Part shown: positions 1 to 57,470 of the stretch, piece after piece
How positions within the stretch are numbered: position 1 is the first letter of the stretch
How the letters are laid out: every line of letters begins with the position of its first letter
Virus record (IMG/VR): IMGVR_UViG_3300042914_002726
Coordinates: 1 to 57,470 of that record
DNA length: 57,470 nt
Source: a virus
Reading direction: 5' to 3' (one strand)
Position numbers and translations under genes: made by a program
The notes under the pieces: model-generated
What the model was told of the DNA's origin: nothing
Seen by the model: only the letters and a program-made list of their open reading frames with translations
Database searches by the model: none

Positions 1-281
1 ATTTTTTGAATTAAAGTTTTAACTGGAGCCGTTGGGTTAGCTCCATTATTAAAACCTAAAAAAGAAAATAAATTACCATAACCACCGAGAGTTCCAGAGT
101 TGTTAGAAGCTGTTTCCCCGCCATCTAATTCTTGAGTAACAGGGTGAGATTCAAAATCTGCACGAAATAATATTTTTTCTTTTTCTACTTCTTTTTGCAC
201 GATATCACGAACCATTTTTTTAACCGCGCGGTTTGTAAAAATTGCCCTCTCAATAGCTTTTTTATTAACTTTTCCAGCCAT
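1..281 (-). CDS. Head/neck-region protein, 3' end cut by window edge
   Basis: The reading frame begins with MAGKVNKKAI at position 281 and runs off the left edge after 93 codons, so the C-terminus is missing. The start overlaps the stop of the upstream gene (TAATG), which supports the start choice. The visible part is basic and helical (residues 10-40), then Gly/Asn-rich. I recognise no family. Its place after capsid and neck genes suggests a connector or tail-completion protein, by context only. Confidence 0.6.
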   Translation of the reverse strand, partial: MAGKVNKKAIERAIFTNRAVKKMVRDIVQKEVEKEKILFRADFESHPVTQELDGGETASNNSGTLGGYGNLFSFLGFNNGANPTAPVKTLIQK

Positions 282-712
282 TATTCGCTCTCCTTAAAAA
301 ATAAAGTATAAAAATCAATATTAAAAAGTCCATGAGGGCGATTTGTACCAAGCGCTTGAACTGGACGGCCATCAATTTCAATTTTCTCAGCATCACTAAT
401 AAAATCAACAAAATCTTTTTTAGCTTTGATGCGACAGATATTTCCACGAACTTCTTCTCGAATTTCTGGCCATCCACCCATTTTAGACGGGTCTTGCCAT
501 TGAATACGACAATCAAATTTTCCGCTTACGGGAATATAAGTTACTTCAATTGATTCTTGTTCGTTATATAAAAAATTATAGTTGGGATCACTTGAGACTA
601 CTACACGCTCAGGAGTCTTCCACGCAATGACGAACCTTGAGAATGTATCATGCAAATCATTGAATTCGTTGGCCAATAATAATTTTTCTTCATTTGAAAC
701 TAGACTTGGCAT
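281..712 (-). CDS. Putative head-tail connector protein
   Basis: 143 residues with no recognised domain or membrane segment. It lies between two other small genes downstream of the major capsid gene, where neck, head-completion and tail-terminator proteins usually sit in tailed phages. It starts one base after the stop of its upstream neighbour (TAA-T-ATG) and its own stop overlaps the next start, so the three genes look translationally coupled. Function is inferred from position. Confidence 0.6.
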   Translation of the reverse strand: MPSLVSNEEKLLLANEFNDLHDTFSRFVIAWKTPERVVVSSDPNYNFLYNEQESIEVTYIPVSGKFDCRIQWQDPSKMGGWPEIREEVRGNICRIKAKKDFVDFISDAEKIEIDGRPVQALGTNRPHGLFNIDFYTLFFKESE

Positions 713-713
713 A

Positions 714-1247
714 TTAATTTAGTGTTCTTTGATATTCTTGAATAATATAGTGGGAAACCCCTTCGGTATCGTCTCCAGCAATTTGGTCTGGAACGGCATT
801 GTATTTAAGATACATTTTAACGGCTTTATCTAGTTCCGCTTTACAGTCTTGCGCTAAACCTCTAAAGTTTTTAGATATTTCATTTTTATTAATTTTTGTA
901 ATAGTGCTATCACCCTCTTTTAAAGTAGTCCAATCACGACCAATAGTTGCAGAACTTTTTGCCAAGTTTCTAGACTGGTTTTTTAAAAAATCGCAATCAA
1001 AAATCATTTTATAAATAGATAATTGATCATTACTTGGTTCTGGACTAATACCATAACCAGTAATAATATTCTGTTGATTTTTGTAGGCAATTCCAGAAAA
1101 AGATGTGCCGATTAAATTATTTAGTTTTCCTAAATTAGAATTATCTATAAACCAAGAAGTTAATCGCGCTGGAGTATAATCTACAGGCTCGCCTAAATCA
1201 TAATAAACGTTGGTAACAAATTGTGTTAAATAATCTTGACAGTTCAC
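714..1247 (-). CDS. Putative neck/head-completion protein
   Basis: 177 residues. The frame has a stop just upstream, leaving GTG at 1247 as the likely start (MNCQDYLTQF). A GTGTAA-type box on the minus strand at 1255-1262 lies about 8 nt ahead, as for other virion genes here. No domain is recognised. Position after the capsid gene suggests a head-tail adaptor. The GTG start is less certain than the reading frame. Confidence 0.6.
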   Translation of the reverse strand: MNCQDYLTQFVTNVYYDLGEPVDYTPARLTSWFIDNSNLGKLNNLIGTSFSGIAYKNQQNIITGYGISPEPSNDQLSIYKMIFDCDFLKNQSRNLAKSSATIGRDWTTLKEGDSTITKINKNEISKNFRGLAQDCKAELDKAVKMYLKYNAVPDQIAGDDTEGVSHYIIQEYQRTLN

Positions 1248-1254
1248 ACATTAT

Positions 1255-1262
1255 TTTACACA
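1255..1262 (-). promoter_or_regulatory. Late-type box (TGTGTAAA) before 714..1247
   Basis: Minus-strand TGTGTAAA matches the AGTGTAA-like box repeated before virion genes. It sits 7-8 nt ahead of the GTG start. Confidence 0.4.
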
Positions 1263-1266
1263 AAAA

Positions 1267-1644
1267 TTAGGCGCCTTCTCTTAAGATCTTTTTAGCTTTT
1301 GCGTCTAAATCATCGACAGATCTAACTTGACCAGTTGCTACATTACTACCATATCTTGAATTCCATTTAACGAATTCTTGAGCTAAACGATCAGTTAAAA
1401 CTTTTCTATCTGGAGTTGGAACTAGTCCAATTTTATAAGCATGTGCTTGTAAATCGGTCATATTCATTTCAGCCAATTGGCCACGATATTCTTCGGAACT
1501 ATTAGCCGTATAAATAGAAAGAGTTTCTCCTAAAATTTCATCTAAAGAAGATGGTTGTTTTTGAACTTTTTCTTCTTTTCCATGAATTTGTAACATATCT
1601 TTTTTCGAGGGGCGACCTCTTTTCTTTTTATTGGTAGTATTCAT
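1267..1644 (-). CDS. Small basic protein with AT-hook-like start and SAP/HeH-like end
   Basis: 125 residues. The N-terminus has the AT-hook-like core KKRGRPSKKD (about residues 7-16), seen also near 52.5 kb. Residues about 64-90 (DLQAHAYKIGLVPTPDRKVL) resemble a SAP or HeH-type helix-extension-helix, a fold found in phage capsid-associated proteins. It lies just beyond the terminator of the capsid gene. A DNA-contacting head protein is a reasonable guess; the motif calls are by eye. Confidence 0.6.
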   Translation of the reverse strand: MNTTNKKKRGRPSKKDMLQIHGKEEKVQKQPSSLDEILGETLSIYTANSSEEYRGQLAEMNMTDLQAHAYKIGLVPTPDRKVLTDRLAQEFVKWNSRYGSNVATGQVRSVDDLDAKAKKILREGA

Positions 1645-1689
1645 CTTAAATATTATGTTATTTTATATAATAATAATCTAAATTTTTAT

Positions 1690-1718
1690 AAAAAAAGAGC
1701 CACCCTCGCGGGTGGCCC
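1690..1718 (-). terminator. Rho-independent terminator after capsid gene
   Basis: Minus-strand hairpin with a 7-bp stem GCCACCC/GGGTGGC (1699-1705 with 1710-1716) followed by a run of T (A run at 1690-1696 on the plus strand). It lies 25 nt past the major capsid stop. Confidence 0.85.
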
Positions 1719-1742
1719 TTAATTTTTAAACTATTTGTTTAA

Positions 1743-2867
1743 TTATACAATTAAACCAACAGCTGCACGAGCGTCAACAGCTACGCGGCCTTCTTCTACA
1801 TAACTGTAGAAACCAACTTTTTGGCTACGAGCCAAGAATTGATCGTCAGGAAGAACCTTGACTTGACCACGGCCTTCGCTTTGAATTGCGACTGGGCGCA
1901 AGAAAGCGTTACGGCTAGCGTCGATACCGAGAATTAATTCATCGGTTGCACTTGCGAATTCTGTTCCACCGGAAGCGCCATAAGTGTTGAATTGTGTCGA
2001 TCCAGCGAAGGTATCGAACAAGTCATTGTATTTACGAGCTTCACCGAGTTCAAGCAATTCATGAATTGTTACGCCGAAGATTTCGTTCGTACCAGCGGCA
2101 CGATAGATATCTTCACGAACGCTGTCAGGAAGAGCTACCGAAGTAGCACCACTAGAAGCGACAGCACCAGAACGGGTATTCATTGGCTGATAAGCGAACG
2201 CACGAATTTGTTCTTTGACTTCTGGGCTTACGAAGATGTCGGTCAAGCCACGGCTCTGAAGAGCTTGTGGTGTACCGCCTGTGTAAGCAGCGTTAAGTCT
2301 ACGGACTAAAGTCCAAAGTTTATTCATGTCATCGAGTTGGAAAGTTCCGGCAGTACCAACACGGAAAACGTGCTTGGTGCTGTTTGTGGAAGCTTCGGCC
2401 AAGAGTTTGAGAATAACAGCCCAAGCATTACGTTCTTGTTTAACAAGAATTTCATTGGCCATACGTTCTAAACCAGCGGCTACAACGTCGAGACGGGCTC
2501 TACGAACATAACGCTTGTCCATACTGATTGCACTGTCAAGACGATAGGTGTTAACCTTCATTTCTTGCATGCCTTGAACAAAGTTAGTTGGGAGACCGCC
2601 ACCTACTGTTTGTGACCAAACGCTGATGTGACCTTCGTTAAGACCATAGTATAAGTCGAGAGGAATCGAGGGCGAATCATCTTCGTCAAATTCTACGTCA
2701 CGATAAATCATGCTGGCAGTACCAGCTTGTAAGAGAACTTGCTGAACAACATCGCTGATGAATGCAGCAAAAGCTTCTTGAGCTTCTACAGCTACAGTTT
2801 TGTTGTCTGAAGCAAGAGCCTTGATAAGCTCGATTTGCTCAGGATTTTTGTCGAATTGAATTTTCAT
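1743..2867 (-). CDS. Major capsid protein
   Basis: 374 residues, mostly soluble mixed alpha/beta. The identification rests on size, its place after the protease-scaffold and decoration genes, GC-richer codon choice than neighbouring genes (expected for an abundant protein), and its own strong terminator immediately downstream. The N-terminal part includes an acidic stretch DEDDSP and internal segments typical of HK97-fold capsid proteins, but no sequence motif is diagnostic. The leader on the minus strand is A-rich, without a clear Shine-Dalgarno. Confidence 0.8.
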   Translation of the reverse strand: MKIQFDKNPEQIELIKALASDNKTVAVEAQEAFAAFISDVVQQVLLQAGTASMIYRDVEFDEDDSPSIPLDLYYGLNEGHISVWSQTVGGGLPTNFVQGMQEMKVNTYRLDSAISMDKRYVRRARLDVVAAGLERMANEILVKQERNAWAVILKLLAEASTNSTKHVFRVGTAGTFQLDDMNKLWTLVRRLNAAYTGGTPQALQSRGLTDIFVSPEVKEQIRAFAYQPMNTRSGAVASSGATSVALPDSVREDIYRAAGTNEIFGVTIHELLELGEARKYNDLFDTFAGSTQFNTYGASGGTEFASATDELILGIDASRNAFLRPVAIQSEGRGQVKVLPDDQFLARSQKVGFYSYVEEGRVAVDARAAVGLIV

Positions 2868-2892
2868 ATTTTTATAATTTCTTTCTAATTGA

Positions 2893-3429
2893 TTAGAGTT
2901 CTACCTTGAGTAAAGCATATCCTTCGTCGTTTTTAGGTCCGAGGAATTTACCAACTGTTGCGCTGCCATAGGCAACTACTTTAAGGTCTCCACCACCAGC
3001 ATCAGAAACGGCTGCGCCGCTACCGAATCCTGGGGTGCCAACAATACCGTTAACAAGGACAAGACCCTTCGTAAGAATAGGTGCTGCTTGACCACTGATG
3101 ATGACATCCATCTCAGCTGCCTTGCGTGGGTTGAAAATTAATTGTTCACCGTTCTCGTCGAATTTGCGAACGTCTTTGAGCAACAAACCAACGATTGCAC
3201 CTTTAGCTGCGCCAGAAGCGGCTGGGCTAACGGTCCAAGGAACGTTGAATTGTGCTGAAAGAGTATTCCCGTAGGACGAGAGGTTGTCTAAAGATGAAGC
3301 ATCTTTTAAATTAACCCCAACGCTATCAGCTGTAACAACAGTACCTTTATTGGCACTTACAGCATTGACGGCGAAAAGGTTAATAACATCATGCTCATCA
3401 TAATCTCTAAATGGTTTTAAATTTGCCAT
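2893..3429 (-). CDS. Putative capsid decoration/head stabilisation protein
   Basis: 178 residues, rich in Gly, Ala and Val, beta-rich, with no membrane segment. It lies between the scaffold gene and the capsid gene, the classical slot for a decoration protein. Codon usage is GC-richer like the capsid gene, suggesting high expression. No family motif is visible, so the role is inferred from context. Confidence 0.65.
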   Translation of the reverse strand: MANLKPFRDYDEHDVINLFAVNAVSANKGTVVTADSVGVNLKDASSLDNLSSYGNTLSAQFNVPWTVSPAASGAAKGAIVGLLLKDVRKFDENGEQLIFNPRKAAEMDVIISGQAAPILTKGLVLVNGIVGTPGFGSGAAVSDAGGGDLKVVAYGSATVGKFLGPKNDEGYALLKVEL

Positions 3430-3448
3430 AATATTTTATCTTTCTTTT

Positions 3449-5269
3449 TTATTTAATTTTTACGCTGTTTTTATTGAAAGCTGCACCGATTTTTTCGACC
3501 AGTGAAACTTCTTGAGGAGAGGAAGCGTTTGGAAGGACTTCTTCCGTTACCTCTGCACTCGAAATTACTTCTTCTACAGTTTTTTCTTCGCTAGCTACAA
3601 CTTCGGAAGTTTCGGAAGCTTTTTCTTCTTTTACTTCTTCCTTCATTTCTTCTTTTTTGTACTCAGCTTTAGCGGCTTTCTTTTTAGCGGCTGCGAATGT
3701 AGAGAACTTCTTATACCATTTTTCGAACTGTTCGTCGTTTTCAATGGCGTTTAAATCTTCTGCGATGATACTACGATCTTCATCAGTAAGATCGAACTCT
3801 TCATCAAGCAAGGCCATACGGCGTTGGAAATTGGCTTCAATTTCTTTAGCTTTGAGGTCTTCTTGAATCTTCGTGAATTCTTCTTTTACTTTTTCACTAT
3901 CAGCCTTGATTGCTTCGAGATCTGTTTTCAATGTTGAAATTTGATCTTCGGCAGCTTTAAGTGCTGTTTCTTTTTCTTCAACTTTTGATTTCCATTCTTG
4001 GGCAAGTTCTGCAATACGATTCGAAATAAATTCACGAACAGCACTAGCAGCAACTTCCTTGATGGAATCGTCCGTAATATCATCAATATTTTTTAGTTGC
4101 ATATTATTTTTTACATTATTATTTTCTTCAGGGACACTTTTTTTATTCATTTTAATTTCAGAAGACTCTACTTCATTTTCTTCTTCATCATCTTCTTCTT
4201 CAATTTCTTCATAATTTTCGCTACCGCATTTAGGGCAGACTTCTGCATCAGCGCCTTTATATCCACAATCGGCACAAACATATTTTTCTTCTTCTGCTTT
4301 TACAGTTTCTTCAGTTTGTGGTTTATCATAAGAAATAACAACACCACTAACTTCAGCGGCAGGAGTATTTGTAAAACCAATTCCCAAAGGAAGAACATTG
4401 CCTTGAAGATTTAAAAGAACAATTTCTCCATCTTCTGTATATCCATTACCACCAAATACTTTAAGACGGTCTTTAAGTTCTACGATATCTTCTTCTTTTT
4501 CAATTATAGTAGCATCGGCTAAATTTTTATTTCCTTTAGCAACATTAAATTCATTAAACCCAAGTTCCCAACTTGCGCTAACCGAAAGATATTTATTCGA
4601 AGAGGGGTCACTGCTTTCTACAAGTTCAGAGGCAAAATCTGGATTTACAATTTTCCAAACATAACCAGAAAGAACAACATTAAATGGATCTTTCATTGCC
4701 TTGACTTCTTCAAGCGTTAATGGTTTACTACTACCAAATTCACTAAATCCATAACCAGTACAAACACCAACTACAACTTTGCGATTATGTTCAATATTAA
4801 ATGGTTTATTAATAAAATTTTCAACCATTGCTAGTGCAACATCTGTACTAATAATGTGTCCATTTTTATTTCCGCGATTAACAACGAAAGCATCAAAAGC
4901 AACACCCATTAAATCACGATTGACATCGAGATCAACGTTTTTAGGAAGATATTCTTTTAATTGATCAACAGATGCTACTGCTAAATATTTATCTTCATCA
5001 GATGAAACCATCGCCTGAACTATAATCCCGTCAAAACGAATTGAATATTTAAAATCTTTCATTGTATCCATTGGTAAATTTACACTTTGTTCTTCTAATA
5101 GGGCAACATTTTTGAGTTTATTGCTAATAACAATTTTATTGTTTTCAAATTTATCTAGTTCCATCGCGCACAAAGAGATAGGACGCGAAAAAGAAAAAAG
5201 TAAATCGGACAAGTCAAACCCAGTTAAGGGGTCAACATTTTTTACTGGCTCATCTTCGTAAGTCGGCAT
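3449..5269 (-). CDS. Prohead protease fused to zinc ribbon and scaffold
   Basis: 606 residues in three parts. Residues about 1-320 look like a phage prohead (S78/gp21-like) maturation protease, with His161 in FNIEHN and a later Ser in YLSVSASWEL (about 228-237) as candidate catalytic residues. Residues 332-348 form a CxxC-CxxC zinc ribbon. Residues about 360-606 are acidic, Glu/Lys-rich and strongly coiled-coil, as expected for a scaffold cut away during maturation. A protease-scaffold fusion just before the capsid gene is common in phages; a zinc ribbon as the linker is unusual. The start follows an AGTGTAA box at 5288. Confidence 0.75.
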   Translation of the reverse strand: MPTYEDEPVKNVDPLTGFDLSDLLFSFSRPISLCAMELDKFENNKIVISNKLKNVALLEEQSVNLPMDTMKDFKYSIRFDGIIVQAMVSSDEDKYLAVASVDQLKEYLPKNVDLDVNRDLMGVAFDAFVVNRGNKNGHIISTDVALAMVENFINKPFNIEHNRKVVVGVCTGYGFSEFGSSKPLTLEEVKAMKDPFNVVLSGYVWKIVNPDFASELVESSDPSSNKYLSVSASWELGFNEFNVAKGNKNLADATIIEKEEDIVELKDRLKVFGGNGYTEDGEIVLLNLQGNVLPLGIGFTNTPAAEVSGVVISYDKPQTEETVKAEEEKYVCADCGYKGADAEVCPKCGSENYEEIEEEDDEEENEVESSEIKMNKKSVPEENNNVKNNMQLKNIDDITDDSIKEVAASAVREFISNRIAELAQEWKSKVEEKETALKAAEDQISTLKTDLEAIKADSEKVKEEFTKIQEDLKAKEIEANFQRRMALLDEEFDLTDEDRSIIAEDLNAIENDEQFEKWYKKFSTFAAAKKKAAKAEYKKEEMKEEVKEEKASETSEVVASEEKTVEEVISSAEVTEEVLPNASSPQEVSLVEKIGAAFNKNSVKIK

Positions 5270-5287
5270 TTTGTTATTATAAATATA

Positions 5288-5294
5288 TTACACT
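5288..5294 (-). promoter_or_regulatory. Late-type box AGTGTAA before protease-scaffold gene
   Basis: Minus-strand AGTGTAA about 18 nt before the ATG at 5269, in an AT-only context. Same box as before portal and fibre genes. Confidence 0.5.
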
Positions 5295-5313
5295 AATTTT
5301 TATAATTTTATTA

Positions 5314-6009
5314 TTATAATCTTGCAAATTGCCAATGTTGAAAATCCATGTTTCTTTGGCGACCTAAACTAATCCCACCTTCGTCTTCTATAAATTTCCA
5401 ATAATCATTATAATCAGGATGAGCCATTTTTGCACGATCTTTACCCCATCTTAGTTGATTCCGGTCTGGATCAATATCTATCGCACAAGACCAAGAGTGA
5501 GTACTCCAAGAATTACCACCCCGCATTTTTCTAACATTTAAGCAGCCGCCAAAAAGATTTAATCCCAATCTTTCAATTTCTTTTTCTCCATATGTTTTCA
5601 ACACTTTTTCAAAAACACTATAAAAACTTTTTGCACATTTCTGATGACATGTAAATTTTTTAATTATTGTACCTTTTGCCCATGCTAATTTCATTGGATA
5701 TGGAATTTCTAAAGATGTGGTATTCTCCCCAACAGGTCCATAAAAATTTACCATGCTATTATAATCTTGTTTTGGCCAGCGTTGCGAAAGAGGCGTATTA
5801 CTTGAAACTGTTGTTACAAACTTCCAAGTTTTTGGTCCCACAACACCATCTGGTTTTAAACCATTTTTAAGTTGAAATTTTATAGTCTCCCGTTCAGTTG
5901 CTGGACCAAAAGCCCCGTCAACATAAGGAACTTTATAACCAGCGCTTTGCAAAAACAATTGCCACTGTTTTACTTCTTCACTCACATCTCCTTTTTGTAA
6001 AACTTTCAT
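5314..6009 (-). CDS. Endolysin: peptidoglycan-binding domain plus M15 peptidase
   Basis: 231 residues. Residues about 3-65 match the PG_binding_1 repeat (LQKGDVSEEVKQWQ ... DGAFGPATERETIKFQ ... DGVVGPKTW). Residues about 130-231 carry M15/VanY-type zinc peptidase motifs: STHSWSCAIDID and the C-terminal DFQHWQF, supplying the metal-binding His and Asp residues. It would cleave peptide cross-links of host peptidoglycan at lysis. No signal peptide is present, so it needs a holin. It starts one base after the stop of the upstream membrane gene (TAA-T-ATG). Confidence 0.88.
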   Translation of the reverse strand: MKVLQKGDVSEEVKQWQLFLQSAGYKVPYVDGAFGPATERETIKFQLKNGLKPDGVVGPKTWKFVTTVSSNTPLSQRWPKQDYNSMVNFYGPVGENTTSLEIPYPMKLAWAKGTIIKKFTCHQKCAKSFYSVFEKVLKTYGEKEIERLGLNLFGGCLNVRKMRGGNSWSTHSWSCAIDIDPDRNQLRWGKDRAKMAHPDYNDYWKFIEDEGGISLGRQRNMDFQHWQFARL

Positions 6010-6010
6010 A

Positions 6011-6487
6011 TTATTCTTGTTCTTGATTAAATACCCAATCTATTGGTGCATATGACGTATCATTTTTATATTTTTCCGCATAAACAACTGTTTGTTCTTG
6101 AATAATTTTTTCCTCTCGTTGTTCGGATGTTAATACAGAATCTAAATTTGTATTAGAAGTACTTCCATATTTAAAATCAATAGCTGCTTGAACACCAATA
6201 TAACTTGCCACAATAATGGCTACAATTTCTATTGTTTTTGTAAAAATAGTTACATATCCAGCAATTAACTCGTTTCTACTTGGTAATAGAAATAATATAC
6301 CAACAGACAATAAATAAAAAGCTAATAAACCAATAAATGAAGAAAGTGCTAAGAAAAATTTTTTAGATTTGAAATGGTTTTGATTACGTAAGGATTCTTG
6401 AAATTCTAAAGGAGTTCCTGGTGGAATTTTACTAGAACTTAAAAACGCAGCCGCATTACTAGCAATATGTTTTATATTTTGCCACAT
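6011..6487 (-). CDS. Two-TM membrane protein, holin candidate
   Basis: 158 residues from MWQNIKHI at 6487. That start is preferred over the one six codons upstream because it gives a TAG-T-ATG junction with the previous gene, the same spacing as other junctions here. Two hydrophobic segments (about residues 45-68 and 75-97) are followed by a charged C-terminal tail. The gene sits directly before the endolysin in a lysis-like cluster, so a holin or accessory lysis role is plausible. No named holin family is recognised. Confidence 0.65.
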   Translation of the reverse strand: MWQNIKHIASNAAAFLSSSKIPPGTPLEFQESLRNQNHFKSKKFFLALSSFIGLLAFYLLSVGILFLLPSRNELIAGYVTIFTKTIEIVAIIVASYIGVQAAIDFKYGSTSNTNLDSVLTSEQREEKIIQEQTVVYAEKYKNDTSYAPIDWVFNQEQE

Positions 6488-6488
6488 A

Positions 6489-7016
6489 CTACAAAAATAT
6501 TCCAATTAATAATGCAAATAATCCTGCCCCGCCGATAGGAACAGCAAGGTTATATGGTGGTGGAACTAATGCCATAAATTGTAAACCTAAAAACACTCCA
6601 GCTGCTGCAGCAATAATAACCGCAATAGTTTTTAATAGTTTATATTTTTTTGCAAGACTTTCATACTTTTCCATCCATTTAAATTTTTCAGATTGTTGTG
6701 CAACACCCCACTCTTTAAGTTTGTCGGCGGCTTCTTGTACTTTTTGGGTTTCTACTTGTGCGGAAATAATCTTAGCGTTAGCTCTTTCAAGGTTATCTCT
6801 TAATTTAGTATTTTGAGCTTTAGCGTTTTGTAGTTCAGAATTTAATTCTTTTATAATCTGTCTAGCGTTTGATATTGTTGCTGGATCTTTTTTAACTTCA
6901 ACTTGAACTGGAGTAGGTTTTGGTTTAGGTTTTTTATCCCAAGGCCACTTTATTTGCGCCATTCCTGTAGAAGTAACCAGTGTAAAAATAATGAGAATTG
7001 TTAGTATTTTTTTCAT
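6489..7016 (-). CDS. Signal peptide, coiled coil, C-terminal TMs; lysis-cassette protein
   Basis: 175 residues. An N-terminal hydrophobic signal (MKKILTILIIFTLVTSTGMA) is followed by a Lys/Pro stretch, a long coiled coil (about 45-120) and two C-terminal hydrophobic segments (about 130-175). The periplasmic coiled coil next to an endolysin and a small lipoprotein suggests an inner-membrane spanin-like or holin-associated protein, but classical i-spanins have only one N-terminal anchor. Joined to its upstream gene by TAA-T-ATG. Confidence 0.6.
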   Translation of the reverse strand: MKKILTILIIFTLVTSTGMAQIKWPWDKKPKPKPTPVQVEVKKDPATISNARQIIKELNSELQNAKAQNTKLRDNLERANAKIISAQVETQKVQEAADKLKEWGVAQQSEKFKWMEKYESLAKKYKLLKTIAVIIAAAAGVFLGLQFMALVPPPYNLAVPIGGAGLFALLIGIFL

Positions 7017-7017
7017 A

Positions 7018-7287
7018 TTATTCTGGTTTAATTATATTTTTATTTTGCGATTTTTCAATTTCTTCTAAAATTATATCAAGGCGCTCGGCAAGACTCAAAG
7101 CTTTATCAACCGATTTTCCAACTTCCGTATTCGCCTCTCCAGCTTTTATAAGTTCTTCTTTTGTATCTTTAAGTTCTTCTATCACTTTACCCGTTTCTAC
7201 AGTTGGCCCATTAATACCTTTATGATCTGGATTTAGACAAACACATCCAGTTAAAAAAACCGTTAATAATATTAAAAAATATTGCAT
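7018..7287 (-). CDS. Small lipoprotein, outer-spanin candidate
   Basis: 89 residues from MQYFLILLTV; an in-frame ATG six codons upstream is the alternative. The hydrophobic leader ends in a lipobox LTGC, and the mature part is a short acidic helix. Next to an endolysin and a periplasmic coiled-coil protein, an o-spanin role in outer-membrane disruption is plausible but unproven. A TGTGTA box lies 14-20 nt ahead on the minus strand. Confidence 0.6.
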   Translation of the reverse strand: MQYFLILLTVFLTGCVCLNPDHKGINGPTVETGKVIEELKDTKEELIKAGEANTEVGKSVDKALSLAERLDIILEEIEKSQNKNIIKPE

Positions 7288-7300
7288 ATATATATTTATA

Positions 7301-7307
7301 TACACAG
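7301..7307 (-). promoter_or_regulatory. Late-type box (CTGTGTA) before the lysis cassette
   Basis: Minus-strand CTGTGTA then an AT-rich stretch to the ATG at 7287. A degenerate version of the AGTGTAA box. Confidence 0.35.
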
Positions 7308-7332
7308 TATTTAAATTATATAAATGAATTTT

Positions 7333-9675
7333 TTATGCAAAAGTGGCTATATCTATACGATCACTCAGTCTACTTATACCATTTGCATTTGATGTTTTAA
7401 ATCTAATATAATGCATCGTATTAGGAAGTAAATTTGAAAAAATTGTAGATGGGGTCACTGATGTTTGATATGTAACAATATTAGTAGCTAATAAAGGATA
7501 CGTAATTGGATCAAGCCAACTTAAGAAACTCCTTGATATTTCTACAATATAACTATGTGGGCTAGTAGCAACAGGATTCCAATTCAAAGAAATTGATGTT
7601 GATGTTCTTCCAGCGGCCACACCATTAATATCTAGTACTGGAAGAGCTGTAGTTTGAGCAGATTCTGCCGTAAAATTTGAAACTCCAGGAGATTGAGTTC
7701 TAACTTTAAAATAATAAGTCGTATTTGGATTTCCTTGTGTCTGCGTGTAACTTGTTGGACCAAATGGATTAGTGGCTACAGGGATAACTCCTATAGGCGG
7801 TGAAGGCGAATTTGGTAATCCCTCAAGCGTGAACGCATAGGATTCTGTACCAGGAACAGGATCCCATGTCCAGAATATACTCCTATCATCATTTACCCTT
7901 GATATTCTTAAATTTGTTGGGGTACTAGCAATAAAAGGACTTGTTGCTTGCGTTAATATTGATGAATTTACCCCAGGCCCATTAGTAGTATTAAAAGCAC
8001 GAACTCTTGCATAATAGGTTCTACCACCTACTAATCCTGTTACGGATTGACTTACGGAGTTAACAGTTCGATTATTATATCCATTTATAAAATTATTAAA
8101 TGCTATACCTGTCGATACATCCAATTGATAACTTGTGGCTCCCGCAACAGGATTCCATGCATATGAAATTGAATCAATTGTAACATTCGTTATTCTAAAT
8201 TCTGTTGGTAAGAAAGAAGAATAAACAAATAGTGCTCCATAAAGTCCGTTCGTCATTAAGACGGTTCCGCTACTATTAGTAGCGACACCCCATCCCAATC
8301 GACCACTAGCAATATCGCCCGTTAACTTTTGATTTAACTGCCAACCATTCACTGCACTACCGGTATAAACAAGTGCTGCACCAGCTTCTGATGTTATGTT
8401 ATCGTCAAGATATCCACCTACCATTAAAAGGGTTCCGTCGCTATTAGTGGCGACATCAATTCCATAATGGTCAGACTCACCACCATCACCCCAAATCTTT
8501 TTATTTAACTGCCAACCTCCTACTGCGCTACCAGTATAAACCATTGCCGATCCTCCTGTTATGCCAAAACTACCCCCTTCAACATATTTATCAAGAGGTA
8601 CGCCAATTATTATGAGAGTTCCGTCACTATTTGTATCGACACTCGATCCAAAATGGGCATTATTAGCATTTAACGGCGTTAACTTTTCCCGTAACTGCCA
8701 ACCACCCGCTGCGCTACCAGTATAAACCATTGCCGCGCCAGCCTTTATTCCGCCATTATTACTTTCAAAAGGTCCGCCCATTATTAAAACAGTTCCGGAA
8801 CTATTAGTGGCGACACGAAATCCAAACCAAGAACCCATACCAGCATCGCCCAAAATCCTCTGCTTGAACTGCCATCCAGCTACTGCGCTACCAGTATAAA
8901 CATGGGCCGCCCCAGCTGGTTGTGGCGGATATACCATATAGTCACCTATCGCACCTATTAATAAAAGAGTTCCATCACTGTTAATAGCAACATCCTCTCC
9001 AAAACGTAGAAGAGCACTCTCACCCGTCAACTTTTGTTTCAACTGCCATCCAGCCACTGCGTTACCAGTATAAATATAGACCGCCCCAGCATCGTTGGAT
9101 GTATAACTTCCACCCATTGCTAGAATAGTCCCATCACTATTCATGGCGGCACGCCAATTACCATTAACACTATCGCCACGCAATGTTTGCTTTAACTGCC
9201 ATCCATTAATTGAATTTCCCGTGTAAATTTGGGCTGCGCCAGTGTTTCCAAAGATTGACCATTCCTCATTACTATCTATGCCAGCCACCACCAGAACAGT
9301 CCCATCCGCATTGGTGACGACATTATTTGCAAAAATACCAGAATTAATACCCGTCAACGTCAACTTTTGCCTAACTAGATAAGGTGTCGACGAACTGCTC
9401 GACGACGAACTGCTCGATGACGAGTCGCAAGGTTGAAAAATATGAGTATAGTTTGTATTAGATATAATTGCGTCAGAATTTCCATCACCCCAATCGGCAA
9501 ATACATTTCCATTATTATAAACCACTCTAAAACCAGATAAAATCTTACAAGACGGGTTATCTGTAAATTGCCATAAATTTCCACTTAGCGAGGGCCAAAC
9601 TAATTTTTCGCCCATATATAAACGGCTAACAATTCCAGTTCCCAAAAGAAAATTATCGGCTTCTTGTAATAACAT
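7333..9675 (-). CDS. Large tail appendage: FG-GAP-like propeller plus fibronectin III domains
   Basis: 780 residues. Residues 1-85 are an attachment module with LYMGEKLVWP, echoed in 20300..20869 by IYYNNNLIWT. A run of about 12 serines links it to about seven repeats of the type YTGSAVxGWQLxQKLTG with NSDGTxLxxGG, which resemble FG-GAP/integrin-type beta-propeller blades. The C-terminal ~290 residues contain about three fibronectin type III-like domains. This is typical of a receptor-binding or virion surface protein. It is the first of a series of fibre genes joined by short junctions. Confidence 0.7.
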   Translation of the reverse strand: MLLQEADNFLLGTGIVSRLYMGEKLVWPSLSGNLWQFTDNPSCKILSGFRVVYNNGNVFADWGDGNSDAIISNTNYTHIFQPCDSSSSSSSSSSSSTPYLVRQKLTLTGINSGIFANNVVTNADGTVLVVAGIDSNEEWSIFGNTGAAQIYTGNSINGWQLKQTLRGDSVNGNWRAAMNSDGTILAMGGSYTSNDAGAVYIYTGNAVAGWQLKQKLTGESALLRFGEDVAINSDGTLLLIGAIGDYMVYPPQPAGAAHVYTGSAVAGWQFKQRILGDAGMGSWFGFRVATNSSGTVLIMGGPFESNNGGIKAGAAMVYTGSAAGGWQLREKLTPLNANNAHFGSSVDTNSDGTLIIIGVPLDKYVEGGSFGITGGSAMVYTGSAVGGWQLNKKIWGDGGESDHYGIDVATNSDGTLLMVGGYLDDNITSEAGAALVYTGSAVNGWQLNQKLTGDIASGRLGWGVATNSSGTVLMTNGLYGALFVYSSFLPTEFRITNVTIDSISYAWNPVAGATSYQLDVSTGIAFNNFINGYNNRTVNSVSQSVTGLVGGRTYYARVRAFNTTNGPGVNSSILTQATSPFIASTPTNLRISRVNDDRSIFWTWDPVPGTESYAFTLEGLPNSPSPPIGVIPVATNPFGPTSYTQTQGNPNTTYYFKVRTQSPGVSNFTAESAQTTALPVLDINGVAAGRTSTSISLNWNPVATSPHSYIVEISRSFLSWLDPITYPLLATNIVTYQTSVTPSTIFSNLLPNTMHYIRFKTSNANGISRLSDRIDIATFA

Positions 9676-9676
9676 A

Positions 9677-10396
9677 TTAACCTACAATTACATAAAAAGT
9701 TGCAGGATCTTTTGGGGAGACGGCGTTATATTCTGATTGAGTTAATCTTATCATATGGTTAATTGTACCATTGCTAGCAACAGCCTCGCCGTTTAAAATA
9801 ACACCCGTTCCACTAACAGTTGGACGAAGATTAAACCTCCAACTACCAGATAGAATTCTTTGAAAATAATCTAAAGCAATTGCAGTATTACTATATAAAT
9901 GTCCCGAATTAAGATCGATTTTTCTAAAACTTCCCCCCAAACCAAGTCCACGTATTTCTGGAGATACAATTCTTTCATTAAAAGTTTTTAGCCCAGTAAT
10001 ATTTTGATTACCAGTTGTATAAACAATGTTATTTAATTCTTCTATATTTAATTCTAAATTGACTAAATCTCCAGTCGTAATTAAATTTAAACCAGATAAT
10101 GTCGGTCTTGCAGTAAAATTTTTAGGACTAGTTATAGTTTGAGTTCCAGTCGTAAATAAAATATCACTTGGTAAAGTTACCGTACCCCCGCCTCCACTAA
10201 TATTTAATTCAATCCATGACGTACCATTGTAATAAAAATATTTATTTTGATCGGTTACATAAACAATAAGCCCTTGATACACCCTATTTCCTGTTACAAG
10301 AGCATCTCTTGTTGCTATATTAGCGACAACAGTTCTATTATCAAGAGCAACTTGAGCACCTAAGTTAAATGGTAATCCTATATTAATTGCAGACAT
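9677..10396 (-). CDS. Tail fibre protein with TTGNQ-type repeats
   Basis: 239 residues. It contains the repeated fibre motifs VYTTGNQNITGLKTFN and RPTLSG/RPTVSGTGV plus the ending AVSPKDPATFYVIVG. The same modules occur in 10402..11400 and 20869..24138, so these proteins share a trimeric fibre building block. One base separates it from the next gene (TAA-T-ATG). Confidence 0.7.
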   Translation of the reverse strand: MSAINIGLPFNLGAQVALDNRTVVANIATRDALVTGNRVYQGLIVYVTDQNKYFYYNGTSWIELNISGGGGTVTLPSDILFTTGTQTITSPKNFTARPTLSGLNLITTGDLVNLELNIEELNNIVYTTGNQNITGLKTFNERIVSPEIRGLGLGGSFRKIDLNSGHLYSNTAIALDYFQRILSGSWRFNLRPTVSGTGVILNGEAVASNGTINHMIRLTQSEYNAVSPKDPATFYVIVG

Positions 10397-10401
10397 AATA
10401 T

Positions 10402-11400
10402 TTAAAATATAAAAGTATAGTTAAAAGGTGTTATAAAAGTATTTAAAAGACTAGTTTCTCTAACTGTATATATATGAGATGATCCATTCGCTAACGTAAA
10501 ACTTAAGTTAGTTCTATTTAACCAACCATTGATATTTTCAAAGTTATTTCCATCTTTTATACTTGTTAAAACACCCCATGATTGGGGATAAGCAAAATAA
10601 ATTTTTTGATTATTTGCTGTAACCTCTATTGTTTTATTAGACGGTAGTTCTACTTTTTTTAAAGGACCAGTAAAAAGAGATTGAATTTGAGTTGGGCTTA
10701 AATTTGCGGCCCCAGTGCCATAATACCAAGGAGCCGCGAAGTTAATAGTAGCATTATCACTTGTAATTTGCACCACCTGATTATTTACATCTCTGGAATT
10801 GGCTCTTACAGTAATATTGTTAGCCGTATTAGTTAAATTAACTATGGCATTTATAGTAAAATTAGTAGATGGTTGTGTAATAATTTGTGGAACCCCATTT
10901 GAGCCAACAAAGGTTTCTAAATTCGTAATTTGATTTAATCTTAAACTGCCAGTAGTAATCGAACCAATCGCGCTGACGGTTGATAATGTTGTACCTAATT
11001 CATAAACTGTATTAAAACTATTTAAAGTAATAGTTGCCTGAGTAAATGGATAAAATAAATTATTTAAAAATGTAACAACATCAGTACCACCAGGTGTTAC
11101 ACCATTAATATTTGTTCTCGTTATTGATCTAAAACCATCAAAAGCTGTAGACCCACCGGCTTCTCCAGTTGTGGCAATACCAATACCATTTAATGTTGGT
11201 CTTACTGTAAAATTTTTGATGCCTTCAACTTCCTGGTTACCAGTAGTATATACAATACTAGATAAATTAAAATCAGCCTCTAAACCTAACAAAGCTTGAT
11301 CTAATTCTTGCTGGGTAATAAAAAAATCATTTCCATATCCGCTAACTAAATCAGCGATATCTGGATGTAATTGATTTTTTCTAATTAAACTTTTACTCAT
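10402..11400 (-). CDS. Virion structural protein with fibre-type N-terminus
   Basis: 332 residues. The N-terminal ~75 residues carry the fibre motif VYTTGNQEVEGIKNF and RPTLNGIGI. The rest is beta-rich (many Thr, Asn, Ile) without catalytic motifs, consistent with a tail or baseplate appendage. It lies between portal and fibre genes and starts after a TAA-T-ATG junction with the portal gene. Confidence 0.65.
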   Translation of the reverse strand: MSKSLIRKNQLHPDIADLVSGYGNDFFITQQELDQALLGLEADFNLSSIVYTTGNQEVEGIKNFTVRPTLNGIGIATTGEAGGSTAFDGFRSITRTNINGVTPGGTDVVTFLNNLFYPFTQATITLNSFNTVYELGTTLSTVSAIGSITTGSLRLNQITNLETFVGSNGVPQIITQPSTNFTINAIVNLTNTANNITVRANSRDVNNQVVQITSDNATINFAAPWYYGTGAANLSPTQIQSLFTGPLKKVELPSNKTIEVTANNQKIYFAYPQSWGVLTSIKDGNNFENINGWLNRTNLSFTLANGSSHIYTVRETSLLNTFITPFNYTFIF

Positions 11401-11401
11401 A

Positions 11402-13306
11402 TTAATCTAGTTTACTATGATATAATAAAATTGCTGTTTTATAATCCAAACCATATTGAGCAGCAATTTCATTAATCTTTTCCATATTAACATTTAATTC
11501 GACTGGTTTGTTAATATAATCATTAATTTTATTAACCCAATCCTTTGGTAATTCATTTGTAGCAATTGTTTCTGCTATTGTTTGAATAATTTCTTTTTGT
11601 TCTTTTGTTAATCTTTTACGATCGTACTTTTCTTTTAAAGTTGTTTCAACGGCTTCAACTAAATTTTCAAATTTAACCAAATTTTTTGCGACAAGATCGG
11701 CATTAATTTTAGGCTTTACTTCCGCAGCTTGAACTACTGGAGCCGTTCTTGGAGCTTTTGTTGTTTGTGGGGTTCCGGTTCCAGCGGGGCGACCAGTTTG
11801 CTGTTGTTGTGGTTTATTTAGAAGGGGTTGATATAAACCCTCCTCTTGTAATTTTTTAAAATCTTTTTGTGATTCTACACTTTCATCTGGAAGTGGTAAA
11901 CGGCCAGTTTCAATGGCTGTAACGCCCTCTTCTGGAGTAAGAACCCCAAGCTCAATTAAGCGAGAATAAATTCTCGTTAAGTTCATATCATTTTTGAAAT
12001 CAGCATCTTTAAAACGTGCCACGGGTAAATTCTTAAACCCAAGATTTTTACCAATTTTTTTCATTTCTGGCAAAATAAACTCGTTCATGAAAGTTTCACG
12101 AGCATGTTTTAAACGAGATAAAAATACTTCTATTTTAGTATTGGTATTTGCATATTTTTCTTCTCCGAAAAGTACATTATTAAGACCATAACGGATATCA
12201 CGATCTACAACCTCATATTTTTTAGGATCAAGAATATTACTAATCTCTGGTATAATAAATTTAATATTAGTTGTATAATCGGTCACTAAAATACGACCAA
12301 CACTTTCATTTTCAAAAATCTTTCTTAGCGTTCCAATTTGCTCTTTAGTTGGCATACCGACTTCATCATTTCCCATTGTAACCAATAAGACTGCTTGCTG
12401 TATTGTACGGCTGATTGCCATATCCATGTTTTTAAGTTCTTGCTTCCAGTTAATATCTTCAAGAACTGGGAATCCCATTGGAACGCTAAATGGTTCGTAA
12501 TCTTGTTTTTTATAAAAAATTGGGACAAATCTTTCAGGGTCTAATTCAAATACCATGTATTGATTTGATTGAGTTATATTACTAGTAGTTTTTAAATCTT
12601 TTACATTTTTAACTCTTTGGGCAAGTTCTTTATCTTGTTCGTTATCTGGATTCGTTAAAACTTGCATTTCAAAATCATTTAAAACTTTAATATATTGAGG
12701 AGTAATAAATGAAGCTGAGCCAATAGCTTGAATATCAGCAGGATTTAAAATAATATATCTAACCGGAATTTCTCCCGTGCGCGCCTCTGTCGTAATTAAA
12801 TCAGTAAGAACGCGCATGTCTTGTTTAGTAAACTGGGCATTTAATTTATATAAAAATACATTTCCACTACGGAAAAATTCGCGGAAAAACATATCTTGTA
12901 ATTTCCATAAATTAACACGATCTCCCCATGCTTGAAAAAATTTACGGGATTGTTCGTTTCCACCAGTAAAATAAATAGGCGAGCAACTAAACTCGGTCAT
13001 TAAATCAATAGTATTTCTAAAAATAGAAAAATTATAATAGGCTTTTTGACATAAAATAATAGTGTCTTTTATACTTATATTTGAAGTATATTTACCATAA
13101 CCGCCACCATAAATAAAAGGAATTACCCCACCCTCAATATTTGCATATTTATCAGTTCTAGAAATTGTCGATGATCTATTTCTTCTTACTGATGTATTCA
13201 CTTCTCCACGACTGGCTTTGACTTCTATAGTATCTTTTGATTTTATAGACCCTTCAATTACCTGTGGTTCTGGGAACTTAATATTTTTATTATTATTTTG
13301 CGCCAT
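11402..13306 (-). CDS. Portal protein
   Basis: 634 residues, directly downstream of the terminase gene. Size and layout fit a portal: N-terminal extension, alpha/beta core with acidic patches, long helices around residues 330-420, and a Pro/Gln/Thr-rich linker (about 490-525) before a helical C-terminus. The portal forms the dodecameric ring through which DNA is packaged. Assigned mainly by length and synteny. An AGTGTAA box lies at 13326 on the minus strand, 18 nt before the ATG. Confidence 0.78.
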   Translation of the reverse strand: MAQNNNKNIKFPEPQVIEGSIKSKDTIEVKASRGEVNTSVRRNRSSTISRTDKYANIEGGVIPFIYGGGYGKYTSNISIKDTIILCQKAYYNFSIFRNTIDLMTEFSCSPIYFTGGNEQSRKFFQAWGDRVNLWKLQDMFFREFFRSGNVFLYKLNAQFTKQDMRVLTDLITTEARTGEIPVRYIILNPADIQAIGSASFITPQYIKVLNDFEMQVLTNPDNEQDKELAQRVKNVKDLKTTSNITQSNQYMVFELDPERFVPIFYKKQDYEPFSVPMGFPVLEDINWKQELKNMDMAISRTIQQAVLLVTMGNDEVGMPTKEQIGTLRKIFENESVGRILVTDYTTNIKFIIPEISNILDPKKYEVVDRDIRYGLNNVLFGEEKYANTNTKIEVFLSRLKHARETFMNEFILPEMKKIGKNLGFKNLPVARFKDADFKNDMNLTRIYSRLIELGVLTPEEGVTAIETGRLPLPDESVESQKDFKKLQEEGLYQPLLNKPQQQQTGRPAGTGTPQTTKAPRTAPVVQAAEVKPKINADLVAKNLVKFENLVEAVETTLKEKYDRKRLTKEQKEIIQTIAETIATNELPKDWVNKINDYINKPVELNVNMEKINEIAAQYGLDYKTAILLYHSKLD

Positions 13307-13325
13307 AAACTATTATAACAGTTTA

Positions 13326-13332
13326 TTACACT
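13326..13332 (-). promoter_or_regulatory. Late-type box AGTGTAA before portal gene
   Basis: Minus-strand TTTTAGTGTAAT, 18-19 nt upstream of the portal start, in the short gap after the terminase stop. Confidence 0.5.
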
Positions 13333-13348
13333 AAAATCTGATATTTTA

Positions 13349-15253
13349 TTAGATTAATTCTGCAACAAATTCCGTATTCTTCTTTGCAAAATTTTCTGGA
13401 GCCATTATATCAAAATAAGCTTTAACGCCCCAGTTTCCAAGCATGAGAGTTGTATAATTATCTTTTCTAGCTCTATTTATACTTGTAGATTTTCTTAAAT
13501 GAGATGGTAAATCAAAACTTTGGGTACCCCTAGATGTTGTGGTTACCTCAACATTGGCACACTGATCTTTCGTATCTTGAACAATAAAATCCTGCTCTTC
13601 TATAAATTCGCGGACGGTCAATTTCTTTGTTTCGTATTCATTATCCGCCTTTTCCCCAATTCCTCTAGGATATATATACTCCATCGGAAGATTCATTGTA
13701 AAAATATTTTCTAAAATATCGGGATGGTTGCTCGCGCGCGAGGCAAACCATATTTTTTTATGATCAATGCAAGTTTGTAAATAAGAGTTCGCGCGACCCA
13801 AAAAGAAGCTTGTAAAATATTGTTTAATACATATGTTGCCAAAATCTTTATTGTATTGACGCGCACAATCTTTTAACATTTTAGTATAATCCTCATTTTC
13901 TTTATCTGAATCAAAATCCACAAAACCAATCTTACGATTCATATCTTTGAAAAACTGAGAGTTATTTACCGCATCTATAAAAGTATCTGCACCCGCATGG
14001 TCAATAATAATCAAGGCAATATTAAAGTTTTTATATAAATAATAAAAATATTTTATATGATCTTGCAACGATGACCCTGCGGCTTGGTATCCATGAACTA
14101 ATACGCCTTGTTTTTTTTCTTCATCTAGCTCAATCACACTCATGGCAAAATAGTCGGCAACTTTAGAAGACGAAAAGTTCGGGTCAATTGACAGAATATA
14201 TTTTTTATCACTATCGCCAATTACCTTAGTAGTTGGATATTCCCCATCTGAAATCGTACACTCATGCATTTTTTTAGGTGAAAAATAACTATCTCCACCA
14301 TCAATAAAACGGGCACAATATTCACGTAAGAAGGAATGGTGTGAACTTCCACCACTTTTAGCAACTTGAATCGCGCCTTGATCTACCATGTGTTGAGGCA
14401 AGGCTTCATAACTTAATTGGGAAATAAAATATGTTCCAGGAAGCTCACCCTCTTTAGACTCTTGTTCGTCTGGATGTTCTACCAAATGTGACCATTGTTG
14501 ATAGACGCGAAATAAATGTTCAAAGGTATAACTTGCAGAACTTAAACATAACATTTGAGATGTATTCTCAAAGATATGCCTATTATCTGGATGTAGCAAG
14601 CCCTTTTTTATTAATTCTTCTTCTAATTTTCTAATACGAATACGTTCGCCTACATCTCTTGGAGAACTCAAGAATGGAATAAGAACATTGTCAATAATAT
14701 CCGGAGGTAAAAGTAAAAACTCATCCAAAATAAGTACGTTAGCGCGGATACCACGAATTTTTTCTCCAGTTAGTGGAATAGCTGTGATGCTGCCACCATT
14801 AATTTGCCATTCGTATTGGTCATTCCGCTTACTTTTTAAACCAAAACATTGTCTGGCTAAGGCCGCGCCTGGAGACATTAAAAATTTTTCAATTTCATTA
14901 AAAACACGGCGACTAGTACGAAAGTTAATAGATGCAATAAGTATTTTAGTTCCAGGCTCTAACATACATTTAAGAATACAATAGATCGCAGCGCAAAAAC
15001 TTTTAGCACCACCACGACCCCAAACTAACATACAGTAATTTCTATTAAAAAAAGAATTCAGCGTTAATTCTTGGTAGGCTTCTAATGTTAAGCCCATTGA
15101 TAGCTCTGTAGTAAAACCAAGATTATATCTTAGGAATTTAGCAAGGCTAACCCTTGCCTCTTCGTCAGTTAAATCGCCTTTTAAATTAAGTAACTCTTTA
15201 TTAACGTTAGCTAATGGTTTAGATTTTTTTTGATTTCCTACGATGAGTGCCAT
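13349..15253 (-). CDS. terL: Terminase large subunit
   Basis: 634 residues. The ATPase part has a Walker A WGRGGAKS (about 78-85) and Walker B VLILDEF (about 174-180). The C-terminal nuclease has acidic motifs in LSIDPNFSS (about 350) and IIIDHAGAD (about 415), an RNase H-like arrangement. It powers DNA packaging into the prohead and cuts concatemers. Its start overlaps the end of the ERCC4 nuclease gene by 16 nt, suggesting coupled translation. The adaptive Walker A with Gly-Ala before the Lys is within the variation seen in phage terminases. Confidence 0.92.
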   Translation of the reverse strand: MALIVGNQKKSKPLANVNKELLNLKGDLTDEEARVSLAKFLRYNLGFTTELSMGLTLEAYQELTLNSFFNRNYCMLVWGRGGAKSFCAAIYCILKCMLEPGTKILIASINFRTSRRVFNEIEKFLMSPGAALARQCFGLKSKRNDQYEWQINGGSITAIPLTGEKIRGIRANVLILDEFLLLPPDIIDNVLIPFLSSPRDVGERIRIRKLEEELIKKGLLHPDNRHIFENTSQMLCLSSASYTFEHLFRVYQQWSHLVEHPDEQESKEGELPGTYFISQLSYEALPQHMVDQGAIQVAKSGGSSHHSFLREYCARFIDGGDSYFSPKKMHECTISDGEYPTTKVIGDSDKKYILSIDPNFSSSKVADYFAMSVIELDEEKKQGVLVHGYQAAGSSLQDHIKYFYYLYKNFNIALIIIDHAGADTFIDAVNNSQFFKDMNRKIGFVDFDSDKENEDYTKMLKDCARQYNKDFGNICIKQYFTSFFLGRANSYLQTCIDHKKIWFASRASNHPDILENIFTMNLPMEYIYPRGIGEKADNEYETKKLTVREFIEEQDFIVQDTKDQCANVEVTTTSRGTQSFDLPSHLRKSTSINRARKDNYTTLMLGNWGVKAYFDIMAPENFAKKNTEFVAELI

Positions 15254-16173
15254 TTTGTATCAAAGTAATATTGTAAATCTATTTTACAGGCCTCTTCATT
15301 CATACCTAAAATATGAAGTGTTTTATTTCTCGCTTCTTCGCGCCCATCACAAAAAACAAATTGTAAATTATCATATTGACGTAATAATTTTCTCATGTTA
15401 TGAGCAATAAACTCGCCAGAAGCTTTACCAAATTTTTGTTTTTGATACATCATATTATTGAGAGTCGATTCTACAACTACGACAATATAACCTTCCATTT
15501 TTTTAGCCTTTTGAATTTCGCGTTCAAATCTTTCGCGGCCACCACTCAAAGTTCCATATAAATCAGATAAACTTTTTCTCTCTACTGCTAATTTATTGTT
15601 AGGGTGAAGAGAATAATCGCCATATTCTAATTTAGATTCAATTAAAGTATGCTCTTCAAAATGAAATGGTTTTTGTTCACGACTATCTACAATAATTTGT
15701 GGGATAGGAGTGAAAGGAATTTCATCAGGAATTTGATAATTAAATCTGGAATGTAATCCAATTTTTTTACATAAATCATTGTAACACATTCCAGACAAAG
15801 CTTCCATTGTACTAATAGGTAATAAACAATTAATACTTTGACACTCTACCTGACTGGGCGCCATATCAAGAGTTTTTAAATCACAATATTGCCCTAACTT
15901 ACTTTTAAAATAATCCGCACACTCTTCTTTGGAAAGAGTCTTTAACCAGTTTTTATAGTTTTTTTTATCAACAAAATCGCAAGTAATATATTGGTCAAAA
16001 GATTTATATTCTAATTTTGTCCCATTAAAACGATCAATGCGCTTCCAATAAGTTTCAAAATAAGTTTTACAGGAAAGCTTATGGTAATATCTTAAATGTT
16101 TTTGAAGTTCGGCAAAATAATTAAATTCTTCACCACAAACTTTACATTTTAAGTATATTTTGTTCTTATTCAT
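15238..16173 (-). CDS. C2H2 zinc finger plus ERCC4-type nuclease
   Basis: 311 residues. The N-terminus carries a C2H2-like finger (Cys10, Cys13, His26, His31). Residues about 160-260 match the ERCC4/XPF nuclease core: VDSREQKP (163-170), GDY (about 186-188) and VERKSL (198-203), the GDxnERKxxxD signature. Such nucleases cut branched or single-strand/double-strand junction DNA. The gene lies between a 370-residue protein and terminase, so a role in resolving replication or packaging intermediates is likely. A finger fused to an ERCC4 nuclease beside terL is unusual. Confidence 0.82.
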   Translation of the reverse strand: MNKNKIYLKCKVCGEEFNYFAELQKHLRYYHKLSCKTYFETYWKRIDRFNGTKLEYKSFDQYITCDFVDKKNYKNWLKTLSKEECADYFKSKLGQYCDLKTLDMAPSQVECQSINCLLPISTMEALSGMCYNDLCKKIGLHSRFNYQIPDEIPFTPIPQIIVDSREQKPFHFEEHTLIESKLEYGDYSLHPNNKLAVERKSLSDLYGTLSGGRERFEREIQKAKKMEGYIVVVVESTLNNMMYQKQKFGKASGEFIAHNMRKLLRQYDNLQFVFCDGREEARNKTLHILGMNEEACKIDLQYYFDTKWHSS

Positions 16174-16184
16174 AATATATTATA

Positions 16185-17297
16185 TTAACTATGAACCATT
16201 TCATCTATATCAATTCCACGAATTATTGCCTTTAGTTCGTCCATGGATGATAAACGTTTTGCTTCGTCTTCTAAATTTTGTTTTTGAGCTTCTGCTAGAT
16301 GAATAATACTTTTGCGACGTTCCTCATCTTTCCACGCCTGTACTAAATTAAGAATACTAGCGTTTTCCTGTTTCCGCTCTTGTATTTTTTTAGATCTATC
16401 ATCTACAAGTGATTTATATAATTTATTTTGCCTATTACGACATTGGTTATATTCAGTTTGTAAGCTACTAATCGCCTCATTAAGACTCATTTTAATATTG
16501 CGCCCCTCGTCTTCTTCGGAGGCTTGACGTAATAATTGTCGCAAATCTTCAACTTGTTGTAAAATTGTAGAAGCAGTAACAACTTCTGTACACAAGGTAA
16601 TAAATTGATCTAATTCTTCTTGTGTTAAGTCTTCCTTGTCATAAGTATAACGAATAAAAGCATCCTCAAATAATTTACGATCATCCTCACGACGATAGGT
16701 ATTAATTTGATAACAAAAACTAAAAGTATTCAAATATCTTTGCAACATTTCTACCTGTTTAATTTGAACGGCTTTTAATTTTTTTTCTTCCCATCCTAAA
16801 TTAAGATATTTATTAATTCGGTATAATGTTTGATCCATACGGCGCGGTGGAAAATATTCACTAATAGGACTTGGAGCAGAAGTTTCCGGCTCTTTTGGCA
16901 CATAAGTAGTCATATCTAAATATGTAGGATCGGCCTTTTGTAATTTATTAACGTATTTGTTAACTTCGCGCGATTCAAGGCTAAGGTGGGTTAAATTATT
17001 ATTTTTAAATAAAATTTTTGCCATATCTAAGTAATGTTGATTTTTATAATTATTTTTTATAAATTCTTCGTGATCTGTTGTTAATGAAATTCGATCTCTT
17101 TGAAAGACAGAACGATTTTTGTATTCAATATTATTATCTAATAAATACTGTTTTAAAATCCGCCCTTCTTTACTACGACTATCAATATTTTCATTATTAT
17201 AAGTGTAAACAGTAATCTCCGTAAGTGTGGCTTCGGGATTTTTTTGCAAAAATTCTTTTAATCTATTTTGCTGTTCTAATGTAAGAATTTCTTCCAT
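16185..17297 (-). CDS. Unknown helical protein upstream of nuclease and terminase
   Basis: 370 residues, charged and largely helical, with a coiled coil toward the C-terminus (about 265-345). The N-terminus (about 1-60) looks like a helix-turn-helix array (LTEITVYTYNNENIDSRSKE). Position upstream of terminase makes a small-terminase-like or packaging-recognition role possible, but the length exceeds typical small terminases and no family is recognised. Its start overlaps the sigma-like gene stop (TAATG). Confidence 0.6.
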   Translation of the reverse strand: MEEILTLEQQNRLKEFLQKNPEATLTEITVYTYNNENIDSRSKEGRILKQYLLDNNIEYKNRSVFQRDRISLTTDHEEFIKNNYKNQHYLDMAKILFKNNNLTHLSLESREVNKYVNKLQKADPTYLDMTTYVPKEPETSAPSPISEYFPPRRMDQTLYRINKYLNLGWEEKKLKAVQIKQVEMLQRYLNTFSFCYQINTYRREDDRKLFEDAFIRYTYDKEDLTQEELDQFITLCTEVVTASTILQQVEDLRQLLRQASEEDEGRNIKMSLNEAISSLQTEYNQCRNRQNKLYKSLVDDRSKKIQERKQENASILNLVQAWKDEERRKSIIHLAEAQKQNLEDEAKRLSSMDELKAIIRGIDIDEMVHS

Positions 17298-18007
17298 TAT
17301 AATACCTCCCTTACTACTTCGCGCGCTTTTTGTAAAATTTTTGATTTGATTTTACTAATTTGTCTATATGCTGGCCGACCTTCTTTTAAACTTAATTTAT
17401 AACCCATTTTTTTTGCTACTTCCGCCTCGTCTAAATGCTGTAAAAACATATAGTCATAAACCTTCCACTCAATGATACTTAGATTCTTCTTCATGATTTC
17501 ATGAAAAAGTGGCATTAAATTTTCTATATCCATCATGTTCTCTGTATCATGTAAAACATTTTCTAAAGTTGTTTCAGGATTGTCATGGTTTGGACTATGA
17601 ATACTTAATGGAAATTTTACATCATAAGCAGATTTTTTACTCTTCTCCCACTTAGCGTAATCTTTACAAGAATTGTTTTGTGTTCCATATATAGAACAAC
17701 CATAATCACCAGTATTAAATGGACATTTTAAACATGGGCGCGAGAAATTAGAATAATGATTTCTAAGCATATTAGTCATTTGGTGGTTAATAACTTGATT
17801 AAGCCATGGCCTCATAGGGCGCAGTGGATCCCATTTCTCCCATTTCTTATAAATATGTATTCTTAATCTTTGAGCAACATCTTCGAAATCCATCCATGCG
17901 ATGGCAGTTAAATGCCAACGATGTTTGCGTTTTTGAATTTCAGAATTAATAATATCTATCGAGTCTTCGAAAGATGGCCTAACAACGCCTTTTTTCTTAC
18001 GTGGCAT
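17297..18007 (-). CDS. Sigma-70-family-like factor with inserted zinc cluster
   Basis: 236 residues. Residues about 38-88 resemble sigma region 2 (WMDFEDVAQRLRIHIYKKWEKW ... RPWLNQVINHQMTNMLRNHY). A four-cysteine cluster follows (Cys92, Cys95, Cys104, Cys114). The C-terminal ~60 residues fit a region-4-like helix-turn-helix (LSIIEWKVYDYMF ... EVAKKMGY ... YRQISKIKSKIL). A T4 gp55-like late sigma is the closest functional analogue. It would direct host RNA polymerase to phage promoters, plausibly the AGTGTAA boxes seen before virion genes. Sits one base after the zinc-ribbon gene. Confidence 0.72.
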   Translation of the reverse strand: MPRKKKGVVRPSFEDSIDIINSEIQKRKHRWHLTAIAWMDFEDVAQRLRIHIYKKWEKWDPLRPMRPWLNQVINHQMTNMLRNHYSNFSRPCLKCPFNTGDYGCSIYGTQNNSCKDYAKWEKSKKSAYDVKFPLSIHSPNHDNPETTLENVLHDTENMMDIENLMPLFHEIMKKNLSIIEWKVYDYMFLQHLDEAEVAKKMGYKLSLKEGRPAYRQISKIKSKILQKAREVVREVL

Positions 18008-18008
18008 A

Positions 18009-18413
18009 TTATTTAGATCTTAACGAGCCAGCTTCTTTTTGAAATTCTGATAAAATTTCTTCTTTAGTTTTTGTTTGAATATTATTTTGATTATTTACCT
18101 CGATAGGAGCAGATGGGTTATCAATTAAACTTCCAAAAGATTCCCCTTTAGGCTGGTAAACATCTACTTTAAAAGATGGTTTAATTTTTTTAAAGTCAAT
18201 ATTACTATCTATTGCATCATAACTCTCATCATTAATTTCTATAGAGTTTATATTTTTCTTTAATTTTAATTCATTTAAAAATTTATTTCTTTTATCTTCT
18301 ATTGGCGCGGAAGATGATTTACTAGCAAACGATTGCCCACAAAAAGCGCAAAATTTTGGTAGTTCAAAACCGTATTGAGTGGTCTTCCCACATTTCGAGC
18401 AAAAATATTTCAT
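18009..18413 (-). CDS. Zinc-ribbon protein, first gene of packaging operon
   Basis: 134 residues. An N-terminal zinc ribbon (CSKCG at 5-9 and CAFCG at about 22-26) is followed by a charged, low-complexity region. The ATG lies inside the AGTGTATG box of a divergent promoter pair, so the transcript would start very near the ATG. It is followed by the sigma-like gene (TAA-T-ATG). A transcription-accessory role is possible by analogy with zinc-ribbon phage regulators. Confidence 0.6.
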   Translation of the reverse strand: MKYFCSKCGKTTQYGFELPKFCAFCGQSFASKSSSAPIEDKRNKFLNELKLKKNINSIEINDESYDAIDSNIDFKKIKPSFKVDVYQPKGESFGSLIDNPSAPIEVNNQNNIQTKTKEEILSEFQKEAGSLRSK

Positions 18414-18488
18414 ACACTAGTATTTTATAGGTTTACACAAAAAAATTCCAAAATCTCTTCTATAAACATTTTATAAAAATACTAGTGT
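18414..18488. promoter_or_regulatory. Divergent late-type promoter pair in an inverted repeat
   Basis: ACACTAGTATTTTATA (18414-18429) and TATAAAAATACTAGTGT (18472-18488) are inverted copies differing by one extra A, facing outward toward the zinc-ribbon gene (minus) and a metallopeptidase gene (plus). They give the clearest extended form of the AGTGTAA box: TATAAAATACTAGTGTAA. Confidence 0.6.
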
Positions 18489-18500
18489 AAATAACTATTG

Positions 18501-19088
18501 ATGTCGTCTTTAATTAATTCCGAGGTGTTCGATATCATCAAGGAAGATATCGAATCTCTTGATGGTCGTATTGTTTTATTAAAAGGAAATTATTGCGGTG
18601 GTAAGAGCAAATGCTCCGGCCTTTTTTATATGGATTCTAATGACGATCCAGTTATTAAAGTGGCCAAGGGTAATTTACATGAAGAAGAATGGTTCGGGGT
18701 TCTTTTACATGAATATTGCCATTTTATTCAATGGCGAGACGACTCTAAATTATGGAATAAGTTTTGCGATTATGATGTAACCTATTCACAAATTATTTTA
18801 AAGCCACAAAAATATAAAAAAGAACTTGCGGCTCTAATGGAATTAGAAATTGATTGTGAAAAATGTGCCACAAGTATTATAAAAAATAATAAGCTATTCG
18901 ATTATAAAAAATATGTCCAAACCGCAAATGCAATTCTATATAAATATGCAATGTTATATAAATACGGAAAATGGCCAAATGACAATAGAAAATATCAAAA
19001 AGTACAAGAATTTTGCCCAAAAAGAATTCTAAAATCTTATAAAGATTATTTAGAGATACCGGAAAAAGTTATTCAATATTATAAGTAG
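18501..19088 (+). CDS. Putative zinc metallopeptidase (HEYCH)
   Basis: 195 residues from the ATG at 18501; a TTG one codon upstream is less likely. The motif LLHEYCHFIQW (HExxH at about 70-74) with a downstream LEIDCEKCA offers a third metal ligand of gluzincin type. No signal peptide, so it acts in the cytoplasm. It is the first of three proteins in this window sharing an HE-x-CH core. Its 3' end overlaps the convergent gene 19069..19332 by 20 nt. Substrate unknown. Confidence 0.65.
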   Translation: MSSLINSEVFDIIKEDIESLDGRIVLLKGNYCGGKSKCSGLFYMDSNDDPVIKVAKGNLHEEEWFGVLLHEYCHFIQWRDDSKLWNKFCDYDVTYSQIILKPQKYKKELAALMELEIDCEKCATSIIKNNKLFDYKKYVQTANAILYKYAMLYKYGKWPNDNRKYQKVQEFCPKRILKSYKDYLEIPEKVIQYYK

Positions 19089-19332
19089 GGTCAAACTCGC
19101 TAGGTGGAAGAATTAATCCATTTTCTACAATAAATTGATTTAATTCTTCTTGACTATCTGCAATTACCATCGTAAAAGGGCTAGAGGTTCCTCCAGCGCA
19201 TTGTAATGGGGGTGCAATTACTTTATTAGTGACCGCATCATAAATCATCCACCATTCAACTTCATTAGTGAATACCCCATCTACCATGGGGACAACATCT
19301 GGTTTTTCTTGATTTGAATATATTTTAATCAT
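19069..19332 (-). CDS. Small tail-region protein
   Basis: 87 residues from MIKIYSNQ at 19332. That start gives an ATGA overlap with the stop of the LRR gene upstream and is preferred over longer starts inside that gene. It contains VEWWMIYDAVTNKVIAPPL and an acidic C-terminus; no family recognised. Its position at the end of a tail-appendage operon suggests a chaperone or virion component. Confidence 0.55.
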   Translation of the reverse strand: MIKIYSNQEKPDVVPMVDGVFTNEVEWWMIYDAVTNKVIAPPLQCAGGTSSPFTMVIADSQEELNQFIVENGLILPPSEFDPTYNIE

Positions 19333-20294
19333 AGTAAAGCTGTTCCTGTTGTTACTGTCCAACCACGATTTCTTAGTGTTGTAACATCTGTTACGCCTTG
19401 TCCTGTTGGTCTGGAATTAGTTGCCCCACCTAAATTTAATATACATGTTCCATTTAATATTGGAGTTCCCGTTGTTCTTCCGGCAGCAACAAAAGATGCA
19501 AGAATCGAATTGACCGCACTAGCTCTTAATTGATTGTCTTGTGCTTGAAAATCACCCAAAGTAATAGAAACAGAACCACCAGCAAATCCTGTTATTTTGG
19601 ATGTTCCCCGTTGAAGATAGCATAAAAATCTTGTTAATTGATTATTTGCACTAAGACTAGGTATAGAGCCTGTTAAAAAATTACTATGAAACCAGCATTC
19701 AGTGAGATTTACATTATTTGATAAATTTGGTATAGAACCGGATAAACTACATCCGGCAATCAAAAACCTTTGTAATTGTCCGCATGCATTAATATTAGGA
19801 ATAGACCCTGTCAAAGGGTTTCCATAACAAGAAAATACTAAAATATTACTTTGATTACTCAAAGACGGTGGAATTGGTCCTATTAAATTATTGTTATGAA
19901 CTAAAAAGTTTGTCCAACCATTATTATTGTTTAAATCAGGAATTTGTCCAGAAAGAAGATTCTCCGCGCATTGAAAGTTTCTTAATTCGGAATTATAATT
20001 TGGAATAGTTCCTGTATATAAATTAAAACTATACACAGCAGTCCTCAAATTTGGAGTTCCTGTAAAAGATGGTAAAGACCCTGTAATTTTATTATCAATA
20101 AGATTTATAAAAGTTAAAGTTATATTATTTTCATAACCACTAATTGCAGTAATATCATTATTTTGACATCTAAAATCTTGCAAATTAGGAAAAGCAGATA
20201 GATTAATAGCTCCTCCCAATTTTGGAGAACTTGTGCCGCAGTTAATTTGTGTAACTGTTGGATTATTTTGTAATATTAAACTAATTCCGGCCAT
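19329..20294 (-). CDS. Leucine-rich-repeat tail protein
   Basis: 321 residues from MAGISLIL at 20294. It consists of about ten irregular LRR units of the type L.G.IPNL..N..L......N.LTGSIP, resembling plant/bacterial LRRs, and ends in a VTTLRNRGWTVT segment common in bacterial LRR proteins. Lying in a run of fibre genes, it is likely a receptor-binding or adhesion module of the tail. LRR proteins are uncommon as phage tail components. Confidence 0.7.
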   Translation of the reverse strand: MAGISLILQNNPTVTQINCGTSSPKLGGAINLSAFPNLQDFRCQNNDITAISGYENNITLTFINLIDNKITGSLPSFTGTPNLRTAVYSFNLYTGTIPNYNSELRNFQCAENLLSGQIPDLNNNNGWTNFLVHNNNLIGPIPPSLSNQSNILVFSCYGNPLTGSIPNINACGQLQRFLIAGCSLSGSIPNLSNNVNLTECWFHSNFLTGSIPSLSANNQLTRFLCYLQRGTSKITGFAGGSVSITLGDFQAQDNQLRASAVNSILASFVAAGRTTGTPILNGTCILNLGGATNSRPTGQGVTDVTTLRNRGWTVTTGTALL

Positions 20295-20299
20295 ATTGT

Positions 20300-20869
20300 T
20301 TAATTCAAGGTTACAAAAACATTTGTAATTCCTGGGGAATGACCAGCCGCCCCTTTCCAAAAATTAATGCGTATAGTGTTTCCAGCAGGAACATTTGAAG
20401 CTGATAGAGTAACTGTTTGAGGGGTATTATTTATACTTGTATTTGCCAAAGTAGTTGAGGTAGTTAGGTTTACTATACTACATCCAAGAGCCCAAGCATT
20501 AGCATTAAAAGGATTAGACCCAAAAAATGTTAAAGTAACATTAGAAGTTACAGGCATTACAATATTTTGAAAAAAAGGTACTAATCCACCTGCTTGTTCA
20601 GCGGACCTTGATAGAATGTTAAGATTTGCATAATAAACACCATTAAGTAATCTTATTACAAAATCATTAGTTGCAGGGAGTGTTGCATTAGTATTCCAGC
20701 CAAAAGGAACTGCTCTTCCCCACCAATTAGTAACATTACTAGTCATTCCAGAAACATTAGAAAAATCTCCATTGACAACTAGATTAGTCCAAATTAAATT
20801 ATTATTATAATAAATTTGTTTAGCAGATTTCGGGCCGTATTGAATTACTTTTGATTGGTTTAAAGTCAT
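20300..20869 (-). CDS. Tail appendage protein with carbohydrate-binding-like fold
   Basis: 189 residues. The N-terminus (KSAKQIYYNNNLIWTN) matches the attachment module at the start of 7333..9675. The remaining beta-rich region begins LVVNGDFSN and looks like a jelly-roll carbohydrate-binding domain. Its stop lies five bases before the LRR gene start, so it could form a two-piece appendage with it. Start overlaps the large fibre gene's last base. Confidence 0.6.
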   Translation of the reverse strand: MTLNQSKVIQYGPKSAKQIYYNNNLIWTNLVVNGDFSNVSGMTSNVTNWWGRAVPFGWNTNATLPATNDFVIRLLNGVYYANLNILSRSAEQAGGLVPFFQNIVMPVTSNVTLTFFGSNPFNANAWALGCSIVNLTTSTTLANTSINNTPQTVTLSASNVPAGNTIRINFWKGAAGHSPGITNVFVTLN

Positions 20870-23800
20870 TATATTAAAATATATAGCACTCCACTAATAG
20901 GAGTAAGAGAATTATATTCACCTGTAGTTAAGACTCGCATACCACTTGCGCCGCCTAAATTTGTTACACGGTTATTAACTTGACCTTGTAACGTCGAACC
21001 TGTCGTCGCAAGGTTTGTCGTTAACGTATTAACACTTGACTGCAACGTTGAACCTGTCGTCGCAAGGTTTGTTACCGTGGCATAAACAGATAAATCAAGC
21101 TCTCCTTGTAATAAAACACCACTTTCATTAACTGTTGGGCGCGTATTAAAAGTGGCGCTATTAGCTTGAACGTTTCCAGCAAACGATCCATCGCCACTAA
21201 CCGCATCAATATAAAAACCTTTGCTAACCGACCCTTGGAAAAATACACCACTAAAATCATATGAACTAAAACTTAAGTTTGGTATTTGATACTGCAGGGT
21301 TAACCCTAAATTAGTTGGTGTTGGTTTGTGCCCCCATTGCAATCTCACGGGATAGCTTTGTCCAGAATTTAATGGCAAATTATCTAAAGCATTACCCGTA
21401 TTTGTATTAATATCCGCATTCCCACTCGTGTAGCCATTAGACGCTTTATCTCCTATCCAAAAATAAGCGTCATCATCTGCATACAAAGAAAAACTATAAT
21501 TTTCTGTTACCTGTGGGACAAAGTATCCAACCCACTCCCAAGAAGTGCCATTGGAAAGCGCACGGTTTACGCCAAAATCGGTGCTATTTTCAGAATTTTG
21601 AGTCTGTGTTATGCTAGAGGTTTGAGTTTCGGGTAATTCGTCCCAATAATCCGTACCATTTTCAGTGCCATCTAGATAACCACCAAATGGTCCGTAACCC
21701 ACTGGCGCATAAGCTTTACATATCCAATTAGATCCTCCGTTACTTACAATATCATTAATATTATAGGTAGCTCCGCTATCCCAAGCCTGTATGCCTGTTG
21801 CTAAACTCCACGTTTCTAAATCAGATGATGTGTAGTGTTGAACATAATTTCCTGGATGCAAATACCAATAAGATTCTTCTGCTGGAAATTGACTATAGTA
21901 ATCAATTCTCCATCCATTTGGACCTTGAAAATAATTTGTCCCCTGATTAAGCGCGCTAGAAACTCTTGTATAAGTTCCAGAGGATGACACTCCAGTTAAT
22001 ACTAATTCATTTATTATTGGTTTTAACGTGGCTGTTTTAAACCACTCTGAGTCGCCAGAAAAATAACCACTATATTGAATTCCTAGTAACCCATCTGTTA
22101 AAAGACCATTTGATTGGGCGTATCCCCCATCAATCTTATTTTCTGTTATAATTATAGAACTATTCCCAACTTTAATTCCGCTAGCAAAGAATCCGCTGTT
22201 AGTAACTTTTATATTCCCAGCGACTTCTAATTTTTCAGATGGAGAATGCGTATCAATTCCAATTTTGCCATCGTTTTTAATTATTAACCTCTCAGTTCCA
22301 TTACCAGGATTTTCAGAAGTAAAAAATCTTATATCTCCACCTTGCCAATTATATTGTTCAAAATCATTATCTTGTATTCCAAAAAATACCCCTTGATTAC
22401 CCCCGCTATTATTTAAAATTTCTAGCCATGTGGCGGGACTATTTGTTTGAAGACTTAATGTATATTGAGAATTTGGATCTACGATACTATTTGCATCATT
22501 TCCAATTATTAAACGGCCACTTTTAATTTGATTGCCAGTAGTAAAAACAATATTACTAGCTGTAGAATTAATATAACCGCTTAAATTATCGACTTTCGTA
22601 TTTAACGTCGAACCTGTCGTCGCAAGGTTTGTCGTTAGCGTATTAAGATTTCCGCTTAATAGATTCAATTCTTGAACAGACGCAATATCATTTAAAATTG
22701 ATAGATCGTCGCTTCTTCGGGCGATCCCAAATTTAAATTTGTTTGAATGATCAAAACCAATAATTGGGCCATAATCGTTTACCCCTGTTAACCCACTTCC
22801 GGTAATAAAAAATAAACCACCATCTACCGCGCCGCCAGTTAAATTCAAAAGAATATAGGGGCTTTCTATAAATTTATTTTCTACGTTCGCAATAAATTCT
22901 GTTCCAGTCACATAAAGATCACTAATATATACAGCGTTACTGAAATATTTTGTTCCGAATATGGTTTGTTCTCCATTTGTTAAAACCGAGTTTCCACTTA
23001 GGGTATCAATTTTATTGGATAAGGTATTTCCTGTTGTGTTAATATTTGCGGATAGAGTAGAGCCCGTATTTGCAAGATTTGTAATGAGTGCGTAACGGGT
23101 GTCTAATTCACCAGTTTGGGTTGGAGAAATTTCTACATAATTATTTAATAAAGATATCCAAGCGTAAATTTTTGAGGTATCCAGTGCCGTATAAACACGA
23201 TTAACGTCTCCAGTAATTGGAAAAGAAGACAGGCTCGGAAGAATTGGAAAAAAATCAAGATGGGATCGCTGACTAGATAAACTACTAGTTAACAGGGTCC
23301 GACCAGCACTAGTTGAATTTGTAATATCTGATGCTACATGAGTATGATTTCCTGCGCTGACTTCATTACTAGCCGTTCCGACATTACGAGTGGCGGCCGT
23401 CCCTAGACCCGAAATATTTGCGACTACGTGAGTGTGTACCAAATTTGCTTTACCTGTAATTTGAGATTGTAGGTTCGAACCTGTCGTCGCAAGATTTGTT
23501 ATAGTCGCATAAACAGACAAATCAAGCTCTCCCTGCAATAAAACTCCAGTATTATTAACTGTTGGCCTATTTAAGAAACGCCAAGCCCCACTTACAATAC
23601 CAGTATTTTGTACAAAAATAACATTTGCTCCCGAAAATATATAATTGTCGGCATAAAAAGTTTTACTACCGCTGATAATTTGACTTCCCGTAGTATAAAC
23701 AATCGTATCTGGTAATCTGGCAGCTTCACCGCTTAATAAGACTCCGGTCCCGTTAACAAAAGGACGATTAGTGAATTGTCCACTAGTTCTTGTTACATAA

Positions 23801-24138
23801 GTATTTCCTAAGCTGTTAATTTGTGATTGTAGGTTTTGTCCAGTTTGCGATAACTGCAAATCGCTCGCATAGTTAAGGTCTAGGTTATTGATTTGGTTTT
23901 GCAGGTTTTGACCTGTTGCCGTAAGATTCGATGAAATAGCCGCTCCAGTTTGCGATAACTGCAAATCGCTCGCATAGTTAAGGTCTAAGTTGTCGATTTG
24001 ATTTTGTAATACAGACAAATCCCCAGAAGTTGCGAGTCCCGTAATTCCAATATCTTGTGGTGAAAGAGTAACAAAACCAATTTTGCCATTAACGGTCTGA
24101 ACAGGTGCCGCGTCTAAAATTATATTAATATCAGCCAT
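20869..24138 (-). CDS. Long tail fibre with repeated stalk modules and PA14-like domain
   Basis: 1089 residues. The stalk is built of repeated units such as NLATTGSTLQ, VYTTGSQ, RPTVN.TGVLLQGELDLSVYA. Residues about 720-960 include a domain with NYSFSLYADDDAYFWIGD, the hallmark loop of PA14/GLEYA-like carbohydrate-binding folds. The C-terminus ends VLTTGEYNSLTPISGVLYILI, like other fibres here. Several nearly identical 20-30 bp segments encoding NLATTGSTL recur in the DNA. An AGTGTATA box precedes it. Likely the main host-recognition fibre. Confidence 0.75.
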   Translation of the reverse strand: MADINIILDAAPVQTVNGKIGFVTLSPQDIGITGLATSGDLSVLQNQIDNLDLNYASDLQLSQTGAAISSNLTATGQNLQNQINNLDLNYASDLQLSQTGQNLQSQINSLGNTYVTRTSGQFTNRPFVNGTGVLLSGEAARLPDTIVYTTGSQIISGSKTFYADNYIFSGANVIFVQNTGIVSGAWRFLNRPTVNNTGVLLQGELDLSVYATITNLATTGSNLQSQITGKANLVHTHVVANISGLGTAATRNVGTASNEVSAGNHTHVASDITNSTSAGRTLLTSSLSSQRSHLDFFPILPSLSSFPITGDVNRVYTALDTSKIYAWISLLNNYVEISPTQTGELDTRYALITNLANTGSTLSANINTTGNTLSNKIDTLSGNSVLTNGEQTIFGTKYFSNAVYISDLYVTGTEFIANVENKFIESPYILLNLTGGAVDGGLFFITGSGLTGVNDYGPIIGFDHSNKFKFGIARRSDDLSILNDIASVQELNLLSGNLNTLTTNLATTGSTLNTKVDNLSGYINSTASNIVFTTGNQIKSGRLIIGNDANSIVDPNSQYTLSLQTNSPATWLEILNNSGGNQGVFFGIQDNDFEQYNWQGGDIRFFTSENPGNGTERLIIKNDGKIGIDTHSPSEKLEVAGNIKVTNSGFFASGIKVGNSSIIITENKIDGGYAQSNGLLTDGLLGIQYSGYFSGDSEWFKTATLKPIINELVLTGVSSSGTYTRVSSALNQGTNYFQGPNGWRIDYYSQFPAEESYWYLHPGNYVQHYTSSDLETWSLATGIQAWDSGATYNINDIVSNGGSNWICKAYAPVGYGPFGGYLDGTENGTDYWDELPETQTSSITQTQNSENSTDFGVNRALSNGTSWEWVGYFVPQVTENYSFSLYADDDAYFWIGDKASNGYTSGNADINTNTGNALDNLPLNSGQSYPVRLQWGHKPTPTNLGLTLQYQIPNLSFSSYDFSGVFFQGSVSKGFYIDAVSGDGSFAGNVQANSATFNTRPTVNESGVLLQGELDLSVYATVTNLATTGSTLQSSVNTLTTNLATTGSTLQGQVNNRVTNLGGASGMRVLTTGEYNSLTPISGVLYILI
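20990..23500 (-). repeat. Dispersed fibre-module repeats encoding NLATTGSTL
   Basis: The minus-strand segment read on plus as CCTGTCGTCGCAAGGTTTGT, or nearly so, recurs near 20997, 21053, 22613 and 23479 within the fibre gene, and CAAATCGCTCGCATAGTTAA recurs near 23860 and 23965. These near-identical stretches could allow recombination between stalk modules. Confidence 0.7.
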
Positions 24139-24145
24139 ATATATT

Positions 24146-24153
24146 TATACACT
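24146..24153 (-). promoter_or_regulatory. Late-type box AGTGTATA before fibre gene
   Basis: Minus-strand TAAGTGTATAAATATAT directly before the ATG at 24138, about 7 nt spacing. Confidence 0.5.
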
Positions 24154-24155
24154 TA

Positions 24156-24497
24156 TTATACGTCATCTAGGATCGGTAAAATTCCTTTTAGATAAGTTAC
24201 GGTTGCGTCTCCAGAATTTAATTCTAAATCATATTCATAATTTCCTTCTGTTAAATGACGGGTGTGATCTGCTAAAACTGCAGAGGCAACGAGCCTATTT
24301 CCGGAAGTGGTAATAGAATTATTTTCTGTAGACCATAAAAGAGATAAACATCCATTTAAGGGGTTTTTTACTTTCAAATAAGCGTTAACCCCACCAACCT
24401 GTATTGGTTGGTTACCAGTATCCCAAAAATAAAAAGTTAATGGCCCATAGGAGTCACCACGATATCCAGTGGGTAAATTATAAATTGCTGGAAGCAT
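24156..24497 (-). CDS. Small beta-sandwich virion protein (BppU N-domain-like)
   Basis: 113 residues. Pattern GDSYGPLTFYF, VGGVNAYLKVKNP, then EGNYEYDLELNSG and a terminal GILPILDDV resembles the small Ig-like N-terminal domain of baseplate upper proteins that anchors fibres. It precedes the long fibre gene and probably connects it to the virion. Call rests on pattern recognition only. Confidence 0.55.
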   Translation of the reverse strand: MLPAIYNLPTGYRGDSYGPLTFYFWDTGNQPIQVGGVNAYLKVKNPLNGCLSLLWSTENNSITTSGNRLVASAVLADHTRHLTEGNYEYDLELNSGDATVTYLKGILPILDDV

Positions 24498-24506
24498 ATT
24501 CCTTAA

Positions 24507-24513
24507 TTACACT
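24507..24513 (-). promoter_or_regulatory. Late-type box AGTGTAA before 24156..24497
   Basis: Minus-strand TTAAGTGTAATTAAGG, about 9 nt from the ATG at 24497. One of the closest matches to the consensus. Confidence 0.55.
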
Positions 24514-24532
24514 TAATAATAATAATTAAAAT

Positions 24533-25258
24533 TTATTTTTTAGATTTTTCAAATTGTTCTATGATATAAGAGAGAATTTCAGATCGCACAATATCTTCTT
24601 TTCCAAACTCAAAAGTATAAATACCATGTTTTTCGGCTTCTTCTGTATTAAACATTTCAAATACTTTATTAAAGCCGCTTTGTTTAATATCTGATTGTTG
24701 AGCATCACCGCAAATAAAAAGCGTTGAGAATTTTGCCATTCTTGTCATTACCAATAAAAAATCTTCGACACGGCAGTTTTGAGCTTCGTCCATAATAAAC
24801 GAGGCATTAGAAATATTTAACCCACGCAAAAATCCAAGTGGAACGCCGACAATTCTTTCGTCAGCTAAAAGTGCTTTTACATGGGGCTCTGTTAATAATT
24901 CATTTAATTTGTCCACCATAGGTTGAGTATAAGGAGACATTTTTTCTTCAGATGTTCCTTTAATATACCCAATACCGTGAATCGAAGCTTCTACTGGAAC
25001 GCGGCTATAATATATTTCACTAATTTTTTTATCTTTTATTTTTTGTAGTGAGCAATATACAGCAAGAAGAGTTTTGCTAGTGCCAGCAACACCTCGAGTG
25101 ATAATTACTTTCGTATTTTTATCACTCGCAAGTTTAATAAACTCTTTTTGTTTATCAGTCCATGGTAATTCTCTTATATTGAGTTCAATGTTTGATTTAG
25201 TTTTTTTCTTCTCCGTATATGGAGAAACGTCACGAGGTTTTTCTTTTTTTGACTTCAT
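24533..25258 (-). CDS. phoH: PhoH-like ATPase
   Basis: 241 residues. Walker A RGVAGTSKT (about 55-63) and Walker B ASFIMDEAQN (about 152-161) with the usual PhoH spacing, plus the KMSPYTQP region typical of the family. The N-terminal ~30 residues are a charged extension. PhoH-like proteins are frequent in tailed phages; they are ATPases implicated in RNA metabolism, with unclear phage function. A GTGTAAATAATAGTGT element lies on the minus strand before the start. Confidence 0.88.
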   Translation of the reverse strand: MKSKKEKPRDVSPYTEKKKTKSNIELNIRELPWTDKQKEFIKLASDKNTKVIITRGVAGTSKTLLAVYCSLQKIKDKKISEIYYSRVPVEASIHGIGYIKGTSEEKMSPYTQPMVDKLNELLTEPHVKALLADERIVGVPLGFLRGLNISNASFIMDEAQNCRVEDFLLVMTRMAKFSTLFICGDAQQSDIKQSGFNKVFEMFNTEEAEKHGIYTFEFGKEDIVRSEILSYIIEQFEKSKK

Positions 25259-25274
25259 GAAAGAACACTATTAT

Positions 25275-25281
25275 TTACACG
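25275..25281 (-). promoter_or_regulatory. Late-type box CGTGTAA before phoH
   Basis: Minus-strand CGTGTAAATAATAGTGTT, 16 nt before the phoH ATG. Confidence 0.35.
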
Positions 25282-25363
25282 TTATATAATTGGGACACTT
25301 TTTATTTCATTTTTCTTAAATTTTTTTGAACGAATATAAAAACCATGAGTCTAATTAAGAACT

Positions 25364-25771
25364 ATGAATATTAATGCAAGTCTCGTACCTAAATCTTATA
25401 GTGGTTACAACACATGGGAAATTGTTGATCTAATCGATCAAAATTGGCCTAAATGGGCAACTATGTTTGATGTTGTTACAAGTCCGTCATATAGTTTCTC
25501 AAATATGGTTGGATTCAAAGAACAAAATAAAGATTCTTATAATTTAGAAATTGAACTTCCACGTTTTCGTAAAGAAAATATCAAAATCTCAGCGGAAAAT
25601 AATATTTTACATATTAGTGCCGAACAAGATAATCTTAAATTCTACCATTCCGTAAGCGTTCCGCCAACTTTAGATACAAACACAATTGAAGCCGAACTTG
25701 ACCATGGTGTACTCAAGATCTCCGCCCAAAAAGCCGAACAAGCTAAAACAAAAACTATTACTATTAAATAG
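25364..25771 (+). CDS. Hsp20-family small heat-shock protein
   Basis: 135 residues. The alpha-crystallin domain occupies about residues 45-130: YNLEIELPRFRKENIKISAENNILHISA ... VSVPPTLDTNTIEAELDHGVLKIS, in which the GVLKI segment near the end is a family hallmark. It would hold unfolded proteins, perhaps virion proteins, as an ATP-independent chaperone. Phage Hsp20 genes are known from T4-like cyanophages. Divergent from phoH. Upstream GAGTCTAATTAAG resembles the AGTGTAATTAAG box. Confidence 0.88.
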   Translation: MNINASLVPKSYSGYNTWEIVDLIDQNWPKWATMFDVVTSPSYSFSNMVGFKEQNKDSYNLEIELPRFRKENIKISAENNILHISAEQDNLKFYHSVSVPPTLDTNTIEAELDHGVLKISAQKAEQAKTKTITIK

Positions 25772-25776
25772 TGTAA
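25770..25776 (+). promoter_or_regulatory. Late-type box AGTGTAA overlapping hsp20 stop
   Basis: AATAGTGTAAAGAT overlaps the hsp20 TAG stop and lies about 8 nt before the GTG start at 25785. Confidence 0.4.
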
Positions 25777-25784
25777 AGATATGA

Positions 25785-26183
25785 GTGGCGAAAATATTTT
25801 ATTTATGTTTATCTTTAGTAATACTTTTGGGACTTTTGCCGAATTATTCGACTAAGCCACCACAAGAAGACATTATTCTTAATAACGGTTGTTTGATTTA
25901 TGCCATTCAATACCAGTACGCAATAGAAGCTAAGAATATATTAAATGAATCCAATGTTTGGGCTAAAATACTTTTATATAGATTGAAAGGTGCGAAATCT
26001 GGGCACGCTGTTACCCTTTATGTTTATAAAAATAAAACATACGTATACGACCCAGCTTTTGCTAGTTATCAATTAACAGAATTTCCAGTATACAACCCTT
26101 ATAAAATAGTAAGTCTTATGCATCCGATGAGCAAAATTGCTTGGGCAGAATATGCTGAAAATGTATTATTATATAATCCTTAG
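25785..26183 (+). CDS. Secreted papain/transglutaminase-like candidate
   Basis: 132 residues from GTG at 25785. A signal peptide-like N-terminus (KIFYLCLSLVILLGLLPN) is followed by NNGCLIYAIQY, SGHAVTLYVY and YVYDPAFASY. The order Cys, His, Asp fits a small papain-like or transglutaminase-like catalytic triad. An exported cysteine peptidase or inhibitor-type fold acting in the periplasm is possible; no family was recognised. Overlaps the convergent gene by 4 nt. Confidence 0.55.
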   Translation: MAKIFYLCLSLVILLGLLPNYSTKPPQEDIILNNGCLIYAIQYQYAIEAKNILNESNVWAKILLYRLKGAKSGHAVTLYVYKNKTYVYDPAFASYQLTEFPVYNPYKIVSLMHPMSKIAWAEYAENVLLYNP

Positions 26184-26347
26184 AATAGAATACTCAAAAC
26201 ATTCTTAAAGCATAGCTTCATTAAACGGCAACCACGTTTTAAGGATTTTCTGAATTCTAAACTGGGACCAACATAACCAATACCACCATACATACCATAA
26301 ACTATACCACTGTTAGCTAAATATTGTTCAGTTTTAAATTTATTCAT
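26180..26347 (-). CDS. Small basic protein with strong ribosome-binding site
   Basis: 55 residues from the ATG at 26347, chosen because AGGAGG lies 6 nt upstream, a rare strong Shine-Dalgarno in this window. Sequence is Gly/Tyr-rich in the middle and basic at the C-terminus. No family. Its promoter plus leader closely resembles that of the small membrane gene at 31365..31490. Confidence 0.6.
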   Translation of the reverse strand: MNKFKTEQYLANSGIVYGMYGGIGYVGPSLEFRKSLKRGCRLMKLCFKNVLSILF

Positions 26348-26367
26348 TTGCACCTCCTTTCTACTAT

Positions 26368-26395
26368 ATATTACAGCAAAAACGGTGCCAATCAA
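26368..26395 (-). promoter_or_regulatory. Sigma70-type promoter with downstream Shine-Dalgarno
   Basis: Minus strand: TTGATT, 16 nt, TAATAT, then AAAGGAGG before the ATG at 26347. Shares about 40 nt of similar layout with the promoter at 31514. Confidence 0.65.
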
Positions 26396-26407
26396 GTTAC
26401 AATATTG

Positions 26408-26836
26408 TTATAAAACTTTTGTTACTGTCGGAACTGGATTATAAATAGGATTTAATACAGACCAATTTTGTACATTCCAAGGATATAGAACATCTTCGGA
26501 ACTAAAATAAATTGGGTCAAATGCTAAATTAAAATCATAAATACCCCATTCATTTTCAAACCATACTATGAACCAATTTCCATTACCATCTTTATTATAA
26601 TAAGGTTTACCTCCAAATTCTGTTGTATAATTAAAAATTCCATTTAAATCTCCCAATACACCATTTTGAACTAATACATTATTTAATAATCCTGGGCCTT
26701 CTGGGCCTTCTGGGCTTTCTGGGCTTTCTGGATTTGGGTTAAAATAAAATGTAGTATTCGCAACTTCTGTTTTAACAAAACGTTGAGGCCCAGTCTCAAT
26801 ACTACCGACCTCTCTTGGTAAAAAAAAATTATCCAT
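26408..26836 (-). CDS. Virion-associated protein with collagen-like tract
   Basis: 142 residues. A short Pro-Glu/Gly repeat (PESPESPEGPEGPG, about residues 36-49) encoded by a 9-bp tandem repeat is followed by a compact domain rich in Trp, Tyr and Asn (GNWFIVWFENEWGIYD). Collagen-like tracts are frequent trimerising spacers in phage appendages. An AGTGTAA box lies ahead. Confidence 0.6.
   Translation of the reverse strand: MDNFFLPREVGSIETGPQRFVKTEVANTTFYFNPNPESPESPEGPEGPGLLNNVLVQNGVLGDLNGIFNYTTEFGGKPYYNKDGNGNWFIVWFENEWGIYDFNLAFDPIYFSSEDVLYPWNVQNWSVLNPIYNPVPTVTKVL
26690..26735 (-). repeat. 9-bp tandem repeat encoding collagen-like SPEGPEG tract
   Basis: GGGCCTTCT/GGGCTTTCT units occur four times in tandem on the plus strand. 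In-frame gain or loss of units would change tract length without a frameshift. Confidence 0.75.
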
Positions 26837-26846
26837 TAAAATTTAA

Positions 26847-26853
26847 TTACACT
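26847..26853 (-). promoter_or_regulatory. Late-type box AGTGTAA before 26408..26836
   Basis: Minus-strand AAAGTGTAATTAAATTTTA ahead of the ATG at 26836, 10 nt spacing. Confidence 0.55.
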
Positions 26854-28242
26854 TTACCTAGTTTCGCGCCACTGTAAACTAGCAAAAGTATCACTTGCAT
26901 TAGTGCCAATTCCAGATCCAATTATAACAAAAACATTACTATTCGTACTATCGATATTTTGACTAATATATCCTCTTTTTGCGCTTGATAAAGCTGCTAT
27001 TTGAGATTGTGCGCTAAATTTTCCAGCACCCTGACCGCCAGCAATGCAATATCCTGCGTCTACTAGCATTCCACTTGTAAAATTAACGCTTGTTGCACTA
27101 ATATTATATTGAACAACACTTTCATCATTTGCGCTAACCCAGGAGCCACCAACTATTTGCCCTGTGCTTGGAAGTCTCCAAACCTCATAAGTAATTGCAT
27201 CTGTTACAGTAAAAATATTGGCCATGTTTGCTCTGACAACACTACGGTTTGGTTTTCCGTAATATCCAGTTTTTAATGCTATCGCAACTAAAGGAAGTTG
27301 ACTGGTTGTAGTTACAGATCTTGCCACTGTATTTCTTGCTGAAAAATCTACACCTGCTTCATTGTAGCCACCCTCACTAATAACCGTTGCACAAATTTGA
27401 TCCATAGTATCTGTACCAACTGCGCTGCTATAATTTCTAATTTCACATCTGACTGGAAGATTTGGATTACTCCAATAAACGGCGGGTTTATTATTACTAT
27501 TATAAAATTCATGAGCAATAACAGCTCTGCCATCATGAACGAACCCAGCGCGTACTCTTCCAACCCCAAGCCATTGAAAATCTGCTGTAAATAATTGAGT
27601 TTTAGTAGGGTCTAAATTAAAACTCGACGCACCACTTCCATTGCATTTATCAATGTTCCAATTATTTTGTGTTATTCTTTCTTCTGATACAAATCCCGAA
27701 ACGTCACTCCTTAAAACAAGTGATAAAGCCCCATCGCCGCTTTGTTCAAAAAAGATTCCATTACGGTCATCAAAAAGACCAATTCTTTTATTTGTTCCGT
27801 TTCTGTATCCTGTAAAATTAAAACTTTGGAAAGTTAGTTCACTTTTACCTGGCATGTAGTGATGATACATGCGGCTTTGGTGGATGGTAAAATCATTTGC
27901 GCCAGTCCCAACTTGCAATACTGCTTTTGCTTGATTAGCATTGAATGATATAGAAGCATTCGCCCCGCTAGTTTTAGTTAATAGTTCTGTTTCTTCTCCA
28001 TAAACATGGGAATAGTCAGCGAGGGTAAATGGATTAGATATTCTTTGACGACCAAATGCATCTATCTGTGCTGATTGACTTGAAAAATTAGTTACATTAA
28101 CATCGACCGGATTGGTTACAGATACGCTACCCGTTACGTTTTGAACCGCTGGGAAATTGTTTACTAAAGTTCCATCCACTACAGAAACTTGCACAGGCGT
28201 ATTTTGACCTTCCTGCTCGGCCTTTTGGATAATTTTTATCAT
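26854..28242 (-). CDS. Large virion structural protein
   Basis: 462 residues. The N-terminal part (PVQVSVVDGTLVNNFPAVQ) leads into a beta-rich body with QIDAFGRQRISNPFTLADY, a segment I associate with a widespread phage structural protein family of unknown detailed role. No membrane or catalytic motifs. It heads a two-gene unit with 26408..26836. Confidence 0.65.
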   Translation of the reverse strand: MIKIIQKAEQEGQNTPVQVSVVDGTLVNNFPAVQNVTGSVSVTNPVDVNVTNFSSQSAQIDAFGRQRISNPFTLADYSHVYGEETELLTKTSGANASISFNANQAKAVLQVGTGANDFTIHQSRMYHHYMPGKSELTFQSFNFTGYRNGTNKRIGLFDDRNGIFFEQSGDGALSLVLRSDVSGFVSEERITQNNWNIDKCNGSGASSFNLDPTKTQLFTADFQWLGVGRVRAGFVHDGRAVIAHEFYNSNNKPAVYWSNPNLPVRCEIRNYSSAVGTDTMDQICATVISEGGYNEAGVDFSARNTVARSVTTTSQLPLVAIALKTGYYGKPNRSVVRANMANIFTVTDAITYEVWRLPSTGQIVGGSWVSANDESVVQYNISATSVNFTSGMLVDAGYCIAGGQGAGKFSAQSQIAALSSAKRGYISQNIDSTNSNVFVIIGSGIGTNASDTFASLQWRETR

Positions 28243-28254
28243 ATATTATATTAA

Positions 28255-28261
28255 TTACACA
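28255..28261 (-). promoter_or_regulatory. Late-type box TGTGTAA before 26854..28242
   Basis: Minus-strand CTTGTGTAATTAATATAATAT before the ATG at 28242. Confidence 0.45.
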
Positions 28262-28314
28262 AGTTTAAAATAATAATTTACATTTAATTAAAATTATCTT
28301 AATATGGAATATTA

Positions 28315-29358
28315 ATGAAAAATATTTTCTTTTTTCAATGGATATCTGATCTTGGCGGTGCCGACACTAGATTAAAAGAAGTAATTCAATGTTTTGCCAG
28401 TTCAAAAGAATATAATCTTTTTATTATTCCTAATGACGATTTTCGTTTACAGGAAAAGCTTAATACCGATTTTTTAGATAAAAATAGTGTTAAAATTTTA
28501 ACTTGGAATACATTACCAGAAAAAGCGGAAGGTTATGGTATTGCATTTTGTAATTTCAGGCTTTTTGAGGAACCTTGGCGTTTAGAGAAAATTAAGCAAA
28601 TAGGGTTAAAATTTATTTGGTCCAATGATATGATGTGGACAAAAAATGAAGAAACAAATGCTATTAATAAATTTTTAGTTGATGCTGTAATTTTTACAAG
28701 CAGTTTTCATCAAGATCGTTTAATAAGACAAAATCCAGCGTTTCAAAATACATTTAATTATATTTTACCAAATTATTTTCATTATGAAAATTATAAAGAT
28801 AAAAAAATTCCCAAAAAAGAATATTTGAAAAATAAATTTGTTATTGGAAAAATATCAAGAGCGGACTGGTTAAAGTATAGCGAACATTTTCCAATTTTTT
28901 ATAATAAAATTGAAATACCAAATAAGCATTTTAGATTTATGGGGTGGAACCATGAATTAAGTAAAAAATACTCTTGGTTTGAATTTGATGAAAAGTTTGA
29001 ATTATTACCCGCAAATAAAGAAGGTATAATTGAATTTTTATCTCAATTAGATTTATATGTTTACAATTGTAACCACAGATTTATCGAAAACCAGTCGCGC
29101 GCAATTATTGAAGCTCAGCTATTAGGCATTCCATGTATTGTTCCTAAAGAATGGAATTTTCCCAATATGGTTTGGCATGAAAGAACAGGCTTTACATTTG
29201 AAACTATAGAAGATTGTTATAAATATATAAATGAGATTTATAAAAATAAAAATTTATATAATTTGATGTCAGAAAATGCTAAAATATTTAGTAAATCAAT
29301 TTGGTGTGATACAGAACAACAATTAAATTATTGGGAAGAACTTTTTAAATCTATATGA
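28315..29358 (+). CDS. Glycosyltransferase, GT4/GT-B-like
   Basis: 347 residues. The layout fits a GT-B enzyme: an N-terminal domain with WISDLGGADTRLKEV and a C-terminal domain with SRAIIEAQLLGIPCIVP (about 260-280), where the Glu in IIEAQ corresponds to the GT4 donor-binding EAxxxGxP motif. It would transfer sugar to a virion or host surface acceptor. Overlaps the next gene by 4 nt (ATGA), so the two are co-expressed. AT-rich like the virion genes. Confidence 0.8.
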   Translation: MKNIFFFQWISDLGGADTRLKEVIQCFASSKEYNLFIIPNDDFRLQEKLNTDFLDKNSVKILTWNTLPEKAEGYGIAFCNFRLFEEPWRLEKIKQIGLKFIWSNDMMWTKNEETNAINKFLVDAVIFTSSFHQDRLIRQNPAFQNTFNYILPNYFHYENYKDKKIPKKEYLKNKFVIGKISRADWLKYSEHFPIFYNKIEIPNKHFRFMGWNHELSKKYSWFEFDEKFELLPANKEGIIEFLSQLDLYVYNCNHRFIENQSRAIIEAQLLGIPCIVPKEWNFPNMVWHERTGFTFETIEDCYKYINEIYKNKNLYNLMSENAKIFSKSIWCDTEQQLNYWEELFKSI

Positions 29359-30143
29359 GAAAAACATTTTGTTACTGGACTGTAAGCTGGGGAGATTACG
29401 ATTATATCGCACAATCAATGATTAATTCCGCAAGGTCTGTTGGAATTAATGAAGATTTTTATGCGTTCACCGAGAAACCAATTAAAAATTGTTTTAATAG
29501 AAGATTAAATAAAGATATTGAGTTAGATAAATTGCAATTTTTTAAATTTGAATATTTAAAACATGAAATGTCTAAATTAAATTATGATTATTTTGTATTT
29601 ATTGATTCAGATCATTATTTTGTTCGTAAACCAGAGATAACGCCAATAGATATAGTAAAAGATTCGCCTTGGCATTCATTTTTAGAAAGCCCTATTAACA
29701 CAAATAAAACACAACGTACTGATTGGTGGCAAATACCAAACCAGTTATTTATTTCTTTTATGAGAAATGCTGGCGTTAAATCTCAAGAAATTAGAAATAC
29801 TAACGGTGGATTTTGGATATGTGAAAAAAATTTTATAAATCAAGCTTGTTTTTTAGCTTATGAATTTCATAATTTTTTAAAAAAATATAATATAATTGTT
29901 CCAGAAGAAGTTTCTATTGCTTATATTTCACATTTAATGTCCCCCAAATTAAAAGACCGATTCATAGAAAATTATACGAATTATTGGGCAAGTGATTGGA
30001 CAGAAATTTTTAAAGATCAAATACCTGTAGACAAATCATGGGAATATACATCTTATATGACCTACGAAAAAATTTTAGTAAATCCTGCAATTGTTCATGC
30101 AATGAGAAGTAAAGAAGCATTAATTAGATTATCAAAAAGTTAA
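29355..30143 (+). CDS. Glycosyltransferase-like protein, GT-A type
   Basis: 262 residues. A DxD-type motif is visible in FVFIDSDHYFVRKP (about 87-100), and the start WTVSWGDYDYIAQSMINSARSVG resembles the nucleotide-sugar end of GT-A folds. No membrane segments. Translationally coupled to the preceding GT4-like gene. It overlaps the convergent gene 30132..31019 by 12 nt. Confidence 0.65.
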   Translation: MRKTFCYWTVSWGDYDYIAQSMINSARSVGINEDFYAFTEKPIKNCFNRRLNKDIELDKLQFFKFEYLKHEMSKLNYDYFVFIDSDHYFVRKPEITPIDIVKDSPWHSFLESPINTNKTQRTDWWQIPNQLFISFMRNAGVKSQEIRNTNGGFWICEKNFINQACFLAYEFHNFLKKYNIIVPEEVSIAYISHLMSPKLKDRFIENYTNYWASDWTEIFKDQIPVDKSWEYTSYMTYEKILVNPAIVHAMRSKEALIRLSKS

Positions 30144-31019
30144 ATTTTTACTATTTGCAAATTTTATTATTTTCTTTTTATAATTCTTTTTAGTAGATGC
30201 GTAAAAATGAATTATACCTAATTCATTTGCCAGTATATTTAACTCTTTTAAATAAGTTTTAAATTCTATTTCAAAAATGTTATCATCTTTTTCATAAAAT
30301 TTATTATTTGAATAATATTGTTTCTCATTTAAATTTTTGATTTTATCATTTGTTAGTATAGTATTTATTTTAGAGTCCTGCTCAGTTATTTGTGGTAGCC
30401 ATAATTGTTCTAACATCATTGCTAAATATAAATGATGTTTAACTTTATTTTCTTTTTTTAAAGCTCTTTGCTGTTGAGCTATTGATTCTAAAAATTCCGA
30501 GTTTTCAATTGCGAAATTACATATATTTTGCGCTGCTTTATTAAATGTTTTATAATTTTGCCCACCAAATATAGCACAATTATAAGATATATAACTATTA
30601 GATTCTGGAACTAAAGATGGGCGTTTTCCAATTATTTTACATGAAGTTTTTAAAACGTTATCCATCCAAATTTCGCGGTGCAGAAATAAATTATCTTGAG
30701 ACAATATTTTTGAATCTAATGGCTTTAATAAAAAAAGATCAAAGTCTATATGTAAAAATGGATAATCAATATCTGAGATAGTTAATAATTTACCTAAACT
30801 CCAACCCGTTTTGGGAAATTGGTTTAATTTTTTTTCATCTAATTGTTTAAATTCATTAAAATTAATTTTATGTAATAATTCATATCCTTTACTATCTGTA
30901 TAGAGTACAGTTTTAAAGCCTTGCTTCTGCGCTAAATAATTAGACGCTGCAGCCATTTCGGGAAATAACTTTTGATGCAATATATCCGCATTACTCCAAT
31001 GGCTATAAACAATCTTCAT
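30132..31019 (-). CDS. GT-A-like protein resembling DUF6734
   Basis: 295 residues. Key segments are FPEMAAASNYLAQKQGFKTVLYTD, YPFLHIDFDLFLLKPL with a DxD (DFD at about 92-94) and NCAIFGG. These fit a family of GT-A-like proteins annotated as DUF6734, by recall. It lies opposite the two preceding glycosyltransferase genes. Substrate unknown. Confidence 0.6.
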   Translation of the reverse strand: MKIVYSHWSNADILHQKLFPEMAAASNYLAQKQGFKTVLYTDSKGYELLHKINFNEFKQLDEKKLNQFPKTGWSLGKLLTISDIDYPFLHIDFDLFLLKPLDSKILSQDNLFLHREIWMDNVLKTSCKIIGKRPSLVPESNSYISYNCAIFGGQNYKTFNKAAQNICNFAIENSEFLESIAQQQRALKKENKVKHHLYLAMMLEQLWLPQITEQDSKINTILTNDKIKNLNEKQYYSNNKFYEKDDNIFEIEFKTYLKELNILANELGIIHFYASTKKNYKKKIIKFANSKNLTF

Positions 31020-31115
31020 GTTGAGTTATTATATTATCAATTAAATTAAAAAGTTAATAAAATAAAATCCCCACAGATTTTTTGATTTGATTATTATTTA
31101 CTTATATAATTAAAT

Positions 31116-31274
31116 ATGAAACAGTGTCAAATGCACATATCTCCAGCGCCCGAATGTCTTGTTCCATGCCCAGAAGAAGCTACCGAAATACTAACATTAG
31201 GCAATCATACAGACATGTTCCTTTGTAAAGAACACTACAAGTCTTTTAATATCCGTAATAAACAAGAAGATTAA
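31116..31274 (+). CDS. Tiny Cys/His-rich protein
   Basis: 52 residues, too short for common thresholds. MKQCQMHISPAPECLVPCP and a later LCKEHYK give Cys and His pairs compatible with one zinc site. No Shine-Dalgarno; an AT-rich leader. It is followed by a terminator hairpin at 31286, which supports a real short transcription unit. Confidence 0.5.
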   Translation: MKQCQMHISPAPECLVPCPEEATEILTLGNHTDMFLCKEHYKSFNIRNKQED

Positions 31275-31285
31275 ATTAAAATTAA

Positions 31286-31317
31286 GAAAAAACCCCCTCA
31301 TAAAGAAGGGGTTTTAT
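31286..31317. terminator. Bidirectional rho-independent terminator
   Basis: Stem AAAACCCC (31289-31296) with GGGGTTTT (31308-31315). T runs follow on both strands, serving the plus gene ending at 31274 and the minus gene ending at 31365. Confidence 0.8.
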
Positions 31318-31364
31318 AACCAATGGATTAATTCCAAACGTGTTAACACACATTTTGAGTTAGT

Positions 31365-31490
31365 CTACTGTATAAATTTATTAATAAATTTATCTATTTT
31401 CTCATAATGAGCCATAACAATGACGGCTTGACTAAATAGCACAACGGCTAAACCAATCATTTCAATTTTACTAGATAATAAATTTTTCAT
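31365..31490 (-). CDS. Small single-TM membrane peptide with strong RBS
   Basis: 41 residues: short N-terminus, one hydrophobic segment (about residues 10-27, MIGLAVVLFSQAVIVMA) and a basic helix. AGGAGG lies 7 nt before the ATG and a sigma70-type promoter sits upstream, so expression looks deliberate. No family. Could be a small membrane effector of infection. Confidence 0.65.
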   Translation of the reverse strand: MKNLLSSKIEMIGLAVVLFSQAVIVMAHYEKIDKFINKFIQ

Positions 31491-31513
31491 ATAATTACCT
31501 CCTTTCCTATTAC

Positions 31514-31542
31514 ATATTACAATAATATAGAGATTTAGTCAA
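31514..31542 (-). promoter_or_regulatory. Sigma70-type promoter with downstream Shine-Dalgarno
   Basis: Minus strand: TTGACT, 17 nt, TAATAT, then AAAGGAGG. Near twin of the promoter at 26368. Confidence 0.7.
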
Positions 31543-31559
31543 GTTACAATCCTGTCACC

Positions 31560-31899
31560 ATTAAAGGTTAAATTAAAATATAGTAAAAAATAAGGCCCCC
31601 GAATTTTTTAGATTTGATTATTATTATTTATTATCTTTTACTCTTAAAGTTTTAGAAAAGGGTAGGGGGTGGCGTACATATAGAAATACAGAGAAACCTA
31701 TACATTACTATAGGAATATGTATAGAAACTATATATAAGAATAAGAGTAATGGGTTAAATTAAATTAATTAAAATAAAAGTCCAGGAGATTGAAATTTCA
31801 CCCCCCCGCCCTATAAAATTCAAACGCCTGTTCGAATTTTTTCAAAAATGGGAGGGGGTTATCACCTCAAAAAAAATTTAAAAAAATGCAAAAAATCGC
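31560..31899. other. Non-coding boundary with G/C runs and nested stem-loop
   Basis: No gene seen. The stretch is AT-rich but contains G/C runs: GGGTAGGGGGTGG (about 31661), CACCCCCCCGCCC (about 31799) and GGGAGGGGG (about 31850). The latter two can pair around an inner AAATTC/GAATTT hairpin. The motif TTTTTTAGATTTGATTATTATT near 31604 echoes one near 31076. It marks the switch from AT-rich to GC-richer DNA, just before the first leaderless promoter. Confidence 0.5.
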
Positions 31900-31933
31900 T
31901 TGCTTTTCTGCCGTCCCGTGCTATTCTTTAACC
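31900..31933 (+). promoter_or_regulatory. Leaderless sigma70-type promoter
   Basis: TTGCTT, 16 nt, TATTCT, then 6 nt (TTAACC) to the ATG at 31934. Confidence 0.75.
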
Positions 31934-32116
31934 ATGAAGAAGAAATACTACACCAGCACAGAGATCATCGAATACGCCGAACAGGTCGGCGCGGTCTGCA
32001 CCTTCGCCTCGCTCGGTCTACGAGTGTTCAAAGGATGGACAGCGAAAGGCTCTTACGAGGTCAAGTTCCATCGCGTTGAGCCTTGCGTGTGGATGAAAAA
32101 AATCGTAAGAAAATAA
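31934..32116 (+). CDS. Small basic protein, leaderless
   Basis: 60 residues from MKKKYYTSTEI. The ATG lies 6 nt past the TATTCT box, which decides this start over an in-frame ATG 16 codons upstream that precedes the promoter. Rich in Lys, Val and Tyr. No family. First gene of the GC-richer plus-strand block. Confidence 0.65.
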   Translation: MKKKYYTSTEIIEYAEQVGAVCTFASLGLRVFKGWTAKGSYEVKFHRVEPCVWMKKIVRK

Positions 32117-32125
32117 AAAAATCCC

Positions 32126-32159
32126 TTGACTCTCACCGCATCTCTGATACTCTAAAAGC
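32126..32159 (+). promoter_or_regulatory. Leaderless sigma70-type promoter
   Basis: TTGACT, 16 nt, TACTCT, 6 nt, ATG at 32160. Confidence 0.75.
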
Positions 32160-32339
32160 ATGAAAGAAAAAACACCACAAAAAGGCCAGCTCTGGGTGAG
32201 CGGCAACACAGTCTACCGCGTCATTCGTAACGAGGGCGACAAGACTCACGCTCATAATCATGGTAAGATGGGCCTGTTCTACACACGCAATCTGAAGATT
32301 GCGACCCCTTCCCAAGTCGCAGAATACTTGGGAAAATAG
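32160..32339 (+). CDS. Small protein, leaderless
   Basis: 59 residues. The N-terminal half (KGQLWVSGNTVYRVIRNEGD) looks like a small beta barrel and the end is LKIATPSQVAEYLGK. No family recognised. Start is fixed by the promoter spacing. Confidence 0.6.
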   Translation: MKEKTPQKGQLWVSGNTVYRVIRNEGDKTHAHNHGKMGLFYTRNLKIATPSQVAEYLGK

Positions 32340-32340
32340 T

Positions 32341-32375
32341 TTGACAATCACCACAAAACCTAACAGAATAACAAC
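32341..32375 (+). promoter_or_regulatory. Leaderless sigma70-type promoter
   Basis: TTGACA, 17 nt, CAGAAT, 6 nt, ATG at 32376. Confidence 0.65.
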
Positions 32376-32564
32376 ATGACAAAAAAACAATTCACCGCCA
32401 TCGCTCACATCTTGGGAAAACGCTTGGCCGAAAAAGTCGAAGCACCCATCGCAGAATACGAAGTCATCGAAGCTATCGCGTCTGACTTTGTCGAATACTT
32501 CAAAACTCAAAATCCTTTGTTTAAGGAAGAACTCTTTTTGGAAGCCTTCTATACCAGAAAATAA
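32376..32564 (+). CDS. Small helical protein, leaderless
   Basis: 62 residues, all-helical and amphipathic (AIAHILGKRLAEKVE, EVIEAIASDFVEYFK). First gene of a short operon of seven small genes to 33220 that pack tightly or overlap. No family. Confidence 0.6.
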   Translation: MTKKQFTAIAHILGKRLAEKVEAPIAEYEVIEAIASDFVEYFKTQNPLFKEELFLEAFYTRK

Positions 32565-32568
32565 AACT

Positions 32569-32658
32569 ATGTCAATCTGGGTTCCACTCTTTTACCTGTG
32601 CATCTTTCCTTCTGCTTGTGCGATCCTCATCCTCTGGGCTGATTCCAGACAAAAATAA
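32569..32658 (+). CDS. 29-residue membrane peptide
   Basis: MSIWVPLFYLCIFPSACAIL is one hydrophobic span followed by WADSRQK. Begins 4 nt after the previous stop and ends 4 nt before the next start, so it belongs to the same operon. Confidence 0.5.
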   Translation: MSIWVPLFYLCIFPSACAILILWADSRQK

Positions 32659-32662
32659 TCAC

Positions 32663-32842
32663 ATGAAAAAATACATCACATTCGACAAGATTGCCTACGC
32701 AATGTCCCTCTCCACCTTCATCTTCATCGCGGTAACGCTTTGCGCTGCTTGTGTTGACTTGCAAAACAGAACCAGCAAGAATCAAAAACAAATGCAGGAA
32801 GAAGTCCGCGCAATGCTCGCCAACATCGAGAAACCTCTATGA
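32663..32842 (+). CDS. Small single-TM protein
   Basis: 59 residues: a short cytoplasmic start, one hydrophobic segment (about 14-33) and a charged coiled-coil-like tail (NRTSKNQKQMQEEVRAML). Spanin-like in layout but far from the lysis genes. Overlaps the next gene by 4 nt. Confidence 0.55.
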   Translation: MKKYITFDKIAYAMSLSTFIFIAVTLCAACVDLQNRTSKNQKQMQEEVRAMLANIEKPL

Positions 32843-33039
32843 TCACACCCAACATTCAAAAAGCTCTTGAGTCAAACGGAGTTCGTTTCTTTGCAAAAGA
32901 CTTTCTCATGGAAGGTATGCGGAAAGATTGCGTTGACGCCGTGCATGATGCAAAGCTCGTTTATGACTTACTGCGCGAACGCATGGAAGTCATTCTCTCA
33001 CTCACTCCAACTTATCCAGAAACAGAAACAAATGAGTAA
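32839..33039 (+). CDS. Small soluble protein
   Basis: 66 residues, helical, starting in the ATGA overlap with the preceding gene. No recognised family. Confidence 0.55.
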   Translation: MITPNIQKALESNGVRFFAKDFLMEGMRKDCVDAVHDAKLVYDLLRERMEVILSLTPTYPETETNE

Positions 33040-33220
33040 AGACCAAGTCAAAGCCGTATGCGATTACTCGCATGATGTCATAAAAAAAGTCAGAGCAATG
33101 TTTGGCATAAAGAAAAAAGTGCCATCACTTCTTTGTCATAGTCTCGCGCACCTCAACACCGCGACATGGCTTGAGCGCGCGGTCTGCAACGGCACAATCA
33201 TGGACTACAAGCCGCGATAA
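33032..33220 (+). CDS. Small basic protein
   Basis: 62 residues from MSKDQVKAVC at 33032, overlapping the preceding gene by 8 nt. Contains LLCHSLAHLNTATWLERAVCNG. No family. It ends directly before repeat copy A. Confidence 0.5.
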   Translation: MSKDQVKAVCDYSHDVIKKVRAMFGIKKKVPSLLCHSLAHLNTATWLERAVCNGTIMDYKPR

Positions 33221-33300
33221 CGTAAGGCGCTGATAATCAGGCACTTACAGCGGCGCGCCCCGCCGCGCAGCGTAAGTCGTTGAAAATGAGGCACTTACGC
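33221..33300. repeat. Intergenic palindromic repeat, copy A
   Basis: Core GGCGCGCCCCGCCGCGC flanked by inverted ACTTAC/GTAAGT arms and TTGA-ATnA-type outer units. An extra conserved tail, TTCATGAAGCGTGCCAACTT, follows at 33310-33329, then an A-rich tract and a promoter. Confidence 0.85.
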
Positions 33301-33395
33301 ATTATGACATTCATGAAGCGTGCCAACTTGCAGAATAAAACGCTCGTTTGAAAAAACATCAACAAAAATAATTCACATAATCGTAAAAAAATCCC

Positions 33396-33429
33396 TTGCG
33401 TTTTGGGTGATCTGTGCTATCTTGTATGT
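33396..33429 (+). promoter_or_regulatory. Leaderless sigma70-type promoter
   Basis: TTGCGT, 16 nt, TATCTT, 6 nt, ATG at 33430. Confidence 0.7.
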
Positions 33430-33783
33430 ATGAAAGATAAAGAAAACACCACGTTCAACGTCAACGGAACCCTCTGCACGCTCGTCGTCTCGGAAGACTT
33501 CGATGGAGATTGCACTAAACTCTGGCACGAACTCGTCAGCGTCGAGACTGGCAAGACCATCCACACTCTCGGCTGGTCGCCTTACTCTTGCCCTTCTAAT
33601 GAAGAAGTGCAACAGATCATCGACCTCGGTTTGCCCGATGGTTTGCGCTGGGCTAACTTCGATCCCTACTCTGGTTTCAACTTCGACAGCGAAACGCTGG
33701 CGAAATACCTCGCTGGCTACGAAGGTGTCAATGGTGGAAAAATGGAATTGACCTTCCGCAAGCGTTCCGCCATGGCCGCATAA
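33430..33783 (+). CDS. Unknown protein, leaderless
   Basis: 117 residues, soluble. The first half is beta-rich (TLCTLVVSEDFDGDC ... WHELVSVETGK) and the second is acidic (LRWANFDPYSGFNFDSE). No family recognised. Start set by promoter spacing. Confidence 0.6.
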   Translation: MKDKENTTFNVNGTLCTLVVSEDFDGDCTKLWHELVSVETGKTIHTLGWSPYSCPSNEEVQQIIDLGLPDGLRWANFDPYSGFNFDSETLAKYLAGYEGVNGGKMELTFRKRSAMAA

Positions 33784-33791
33784 AAAATCTC

Positions 33792-33826
33792 TTGCCATTA
33801 ACCTCAACATCCCATATCCTAACAAT
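33792..33826 (+). promoter_or_regulatory. Leaderless sigma70-type promoter
   Basis: TTGCCA, 17 nt, TATCCT, 6 nt, ATG at 33827. Confidence 0.7.
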
Positions 33827-34042
33827 ATGAATAACACCAACGACCACTTCAACACGCAACCGCAATCCGACGAATACGCGACCGAGCACGAGGAAGTGCG
33901 CGGCACCTTTGCCTCTGAATGGGCAGAAGAACCTACGCCAGAGCCACAACCCTACGATGGGTGTGAAGGTCAATGGCCTGGGGATGGGTCTGGCTTCGAC
34001 GACCTCGCGGACTTGGGCGAACAGGAAGGTTGGGACAATTAA
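33827..34042 (+). CDS. Acidic small protein, paralogue of 36193..36324
   Basis: 71 residues, strongly acidic. The N-terminus DHFNTQPQSDEYATEHEEV aligns with DDFNTQIQSDEFASEYEAY in the gene at 36193, so the two are duplicates with divergent tails. DNA-mimic or protein-binding acidic proteins are common phage anti-host factors, but nothing here proves that. Confidence 0.6.
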   Translation: MNNTNDHFNTQPQSDEYATEHEEVRGTFASEWAEEPTPEPQPYDGCEGQWPGDGSGFDDLADLGEQEGWDN

Positions 34043-34046
34043 AATT

Positions 34047-34277
34047 ATGACAAACACAGACGGCATCATCAAGTCACTCGAAACGCTCATCAAGCATGAG
34101 AAAGTTATCCAAGCGCAAGAGTGCGACATCATCCAACTCAAAAACCTTTTAGCGCAAGCCTTGCACACCATCACCGCACACGAGCAAAAACTTAACTTCT
34201 TGTGTGGCGTTTCGACTACGCTTGCGGTAGAATTGGGCGCAGTGAAAAATCAGCAATTCTCACAAGGAGTCAACTAA
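34047..34277 (+). CDS. Small coiled-coil protein
   Basis: 76 residues, heptad-like helix over most of its length (IIKSLETLIKHEKVIQAQE ... LKNLLAQALHTITAHEQKL). Follows the preceding gene by 4 nt. No family. Confidence 0.55.
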   Translation: MTNTDGIIKSLETLIKHEKVIQAQECDIIQLKNLLAQALHTITAHEQKLNFLCGVSTTLAVELGAVKNQQFSQGVN

Positions 34278-34278
34278 C

Positions 34279-34431
34279 ATGAGCAGAATCATTATGACAA
34301 TCGACACGCGCCCACTCGCGCGCGCGATTGAGCGAAGCGTTCGCAAGACAACTTGCAAGCCTTCGTTCGCTATGCGTGTCAAGAAAAAATTCGCGCGCAA
34401 GGCAAAGTTTTTTCGCGGTTGGTCTGACTAG
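34279..34431 (+). CDS. Very basic small protein
   Basis: 50 residues, rich in Arg and Lys (RPLARAIERSVRKTTCKP, KKKFARKAKFFRGW). AAGGAG lies about 11 nt before the ATG, so it uses a Shine-Dalgarno as an internal operon gene. Possibly nucleic-acid binding. Its stop abuts repeat copy B. Confidence 0.5.
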   Translation: MSRIIMTIDTRPLARAIERSVRKTTCKPSFAMRVKKKFARKAKFFRGWSD

Positions 34432-34508
34432 TAAAGCGTTGAATATCAACGACTTACGGCGGCGCGCCCCGCCGCGCAGCGTAACTCATTGCAAATCAAG
34501 CACTTACA
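34432..34508. repeat. Intergenic palindromic repeat, copy B
   Basis: Contains TTGAATATCAACGACTTAC, the GGCGCGCCCCGCCGCGC core and GTAACTCATTG. The downstream tail TTCAGATGCCGTGCCAAGT follows at 34519. Confidence 0.85.
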
Positions 34509-34584
34509 GAATATACTGTTCAGATGCCGTGCCAAGTGTCTTGTCAAGCACAAAAAAAATATTTTTTTAATCGCAAAAAAATCA

Positions 34585-34618
34585 TTGCATTTTTGCGCGG
34601 CGGTGCTATTCTTTAAGC
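34585..34618 (+). promoter_or_regulatory. Leaderless sigma70-type promoter
   Basis: TTGCAT, 16 nt, TATTCT, 6 nt, ATG at 34619. Confidence 0.75.
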
Positions 34619-34774
34619 ATGACAGAGAAAGAAAAAGAAATCCAAGCCCTCGAGGAAAAACTCGAACAAATCGCAAACGACTTGATTGATCCCATGCTGG
34701 ACGATCAAACGACTGTTTTACTTCGCGCAATGAGAAAGGTGCGCGAAAAAATAAACGCTCTCGTCGCAGAATAA
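34619..34774 (+). CDS. Small charged helical protein, leaderless
   Basis: 51 residues, coiled-coil-like (EKEKEIQALEEKLEQIAND). No family. Position after a consensus promoter and before another supports it as a real gene. Confidence 0.55.
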   Translation: MTEKEKEIQALEEKLEQIANDLIDPMLDDQTTVLLRAMRKVREKINALVAE

Positions 34775-34777
34775 TCC

Positions 34778-34812
34778 TTGCAACCGAACCCAAAATCAAA
34801 GAAAATAAAAAT
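34778..34812 (+). promoter_or_regulatory. Leaderless sigma70-type promoter, weak -10
   Basis: TTGCAA, 17 nt, GAAAAT, 6 nt, ATG at 34813. Confidence 0.55.
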
Positions 34813-35055
34813 ATGAAAATCACCAAGTCCGACCTCTACGACACCCTCATCCAAGCTCGCGTTGCCTTGTCAAAAGACATCCGCGAAACCTTGCGCGGTC
34901 GCCGTCACTCTTTCGCCCCGAACCTCTTGCGGGAATCTGTCCGCGAAAAAATCGCGGCCTATCGGTTGCTCTCTAACCTCTCGGAAATCAACGCGGAAAC
35001 CTACACGCACAGCAAGCGTGACCTCGCTCGCGTAAAAAAAGCTCTTGCCAAGTAA
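34813..35055 (+). CDS. Small basic protein, leaderless
   Basis: 80 residues, helical and rich in Arg, Lys and Leu (IRETLRGRRHSF, LRESVREKIAAYRLL). No family. The -35 of the next promoter lies within its last codons. Confidence 0.55.
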   Translation: MKITKSDLYDTLIQARVALSKDIRETLRGRRHSFAPNLLRESVREKIAAYRLLSNLSEINAETYTHSKRDLARVKKALAK

Positions 35056-35080
35056 CGCAATCTCTGACAAAATCACCACC
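35045..35080 (+). promoter_or_regulatory. Leaderless sigma70-type promoter inside preceding gene end
   Basis: TTGCCA, 17 nt, CAAAAT, 7 nt, ATG at 35081. The -35 overlaps the final codons of 34813..35055. Confidence 0.55.
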
Positions 35081-35764
35081 ATGAAACTACTAAGCACCAA
35101 CAATACCAAAATCAAAAAAGGCGAAAAGCTCGGCTGGCGCACTTACGGCCTTTCACTTTCACCCGCTGGCAAAAGTGGCAAGCAATTCTGTCCGCACCGC
35201 TCGGCTGGCTGTGAGTTTGCTTGTCTCGACACTTCGGGCATGGGCATCTTCTCAAACGTGCAAGACGCACGCCTTGCAAAGTCGCGTTTCTTCATCGACA
35301 ACCGCAACGAGTTTCTCGCTCAGTTGCATAAAGAATTGCACAATGCAGAAAAGTGGAGTGCAAAAAATAATACGCCCGTTGCTGTTCGTCCGAACGTGCT
35401 TTCTGATCTGCCTTTCCATAAGCTGATCGACATGGCGCGCTTTCCGTCAATTCAGTTTTACGATTACACGCCGAACCTTCAACGCATGATGCAGTTTCTA
35501 AACGGCGAGTTGCCTAAAAATTATCATCTGACCTTCTCGCGCAAAGAGGACAATCAACACCGTGTCCACGCTGTTGTTGCTGCTGGCGGTAACGTGGCCG
35601 CTGTCTTTAGTGAGTTGCCCGAAACCTATCTCGGCAAGCCTGTCATAAACGGCGACGAAAGCGATTTGCGTTTTCTCGACGCGCAAGGCGTGATCGTCGG
35701 ATTGAAAGCAAAGGGCAAAGCTCTCAAAGATCAATCTGGATTCGTGGTGCAAGTTGGCGTATAA
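35081..35764 (+). CDS. Gp88-like phage protein (Gene 88 family)
   Basis: 227 residues from MKLLSTNNTKI, with the start set by promoter spacing. The cysteine-rich segment KQFCPHRSAGCEFACLDTSGMG (about residues 27-48), followed by ARLAKSRFFIDNRNEF, matches the conserved core of a family named after mycobacteriophage gene 88 (my recall: PF17338). The three or four cysteines may bind metal or an iron-sulfur cluster. Biochemical role unknown. Confidence 0.7.
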   Translation: MKLLSTNNTKIKKGEKLGWRTYGLSLSPAGKSGKQFCPHRSAGCEFACLDTSGMGIFSNVQDARLAKSRFFIDNRNEFLAQLHKELHNAEKWSAKNNTPVAVRPNVLSDLPFHKLIDMARFPSIQFYDYTPNLQRMMQFLNGELPKNYHLTFSRKEDNQHRVHAVVAAGGNVAAVFSELPETYLGKPVINGDESDLRFLDAQGVIVGLKAKGKALKDQSGFVVQVGV

Positions 35765-35773
35765 TGAACACCT

Positions 35774-35845
35774 ATGGAAATCATTTGCTTGCTTGTAGTA
35801 GTAGCGGCTTGCGCTTGTGCAATTCATCAAAATCAAAAACTATGA
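35774..35845 (+). CDS. 23-residue membrane peptide
   Basis: MEIICLLVVVAACACAIHQNQ: one hydrophobic span and a short polar tail. TATAAT ends 9 nt before the ATG. Its stop overlaps the next start (ATGA). Small-membrane-peptide genes of this type recur in the window. Confidence 0.4.
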   Translation: MEIICLLVVVAACACAIHQNQKL

Positions 35846-35997
35846 CAAACCTAATCATACGAAAAAATCTGTTCCGCTTATCGCAATTTTTCAAACGCCG
35901 CGCTGATGCTGCATCACGCCGTGGCCGCGATGAGCGCGCAAAAATTCTTCTGACTGCATGGGAAAAAATGCTTGACATACGCGACAAACTGCGATGA
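35842..35997 (+). CDS. Small basic protein
   Basis: 51 residues from MTNLIIRKNLFRLSQF at 35842. This is chosen over an upstream in-frame ATG because it gives an ATGA overlap with the membrane peptide. Arg-rich (FKRRADAASRRGRDERAK). Possibly nucleic-acid binding. Confidence 0.5.
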   Translation: MTNLIIRKNLFRLSQFFKRRADAASRRGRDERAKILLTAWEKMLDIRDKLR

Positions 35998-36076
35998 CGT
36001 AAAGCGCTATAAATCAACGACTTACGGCGGCGCGCCCCGCCGCGCGGCGTAAGTGCTTGAAAATCAACGGCTTACG
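35998..36076. repeat. Intergenic palindromic repeat, copy C
   Basis: Full copy with AATCAACGACTTACGGC, the GGCGCGCCCCGCCGCGC core and GTAAGTGCTTG. Followed by TTCAGGAAGCGTGCCAACTC at about 36087, the same tail as copies A and F. Confidence 0.85.
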
Positions 36077-36158
36077 CAGAACCACATTCAGGAAGCGTGC
36101 CAACTCCGAAAACTTTTTTTCGTCAACAAAAATACTTTTTAAAAATGCAAAAAAAATC

Positions 36159-36192
36159 GTGCATCATGCGCGCCCTGTGCTATTCTTTACCC
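36159..36192 (+). promoter_or_regulatory. Leaderless promoter, variant -35
   Basis: GTGCAT, 16 nt, TATTCT, 6 nt, ATG at 36193. Confidence 0.65.
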
Positions 36193-36324
36193 ATGCAAGC
36201 GAACACCATCACCGACGACTTCAACACGCAAATCCAAAGCGACGAGTTTGCCTCGGAATACGAGGCTTACATCGACGAGCAGGAAAAAAATTATTGGCGT
36301 CAAATCGACGCTCGCGGAAATTAA
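36193..36324 (+). CDS. Acidic small protein, paralogue of 33827..34042
   Basis: 43 residues from MQANTITDDF, the start fixed by the promoter. Shares the DFNTQ-QSDEFASEYE block with the gene at 33827 but lacks its long acidic tail. Duplicated small genes downstream of duplicated repeats suggest cassette copying. Confidence 0.6.
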   Translation: MQANTITDDFNTQIQSDEFASEYEAYIDEQEKNYWRQIDARGN

Positions 36325-36328
36325 TCCG

Positions 36329-36366
36329 TTGACACTCTCAACCCTAACACCTAACATCATCAATCT
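36329..36366 (+). promoter_or_regulatory. Sigma70-type promoter with 9-nt leader
   Basis: TTGACA, 17 nt, TAACAT, 9 nt, ATG at 36367. Confidence 0.65.
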
Positions 36367-36813
36367 ATGACACAAGCAAACATCATCATTAGTGCATACG
36401 GCAACGGCATCGCTGTTGGCCTCAACGGAACCAAAGAACAAGTTGAACACACGTTCAACCGCTTCTTCAACTGGGGTGCAACTGGTCAAGGAGAACTCGG
36501 TAGCTACTTGCACGAACTCTCTGACAACTTCTCCTACTTCCTCTCCACGGAAGCTGATATGCTTCGCGCTATGACATACGAGACTATGACAAAGTGGCAA
36601 GACTCTCCTGTAAGCGATCAATACAAAGCGCGTCCGCGCTTCCACAAGAAACCGAATGGCGAAAAGTTTCGCGCTGATGCCGCGCAAGCTGCGCGTGACG
36701 AATACGAATCTTTCTCACGCGAGAGCTTCATGCTCCAGATGAAATCTCCCTCACACATCTATCAGCAACTCGATGGCGGTGCGCCATCTTGGACGAGTGA
36801 AACGGAGGATTGA
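36367..36813 (+). CDS. Unknown protein
   Basis: 148 residues. It starts with a beta strand segment (ANIIISAYGNGIAVGL) and continues as a charged helical protein with many Tyr, Phe and Met. No family recognised. Well supported as a gene by promoter, length and codon usage like its neighbours. Confidence 0.6.
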   Translation: MTQANIIISAYGNGIAVGLNGTKEQVEHTFNRFFNWGATGQGELGSYLHELSDNFSYFLSTEADMLRAMTYETMTKWQDSPVSDQYKARPRFHKKPNGEKFRADAAQAARDEYESFSRESFMLQMKSPSHIYQQLDGGAPSWTSETED

Positions 36814-36816
36814 TCT

Positions 36817-37272
36817 ATGGATGAACGGCCAATCAAGACAGCCCAACTTAAAATTTATGGGCGATTAGAACGCTCGCATATTCATTATGATCGTGTCATA
36901 ATCTGTGAAGATGGAAGGCAATATGAATCAAGATCAAAATGCTGTGACGGATACTGGGGACTTTACCCCTCTTTTAGAATGTCATGTCCAAAAACATATC
37001 TGAAAGGGAGAGAACATCATGGATTCTATGACAGCATTGATGAGGAAAAATTAATGCGTGACATAGTTGATGTCTGCTTACCTTTCCAATTCAAGATTGA
37101 ATCTATAAAGTTTTATGACATTCCATTTATATGTCCCGAAACTGGCATTAGTTGGCAATATAACAGGCCAGACAAGAAAGAATATAATTCGCACTATAAA
37201 TGGAAAAAATTGCCCAAAAATAGAAAAACCTTTATAGTATGCCAAAGAGAATGTGACCACATAAAAGCTTGA
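36817..37272 (+). CDS. Unknown protein, AT-richer than neighbours
   Basis: 151 residues, with six cysteines including SKCCDGYWG, FRMSCPKTY and FICPETG that might bind zinc. GGAGG lies about 9 nt before the ATG, so it is translated as a second gene of the operon. Visibly AT-richer than the surrounding block, which may indicate separate acquisition. Confidence 0.55.
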   Translation: MDERPIKTAQLKIYGRLERSHIHYDRVIICEDGRQYESRSKCCDGYWGLYPSFRMSCPKTYLKGREHHGFYDSIDEEKLMRDIVDVCLPFQFKIESIKFYDIPFICPETGISWQYNRPDKKEYNSHYKWKKLPKNRKTFIVCQRECDHIKA

Positions 37273-37335
37273 TAATCAACGAGTTACGGCGGCGCGCCCG
37301 GCGCCCATGCGTAAGTCATTGAAGCAGAGGACTTT
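37266..37335. repeat. Intergenic palindromic repeat, copy D (degenerate)
   Basis: GATAATCAACGAGTTACGGC, core GGCGCGCCCGGCGCC and GTAAGTCATTGAA. It overlaps the 3' end of the minus gene 37316..37567, whose last codons are built from repeat sequence. Confidence 0.75.
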
Positions 37336-37567
37336 GTGGATTATACTTGAGCGTGGTCATCATCGAAGCCAGTTTGACAATTGATTCTGCAAATTGCTTA
37401 TTCTGTTCTTTCATCTTTTTAATAAATTGTTCTCGGGTTTCAGTATCCCTTGCCCTACCTATTTTATCACATATGAGATGCAATTTTCCACTATCTTTAA
37501 AGTATCTATCTAGATCTTTAATTGCTTTATCATTATTAATTATTAGTTCTAAGCTATTTCTGTCCAT
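37316..37567 (-). CDS. Minus-strand gene inside the plus-strand block
   Basis: 83 residues, helical and charged, with KKMKEQNKQFAESIVKLASMM. Supported by a leaderless promoter exactly 6 nt before its ATG. It is the only minus gene between 31.9 and 46.4 kb and AT-rich. An orientation and placement like this would suit an infection-stage regulator, but no DNA-binding motif is clear. Confidence 0.6.
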   Translation of the reverse strand: MDRNSLELIINNDKAIKDLDRYFKDSGKLHLICDKIGRARDTETREQFIKKMKEQNKQFAESIVKLASMMTTLKYNPQSPLLQ

Positions 37568-37602
37568 CTATTTACCCTATCACTATTTAGCTATTTTGTC
37601 AA
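37568..37602 (-). promoter_or_regulatory. Leaderless sigma70-type promoter (minus)
   Basis: Minus strand: TTGACA (37597-37602), 17 nt, TAGGGT, 6 nt, ATG at 37567. Confidence 0.6.
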
Positions 37603-37659
37603 TACTATTTGTAAAGATATTTATTGCTATTTGTGTAAATTGTGATATTCTTGGTTAAC

Positions 37660-37731
37660 GGGAAGGTAGCTCAAAGGTAGAGCAGCGCCCTTTTAAGGCG
37701 TTGGTTCTGGGTTCGATCCCCAGTCTTCCCA
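37660..37731 (+). tRNA. tRNA-Lys (UUU)
   Basis: Acceptor GGGAAGG pairs with TCTTCCC. Anticodon loop CTTTTAA gives UUU. T stem CTGGG-TTCGATC-CCCAG. CCA not encoded. Confidence 0.93.
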
Positions 37732-37754
37732 CGAAAAAAATTTCAAAAAACCCG

Positions 37755-37790
37755 TTGACAAAACCCTCAAAAAGATTTATTCTTAGAACC
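37755..37790 (+). promoter_or_regulatory. Leaderless sigma70-type promoter
   Basis: TTGACA, 17 nt, TATTCT, 7 nt, ATG at 37791. Confidence 0.75.
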
Positions 37791-38054
37791 ATGAAAGCAC
37801 TACTAAACAAAATCAAACTCGCAATCGCTGACTCTAAACTCGGCGTCATCACCAACCCTGTGTATCGCTTGAAGTATCGGCCTTACACCGATCAAGGAAA
37901 CAAAGACGTTGAAACCTACTACGTCTCTCGTCCCTTCGATGGGTTCAAGAATGGTATCACCGCCTACTGCTTCGGCAAAGGTGTTCGCAGGTTCCGCTTC
38001 GATGAAATCGTTGAGCGGGAAGTTGTATCGCTCTTTGGAAAATCTGTGGCGTAA
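37791..38054 (+). CDS. Small WYL-like protein
   Basis: 87 residues from MKALLNKIKLA, the start set by the promoter. YRLKYRPYTDQGN ... YYVSRPFDGF and GITAYCFGKGVRRFRFDEIVE match the beta-strand order of WYL domains, ligand- or nucleic-acid-sensing modules of transcription regulators. No helix-turn-helix is attached. It is the last gene before the giant RNA candidate, and its stop lies within that RNA's first hairpin. Confidence 0.6.
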   Translation: MKALLNKIKLAIADSKLGVITNPVYRLKYRPYTDQGNKDVETYYVSRPFDGFKNGITAYCFGKGVRRFRFDEIVEREVVSLFGKSVA

Positions 38055-38806
38055 AGCCACACTAATCTGCCCGACAATCAATATCGGAAATAAAAGATGC
38101 AAAGTTAACCGGATCTTTGCGGTGGTCGCGTAAGCGAAAACAAAATATCCGCCGAGGCAGATAAACATTTACAAGTAGCCCGAAAAAATATCGGAAACAA
38201 AAGCAGGACAGAATAGCGTCTGTCATCATATACAAAACGCACCGAGGCTTGACTTTAAATATCTACGAGGTAAATGCCAGAGGGAACTGGCGCCCACGCG
38301 TAGAGAATAAACTCCCACAATTTTAGTTCTTTTACATTTTGCCCGAAAGGGAAGAATATCCATAGCTTCTATAGAACCGATGTGCGCTCGGATGCTGCTT
38401 GGAGAATAAGGCGCACAAATCTTGAGGGTTGACTCCTCCCAAAAGGGGGAGAGCGCGCAGCTTAAAAATAGAGGAATTAACCTCCAACCCGCAACCACTC
38501 TCCCAAGCTCTGGCGGATACATCTCCGTTCAACTTGTGAGCTAATTACCGCAAGGTAATTCGATGTCGGTGCCGCCAGAAGGCACGGAGTCATAGGCAGG
38601 GAGTTCTGGCCTCCCTGTCACCACTTTCTATAAAGAAACGGAACGTTCTTGGTTCGCTACCAAGATAGTCAGAACCCACTGATGATGAGAAGCAGATAGC
38701 CAACTGTAATAAGGGGGATAGTTACCATGACTCGCATACGGTGTGCGTAGCTGAATCTGCCCGATCCGAAAGGAGATGAAGGCAAGAGGAGGTAGCCGAA
38801 CATTTC
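38046..38806 (+). ncRNA. Candidate giant structured RNA (GOLLD-like) before tRNA-Cys
   Basis: About 750 nt without a credible gene but dense in helices. ATCTGCC (38065-38071) pairs with GGCAGAT (38156-38162), closing a multi-helix domain. GCAGAT (38692-38697) can pair with a second ATCTGC copy (38755-38760). GNRA-capped hairpins occur at 38126-38137 (GUAA), 38342-38351 (GAAA), 38543-38560 (AATTACC-GCAA-GGTAATT) and 38765-38774 (GAAA). Others include GACAGA/TCTGTC (about 38207-38224), GCCAG/CTGGC (about 38276-38291), TGTGCGC/GCGCACA (about 38380-38417) and CAGGGAG/CTCCCTG (38597-38617). Size, GNRA wealth and position next to a phage tRNA fit GOLLD RNAs; ROOL-like or a new class is possible. 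Confidence 0.7.
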
Positions 38807-38878
38807 GCACCTTTCGCCAAGTGGTAAGGCCAGGGTCTGCAAAACCCTTATACGTTGGTTCGAATCCAACAAGGTGCT
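38807..38878 (+). tRNA. tRNA-Cys (GCA)
   Basis: Acceptor GCACCTT/AAGGTGC, anticodon loop CTGCAAA (GCA), T arm GTTGG-TTCGAAT-CCAAC. No encoded CCA. It directly follows the giant RNA candidate and touches repeat copy E. Confidence 0.92.
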
Positions 38879-38950
38879 GATTATCAAGCACTTACACCGC
38901 CGAGCCGGGCGCGCGGCCATAAGTCGTTGAATACAAACAACTTATAAATT
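38878..38950. repeat. Intergenic palindromic repeat, copy E (degenerate)
   Basis: ATTATCAAGCACTTACACCG, a diverged core CGAGCCGGGCGCGCGG, then CATAAGTCGTTGAATAC. Lies between tRNA-Cys and the next promoter. Confidence 0.75.
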
Positions 38951-38962
38951 ATAAATATCCAG

Positions 38963-38997
38963 TTGACAATAAAATCAAATAGGGTTATTCTTACAAC
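38963..38997 (+). promoter_or_regulatory. Leaderless sigma70-type promoter
   Basis: TTGACA, 17 nt, TATTCT, 6 nt, ATG at 38998. Consensus-grade. Confidence 0.8.
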
Positions 38998-39723
38998 ATG
39001 ATCACCACACAACTACCACTACCCATGCGTTGCTCCTCTGATGCTCTCGTTCAGCCAGAGCTTGAACTCAAGCCTACGCGCAATCCTTCCTACTCTCGCG
39101 TCGAACGCTTCTTTGATTCTTTGGATCGTTCGCGTGTTGTGTCATACACCGACTACTGGAATTCCGTTGCGCCCAAGGGAACGCAAGATGCAATGTTGCG
39201 CTGGCTCTTTGCTTTTATGTCAGTCCATACGAGTTGGAAGTCCAACGTCAATGGCTACAACGCTATCAAGACGATGGATTGGTTACAAGACCAGATGGTC
39301 TTGTTAAACAAGCTCAAGCATAGCGGCGTTGGCTTGCACAATAACCGCACAAAGTTTGTATGGGAGTTCCAGCAAAAGTTCTGGAAAGACATTTCCAAGT
39401 ATTCGCATGAACCCGCCGATTGGCGCAATCATCGTAACGAGTTGGTCAAGGACGTTCTTGGTCTTGGCAAAGCTAAAGTCTCTTTCTCTCTGGAGATGAT
39501 CCATCCAGACAAGTGCGAAGTTGTCTGCATGGACACTCATATGTTCCAAGCCTACTCGCTCGACCAAACCAAAGACGAAAAACATTACGATAACATCGAG
39601 GCCCATTGGATTTCCATGTGCCGTGCGTATGACGTTCCCTGCTACATTGCGCGTTGCCTTTACTGGGACGCAATCCAGAACAAACAGGATTCGCGCTACT
39701 GGTCGTATGTTTTTGAAGAATAA
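38998..39723 (+). CDS. Putative HhH DNA glycosylase-like protein
   Basis: 241 residues. A helix-hairpin-helix-like VLGLGKAKVSFSLEMI (about 153-168) followed by VVCMDTHMF (about 176-184) resembles the HhH-GPD pattern in which a glycine-rich hairpin precedes a catalytic VDTH segment, as in EndoIII/OGG relatives. If so, it would bind or excise modified bases. Iron-sulfur ligands are absent. The similarity is by eye and could be convergent. Confidence 0.5.
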   Translation: MITTQLPLPMRCSSDALVQPELELKPTRNPSYSRVERFFDSLDRSRVVSYTDYWNSVAPKGTQDAMLRWLFAFMSVHTSWKSNVNGYNAIKTMDWLQDQMVLLNKLKHSGVGLHNNRTKFVWEFQQKFWKDISKYSHEPADWRNHRNELVKDVLGLGKAKVSFSLEMIHPDKCEVVCMDTHMFQAYSLDQTKDEKHYDNIEAHWISMCRAYDVPCYIARCLYWDAIQNKQDSRYWSYVFEE

Positions 39724-39726
39724 TCC

Positions 39727-39761
39727 TTGCAATCCATCTCAAAATCCAATACATTAAGAAC
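39727..39761 (+). promoter_or_regulatory. Leaderless sigma70-type promoter
   Basis: TTGCAA, 17 nt, TACATT, 6 nt, ATG at 39762. Confidence 0.65.
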
Positions 39762-39986
39762 ATGAACAAAACCACTACCATCATCACCCGCCGTTCACCC
39801 TTCACCCAAAAAGTTAACAGGATGGAGATTCCTCTCTCCCATTCGGAGTTTGAGAAGAGGGCAATTCTTTGGCAGTCTGGGATGCTCATTCAAGATGCGT
39901 TCCCCATGCTGTCCGCTGATGAACGCGAGTTCATCAAAACTGGCATCACTCCCCAAGAGTGGGAAGAGATGTTCGGAGAAGACTAA
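39762..39986 (+). CDS. Conserved small phage protein
   Basis: 74 residues. MEIPLSHSEFEKRAILWQSG and LSADEREFIKTGITPQEWEEMF resemble a small protein that is common in phages and usually annotated hypothetical. First gene of a two-gene unit. Function unknown. Confidence 0.65.
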   Translation: MNKTTTIITRRSPFTQKVNRMEIPLSHSEFEKRAILWQSGMLIQDAFPMLSADEREFIKTGITPQEWEEMFGED

Positions 39987-40007
39987 TATAGAAAGGAGGG
40001 AAATATA

Positions 40008-40178
40008 ATGAAACTAATCGAAGGTGCTATCTATAACTACAAGGGAGAATCCGTTCGGTTCCGTAAGGAAATCGGAGTTGTCTCGCTCTTGTCGCGTCGT
40101 AAAAAGTCTGGTTTCTTGGGTCGCACAGACCTCTTGAAGAAGGCTAACAAGACTCAAGTCGCCAAGTTCCTCAAATAA
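40008..40178 (+). CDS. Small basic protein with Shine-Dalgarno
   Basis: 56 residues (MKLIEGAIYNYKGESVRF ...), Lys/Arg-rich. GAAAGGAGGG lies 8 nt before the ATG. This contrasts with the leaderless first genes and shows that internal genes of this block rely on ribosome-binding sites. Ends at repeat copy F. Confidence 0.6.
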   Translation: MKLIEGAIYNYKGESVRFRKEIGVVSLLSRRKKSGFLGRTDLLKKANKTQVAKFLK

Positions 40179-40258
40179 GCGTAAAGCTCTCGTAATCATG
40201 GGGTTACGAGGGCGCGCCCCGCCGCGCCGCGTAAGTCGTTGAATATCAACCACTTGCG
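40179..40258. repeat. Intergenic palindromic repeat, copy F
   Basis: GTAAAGCTCTCGTAATCATG, then GGCGCGCCCCGCCGCGC and GTAAGTCGTTGAATATCAAC. Followed by TTCAAGAACCGTGCCAACTC at about 40271. Confidence 0.85.
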
Positions 40259-40325
40259 CGTTCGTGCTTTCAAGAACCGTGCCAACTCTCAGAAAAATAT
40301 TTTCAATCAAATTGCAAAAAAGGGT

Positions 40326-40362
40326 TTGCTCTCCCATACAAAACAACGTATTCTTATGAAGT
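40326..40362 (+). promoter_or_regulatory. Sigma70-type promoter with 8-nt leader
   Basis: TTGCTC, 17 nt, TATTCT, 8 nt, ATG at 40363. Confidence 0.7.
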
Positions 40363-41142
40363 ATGAGAAACCTAAACCTAACACTGCACTGCGGCGGTCA
40401 CGCCGTGGAATCCACCCAAGTTCAGCAAACCCCTACTCCCGCACCCACGGATTCGTGGATGCCCATCCCGCACTTCGCGCTCATCGAGCGTCTGCGCGAG
40501 ATCGTCGGTAGTGCTGGCTTGACCATCACGCAAGAGGCGCACGCCCTTGCGCGCAACGGACTGCGCTACTTCGGATTGTTCCAAGTGGCGGGTATCCCCA
40601 ACTTCTCACAGGAGTCCAACATCGGGACTGTGATCGGCTTGCGTAACTCGCACGACAAGTCGTTTCCCGCTGGCATCAACGCTGGTTCCGCGCCTTTCGT
40701 GTGCGATAACCTCGCGTTTCACAACGAGATCAAAATCGCTCGTCGTCACACCAAGTTCATCATGCGTGACCTTCCTTCGCTCCTTTCGGGCGCGTTCGGA
40801 AAGTTGCTCAACACTTGGGGCAACAACGCCAAACGCATCGAGGCTTACCAGTCTTGCGCGCTCAAGGACGTTCAAGCGCACGACCTCATCGCCAAGGCTT
40901 ACCGCTGTGGCGCAGTGAGCAAGACCGCTCTGGCGGACGTTCTCGACCAGTGGCACAACCCCGAACACGCCGAGTGGTCGGAGCAGAAGAACCTCTGGGG
41001 TCTTCACAACTCCTTCACCAACGTCATGCGCGGAAACGTGCTCGCGTTGCCGAAACGGAGTGACGCGCTCCACGGACTTCTCGACCCTATCGCTGGCGTT
41101 TCGCTGGCGAGGGCGGAAGACGCCGAGGCCATCGCGGTTTAA
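40363..41142 (+). CDS. DUF932-family protein
   Basis: 259 residues. The segments VIGLRNSHDKSFPAGI, GSAPFVCDNLAFHNEI and IARRHTKFIMRDLP match the DUF932/phage-plasmid-like family found on mobile elements, whose function is unknown. The N-terminal ~30 residues are a Thr/Pro-rich leader. Strongly GC-rich codon use. Followed by a strong terminator. Confidence 0.75.
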   Translation: MRNLNLTLHCGGHAVESTQVQQTPTPAPTDSWMPIPHFALIERLREIVGSAGLTITQEAHALARNGLRYFGLFQVAGIPNFSQESNIGTVIGLRNSHDKSFPAGINAGSAPFVCDNLAFHNEIKIARRHTKFIMRDLPSLLSGAFGKLLNTWGNNAKRIEAYQSCALKDVQAHDLIAKAYRCGAVSKTALADVLDQWHNPEHAEWSEQKNLWGLHNSFTNVMRGNVLALPKRSDALHGLLDPIAGVSLARAEDAEAIAV

Positions 41143-41162
41143 ATTCTGAGACGCACAAAAGG

Positions 41163-41195
41163 GCTTGACAGGGCAACCTGTCAAGCTTTTTCTTT
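41163..41195 (+). terminator. Rho-independent terminator after DUF932 gene
   Basis: GCTTGACAGG-GCAA-CCTGTCAAGC then TTTTTCTTT: a perfect 10-bp stem with a GNRA loop. Confidence 0.92.
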
Positions 41196-41215
41196 GTAAA
41201 AATTCTTTTTTATAT

Positions 41216-41290
41216 AACTCGTTGACTATCAAACACTTGCGGCGGCGCGCCCCGCCGCTGTGCGTAACTCGTTGACTATCAGCGACTTAC
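41216..41290. repeat. Intergenic palindromic repeat, copy G
   Basis: CTCGTTGACTATCAAACACTT, core GGCGCGCCCCGCCGC, GTAACTCGTTGACTATC. The TTGACTATCA unit appears on both sides. Confidence 0.85.
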
Positions 41291-41309
41291 ATTTTAATGC
41301 AAAAATATC

Positions 41310-41349
41310 TTGACGCCGCGCACAAAACAAGTTACTGTGAGGCTACACC
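41310..41349 (+). promoter_or_regulatory. Sigma70-type promoter, short leader
   Basis: TTGACG, 17 nt, TACTGT, 11 nt, ATG at 41350. Confidence 0.6.
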
Positions 41350-41676
41350 ATGACACTAAATGAAATCCAAGCCATCGCCAACCTCACCGCAAAATTCCTC
41401 GGACTCTCAATCAAGCCCAAGGCCGAAATTACACCCAACAAACGTGGCCGCGCCTACACCACGAAGGGGAGGTTTTCGATTCCAAAGTGGGCGTTTGACC
41501 ACGGAGAAAAATTCGTCATCTACTACGTTGTCCATGAGGTTTGCCATTTCTACGGAGGGGAATTAGATCATGGCCGTCTCTTTTGTCAAGTCGAAGATCG
41601 CGCACTAAAATTTTGGGGGCTTTACATTCAACGCAAAAAAGTTTATCCTGAACCCTACTCAATATTCAAACTATGA
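41350..41676 (+). CDS. SprT/WLM-like metallopeptidase (HEVCH)
   Basis: 108 residues. VHEVCHFYGGELDHG provides HExxH (62-66) and a third His at 74, the HExxH-x7-H spacing of SprT/WLM-like minimal metallopeptidases. Such enzymes cut DNA-protein crosslinks or regulators; here the substrate is unknown. One of three HE-x-CH proteins in the window. Confidence 0.7.
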   Translation: MTLNEIQAIANLTAKFLGLSIKPKAEITPNKRGRAYTTKGRFSIPKWAFDHGEKFVIYYVVHEVCHFYGGELDHGRLFCQVEDRALKFWGLYIQRKKVYPEPYSIFKL

Positions 41677-41921
41677 GCAAAGACATCTGTCCTGCTGACT
41701 ACGATGGCGAAATGCTTGTCATCGGTAGCTATGTAAAATACGATGGCAAGACTTGGGAGGTAATCGACTACGAAGATTCCGAGCAACCATACTTTGACGA
41801 TAACTACACGGAACATTCGACTCTATTATTGAGTCCACGATCCCATGATGGCGAGGACATTTGGGTAGAAGATTACGATGTAGAACAAACTGAACATCAA
41901 CAATTATATTTTGAACTATGA
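41673..41921 (+). CDS. Small acidic protein
   Basis: 82 residues, acidic, beginning in an ATGA overlap with the metallopeptidase gene. It includes LVIGSYVKYDGKTWEVIDYED, a small beta-barrel-like stretch. No family. Confidence 0.55.
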   Translation: MSKDICPADYDGEMLVIGSYVKYDGKTWEVIDYEDSEQPYFDDNYTEHSTLLLSPRSHDGEDIWVEDYDVEQTEHQQLYFEL

Positions 41922-42013
41922 AACCTATTGTCCTATTTATTGCTCTCCCTGTCACTATTTTGGTTTGGTCGTTTGCTATTTATGGTGCGATTGAACTATT
42001 TAAGGGGTGGTAG
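41918..42013 (+). CDS. 31-residue membrane peptide ending inside tRNA-Met
   Basis: MKPIVLFIALPVTILVWSFA is a hydrophobic span; the tail is YGAIELFKGW. It starts in an ATGA overlap and its stop lies 10 nt inside the following tRNA gene, so tRNA processing would cut its message. Confidence 0.5.
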   Translation: MKPIVLFIALPVTILVWSFAIYGAIELFKGW

Positions 42014-42076
42014 CTCAATGGTTAGAGCGTGCGGCTCATAATCGCTTGGTTGTCGGTTCGAATCCGACCCGCCCCA
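42004..42076 (+). tRNA. tRNA with CAU anticodon (Met or Ile2)
   Basis: Acceptor GGGGTGG/CCGCCCC, anticodon loop CTCATAA (CAU), T arm GTCGG-TTCGAAT-CCGAC. It lacks the C1-A72 mismatch of initiator tRNA, so it is elongator Met or lysidine-modified Ile2. The anticodon stem has a T-T mismatch. Confidence 0.9.
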
Positions 42077-42080
42077 CATC

Positions 42081-42151
42081 TATTTGAATATCAATGACTT
42101 ATAGATGCGCGCCCCGCCGCGCGCCATAACTATTTGGCGATCAAGCACTTA
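42081..42151. repeat. Intergenic palindromic repeat, copy H
   Basis: TTTGAATATCAATGACTTATAG, core GCGCGCCCCGCCGCGCGC, ATAACTATTTGGCGATCAAGCACTTAC. Confidence 0.8.
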
Positions 42152-42160
42152 CAAAAACAC

Positions 42161-42195
42161 TTGACACGGATTGCAAAACCCCATAGTATTTAGGT
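42161..42195 (+). promoter_or_regulatory. Leaderless sigma70-type promoter
   Basis: TTGACA, 17 nt, TAGTAT, 6 nt, ATG at 42196. Confidence 0.7.
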
Positions 42196-42456
42196 ATGCA
42201 AGATTACAAATTGCCCAAAGACACCTACTCCTCCGCTCGTTATGACGAGTTGCACTTTGCCGTTGCACACTACGGGACACAGATGCACAGAGGCTTGTGG
42301 GATATGCTCGTTGACGCTGGTATGACCAAACGCCAAATTTTTTCCGAATACATGAAAGTTATTCGCACCACTACGGCTGTCAACAATGACATCCTGCATT
42401 GCGTTGGAGCTTTCAAGGTAAAAAAACCTACGGACAATGTAATGTTTTCAAGATAA
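42196..42456 (+). CDS. Unknown protein, leaderless
   Basis: 86 residues, soluble, with GMTKRQIFSEYMKVIRTTT as the most conserved-looking segment. No family. Directly upstream of rIIB. Confidence 0.55.
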   Translation: MQDYKLPKDTYSSARYDELHFAVAHYGTQMHRGLWDMLVDAGMTKRQIFSEYMKVIRTTTAVNNDILHCVGAFKVKKPTDNVMFSR

Positions 42457-42460
42457 CCTA

Positions 42461-42494
42461 TTGACAACCCAACCAAAACCAAGTAATATCAAAA
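42461..42494 (+). promoter_or_regulatory. Leaderless sigma70-type promoter before rIIB
   Basis: TTGACA, 17 nt, TAATAT, 5 nt to the first of two adjacent ATGs (42495 and 42498). Confidence 0.7.
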
Positions 42495-43367
42495 ATGATG
42501 AAAACGCTAAACGCACTAATCAAAACCGACGAGTCCATCACCGCAGTTCTTGATGGAGTTCCCAAGACGATGAGTTGTAACCATCCGTCTTTCACCGAGG
42601 CGATCACTTGCCTCGCTACTGGAGACTACGAAACCCTCGACACTTTGTTCGATGTTTCCGAGTCTATCACACGCAAGTTCAATGCCGATAATGTCGGCGG
42701 TGTGGAGATCACCGATGGTGTGATCTACTACCAAGGCGAACCTGTCCACAACTATGTCGTTGATCGTATCTTCGACTTCATGGATGAGGGCTTGCCGTTT
42801 GAGCCGCTTGCCAAGTTCCTTCAGAAACTCATGGCGAATCCTTCTCGCCGTGCGGTTGAGGAATTGTATAAGTTCCTTGAACACAAGCATCTTCCGATCT
42901 GTCAAGATGGCGACTTCCTTGCCTACAAGAGTGTTCGTCAAGACTACATGGATCACCATAGCGGCAAGTTCTTCAATGGTGTTGGTGAGGTCTTGGAAAT
43001 GCCTCGCAACGCTGTCTGTGATGATGCCGATGTGGGTTGCTCCTATGGCTTCCATGCTGGTAGCCATGAGTATGCCAGCACTTTCGGTGGCGGCGACTCG
43101 CGCCTTGTGATCGTCAAAATCAATCCTTCCGATGTTGTGTCGGTTCCGAAAGATTGTGACTGCCAGAAGTTGCGGACTGCTCGCTACGAGGTTGTCAAAG
43201 ACTTCGATGTGGTCTATAAGAAACCTCTCAACACGGAGTTCACTTCCTACGATGAGGACTACGATGACGAGGACTACGAAGATGAAGATTATGGTTGCTG
43301 CACAAACAAAGACTGCAACTATCACAATGTGAGGGATAGCAAAGGCCGCTTCATGCGGAAGCGGTAG
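42495..43367 (+). CDS. rIIB: rIIB-like protein
   Basis: 290 residues. PLAKFLQKLMANPSRRAVEELYKFLEHKHLPI, DGDFLAYKSVR, DYMDHHSGKF and CSYGFHAGSHEYA (about residues 100-195) are the conserved core of rIIB-like phage proteins. A very acidic stretch (DYDDEDYEDED) and a small Cys cluster close the protein. In T4, rIIA and rIIB act at the membrane in exclusion phenotypes; their biochemistry remains unclear. Here each gene has its own promoter and the order is rIIB then rIIA. Confidence 0.85.
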   Translation: MMKTLNALIKTDESITAVLDGVPKTMSCNHPSFTEAITCLATGDYETLDTLFDVSESITRKFNADNVGGVEITDGVIYYQGEPVHNYVVDRIFDFMDEGLPFEPLAKFLQKLMANPSRRAVEELYKFLEHKHLPICQDGDFLAYKSVRQDYMDHHSGKFFNGVGEVLEMPRNAVCDDADVGCSYGFHAGSHEYASTFGGGDSRLVIVKINPSDVVSVPKDCDCQKLRTARYEVVKDFDVVYKKPLNTEFTSYDEDYDDEDYEDEDYGCCTNKDCNYHNVRDSKGRFMRKR

Positions 43368-43385
43368 TCGGTGGTGCGACAAAAA

Positions 43386-43424
43386 GGGGGCGAGGCTTGT
43401 GGTGGGCCTCGCCCCCAACTTTTG
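43386..43424. terminator. Terminator after rIIB
   Basis: GGGGGCGAGGC (43386-43396) with GCCTCGCCCCC (43406-43416), an 11-bp stem. A short T tract follows on plus and five A residues precede it (T run on minus). Confidence 0.8.
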
Positions 43425-43440
43425 TTCTGATCTTGTTTGT

Positions 43441-43515
43441 TGTAAGTTGTTCTTATTCAACTACTTGCATCGCCGCGCCCCGCCGCGCCGCGTAAGTCGT
43501 TGGTATTCAACGTGT
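43441..43515. repeat. Intergenic palindromic repeat, copy I
   Basis: TAAGTTGTTCTTATTCAACTA, core CGCCGCGCCCCGCCGCGC, GTAAGTCGTTGGTATTCAAC. Lies between the rIIB terminator and the rIIA promoter. Confidence 0.82.
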
Positions 43516-43538
43516 TAAATTTTTTTGCAAAAAATCGC

Positions 43539-43589
43539 TTGCCATATCACACAAATGCTGTTACTCTGAATACTCAACCTACTACTACA
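43539..43589 (+). promoter_or_regulatory. Sigma70-type promoter of rIIA with 22-nt leader
   Basis: TTGCCA, 17 nt, TACTCT, then 22 nt to the ATG at 43590. An exception to the leaderless pattern; the leader lacks a Shine-Dalgarno. Confidence 0.65.
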
Positions 43590-45833
43590 ATGATCGTTAC
43601 ACAAACCAAAGCTAATGTCGTCACGCAAGGTGTTCAAGGTGCTGTTTCTTTCGGCATCAAACAAGAAGGTCTTGCCCACATCTTCAACGTCCTCCGCAAC
43701 CAGTTGTATTCGGACAAGATTCTTGCGGTCTTGCGCGAGTATTCCTGCAACGCTGTTGACTCTCACACCGAAGCTGGTCACAATCGTCCGATTGAGGTTA
43801 CGCTTCCTTCTCGTCTGTCTCTGGAACTCAAGATTCGTGACTACGGCATCGGCCTTTCCGAAACTGACATCCAAGAGATTTATGCTTTCTATGGTGAATC
43901 AACGAAGCGTAAGAGCAACTCCCTCATCGGGCAGTTAGGTCTTGGCAGTAAGTCCGCTTTTGCCTATGGTGACAACTTTGTCATCAATAGCTACTACAAC
44001 GGCGTCAAGACTACTTACAACGCTTACATTGATCCCTCGCAGATCGGTCAAATCGCTAAACTCGCATCCGCTTCGACTAACGAAGCGAATGGTGTTGAAA
44101 TTGTGATTCCGGTCAAACCCGCCGACTGCGAAAATTTCGTCAATACCGCTCGTAGCTTGTTCACCTTCTTCAAGGTCAAGCCTATCGTGCGCGGTGCTGC
44201 AAACTTTACCTACGAAGAAAAGCCTTCCATTTATAGTGGCGCGGATTGGCGCATCTTCAAGGCAGATCGTAACGTCTATGGTCGTAACTGCGTTGCTGTC
44301 ATGGGTAATATCGGATACACCATTTCCTCGTCTGCTCTCAAGCTCGATGAAAACAATGATGCCGAAGCAACGATTGAACGTCTGCTCAATAACTGCGACA
44401 TTCAACTCGACGTTCCGATTGGCGAACTCGACATCGCAGCCTCGCGTGAAGGTTTGCAATACACGGATCGCACCATTGACAATATCAAAAAGCGCATCCT
44501 CGTCATTCGTGACTTCCTCGTTGCTGACATTACCAAGCAACTCAAGGGCGCACAAAGCCTGTGGTCGTTCAAGCGTATGCTTGGTGAAATGCACAACTTC
44601 AATAGTCCCTACTACGTTGTGTGCAACGCTATGCGCGGCAAAAATGGTTACGATTACAACGGCAAGGCTGTCAAAGACTATACCATCAACTTCAATAACT
44701 CTCGTGGTTTCAAACTTTATACGCCGCGCAAAGGTTATCTGAATGGTGCTTACATCGTCAAAGGCAGTAAGAATGAGGACATGACTCATCTGATTAGCCT
44801 CGACAGCGGCATGGTCATCGTAGAGAATACGAAGAAGATCAAGACGCAGATCGTCAATCACATCTTTCCCTACTTGCAGAATGATGGTAAGGTGATCGTG
44901 TTTGAGCCGCTTAATGCTGCTGATCGTAAGAAGCAGATGGATGCTCTTGGTCTTGTTGACTCTGACATCGTTGACATGGCAACCTTGCCCAAGGTGTTAC
45001 TACCTCGCGCAACTCGTCGTGCGAACAACAATGCCCTCATGGTTAATCGCACTAAACACTCCAGCAAAGTGTTTTCGCTTGACCCTGCCTCCAAAAGTCT
45101 TTCGTCCTATCACAAGGTCAAAAGCGACTTCTGGATGGAAGATGACATTGACCTGTCTGCGCTCGACCCCAAGAAATACTGCTACATTGAGATTGAGCGT
45201 TTCGTTGGTATGATCGACGGATCGGAGATTGGCCCTGTGGGAATTATGTCCTGCGGAACCAAACTGGAAACGCTCGCCAAACTTGCCAAGGCCAAGGGGA
45301 TCGTTGCTCCTAACATCATCGGCATCAAGAAAGGTTCGACGCTCGACAAAGCCAAGAAAACCAAACTCATGGACTTCAAAACTTTCTTCACCAATGCGTT
45401 GAAGGAGATCGAAGCTCAAGCTAATGTCGGTGAGGTTCTTTATGCTGACGAGATTCACAACAAGTTTGTTTCTGCTAACCAATGCTTGCGCGGAGAACTA
45501 CGCAAACTGGTCAATGCAAACAATGCGCCTAACACGCATCGCATCTTGGAAGAAGTCTTGTCGCTACAAGCGCAATCGAATGACGCTACGATCAAGTCTT
45601 GTATCGAAAGCATCTGTCAGAACATCGGGGTTCCTTCAAAGAATGTCCGTTCCAAACGTAGTGCCAAGCTCGACGCTATGGAAGTCAAGGCGACCAAACT
45701 TGCTCACTCCATGCGCTTGCTGCAAGCGATTGACTCCTATAATCTCCAGACCTATCGTGAAGGTCACAAAGAGCATCGTGAGGCTTGTCTGGATTATATT
45801 CAGACCCGCGACCATCTGCTCGCAGGAGTATAA
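43590..45833 (+). CDS. rIIA: rIIA-like GHKL ATPase
   Basis: 747 residues from MIVTQTKANV. GHKL ATP-binding motifs are clear: N box REYSCNAVDSH (49-59, Glu50 and Asn54), G1 DYGIGLS (84-90) and G2 GQLGLGSKSAFAYG (about 114-127). The rest is a long helical and beta region as in T4 rIIA. Its partner rIIB lies just upstream. Rich GC codon use like the rest of the block. A strong terminator follows. Confidence 0.88.
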   Translation: MIVTQTKANVVTQGVQGAVSFGIKQEGLAHIFNVLRNQLYSDKILAVLREYSCNAVDSHTEAGHNRPIEVTLPSRLSLELKIRDYGIGLSETDIQEIYAFYGESTKRKSNSLIGQLGLGSKSAFAYGDNFVINSYYNGVKTTYNAYIDPSQIGQIAKLASASTNEANGVEIVIPVKPADCENFVNTARSLFTFFKVKPIVRGAANFTYEEKPSIYSGADWRIFKADRNVYGRNCVAVMGNIGYTISSSALKLDENNDAEATIERLLNNCDIQLDVPIGELDIAASREGLQYTDRTIDNIKKRILVIRDFLVADITKQLKGAQSLWSFKRMLGEMHNFNSPYYVVCNAMRGKNGYDYNGKAVKDYTINFNNSRGFKLYTPRKGYLNGAYIVKGSKNEDMTHLISLDSGMVIVENTKKIKTQIVNHIFPYLQNDGKVIVFEPLNAADRKKQMDALGLVDSDIVDMATLPKVLLPRATRRANNNALMVNRTKHSSKVFSLDPASKSLSSYHKVKSDFWMEDDIDLSALDPKKYCYIEIERFVGMIDGSEIGPVGIMSCGTKLETLAKLAKAKGIVAPNIIGIKKGSTLDKAKKTKLMDFKTFFTNALKEIEAQANVGEVLYADEIHNKFVSANQCLRGELRKLVNANNAPNTHRILEEVLSLQAQSNDATIKSCIESICQNIGVPSKNVRSKRSAKLDAMEVKATKLAHSMRLLQAIDSYNLQTYREGHKEHREACLDYIQTRDHLLAGV

Positions 45834-45854
45834 TTGTTAGTGGTGTAGTGGTGG

Positions 45855-45892
45855 GTGCGGGGCGTGCCGAGTGGTGCGCCCCGCATTTTTTT
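45855..45892 (+). terminator. Rho-independent terminator after rIIA
   Basis: GTGCGGGGCG pairs with CGCCCCGCAT around a 12-nt loop, followed by TTTTTTT. Confidence 0.88.
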
Positions 45893-45907
45893 GCATTAAA
45901 TTGTAGC

Positions 45908-45978
45908 CTGTTGAAAATCAACAACTTACGCCAGTGCGCCCGGCGCGGCGGCGTAAGTCATTCATAATCAACAACATA
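45908..45978. repeat. Intergenic palindromic repeat, copy J
   Basis: GTTGAAAATCAACAACTTACG, degenerate core GTGCGCCCGGCGCGGCG, GTAAGTCATTCATAATCAAC. Last copy, marking the right end of the GC-richer block. Confidence 0.78.
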
Positions 45979-45997
45979 CATAAAATTAACTATTCTC

Positions 45998-46025
45998 TTG
46001 ATCTATAGGCATATTGGTGTATAAT
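45998..46025 (+). promoter_or_regulatory. Sigma70-type promoter of the tRNA cluster
   Basis: TTGATC, 16 nt, TATAAT, 11 nt before tRNA-Glu. Confidence 0.78.
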
Positions 46026-46036
46026 ATAGGGAGAAA

Positions 46037-46108
46037 GTCGCCATCGTCTAACGGTTAGGACACTTGGTTTTCATCCAAGTAATCGGAGTTCGATTCTCCG
46101 TGGCGATG
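46037..46108 (+). tRNA. tRNA-Glu (UUC)
   Basis: Acceptor GTCGCCA/TGGCGAT, anticodon loop TTTTCAT (UUC), T arm CGGAG-TTCGATT-CTCCG. CCA not encoded. Confidence 0.92.
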
Positions 46109-46113
46109 CTTAC

Positions 46114-46190
46114 GGAATGGTAGCTCAATTGGTTAGAGCGCTGCCCTGTCACGGCAGAGGTTGCGGGTTCAAGTCCCGTCCGTTCCGCCA
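46114..46190 (+). tRNA. tRNA-Asp (GUC)
   Basis: Acceptor GGAATGG/CCGTTCC, anticodon loop CTGTCAC (GUC), CCA encoded at 46188-46190. Confidence 0.93.
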
Positions 46191-46194
46191 TTAC

Positions 46195-46268
46195 AGAGGT
46201 GTAGCTCAACTGGTTAGAGCATCGCTTTGATAAGGCGAGGGTTGGGAGTTCGAGTCTCTCCACCTCTA
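46195..46268 (+). tRNA. tRNA-Ile (GAU)
   Basis: Acceptor AGAGGTG/CACCTCT, anticodon loop TTGATAA (GAU), T arm GGGAG-TTCGAGT-CTCTC. No CCA encoded. Confidence 0.92.
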
Positions 46269-46312
46269 TATTTGGCATCGCTCTATTTCACAAATATGGA
46301 GTTCACAAATAC

Positions 46313-46400
46313 GGGTAGATGGCAGAGCGGTCTATTGCACTAGTCTTGAAAACTGGAGGGCTGAAAGGCTCCGTGGGTTCGAATCCTACTCTACCCGCCA
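46313..46400 (+). tRNA. tRNA-Ser (UGA)
   Basis: Acceptor GGGTAGA/TCTACCC, anticodon loop CTTGAAA (UGA), a long variable arm GAGGGCTGAAAGGCTCC, CCA encoded. Confidence 0.92.
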
Positions 46401-46511
46401 TTCTTATTTAAGGAATAATTTTATTTTATTATCCTTAAGTTAACTATTGTCACTATTTCTATTTCAGTGACGTTCGTTAACTCGGACACAATGTCCGGAT
46501 AGATGTCCGTA
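46401..46511. other. Palindrome-dense junction between convergent blocks
   Basis: Successive inverted repeats: TTAAGGA...TCCTTAA (about 46408-46440), GTTAAC-GTCACT...AGTGAC-GTTAAC (about 46440-46480) and CGGACA-CAA-TGTCCG (about 46483), with a further TGTCCG at about 46505. No gene. Probably 3'-end structures for the tRNA transcript. Confidence 0.5.
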
Positions 46512-46546
46512 TAAAAAAACTGGCGACCCGTTTCCAGATCGCCAGC
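46512..46546 (-). terminator. Rho-independent terminator of the minus small-gene operon
   Basis: CTGGCGA (46520-46526) with TCGCCAG (46539-46545); a run of seven T on the minus strand follows (46513-46519). Confidence 0.85.
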
Positions 46547-46568
46547 TTCTCACGAGCCCTCCCAAGAT

Positions 46569-46664
46569 TTATAAAAATAATCCAATACCAATCATAAATA
46601 ACAATCCACTTATTATTATTACTAGAGGGGCTATATGTTCATCCTCTATGGGGTTTCTATTCAT
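46569..46664 (-). CDS. 31-residue membrane peptide
   Basis: MNRNPIEDEHIAPLVIIISG then LLFMIGIGLFL: one hydrophobic span. AGGA lies about 9 nt before the ATG. Last gene before the terminator at 46512, which supports it as expressed. Confidence 0.55.
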   Translation of the reverse strand: MNRNPIEDEHIAPLVIIISGLLFMIGIGLFL

Positions 46665-46713
46665 CAGTTATTCCTGGGGCAACCGTGTGCCTTTTGGAAT
46701 ATTATTATTTACA

Positions 46714-46950
46714 CTATTTGTCGGCAAAGTCCAGCAGTTCCTTCCTAATCTGATTGCGCCGCATTGCGCCCATTGGGGTCTCATCCCTCTGCACTTCATC
46801 AGAGAAATATACCTGAATCAATAATTTAAGTTTATTAATATGGTATTTATAGGAATCAGTAAGATCTTTAAGAGCTTCCTCTATTTCTCCTACCGTGTCA
46901 AGGCTCTTCATAACAGAGTCTGTTGCGTATTTAATGGGGTCTTCACTCAT
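46714..46950 (-). CDS. Small helical protein
   Basis: 78 residues from MSEDPIKYAT at 46950. This start is chosen because GGAGG precedes it and it forms a TAA-T-ATG junction with the peptide gene upstream. Acidic and helical; no family. Confidence 0.6.
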   Translation of the reverse strand: MSEDPIKYATDSVMKSLDTVGEIEEALKDLTDSYKYHINKLKLLIQVYFSDEVQRDETPMGAMRRNQIRKELLDFADK

Positions 46951-46951
46951 A

Positions 46952-47044
46952 TTAATGTCCTCCAAGCAGAGCAAGTGCTAGCATAAAAACTGCAGCCATG
47001 CATACATAAAGCTTGATATCGTCTTTGGGATCTTCGTATTTCAT
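46952..47044 (-). CDS. 30-residue membrane peptide
   Basis: MKYEDPKDDIKLYVCMAAVF plus MLALALLGGH: charged start, one hydrophobic span. Joined to the next gene by TAA-T-ATG. Confidence 0.5.
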   Translation of the reverse strand: MKYEDPKDDIKLYVCMAAVFMLALALLGGH

Positions 47045-47094
47045 TGTGTTTAAACGTGTTCATATGTTAGCAGTTGTGTGTGGGGTTGTCAATG

Positions 47095-47313
47095 TTAGAT
47101 AGTTTCCTCTTCCAGAAGGAATTCAGGAATGTCTTCCTCCTTAGCGTCAGGTGCATCGATCACTGTAATAGCATCGTAAACCTCGTCATGCTTGACAAGG
47201 CACATGATGTCCTCATAGATAGATATCATGGCGCGTCGCTCCATCTCTTCATCGCCATCACGCACTACGTAACCCAGATCTAGGATAACGCGTTTGAATT
47301 TATTTTTATTCAT
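47095..47313 (-). CDS. Small acidic protein
   Basis: 72 residues, acidic, helical (EEMERRAMISIYEDIMCLV). No family recognised. One base separates it from the upstream gene (TAA-T-ATG). Confidence 0.55.
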   Translation of the reverse strand: MNKNKFKRVILDLGYVVRDGDEEMERRAMISIYEDIMCLVKHDEVYDAITVIDAPDAKEEDIPEFLLEEETI

Positions 47314-47314
47314 A

Positions 47315-47518
47315 TTAATTTTTTGTTTGTTCTATTTTTTCTCCATTCATAAACCTGTAATCTTGATTCCTACGCATACAGGATGGACAGTTCATCGACC
47401 CAGGATTTCTCTTAATCGTCGAATATCCACATATAGGATTCGGGCATATGTATACATAGTAATCTGCCAATGCTGTTACAGATAGGCAAATTGTAATAAT
47501 ACAAAATATTTTTTTCAT
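47315..47518 (-). CDS. Exported zinc-ribbon protein
   Basis: 67 residues. A signal peptide (MKKIFCIITICLSVTALA) is followed by CPNPICGY and MNCPSCMRRN, two Cys pairs that can form one zinc ribbon. An exported zinc ribbon is unusual for a phage. Overlaps the upstream peptide gene by 4 nt. Confidence 0.6.
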   Translation of the reverse strand: MKKIFCIITICLSVTALADYYVYICPNPICGYSTIKRNPGSMNCPSCMRRNQDYRFMNGEKIEQTKN

Positions 47519-47610
47519 TTGTTTTTCTTTCTAGTTAATTCACCAATCAGAAACATTCCCATGAACAGAGAATACATAGCTGCAATTAATATTGTAATAA
47601 ACGTTTTCAT
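47515..47610 (-). CDS. 31-residue membrane peptide
   Basis: MKTFITILIAAMYSLFMGMF then LIGELTRKKNK: one hydrophobic span with a basic end. ATGA overlap with 47315..47518. Confidence 0.5.
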   Translation of the reverse strand: MKTFITILIAAMYSLFMGMFLIGELTRKKNK

Positions 47611-47616
47611 ATATTA

Positions 47617-48078
47617 TTAGAGAAAGAATCCATCATCTTCATCAATGGCCAGATCTTCCTTAAGATGTTCCGGCGCCTCGCTACGTGGAGAATAAACTTC
47701 GTCACAGTGTTTACCATCAGCAGCTACAATGAGTTCTCCACAGAAGTCCATACCCGGTTCATCATAGATTAACCGTAAAGGTTTTCCGATTTGTTTAGCT
47801 AGCGCAACGATAGCCCCAACAGGGGGACTCCAAGCAGTATTGAAACTAATGCCCTCGTCTTGCGCTTGACCCTCGTAAGAGTTTGAGCGCGTCCCCCAAT
47901 TCTCATTCCGCCAACCATACCAATCCTCAACATCCGGTGGCATAGGGGCGATCTTTTCGAAATCAAGAAAAGTATCAGGCAGTGGGCTCCAATCCCGCTT
48001 TTCAGTCGAGATATAGTCCGCGATCAGTGACAGGTCTCCATGAGGAGCCTCCAAGTAGTTGTAACAGTCGTTAGGCAT
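47617..48078 (-). CDS. Api92-like (DUF1281-type) protein
   Basis: 153 residues from MPNDCYNYLEAP at 48078. A promoter TATATT box ends 8 nt before this ATG, ruling out the ATG six codons upstream. Segments WYGWRNENWGTRSNSYE and ISFNTAWSPPVGAIVALAKQ match the ferredoxin-like domain of Api92-like proteins found in phages and plasmids. Function unknown. Confidence 0.75.
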   Translation of the reverse strand: MPNDCYNYLEAPHGDLSLIADYISTEKRDWSPLPDTFLDFEKIAPMPPDVEDWYGWRNENWGTRSNSYEGQAQDEGISFNTAWSPPVGAIVALAKQIGKPLRLIYDEPGMDFCGELIVAADGKHCDEVYSPRSEAPEHLKEDLAIDEDDGFFL

Positions 48079-48086
48079 AGTCCCAA

Positions 48087-48115
48087 AATATACCATTACT
48101 TCAGGAAAGTGTCAA
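48087..48115 (-). promoter_or_regulatory. Leaderless sigma70-type promoter (minus)
   Basis: Minus strand: TTGACA, 17 nt, TATATT, 8 nt, ATG at 48078. Confidence 0.75.
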
Positions 48116-48121
48116 GCCCCT

Positions 48122-49033
48122 TTAATATAAAATTCCCTCAATCTTTTGATTCCTACCGAACAGGAAATCTTTTATAGCTAAATCTTTTGCTTTAGCCTCT
48201 ACCTCGATGTCGAATTGACTTTCTGGTAAAATCCGTATATAGTCGCTGTGCGCTGGATCGTCTGGATTGGCGCGGCCTTCTGAATAGTGCTGGACGGGGT
48301 CATTATTTGGCCAGCTTTCGCTGGTAATTCTGATTGCCTCATCAAGGGCCATCCCACCATCGTTAAGCCTAAAATGATGGTAATCAAATGTAATGGGTAT
48401 TTGAGGAAACAGCTTACGCAAATTTTGAGGGTTCCAGCAGCCATGTTGTTCGTTTTCGAATACTAATCTACTAATTACACTATTTGAAAGTAAATGGATA
48501 CTATTTTTTATATTATTAGCAGTCTCATTACAATCTTTACTTCCATTACTCACATGAATATTAATAGGACAAGAAAAATTTTGCGGTAATCCCAGTAGAT
48601 CCAGTAGCTGACCATGGTATTCCAAGTTCTTGATTGAGTTATTTCGGACTTCTTCTTTCGCACTTCCAATCGAAACGAATTGTCCAGGGTGTATTGTTAG
48701 CCTTCCACCGAGGCTAATGTAACGTTTAAGTATATCGCGCACGGGGCCAACCAATCCATGATTCTCAATTGTATTACGCCAGTTGTCCCAAAGATATCCC
48801 CACTTCTCATGATCAGCAAAGGGAATTAGATCACTACTAATTCTATACAAATAAACTTTATTTGTAATATTCCAACTAATAATTTTATAAAACAATTCAA
48901 AATTATGTTTTATTATACTATTCCATTTCTTTTCTACATCTTCTACACTATTACGATTAGCCCATGCCAATGTCATGGTTCTAAATCTTTCCTCAAGGGA
49001 AAGATTAATGCAGCAATATCCTGTTCTATACAT
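48122..49033 (-). CDS. uvsE: UV damage endonuclease UvsE/UvdE
   Basis: 303 residues. TIM-barrel metal-binding motifs of the family are present: GYCCINLSL near the N-terminus, RLTIHPGQFVSIGS (about 111-124), FENEQHG (about 191-197), ITFDYHHF (about 213-220) and the C-terminal DIEVEAKAKDLA. It nicks DNA 5' of UV photoproducts to start repair, which would help a phage exposed to light. It has its own leaderless promoter. Confidence 0.88.
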   Translation of the reverse strand: MYRTGYCCINLSLEERFRTMTLAWANRNSVEDVEKKWNSIIKHNFELFYKIISWNITNKVYLYRISSDLIPFADHEKWGYLWDNWRNTIENHGLVGPVRDILKRYISLGGRLTIHPGQFVSIGSAKEEVRNNSIKNLEYHGQLLDLLGLPQNFSCPINIHVSNGSKDCNETANNIKNSIHLLSNSVISRLVFENEQHGCWNPQNLRKLFPQIPITFDYHHFRLNDGGMALDEAIRITSESWPNNDPVQHYSEGRANPDDPAHSDYIRILPESQFDIEVEAKAKDLAIKDFLFGRNQKIEGILY

Positions 49034-49039
49034 GTCCCT

Positions 49040-49068
49040 ATGTTACGATATCCTGGGCGCCGTGTCAA
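49040..49068 (-). promoter_or_regulatory. Leaderless sigma70-type promoter of uvsE
   Basis: Minus strand: TTGACA, 17 nt, TAACAT, 6 nt, ATG at 49033. Confidence 0.75.
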
Positions 49069-49191
49069 CTCTTTACTACGTAAAGACACTGTGCCCAAAT
49101 GTGGGAAAATGTTATCAATTGTACCCTAGTACTTATTTGATTATTTCGGATTAATTATTTCGCAAATTCGCTTTCGCAAATTGATAATCAA

Positions 49192-49476
49192 TTAAGGAGT
49201 AATAATATTTGGAGTAATAATATTAGACTCTTCATTATCCCCCTCTTTTTGTTTAGCTAGTTCTGTCTCAAATTGTTTTACCATTTCATTATATTTGTCT
49301 TCTGTAATCACTGCCCAATGTTCTGTAGGAATGGTAGTCTCATACTGTGGTTGAGCAGGGCGCTGCTCATTTTCCAACTCTGCCTTAGCTTTTTCCTTCG
49401 CCTCTTCTTCATTGGCGGCCTCCACGTCCAAGATTTCAGAAAACACATGACTAACTTTTACTTTATATTTATTCAT
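49192..49476 (-). CDS. DpnD-like small protein
   Basis: 94 residues. The start YKVKVSHVFSEILDVEAANE followed by EEAKEKAKAELE resembles the DpnD/PcfM-type domain in which a beta strand pair precedes an EEA helix. The last ten residues (NIITPNIITP) are encoded by a 15-bp tandem duplication. Leaderless-type promoter upstream. Confidence 0.55.
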   Translation of the reverse strand: MNKYKVKVSHVFSEILDVEAANEEEAKEKAKAELENEQRPAQPQYETTIPTEHWAVITEDKYNEMVKQFETELAKQKEGDNEESNIITPNIITP

Positions 49477-49484
49477 ATATTGTT

Positions 49485-49512
49485 ATTATACTATTATTAT
49501 TTAATAAGTCAA
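49485..49512 (-). promoter_or_regulatory. Sigma70-type promoter with 8-nt leader (minus)
   Basis: Minus strand: TTGACT, 16 nt, TATAAT, 8 nt, ATG at 49476. Confidence 0.75.
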
Positions 49513-49517
49513 ATTTA

Positions 49518-49697
49518 TTATTTAGTAAGTTTTGGTTCCTTTTTCATTACTGTTCCATCCCAAGTGCAGGGAGTCTTCCAATATTCCCGTTCATTTATTT
49601 CGGGAGAATTGATTCGCAATTCCCAGGCCATGCTGGCGGCGCACCCGCACAAAAAATTAATTGCAATTAAATTAATTAATATAAATAAATATTTCAT
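49518..49697 (-). CDS. Small lipoprotein
   Basis: 59 residues. The hydrophobic leader MKYLFILINLIAINFLCG contains the lipobox NFLC-GC (Cys17 or Cys19), followed by a short soluble part with a Trp-rich end. It might be a surface-exclusion or outer-membrane factor. Not captured by longer-gene thresholds; follows a membrane protein gene. Confidence 0.6.
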   Translation of the reverse strand: MKYLFILINLIAINFLCGCAASMAWELRINSPEINEREYWKTPCTWDGTVMKKEPKLTK

Positions 49698-49710
49698 TTT
49701 ATTTGAAAAA

Positions 49711-49893
49711 TTACTTTACTCCAAACCATAGTATATTATGTATAAGACTATTTATTTGATTCGTTACGCTTCCACTATAAACAAACTCAAACACTACCGC
49801 AACACAAATGAACATGACTACAAACACCATAGTACTAATAGCCCTAACTACTATAGAATGATGTTTTGGATTATTTATTAATTTTTTAATCAT
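49711..49893 (-). CDS. Small membrane protein
   Basis: 60 residues with one long hydrophobic segment (about residues 16-38, VVRAISTMVFVVMFICVAVVF). No family. Likely in one transcript with the lipoprotein gene. Confidence 0.55.
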   Translation of the reverse strand: MIKKLINNPKHHSIVVRAISTMVFVVMFICVAVVFEFVYSGSVTNQINSLIHNILWFGVK

Positions 49894-49997
49894 ATTTAAA
49901 ATTTTTTATTTATATAAATCGGATAGTACTATTTTTAATATTAATTAATTTTTATTCATCTAATGTAATTTTTATTACATTGTGTATTTCTACCTGT

Positions 49998-50108
49998 CTA
50001 TTTCCTGTATTTTACTCTGTTGAGCGTCTCGTTCGCAACTATGAAGATCATACCAATAAATGCAAAGCATTGCAACAATTTTTCTTCCCAAGGCTTTAAA
50101 ATGATCAT
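49998..50108 (-). CDS. 36-residue membrane peptide, leaderless
   Basis: MIILKPWEEKLLQCFAFIGM then IFIVANETLNRVKYRK: one hydrophobic span with a basic tail. Found because a leaderless-type promoter points exactly at its ATG. Otherwise the gap 49.9-50.2 kb looks empty. Confidence 0.5.
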   Translation of the reverse strand: MIILKPWEEKLLQCFAFIGMIFIVANETLNRVKYRK

Positions 50109-50114
50109 ATAAGA

Positions 50115-50143
50115 ACTATACACTACCCTGTATCTGTTGTCGA
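50115..50143 (-). promoter_or_regulatory. Leaderless promoter (minus) in divergent gap
   Basis: Minus strand: TCGACA, 17 nt, TATAGT, 6 nt, ATG at 50108. Confidence 0.55.
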
Positions 50144-50221
50144 GGTATTTTTATGGTTAATTATGGGTAGAAGTGGGGCATTGTGGGGGTTAAATTAAAG
50201 TATAGATTTTAATTTAACTTA

Positions 50222-50228
50222 AGTGTAA
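50222..50228 (+). promoter_or_regulatory. Late-type box AGTGTAA before glycosyltransferase gene
   Basis: TTAAGTGTAATTTATTTTA, 9 nt before the ATG at 50238. Nearly identical to the box before fibre genes. Confidence 0.55.
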
Positions 50229-50237
50229 TTTATTTTA

Positions 50238-51035
50238 ATGAATGTAGAAATCGTTACTCCATCTGGTCGTAAAAAATATCTAGAAATTCTTTATAAACAT
50301 TTAGCTAAACAAAAAAACGATTTTAATAATTGGACTCTTTGGATAAATACGTTAAACCAAGAAGATATAGATTATTGTAAAAAATTAGAAAAAGAAAATA
50401 ATTGGATAAAAACACTTGATAGTAAAATACAACTAGATGGCACATTATCTATTTATCATTTTTATAAGTATAGTGCATGTGATCCAAACAAAATTTATAT
50501 CCGGTTGGATGATGATGTAGTATGGTTAAATAATAATTTTATAAAAGATTTAGCAAAATTCCGTATTGAAAACCCCGAATATTTTCTGGTATATGCAAAC
50601 ATTATCAACAACGCTATAATAGATCATTTAAATCAAAGATCAGAAGCGTTAGTATTAGATCAGTTAATTGACTATAATTGTTTGGATAAAAATGGCTGGT
50701 CTAGCGGTGAAATTGCAGAACAAAAACATAATAATTTTATAAAATCTATTCATAATCTTGACATTGATAAATTCAAATTTAAAAAATGGGTTTTAAATAG
50801 GCATGAAAGAGTATCTATTAATTGTATTTCTTGGTTAGGGAGTGAATTTGAAAAATTTGGTGGAGAAGTTGGTTATGATGAAGAACAGTGGCTTTCTGTA
50901 GATAAGCCTAGACAATTAAATAAATATAATATTATTTATGGAGAACCGCTTTGTGCCCATTATGCTTTTTGCACCCAACGAGATTACCTGGATAATCGAA
51001 CAAATATTCTTCAAGTATATAATAATTTAATTTAA
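50238..51035 (+). CDS. Glycosyltransferase-like protein, GT-A type
   Basis: 265 residues. The nucleotide-sugar segment IYIRLDDDVVWLNNNF (about 91-106) has a DDD motif of GT-A enzymes, and YDEEQWLSVDKPR (about 217-229) may hold the catalytic acidic residue. AT-rich and driven by a late-type box like the virion genes, so sugar addition probably occurs late. Overlaps the convergent gene by 9 nt. Confidence 0.65.
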   Translation: MNVEIVTPSGRKKYLEILYKHLAKQKNDFNNWTLWINTLNQEDIDYCKKLEKENNWIKTLDSKIQLDGTLSIYHFYKYSACDPNKIYIRLDDDVVWLNNNFIKDLAKFRIENPEYFLVYANIINNAIIDHLNQRSEALVLDQLIDYNCLDKNGWSSGEIAEQKHNNFIKSIHNLDIDKFKFKKWVLNRHERVSINCISWLGSEFEKFGGEVGYDEEQWLSVDKPRQLNKYNIIYGEPLCAHYAFCTQRDYLDNRTNILQVYNNLI

Positions 51036-51803
51036 ATATTTTTCCATAGAATTAACAATTTCATTATATGAAGACAACTCTTCTTTTACATAGTGAATAT
51101 GAGAATACCTACCATTAGGATTAATTGCGCTATACTCACTTGGTCTATCATATGGACAAAGAAATGTAGCTTCAACAATAGGAATTTTAGCTAATTTAGC
51201 AAGTAAATAAATGCTTTGATCGGTAAATACAGGTTGATATTTTAAAGCTAACTGTAAAAATAAATCTTTTTTATTGTACTCTATAATTTTATTTACGGCT
51301 TTAAATGAAAGTATTGACGGTTCCCAAGCGTGAACAAAATATGGTATATCATTAAAAATATTAATATCTTTTTCACCAAATAGAATGTTTGGTTCACCCA
51401 TTTCTATAATTAATTGTTGTAATCCATATTCAAGATCAGTATTCCTACCTCCCATAAGAATCATACTATCATCATAATCATAAAATTGATTTAATAGTTC
51501 TATTGTTTTATCTATATCTGTACTTGAATCGTCATCTACTTGCATTGTCCAAACCGACTCTTCCCAATGATTCAACAAATAATAAATAAATCTTAGACTA
51601 ACTGGGGTGTTTGGGTAATTATACCATCCAAAGTTTTTATCTACAAAATCCGGCCTTGATTCATCTTCAAGCAAAAAATTAATCTTAACTTGTTCTTTAA
51701 AATTTAGATTCTTAAAACCATAAGAATTTACAAAGTTAAATAACCTTTGTTTATATTTTTCAGTCTTGACACTAGCGATAACACAAAGATTAAATATATT
51801 CAT
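51027..51803 (-). CDS. Glycosyltransferase-like protein, GT-A type
   Basis: 258 residues. VWTMQVDDDSSTDIDKTI (about 84-101) has the DxD-like motif, and YFVHAWEPSILSFKAVNKII and FTDQSIYLLAKLAKI are further enzyme-like segments. Starts 12 nt after tRNA-Pro, so tRNA and mRNA probably share a transcript. Acceptor unknown. Confidence 0.62.
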   Translation of the reverse strand: MNIFNLCVIASVKTEKYKQRLFNFVNSYGFKNLNFKEQVKINFLLEDESRPDFVDKNFGWYNYPNTPVSLRFIYYLLNHWEESVWTMQVDDDSSTDIDKTIELLNQFYDYDDSMILMGGRNTDLEYGLQQLIIEMGEPNILFGEKDINIFNDIPYFVHAWEPSILSFKAVNKIIEYNKKDLFLQLALKYQPVFTDQSIYLLAKLAKIPIVEATFLCPYDRPSEYSAINPNGRYSHIHYVKEELSSYNEIVNSMEKYLN

Positions 51804-51814
51804 ATTATTATATA

Positions 51815-51887
51815 TCGGGCAGAGAGGACTCGAACCTCCGATACCCTGCTCCCAAAGCAGGTGCCATAGCCACTAGGCGACTGCCCG
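51815..51887 (-). tRNA. tRNA-Pro (UGG)
   Basis: Minus strand: acceptor CGGGCAG/CTGCCCG, anticodon loop TTTGGGA (UGG), T arm GGAGG-TTCGAGT-CCTCT. Embedded between two protein genes. Confidence 0.92.
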
Positions 51888-51894
51888 TAAATTA

Positions 51895-52176
51895 TTAAAT
51901 TTTAAAAACGCCGTCCTCAAAGAAAAACCGATAATTACCCAAAAATATTACAGATTTACCATTAATTTTTTTAATATCGGCAAACTCAAAATCATCAGTA
52001 GTAAGTGATTTGTTATTGGAAAGCCCAAAAATTTCTTCACCCTTTTGTTCTGGATAAAGATTGCTCACTTCAATTTCAAGTTTATGATGTGAATCGTATT
52101 GAGATTCAACGCATTTAATGTTACGATAATTCTCCCGTAGGAGGTCCAACAATTCTTCAACGTGTTTAGTAATCAT
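51895..52176 (-). CDS. Unknown protein between two tRNAs
   Basis: 93 residues, alpha/beta, with KKINGKSVIFLGNYRFFFEDG at the end. No family recognised. Lies between tRNA-Thr and tRNA-Pro in one direction, so its message must be released by tRNA processing. Confidence 0.55.
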   Translation of the reverse strand: MITKHVEELLDLLRENYRNIKCVESQYDSHHKLEIEVSNLYPEQKGEEIFGLSNNKSLTTDDFEFADIKKINGKSVIFLGNYRFFFEDGVFKI

Positions 52177-52194
52177 TTTTTATTTATAAAATTA

Positions 52195-52266
52195 ATCCAG
52201 TCCAGGGACTTGAACCCTGCTCTCAGGTTTACAAAACCCGTGCATCGCCGTCTATGCTTGACTGGA
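52195..52266 (-). tRNA. tRNA-Thr (UGU)
   Basis: Minus strand: acceptor TCCAGTC/GACTGGA, anticodon loop TTTGTAA (UGU), T arm CAGGG-TTCAAGT-CCCTG. Short D arm GCAT/ATGC. Confidence 0.9.
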
Positions 52267-52278
52267 ATTAATTTTTAT

Positions 52279-52285
52279 TTACACT
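52279..52285 (-). promoter_or_regulatory. Late-type box AGTGTAA before tRNA-Thr
   Basis: Minus-strand TAAGTGTAAATAAAAAT, 12 nt before tRNA-Thr and overlapping the stop of the upstream gene. Confidence 0.4.
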
Positions 52286-52806
52286 TACGCAAGGCGATAG
52301 ACCTTGCGCGGCTTACCACGCCCACCAACAAGCTCCTTCACCACATTCACCTTACCGCTCTGAACGGCACTGCGAATCAAGTTGTGAACTTCATACTCCC
52401 GAATGTCATTCTTTTCAACGACATCCTTGACCGTGAACTCGCCATCAACACCCTTGAGTTGATTGAAGGCCAGCTTTGCTTTAGAAGGACGACCACGGCG
52501 CTTAGGCGCAGCGGAAGCCTCGTTTTGCCCTGCCGAAGCAGTAGCATTTTGTTTGTTTTCTTCCATAAGATTCTTTTCAAATTCGTCAACAACTTCAACC
52601 ATCACGCCATTGGAAACGTGCATACGAAATGGACGCCAAGAGTCATTAATCGAATCGCGCTTGTGCCCCTCGATAAGAGAACTAGTCTCAGTTGAGGAAA
52701 TAAACTTCATATCACGCATTGTGTCACGCACTGAAGGGATTTGGAATTTATCCCCGCGTTGCAGATTGTTGATATGAACCAGCTTTTTGTTTGTATCAGT
52801 TTTCAT
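52285..52806 (-). CDS. Putative DNA-binding protein: AT-hook plus winged helix
   Basis: 173 residues. A central AT-hook-like APKRRGRPSKAKL (about 99-111) is followed by a winged-helix-like domain (FTVKDVVEKNDIREYEVHNLIRSAVQSGKV, ending GKPRKVYRL). The first ~70 residues form a small beta-rich domain. Likely a transcription regulator or nucleoid-type protein acting on phage or host DNA. Has a sigma70-type promoter with a 9-nt leader. Confidence 0.65.
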   Translation of the reverse strand: MKTDTNKKLVHINNLQRGDKFQIPSVRDTMRDMKFISSTETSSLIEGHKRDSINDSWRPFRMHVSNGVMVEVVDEFEKNLMEENKQNATASAGQNEASAAPKRRGRPSKAKLAFNQLKGVDGEFTVKDVVEKNDIREYEVHNLIRSAVQSGKVNVVKELVGGRGKPRKVYRLA

Positions 52807-52815
52807 GATTTATAT

Positions 52816-52844
52816 AGTTTAGTAGAATTTTTACAATTTGTCAA
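52816..52844 (-). promoter_or_regulatory. Sigma70-type promoter, 9-nt leader (minus)
   Basis: Minus strand: TTGACA, 17 nt, TAAACT, 9 nt, ATG at 52806. The -35 overlaps the stop of the upstream peptide gene. Confidence 0.65.
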
Positions 52845-52912
52845 GTATTTGATTGTTTATCTAACTGTTTGTATACAAGATACATACATCCCATTAGAAT
52901 AATTAAATCCAT
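52841..52912 (-). CDS. 23-residue membrane peptide
   Basis: MDLIILMGCMYLVYKQLDKQ and SNT: one short hydrophobic span. Starts 3 nt after the ruvB stop, so probably the last gene of that transcript. Confidence 0.4.
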   Translation of the reverse strand: MDLIILMGCMYLVYKQLDKQSNT

Positions 52913-52915
52913 AAA

Positions 52916-53854
52916 TTATTCACCAATTGCTTCAAGATATTCTTTACCTTGCTTGGTCAAACGACGACCACCTTGAGCAATCTCAATGAGATTATGCTTG
53001 AGAGGATAAAGCTCAAACTCTGCGCGCAAAGCTTGGCTGGACAAACCAGTCACCGCACTAATATTCGTAAGCGAACAAATATTTCGTTCTTTGAGAACTT
53101 TAAGAATTTGGAGTTCAGTATTTTCCAATCCAAGAGGGAGAATACCCAAGACACCTTTGATTCGACCCCAAATGCTCATATCAATATATGAAACATTGTG
53201 CCGACGCGCAAATTGCATAATATTATCTTTGGCCATAAGAGTAGCGTTACGCGCATTACCTCGGCAAACGCTGGCAATGTCACGCAGAGTCTCTTCATCA
53301 AACTCAAGATCTTCACTATTGTTCTTGACAATTTGACCCAATTCGTCATATTGATACTCTTCCATATGGATCATACGGCAACGATCTTTTAGTGGAGTAA
53401 TAACCCTTTGTGGATCAGTAGTCGCAAAAATAAAGCTTACCTTTGTAAAGTCAAACTCAATATGATAATCTTCGAAACGAAGAGTATTCATATTATGTTT
53501 ATTCGGATTAAGAACTGTAAGCAAACAGGTCTGAATAGGAACAGGCATTTCATGAACCTCATCAAAGAAAAGAGTAATATGCTGATCGCGCACATACTGA
53601 AGAACAATGTCTTCAATAAACTGTCGCACATTTTTGAGTGTCGAACAGTTGATTGTCAACATAGGTTTAACGCGACCAAGAGTTTTGCTACGCAAATTTT
53701 TGGCAACTTGAGTGGCAAGCATAGTCTTACCTTGTCCGCGCTGCCCGACAATGAACATATGCGGAAGAATCTCAGTCTTTTCAAAAGCATCAATGTAAAA
53801 GCCAAGAACACTTTTGGTTTTGGACTGACCAATCATTTCGTCGAAGTAACTCAT
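52916..53854 (-). CDS. ruvB: RuvB-like Holliday-junction helicase
   Basis: 312 residues, close to bacterial RuvB length. Walker A GQRGQGKT (37-44), Walker B LFFDEVHE (95-102), sensor 1 FIFATTDPQR (about 143-152), arginine-finger region DRCRMIHMEEY, and a C-terminal winged helix (ISAVTGLSSQALRAEFELYPLKH). It drives branch migration of recombination intermediates. RuvA or RuvC partners are not seen in the window; the ERCC4 nuclease could be a functional partner. Confidence 0.88.
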   Translation of the reverse strand: MSYFDEMIGQSKTKSVLGFYIDAFEKTEILPHMFIVGQRGQGKTMLATQVAKNLRSKTLGRVKPMLTINCSTLKNVRQFIEDIVLQYVRDQHITLFFDEVHEMPVPIQTCLLTVLNPNKHNMNTLRFEDYHIEFDFTKVSFIFATTDPQRVITPLKDRCRMIHMEEYQYDELGQIVKNNSEDLEFDEETLRDIASVCRGNARNATLMAKDNIMQFARRHNVSYIDMSIWGRIKGVLGILPLGLENTELQILKVLKERNICSLTNISAVTGLSSQALRAEFELYPLKHNLIEIAQGGRRLTKQGKEYLEAIGE

Positions 53855-53863
53855 AGTTCCTTT

Positions 53864-53891
53864 ATCTTACCAATATTTTTACAGTTTGCAA
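53864..53891 (-). promoter_or_regulatory. Sigma70-type promoter of ruvB
   Basis: Minus strand: TTGCAA, 16 nt, TAAGAT, 9 nt including AAAGGA, ATG at 53854. Confidence 0.65.
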
Positions 53892-53934
53892 GACCTTTTT
53901 TACAATTTATTAACGAACTAATTTTTTATTGTGA

Positions 53935-54642
53935 TTAAGATCGGATTTTTGAACGGATACGATAACCCAAAACAGCAATGCCACAGAGAAGTAACAGGCT
54001 AACAGTTGAAGGCTCTGGTATTACAGAGATAGATTCTCCATCAAATGTCAAACTTCCTTGGAAACCACCTGTTCCGGTATTAGTTTTAGCGCCGAACCCA
54101 TAAAATCTGAATGAAATATTTTCTACACTAATAGCGTTTGAAAAACTAATGATATTATTAAGCCAACTCGCATTAGAATCTGGAACAGATATGATACCAT
54201 CTGTAATTGTCAAATTAGTATTAACTGTTACAAAATTTGTTACTGTTGTGGCATAATTATCCAAACTCGTACGCCATTCCCATTTGAGTGGTCCAGTAGA
54301 TGATCTACCGATACCAAAAGTAATATTACCCATGTTAAAAGTAGTTCCTGGCGAAGCACTTAGGGAAAATTCAAAATACTTGTTTGGATCTACAATAGGA
54401 TTTGTTGACCAAGAAGATGCTCGAAAATTTCCAGCGCTGGAAGATGTAACAACATTTACTTTTGTAAAGTTATTAACTACAATATCAGAAATTGGTACTC
54501 CATTATAAGAAAAATTTGTTACATTACCATTTGTTCCCCAAGTAAAAGTTCCTGTAAAAGGATTGGTTGCAAATAGTTGTGAATAAGTTGTATTACTGAA
54601 AATAGCAAACAACACGATTAGGATTTTGATTTTGTTTTTCAT
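53935..54642 (-). CDS. Secreted PEP-CTERM protein
   Basis: 235 residues. A signal peptide (about 1-21, ends TTYSQ) precedes a beta-sandwich-like body rich in Thr, Asn and Ser (TFNMGNITFGIG, SFRFYGFG). The C-terminus has the full PEP-CTERM tripartite signal: IPEPST (208-213), a hydrophobic stretch, and a basic end RIRSKIR. Host exosortase would recognise this tail and anchor or process the protein. I know of few phage-encoded PEP-CTERM proteins. Last gene of a five-gene operon starting at 56389. Confidence 0.8.
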   Translation of the reverse strand: MKNKIKILIVLFAIFSNTTYSQLFATNPFTGTFTWGTNGNVTNFSYNGVPISDIVVNNFTKVNVVTSSSAGNFRASSWSTNPIVDPNKYFEFSLSASPGTTFNMGNITFGIGRSSTGPLKWEWRTSLDNYATTVTNFVTVNTNLTITDGIISVPDSNASWLNNIISFSNAISVENISFRFYGFGAKTNTGTGGFQGSLTFDGESISVIPEPSTVSLLLLCGIAVLGYRIRSKIRS

Positions 54643-54651
54643 AGTTAATTA

Positions 54652-54948
54652 TTAAAATACTTCAAATGTAACAGAAGGTTTTGGAACCAAATCTTCTTGA
54701 ACCTCCATCTTCTTATTTTCTGGTTTCGCGTTCCCAAATGTTTCAAGCTCAACTTCGGAAGTGCCGCCATTTACGGCAGCAATAAGGGTATCATGCTTGG
54801 CCTCGACTTTCTTTCCATCTAGACCGAGCATTTGAGCATAGCGACCCCAAACAATGACTCGCGCATTTGGTTTAAGAACTCGATTTAGTTCCTCCAAAGA
54901 CACTTGTGCAAAACTACCACTACCAGCTTTTCTACCACGTTTTTTCAT
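54652..54948 (-). CDS. Small basic protein with AT-hook-like start
   Basis: 98 residues beginning MKKRGRKAGSGSFAQVSLEEL, then VIVWGRYAQMLGLDGKKV. The RGR core may contact AT-rich DNA. The C-terminal third is acidic. No family. Between the HNH and PEP-CTERM genes. Confidence 0.55.
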   Translation of the reverse strand: MKKRGRKAGSGSFAQVSLEELNRVLKPNARVIVWGRYAQMLGLDGKKVEAKHDTLIAAVNGGTSEVELETFGNAKPENKKMEVQEDLVPKPSVTFEVF

Positions 54949-54958
54949 ATTTCCAATA

Positions 54959-55516
54959 TTAATGAATTTTTAATTGTGAGTCAAGAGATTTTGTTGGATC
55001 TAATCTTTTAAAGATATATCCTTTATATGATTCTCGTTTCCCGCTTAGAACTTTTGAAATTTCTCCATGCCAAAATTTATTTTTTTCCATTTCTTTTCTA
55101 CCATTCAAAAGATAACGAAGTTCTCCTGTATTTTTATCAAAGGCCGCAACAGTTCCTTTAAAATTCGGTGCGCGCTTACCAATTCTACTTTTAGCATGTT
55201 GACTACAATGATCGCTTTTTTTAATTAGTTCTAAATTATCTATATGATTATTCATTTTATTCTCATCTATATGGTGAATATCGTAATCTGTAATGTCAAT
55301 ATCTGGATTAAACGCGCTAAACACAAGTCTATGAACATAGGCGCGTCCTCTTGAACTTCTCGGTCTAGCACCAAACTCAATAACTTCATATCCATCTGGA
55401 TGGATTCTAGTTTTTAAAAATTTATTAGTTTTTTTATTTTTAATCCTACCATAACTTGAAATTGAATACAGTTCTGGCCTATATTCGATATTATCCGCCC
55501 AAATTTCTTTTGCCAT
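54959..55516 (-). CDS. NUMOD4/HNH homing endonuclease
   Basis: 185 residues from MAKEIWADN at 55516, chosen for its TAA-T-ATG junction. The N-terminus (YSISSYGRIKNKKTNKFLK) is a NUMOD4-like motif. YDIHHIDENKMNNHIDNLELI (about 99-119) is an HNH_3 core with the catalytic His pair, and the C-terminal part resembles NUMOD-type DNA-binding repeats. Free-standing homing endonucleases like this spread between phages. No interrupted gene is seen beside it. Confidence 0.85.
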   Translation of the reverse strand: MAKEIWADNIEYRPELYSISSYGRIKNKKTNKFLKTRIHPDGYEVIEFGARPRSSRGRAYVHRLVFSAFNPDIDITDYDIHHIDENKMNNHIDNLELIKKSDHCSQHAKSRIGKRAPNFKGTVAAFDKNTGELRYLLNGRKEMEKNKFWHGEISKVLSGKRESYKGYIFKRLDPTKSLDSQLKIH

Positions 55517-55517
55517 A

Positions 55518-55715
55518 TTATTTCTGTTCAATTAATTTTTTCAATTCTTCGTTGCGCGCTTTCATTTTCTGATATTCTTCAAAATACCAGTCACGCTGAT
55601 CGGCAATATCATGCAAATCATTCATATTTAATTCAATTAATTTCTCAAGCATTTTATTCTGCCTACGACATTCATTGAGCAAATCAATATGTGTTTGTAA
55701 GAGGGTTTTATTCAT
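55518..55715 (-). CDS. Small coiled-coil protein
   Basis: 65 residues, helical and charged throughout (RRQNKMLEKLIELNMND, EEYQKMKARNEELKKLIE). TAATG overlap with the phosphoesterase gene and TAA-T-ATG to the HNH gene. No family. Confidence 0.55.
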   Translation of the reverse strand: MNKTLLQTHIDLLNECRRQNKMLEKLIELNMNDLHDIADQRDWYFEEYQKMKARNEELKKLIEQK

Positions 55716-56389
55716 TAAAACGGATTTTCTGTTTTGCTATTATGATGGTCAAAGCTAACAACTGGATTATTAAAATTACTTTTAATTTCTCCGAAAGTTG
55801 CTGGAAAAGGATGGCGCTCAACACCAACATCCATTATCTTTGCCTTATAAAGAATGTTTCCAAGATCAGTCCCATAGAGTGATCCATGCGAATGACTGTG
55901 AAGCATCCAAGAACCTTTACCCTGACCATTCCACGAAGCGATTGCGTAATGAGACATGACAATAGGCTGACCATTTACATAGGCTTCAAGATAGTTAGGA
56001 ACAAAAATAACTTCTTTACCATATTTACCATCAACATAAAGAGTATTATCTTTCAGAGATTCAAATGTTTGCTTCCATCCAGCCGCGTGATTTCCAGACA
56101 TAATAAACACGCGACTGAAATTAAGGCGGCTCATCAGCTTTTTAAACTTTTCCTCGCCACCAAATCCAAACATAGTGTCGCCAAGCAGGAAACCAACAGT
56201 TTTATCTGTAGCCTTGCTATTCCAATTGCGAATGATACCTTCGTCGTGTTCCTCGGAAGAATTAAAACCCCTGCGCTTCCAGATAGGAACTTCCCACTGT
56301 GGATCGTGACCATAATGCAGACAGCCCCAAAAAAGAACCTCATGATTCTTGGCTTCGACGCGGACTGGCAGATAGAATAGACCTTTCAT
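55715..56389 (-). CDS. Calcineurin-like metallophosphoesterase
   Basis: 224 residues. The family's metal-ligand order is visible: FWGCLHYGHD (about 20-29), LLGDTMFG (about 68-75), MSGNHAAG (about 97-104), MSHYAIASW (about 145-153) and LHSHSHGSLYG (about 163-173). The first motif has Cys-Leu-His where DxH is usual, so metal binding at that site may differ. Substrate could be phosphodiesters such as nucleotides. First gene of the operon that ends with the PEP-CTERM gene. Confidence 0.82.
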   Translation of the reverse strand: MKGLFYLPVRVEAKNHEVLFWGCLHYGHDPQWEVPIWKRRGFNSSEEHDEGIIRNWNSKATDKTVGFLLGDTMFGFGGEEKFKKLMSRLNFSRVFIMSGNHAAGWKQTFESLKDNTLYVDGKYGKEVIFVPNYLEAYVNGQPIVMSHYAIASWNGQGKGSWMLHSHSHGSLYGTDLGNILYKAKIMDVGVERHPFPATFGEIKSNFNNPVVSFDHHNSKTENPF

Positions 56390-56395
56390 CCCAAC

Positions 56396-56424
56396 ACTTT
56401 AAATCATTTTTATTATTTTGTCAA
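56396..56424 (-). promoter_or_regulatory. Leaderless sigma70-type promoter (minus)
   Basis: Minus strand: TTGACA, 17 nt, TAAAGT, 6 nt, ATG at 56389. Confidence 0.7.
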
Positions 56425-56622
56425 TCAATAAAGCCCATTCTTTTGGGCAATTTTTGCTAACTCATCTAAACGAGATTTGGTTTCTTTACTAATGTAATTA
56501 TCTCCTGCCTTGTAGGATTCCCACTCACTGAATGGCACTTGAACTTGAGTATCATCTTCTAGAATGAAGAAATACTTATCGACAAGATAACCACCATAAA
56601 TTGTTTTTTGTTTAATTTTCAT
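56425..56622 (-). CDS. Small unknown protein
   Basis: 65 residues from MKIKQKTIYGGY at 56622, overlapping the previous gene end by 11 nt; a longer start would lie deep inside that gene. Two beta strands then a helical end (KETKSRLDELAKIAQKNGLY). No family. Confidence 0.5.
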   Translation of the reverse strand: MKIKQKTIYGGYLVDKYFFILEDDTQVQVPFSEWESYKAGDNYISKETKSRLDELAKIAQKNGLY

Positions 56623-56902
56623 TTTGTATAATTTCGTAAGCGTAGTTTCCGCCTTCCATTTGTGAAGCGGATTTATGTTTCCAACTTTCACAGGTCCAAT
56701 CGTAACGCACAACAAAACTATTCACATCTTCGCTCCATTCTACGCGCCCACGCGCCATTGGAACATCAGCTACAGGATATGGTTCGTCTTGATAGACTTC
56801 ATAAATGTTTTCTCCGACTAGTGTGCGCGAATACTTTTGGACATAGACCAAAACTCTATCACCAACGCGGATAGGCTTATTACGAATGTCTTTAAAATGC
56901 AT
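56612..56902 (-). CDS. Small unknown protein, barrel-like
   Basis: 96 residues. RVGDRVLVYVQKYSRTLVGENIYEVY and RYDWTCESWKH suggest a small beta barrel (SH3-like). Phage proteins of this layout are common but uncharacterised. TAATG overlap with the lipoprotein gene upstream. Confidence 0.5.
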   Translation of the reverse strand: MHFKDIRNKPIRVGDRVLVYVQKYSRTLVGENIYEVYQDEPYPVADVPMARGRVEWSEDVNSFVVRYDWTCESWKHKSASQMEGGNYAYEIIQNEN

Positions 56903-57018
56903 TAATAAACAATCAAATACTTATCGGCTTTTTCTTTGTCTCCCATTGATTTTGAACTATAACAACCGGAAACAAAAACGGTTGCGATTATTAGGATTAT
57001 ATACATTAGTGTTTTCAT
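56902..57018 (-). CDS. 38-residue lipoprotein
   Basis: Hydrophobic leader MKTLMYIILIIATVFVSGC with lipobox VSGC, then a short Ser/Lys-rich tail. Sits between two small genes by TAATG and TAA-T-ATG junctions. Third small lipoprotein in the window. Confidence 0.6.
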   Translation of the reverse strand: MKTLMYIILIIATVFVSGCYSSKSMGDKEKADKYLIVY

Positions 57019-57019
57019 A

Positions 57020-57214
57020 TTAAATATACATTCTCAATTTTCTGTATTGATCTTTTAATGGGTGCTGTTGATGTAACTTTCTTTTGGTTGAACGATGCCA
57101 GCAAAAACAAATCTTGCACTTGTAGGGAACAATATTTTTTGCGCGAGCTTGCTTTGCAGTAAAATATCTACGTTTACTTGCACAAACTAATATGTCTCTT
57201 TGCGTGAAGTTCAT
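57020..57214 (-). CDS. Small basic zinc-binding protein
   Basis: 64 residues from MNFTQRDILV; an ATG ten codons upstream also exists but overlaps the previous gene more. Contains RRYFTAKQARAKN and YKCKICFCWHRST, a compact Cys/His cluster likely binding zinc. Basic, maybe nucleic-acid binding. Confidence 0.55.
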   Translation of the reverse strand: MNFTQRDILVCASKRRYFTAKQARAKNIVPYKCKICFCWHRSTKRKLHQQHPLKDQYRKLRMYI

Positions 57215-57470
57215 ATGCCTTAGCTGCCTTTTTATAAATTTCACTATACTCTTTTCTTACGTCAATGTCAACACCTTTTCCAAACTGTGCCTCTTGATAT
57301 CCATACTGTAAATATGCTTGGATTTCATCATCCACTACTTTTTGAGCATATCCCATCTTTAAAATATTATCTTTAAAAGTATTGTAATATTTTTTAGGTA
57401 ATCCATGAGTAAGAGTATCCATTTGTTTTTTATAATCTTTATTAGTATGATAAAGAGCATGACAAACCTC
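57174..57470 (-). CDS. Metallopeptidase fragment (EVCH core), 5' end cut by window edge
   Basis: The frame is open to the right edge, so the internal ATG at 57422 is probably not the start. The first visible residues are EVCHALYHTN, consistent with an (H)ExxH motif whose first His lies outside the window. A downstream VVDDEIQAYLQYGYQEAQF offers an acidic third ligand as in gluzincins. Third HE-x-CH protein of the window, with 98 codons visible. Confidence 0.6.
   Translation of the reverse strand, partial: EVCHALYHTNKDYKKQMDTLTHGLPKKYYNTFKDNILKMGYAQKVVDDEIQAYLQYGYQEAQFGKGVDIDVRKEYSEIYKKAAKAYELHAKRHISLCK

Follow-up and report, generated by a model that had tools for sequence, protein, structure and literature searches.

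A candidate new class of large, mosaic non-coding RNA beside tRNA-Cys in a narrow group of tailed phages

Introduction

What is encoded in a stretch of about 750 nt that lies between a small ORF and a tRNA gene in a phage genome and contains no credible gene? The question is raised by a 57-kb IMG/VR virus record (IMGVR_UViG_3300042914_002726), analysed at positions 1-57,470 and referred to below as the window, in which such a stretch (38046-38806) separates an 87-aa ORF from tRNA-Cys. The record represents a tailed phage, marked by proteins of RIIA/RIIB type and by a virion protein with cyanophage and HMO-2011 relatives; the largest contigs among its close relatives measure 130-180 kb. A sequence-only reading had proposed a giant phage RNA joined to the tRNA: a divergent GOLLD, a ROOL relative or a new class. 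The function of giant phage RNAs near tRNA genes is unknown. GOLLD and ROOL assemble into cages made of RNA alone, held by kissing loops and A-minor contacts, again with unknown function, and the level of GOLLD RNA rises during lysis (PMC12286853).

Homologues and distribution

The RNA stretch is single-copy in the window. Its most constant part, a 123-nt core, is carried by nine further IMG/VR contigs, in the same place after the 87-aa ORF; these represent seven further distinct sequences. Seven loci were obtained by using the HhH-glycosylase-like protein encoded nearby as query and the remainder with core patterns. Since the matches in L003 and L004 agree, as do those in L007 and L017 over the compared part, eight distinct sequences are available with the window included; their cores are 87-96% identical and form a closely related set. 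In a tenth contig (L075/L095) the 5' end is present up to block A, at which point the contig terminates.

No detectable copy was found in more distant phages with a 46-56% identical glycosylase, nor was there a match in GTDB genomes, named phages or plasmids, as far as exact patterns, BLAST and core models can detect one. Core models run against 20 more distant phage records gave nothing convincing, one of these searches covering the loci only. The best phage blastn matches were confined to the tRNA-Cys part of the query, and L010 was discarded as a chance pattern match with surroundings that share no similarity. Judged by these comparisons, the carriers are a narrow group of tailed phages. 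No publication describing this RNA was found in the literature covered, which was incomplete.

Evidence for a structured non-coding RNA

The suspected lack of a gene was borne out: there are 6-16 stops per frame in the 752 nt of the window RNA, and no reading frame is kept among the homologues. The predicted fold is far more stable than that of shuffled sequences (-232.9 against -203.5 ± 6.1 for 20 shuffles, z -4.8). Where at least four GNRA hairpins had been expected, exactly four GNRA-capped perfect hairpins were located (GTAA 38126, GAAA 38342, GCAA 38544 and GAAA 38765).

The helices are preserved through compensatory changes, counted as pairs changed on both sides: 21 pairs in six blocks, namely (i) one in A; (ii) one in B, within its pseudoknot; (iii) two in C; (iv) five in E; (v) five in F; (vi) seven in G. 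The observed covariation score was reached by 0/500 shuffles for F and for G, 1/500 for E, 22/500 for B, 40/500 for C and 81/500 for A, so that block A alone is not significant; with few and related sequences (n=8) the shuffles overstate significance, and the structure of G was derived from the same alignment in which its covariation was scored. In block B the TATCGG strand lies one to two columns off between subgroups in alignment A5, and helix 2 of this block is therefore undercounted. When partners were slid as a control, most pairing was lost.

The sequence-only reading had named beforehand the comparison of covariation with conserved frames, and compensatory pairs were found where no frame is kept. 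Because these changes agree across separate blocks and no frame is kept, a real structured RNA is much the best reading of the stretch. Unrecognised coding sequence or chance folding is scarcely credible: spurious minus-strand ORFs of up to 98 aa are present, but the absence of a kept frame, the compensatory changes and the z of -4.8 speak against it, and the covariation effectively refutes it.

Individual elements of the first proposal fared differently. The ATCTGCC/GGCAGAT helix (38065/38156) occurs in 6/8 sequences, with one compensatory change from C-G to U-A in L014, and the repeat CCCGA..TATCGGAAA at 38070 and 38179 is real, marking two look-alike blocks (A and B). A second helix, GCAGAT at 38692 with ATCTGCC at 38754, did not hold: both strands are present in the window and L007, the complementarity is lost in L002, L003, L005 and L006, and the alignment favours in its place a local GCAG..CUGU hairpin, which shows a compensatory change. 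As this second helix is not conserved, the idea that duplicate ATCTGCC strands exchange between alternative folds has no comparative support; a competing-strand arrangement exists elsewhere, in core F.

Block architecture of the locus

The RNA consists of closed helical blocks (Table 1), several of them with pseudoknot-type loop pairing. Blocks A and B follow a common plan, GCCCGA..TATCGGAA..hairpin, with the loop paired to a 3' strand, ..CCGAGGC, and to judge from the sequence may be duplicates of a single domain. Folded alone, E (z -3.9) and F (z -3.8) are strongly stable, A, B and C moderately so (-2.7 to -1.7), and neither D (-0.6) nor G (0.2) is stable.

Table 1. Features of the RNA locus and its surroundings in the window, with their occurrence among the eight distinct sequences.
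Feature	Position	Strand	Remarks
Promoter-like TTGACA-17-TATTCT	37755..37783	+	upstream of unit; kept in homologues; consensus match only
87-aa ORF	37791..38054	+	directly upstream of RNA in all homologues
Hairpin H0, GTGGC(GTAAA)GCCAC	38046..38060	+	overlaps ORF stop; 6/8
Block A	38065..38162	+	closing helix ATCTGCC/GGCAGAT; 6/8; 1 compensatory pair
Block A hairpin	38099-38120	+	CGGAT loop able to pair with ATCCG at 38147-38151, giving a pseudoknot
Block A GNRA hairpin	38126-38137	+	
Block B	38172..38252	+	plan as in A; AGCC/GGCT closing; 7/8
Block B hairpin GACAGA/TCTGTC	38207-38224	+	
Block B pseudoknot	38216-38218 with 38238-38240	+	loop GCG with CGC; pair changes C-G to G-C
Block C	38259..38316	+	TCTACG/CGTAGA closing, GCCAG/CTGGC hairpin; 5/8; 2 compensatory pairs
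Block C loop pairing	TCCC at 38313-38316	+	with loop GGGA
Linker TTTTAGTTCTTTTACATTTTG	38321..38341	+	its AGTTCTTTTACA stretch once in each of 8 sequences, positions differ
Block D	38342..38419	+	GAAA-capped hairpin and GTGCGC/GCGCAC helix; window and L005 only
Block E	38422..38494	+	three-way junction, two hairpins; 4/8; 5 compensatory pairs
Core F	38498..38620	+	123 nt; 8/8
Core hairpin P-a	38500-38540	+	
Core hairpin P-b	38543-38560	+	GNRA
Core hairpin P-c	38562-38591	+	
P-c loop GCCAGAA	38574..38580	+	perfect complement of P-d loop; invariant
Core hairpin P-d	38595-38619	+	
P-d loop TTCTGGC	38604..38610	+	invariant
Block G, 3' domain	38660..38799	+	6/8, absent in L008 and L014; 7 compensatory pairs
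tRNA-Cys (GCA)	38807..38878	+	adjoins RNA; 6/8, missing in L005 and L014
Palindromic GC-rich intergenic repeat	38880..38939	+	3' of tRNA; possible terminator
Repeat copies, about six in window	33233-33287, 34442-34494, 36011-36064, 37270-37322, 38880-38939, 45910-45969		

Blocks A, B, C, D, E and G are gained, lost or reordered among the phages. The order is H0-A-B-C-linker-D-E-F-G-tRNA in the window, H0-A-B-C-linker-E-Y-F-G-tRNA in L002, H0-A-B-X-C-linker-E-F-G-tRNA in L003, C-linker-B-D-W-F-G1-G, with no tRNA, in L005, H0-A-X'-linker-B-E-F-G1-G'-tRNA in L006, linker-B-V-F-G1-G-tRNA in L007, H0-A-B-C-linker-Z-Y-F-tRNA in L008 and H0-A-linker-Z-U-F, with neither G nor tRNA, in L014 (U to Z, G1 and X' are labels of convenience for other closed blocks). 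The constant parts are core F and the linker, both in 8/8 sequences, together with block A, block B or both, again in 8/8.

A search for inter-block helices with compensatory change gave none (45 runs, with 38 in the control), so no such pairing links the blocks into one fold. Owing to this missing inter-block pairing, a serious rival is a cluster in which several small stable RNAs are cut from one precursor beside the tRNA, with each block working alone. The T4 species 1 and 2 RNAs, stable, structured and encoded beside phage tRNA genes, would be the model; the present locus, which is much larger and mosaic, is likened to them by kind and not by sequence. Closure of each block by its own helices and the freedom with which blocks are lost, gained and reordered fit such a cluster, whereas the constant retention of linker and core, in each case together with block A or B, and the lack of plus-strand promoter-like or terminator-like sites between the blocks count against it, both being weak evidence either way. 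Overall, the cluster is regarded as rather less than likely.

Core F and its complementary loops

When the loops GCCAGAA and TTCTGGC are kept free, four alike hairpins form in 8/8 sequences, with small differences at the stem bases, at a cost of 0-2.1 kcal/mol. Adding the loop-loop duplex (-9.7, a plain duplex energy and not a kissing-loop measurement) places this arrangement about 8-10 kcal/mol below the unconstrained fold in 8/8. The four-hairpin core comprises 46 pairs with 99.7% of cells paired, and its covariation score was reached by 0/500 shuffles. The unconstrained fold differs among homologues, and L006 takes the four-hairpin fold unaided. A long-hairpin core fold given by RNAalifold was set aside, because L005 and L007 disrupt its ACATC/GATGT helix.

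Of 428 pairs of adjacent hairpins across the window, only this one has at least six complementary loop bases. Because the loops never vary, their pairing shows conservation and not covariation. The P-c and P-d stems are only 3 nt apart, and a straight stack of 10 bp, 7 bp and 9 bp would span about 70 Å (2.8 Å per bp); since such a stack exceeds the 3-nt tether, we infer from helix geometry that the contact joins separate RNA molecules. A kiss within one molecule might become possible if the lower P-c stem melted. The strand TCTGGCGG (38509-38516) can take the same partner, which makes a switch between two folds possible.

Predicted transcription unit and neighbouring genes

The pattern TTGAC-N17-TATTCT has 2 matches in the window, against 0.03 expected. 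These promoter-like sites (37755-37793 and 38963-39000) end 6-7 nt before an ATG and would thus give leaderless messages. The palindromic repeat downstream of the tRNA (ACTTA..GC-rich..TAAGT) occurs in both orientations and also in relatives, and it may be a bidirectional terminator. A search of the plus strand between the blocks of the RNA found no promoter-like or terminator-like site. Given the promoter-like site, the lack of sites between blocks and the repeat after the tRNA, a single transcript would begin at the putative promoter ahead of the 87-aa ORF and extend through tRNA-Cys, and the 3' end of the RNA would be set by RNase P cutting at the 5' end of the tRNA.

Alternatively, the RNA could be a structured 3' UTR with a protective or regulatory effect on the mRNA for the 87-aa protein, or it could act in cis in tRNA-Cys processing, in either case with no role in trans. 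The RNA always lies directly after the ORF, whose stop codon sits in the loop of the first hairpin (H0) in 6/8 sequences, and tRNA-Cys follows in 6/8; yet the RNA is far bigger and more elaborate than either job requires, and it is kept in L005 and L014, both of which have no tRNA. This explanation is considered unlikely.

Pfam and PHROG gave no match for the 87-aa ORF. Its product has a weak SH3/WYL-like fold in an AlphaFold model of pLDDT 68, the barrel weakly resembling the WYL protein PafBC (E 0.07); as the constant upstream neighbour of the RNA, the protein may be a partner of it. Upstream of this ORF, Rfam tRNA matches above the cut-off (47 bits) lie at L002 815-885 and L014 5663-5733, and ARAGORN did not report them.

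Proposed class and mode of action

With no Rfam family matched and covariation present, the new class is the supported option among the three originally offered. The locus is read, with middling confidence, as a new class of large structured non-coding phage RNA, probably self-associating: a chain of closed helical blocks around a four-hairpin core, made during infection. The complementary 7-nt loops would join copies into dimers or rings, as predicted from the core geometry and by analogy with the loop-loop contacts of phi29 pRNA, GOLLD and ROOL, and the resulting assembly would act in infection, its outer parts altered by block swapping. In phi29 pRNA, loops pair between copies; it differs from the present RNA in size, context and sequence, and no Rfam match was obtained. 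A more specific form of the proposal, an unrelated further class beside GOLLD and ROOL that self-assembles into rings or cages, with cassette-swapped outer blocks and a fixed assembly core, is put forward tentatively. An independent class with a small core would offer a short construct for testing self-assembly as a common property, and the shuffled blocks amount to a natural test of which parts are important.

Comparison with GOLLD and ROOL

The GOLLD-type context, a phage-borne RNA of about 800 nt near a tRNA, is present but not diagnostic. Assembly into a 14-mer cage is a further character of GOLLD. Like the RNA described here, GOLLD (RF02032) is phage-borne, about 800 nt long, near tRNA genes and furnished with GNRA loops, and it has a conserved and a variable part as well as kissing loops (PMC12286853). 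ROOL (RF03087) is likewise a large ornate phage RNA near tRNAs, and its published structure has intermolecular kissing loops (PMC12286853).

Membership of either family was nevertheless not upheld. In a cmscan of 37730-39000 with E up to 5, neither GOLLD nor ROOL appeared, and Rfam recognises the tRNA alone in the locus; the sub-cut-off matches to Plastid-ycf2, sR18 and HOTTIP reflect antisense tRNA or chance. Neither RF02032, whose covariance model describes the conserved 3' region, nor RF03087 matched anything in six related records. For GOLLD the method is validated by a 150-bit score on a true GOLLD from a phage further removed (G018/L091), whereas the ROOL model matched nowhere and its search is thus without a positive control. 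Comparison of all blocks but B with the L091 GOLLD locus gave no convincing match. In contrast to GOLLD, the core precedes a 3' domain that may be absent, and the blocks are reordered and not only diverged; the 5' and 3' parts of ROOL are intertwined (PMC12286853), whereas the present blocks are separable. A divergent GOLLD or ROOL, to which the phage origin, the length of about 750 nt, the adjacent tRNA, the GNRA loops and the variable 5' part would be suited, is accordingly very unlikely in view of these searches. The RNA resembles GOLLD and ROOL in kind and is not a detectable relative of either.

The true GOLLD occupies L091 1501-1906 (IMGVR_UViG_3300042453_005575, 17289-17694), with a tRNA-Met upstream in the record. 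A Pistol self-cleaving ribozyme (40.9 bits) follows 12 nt after it, at L091 1918-1985 (17706-17773), and could set the 3' end of this GOLLD; no mention of GOLLD together with Pistol was found in the papers searched. Another Pistol ribozyme (60.5 bits) is present in a related phage (L096, in the record of L034, 66362-66430).
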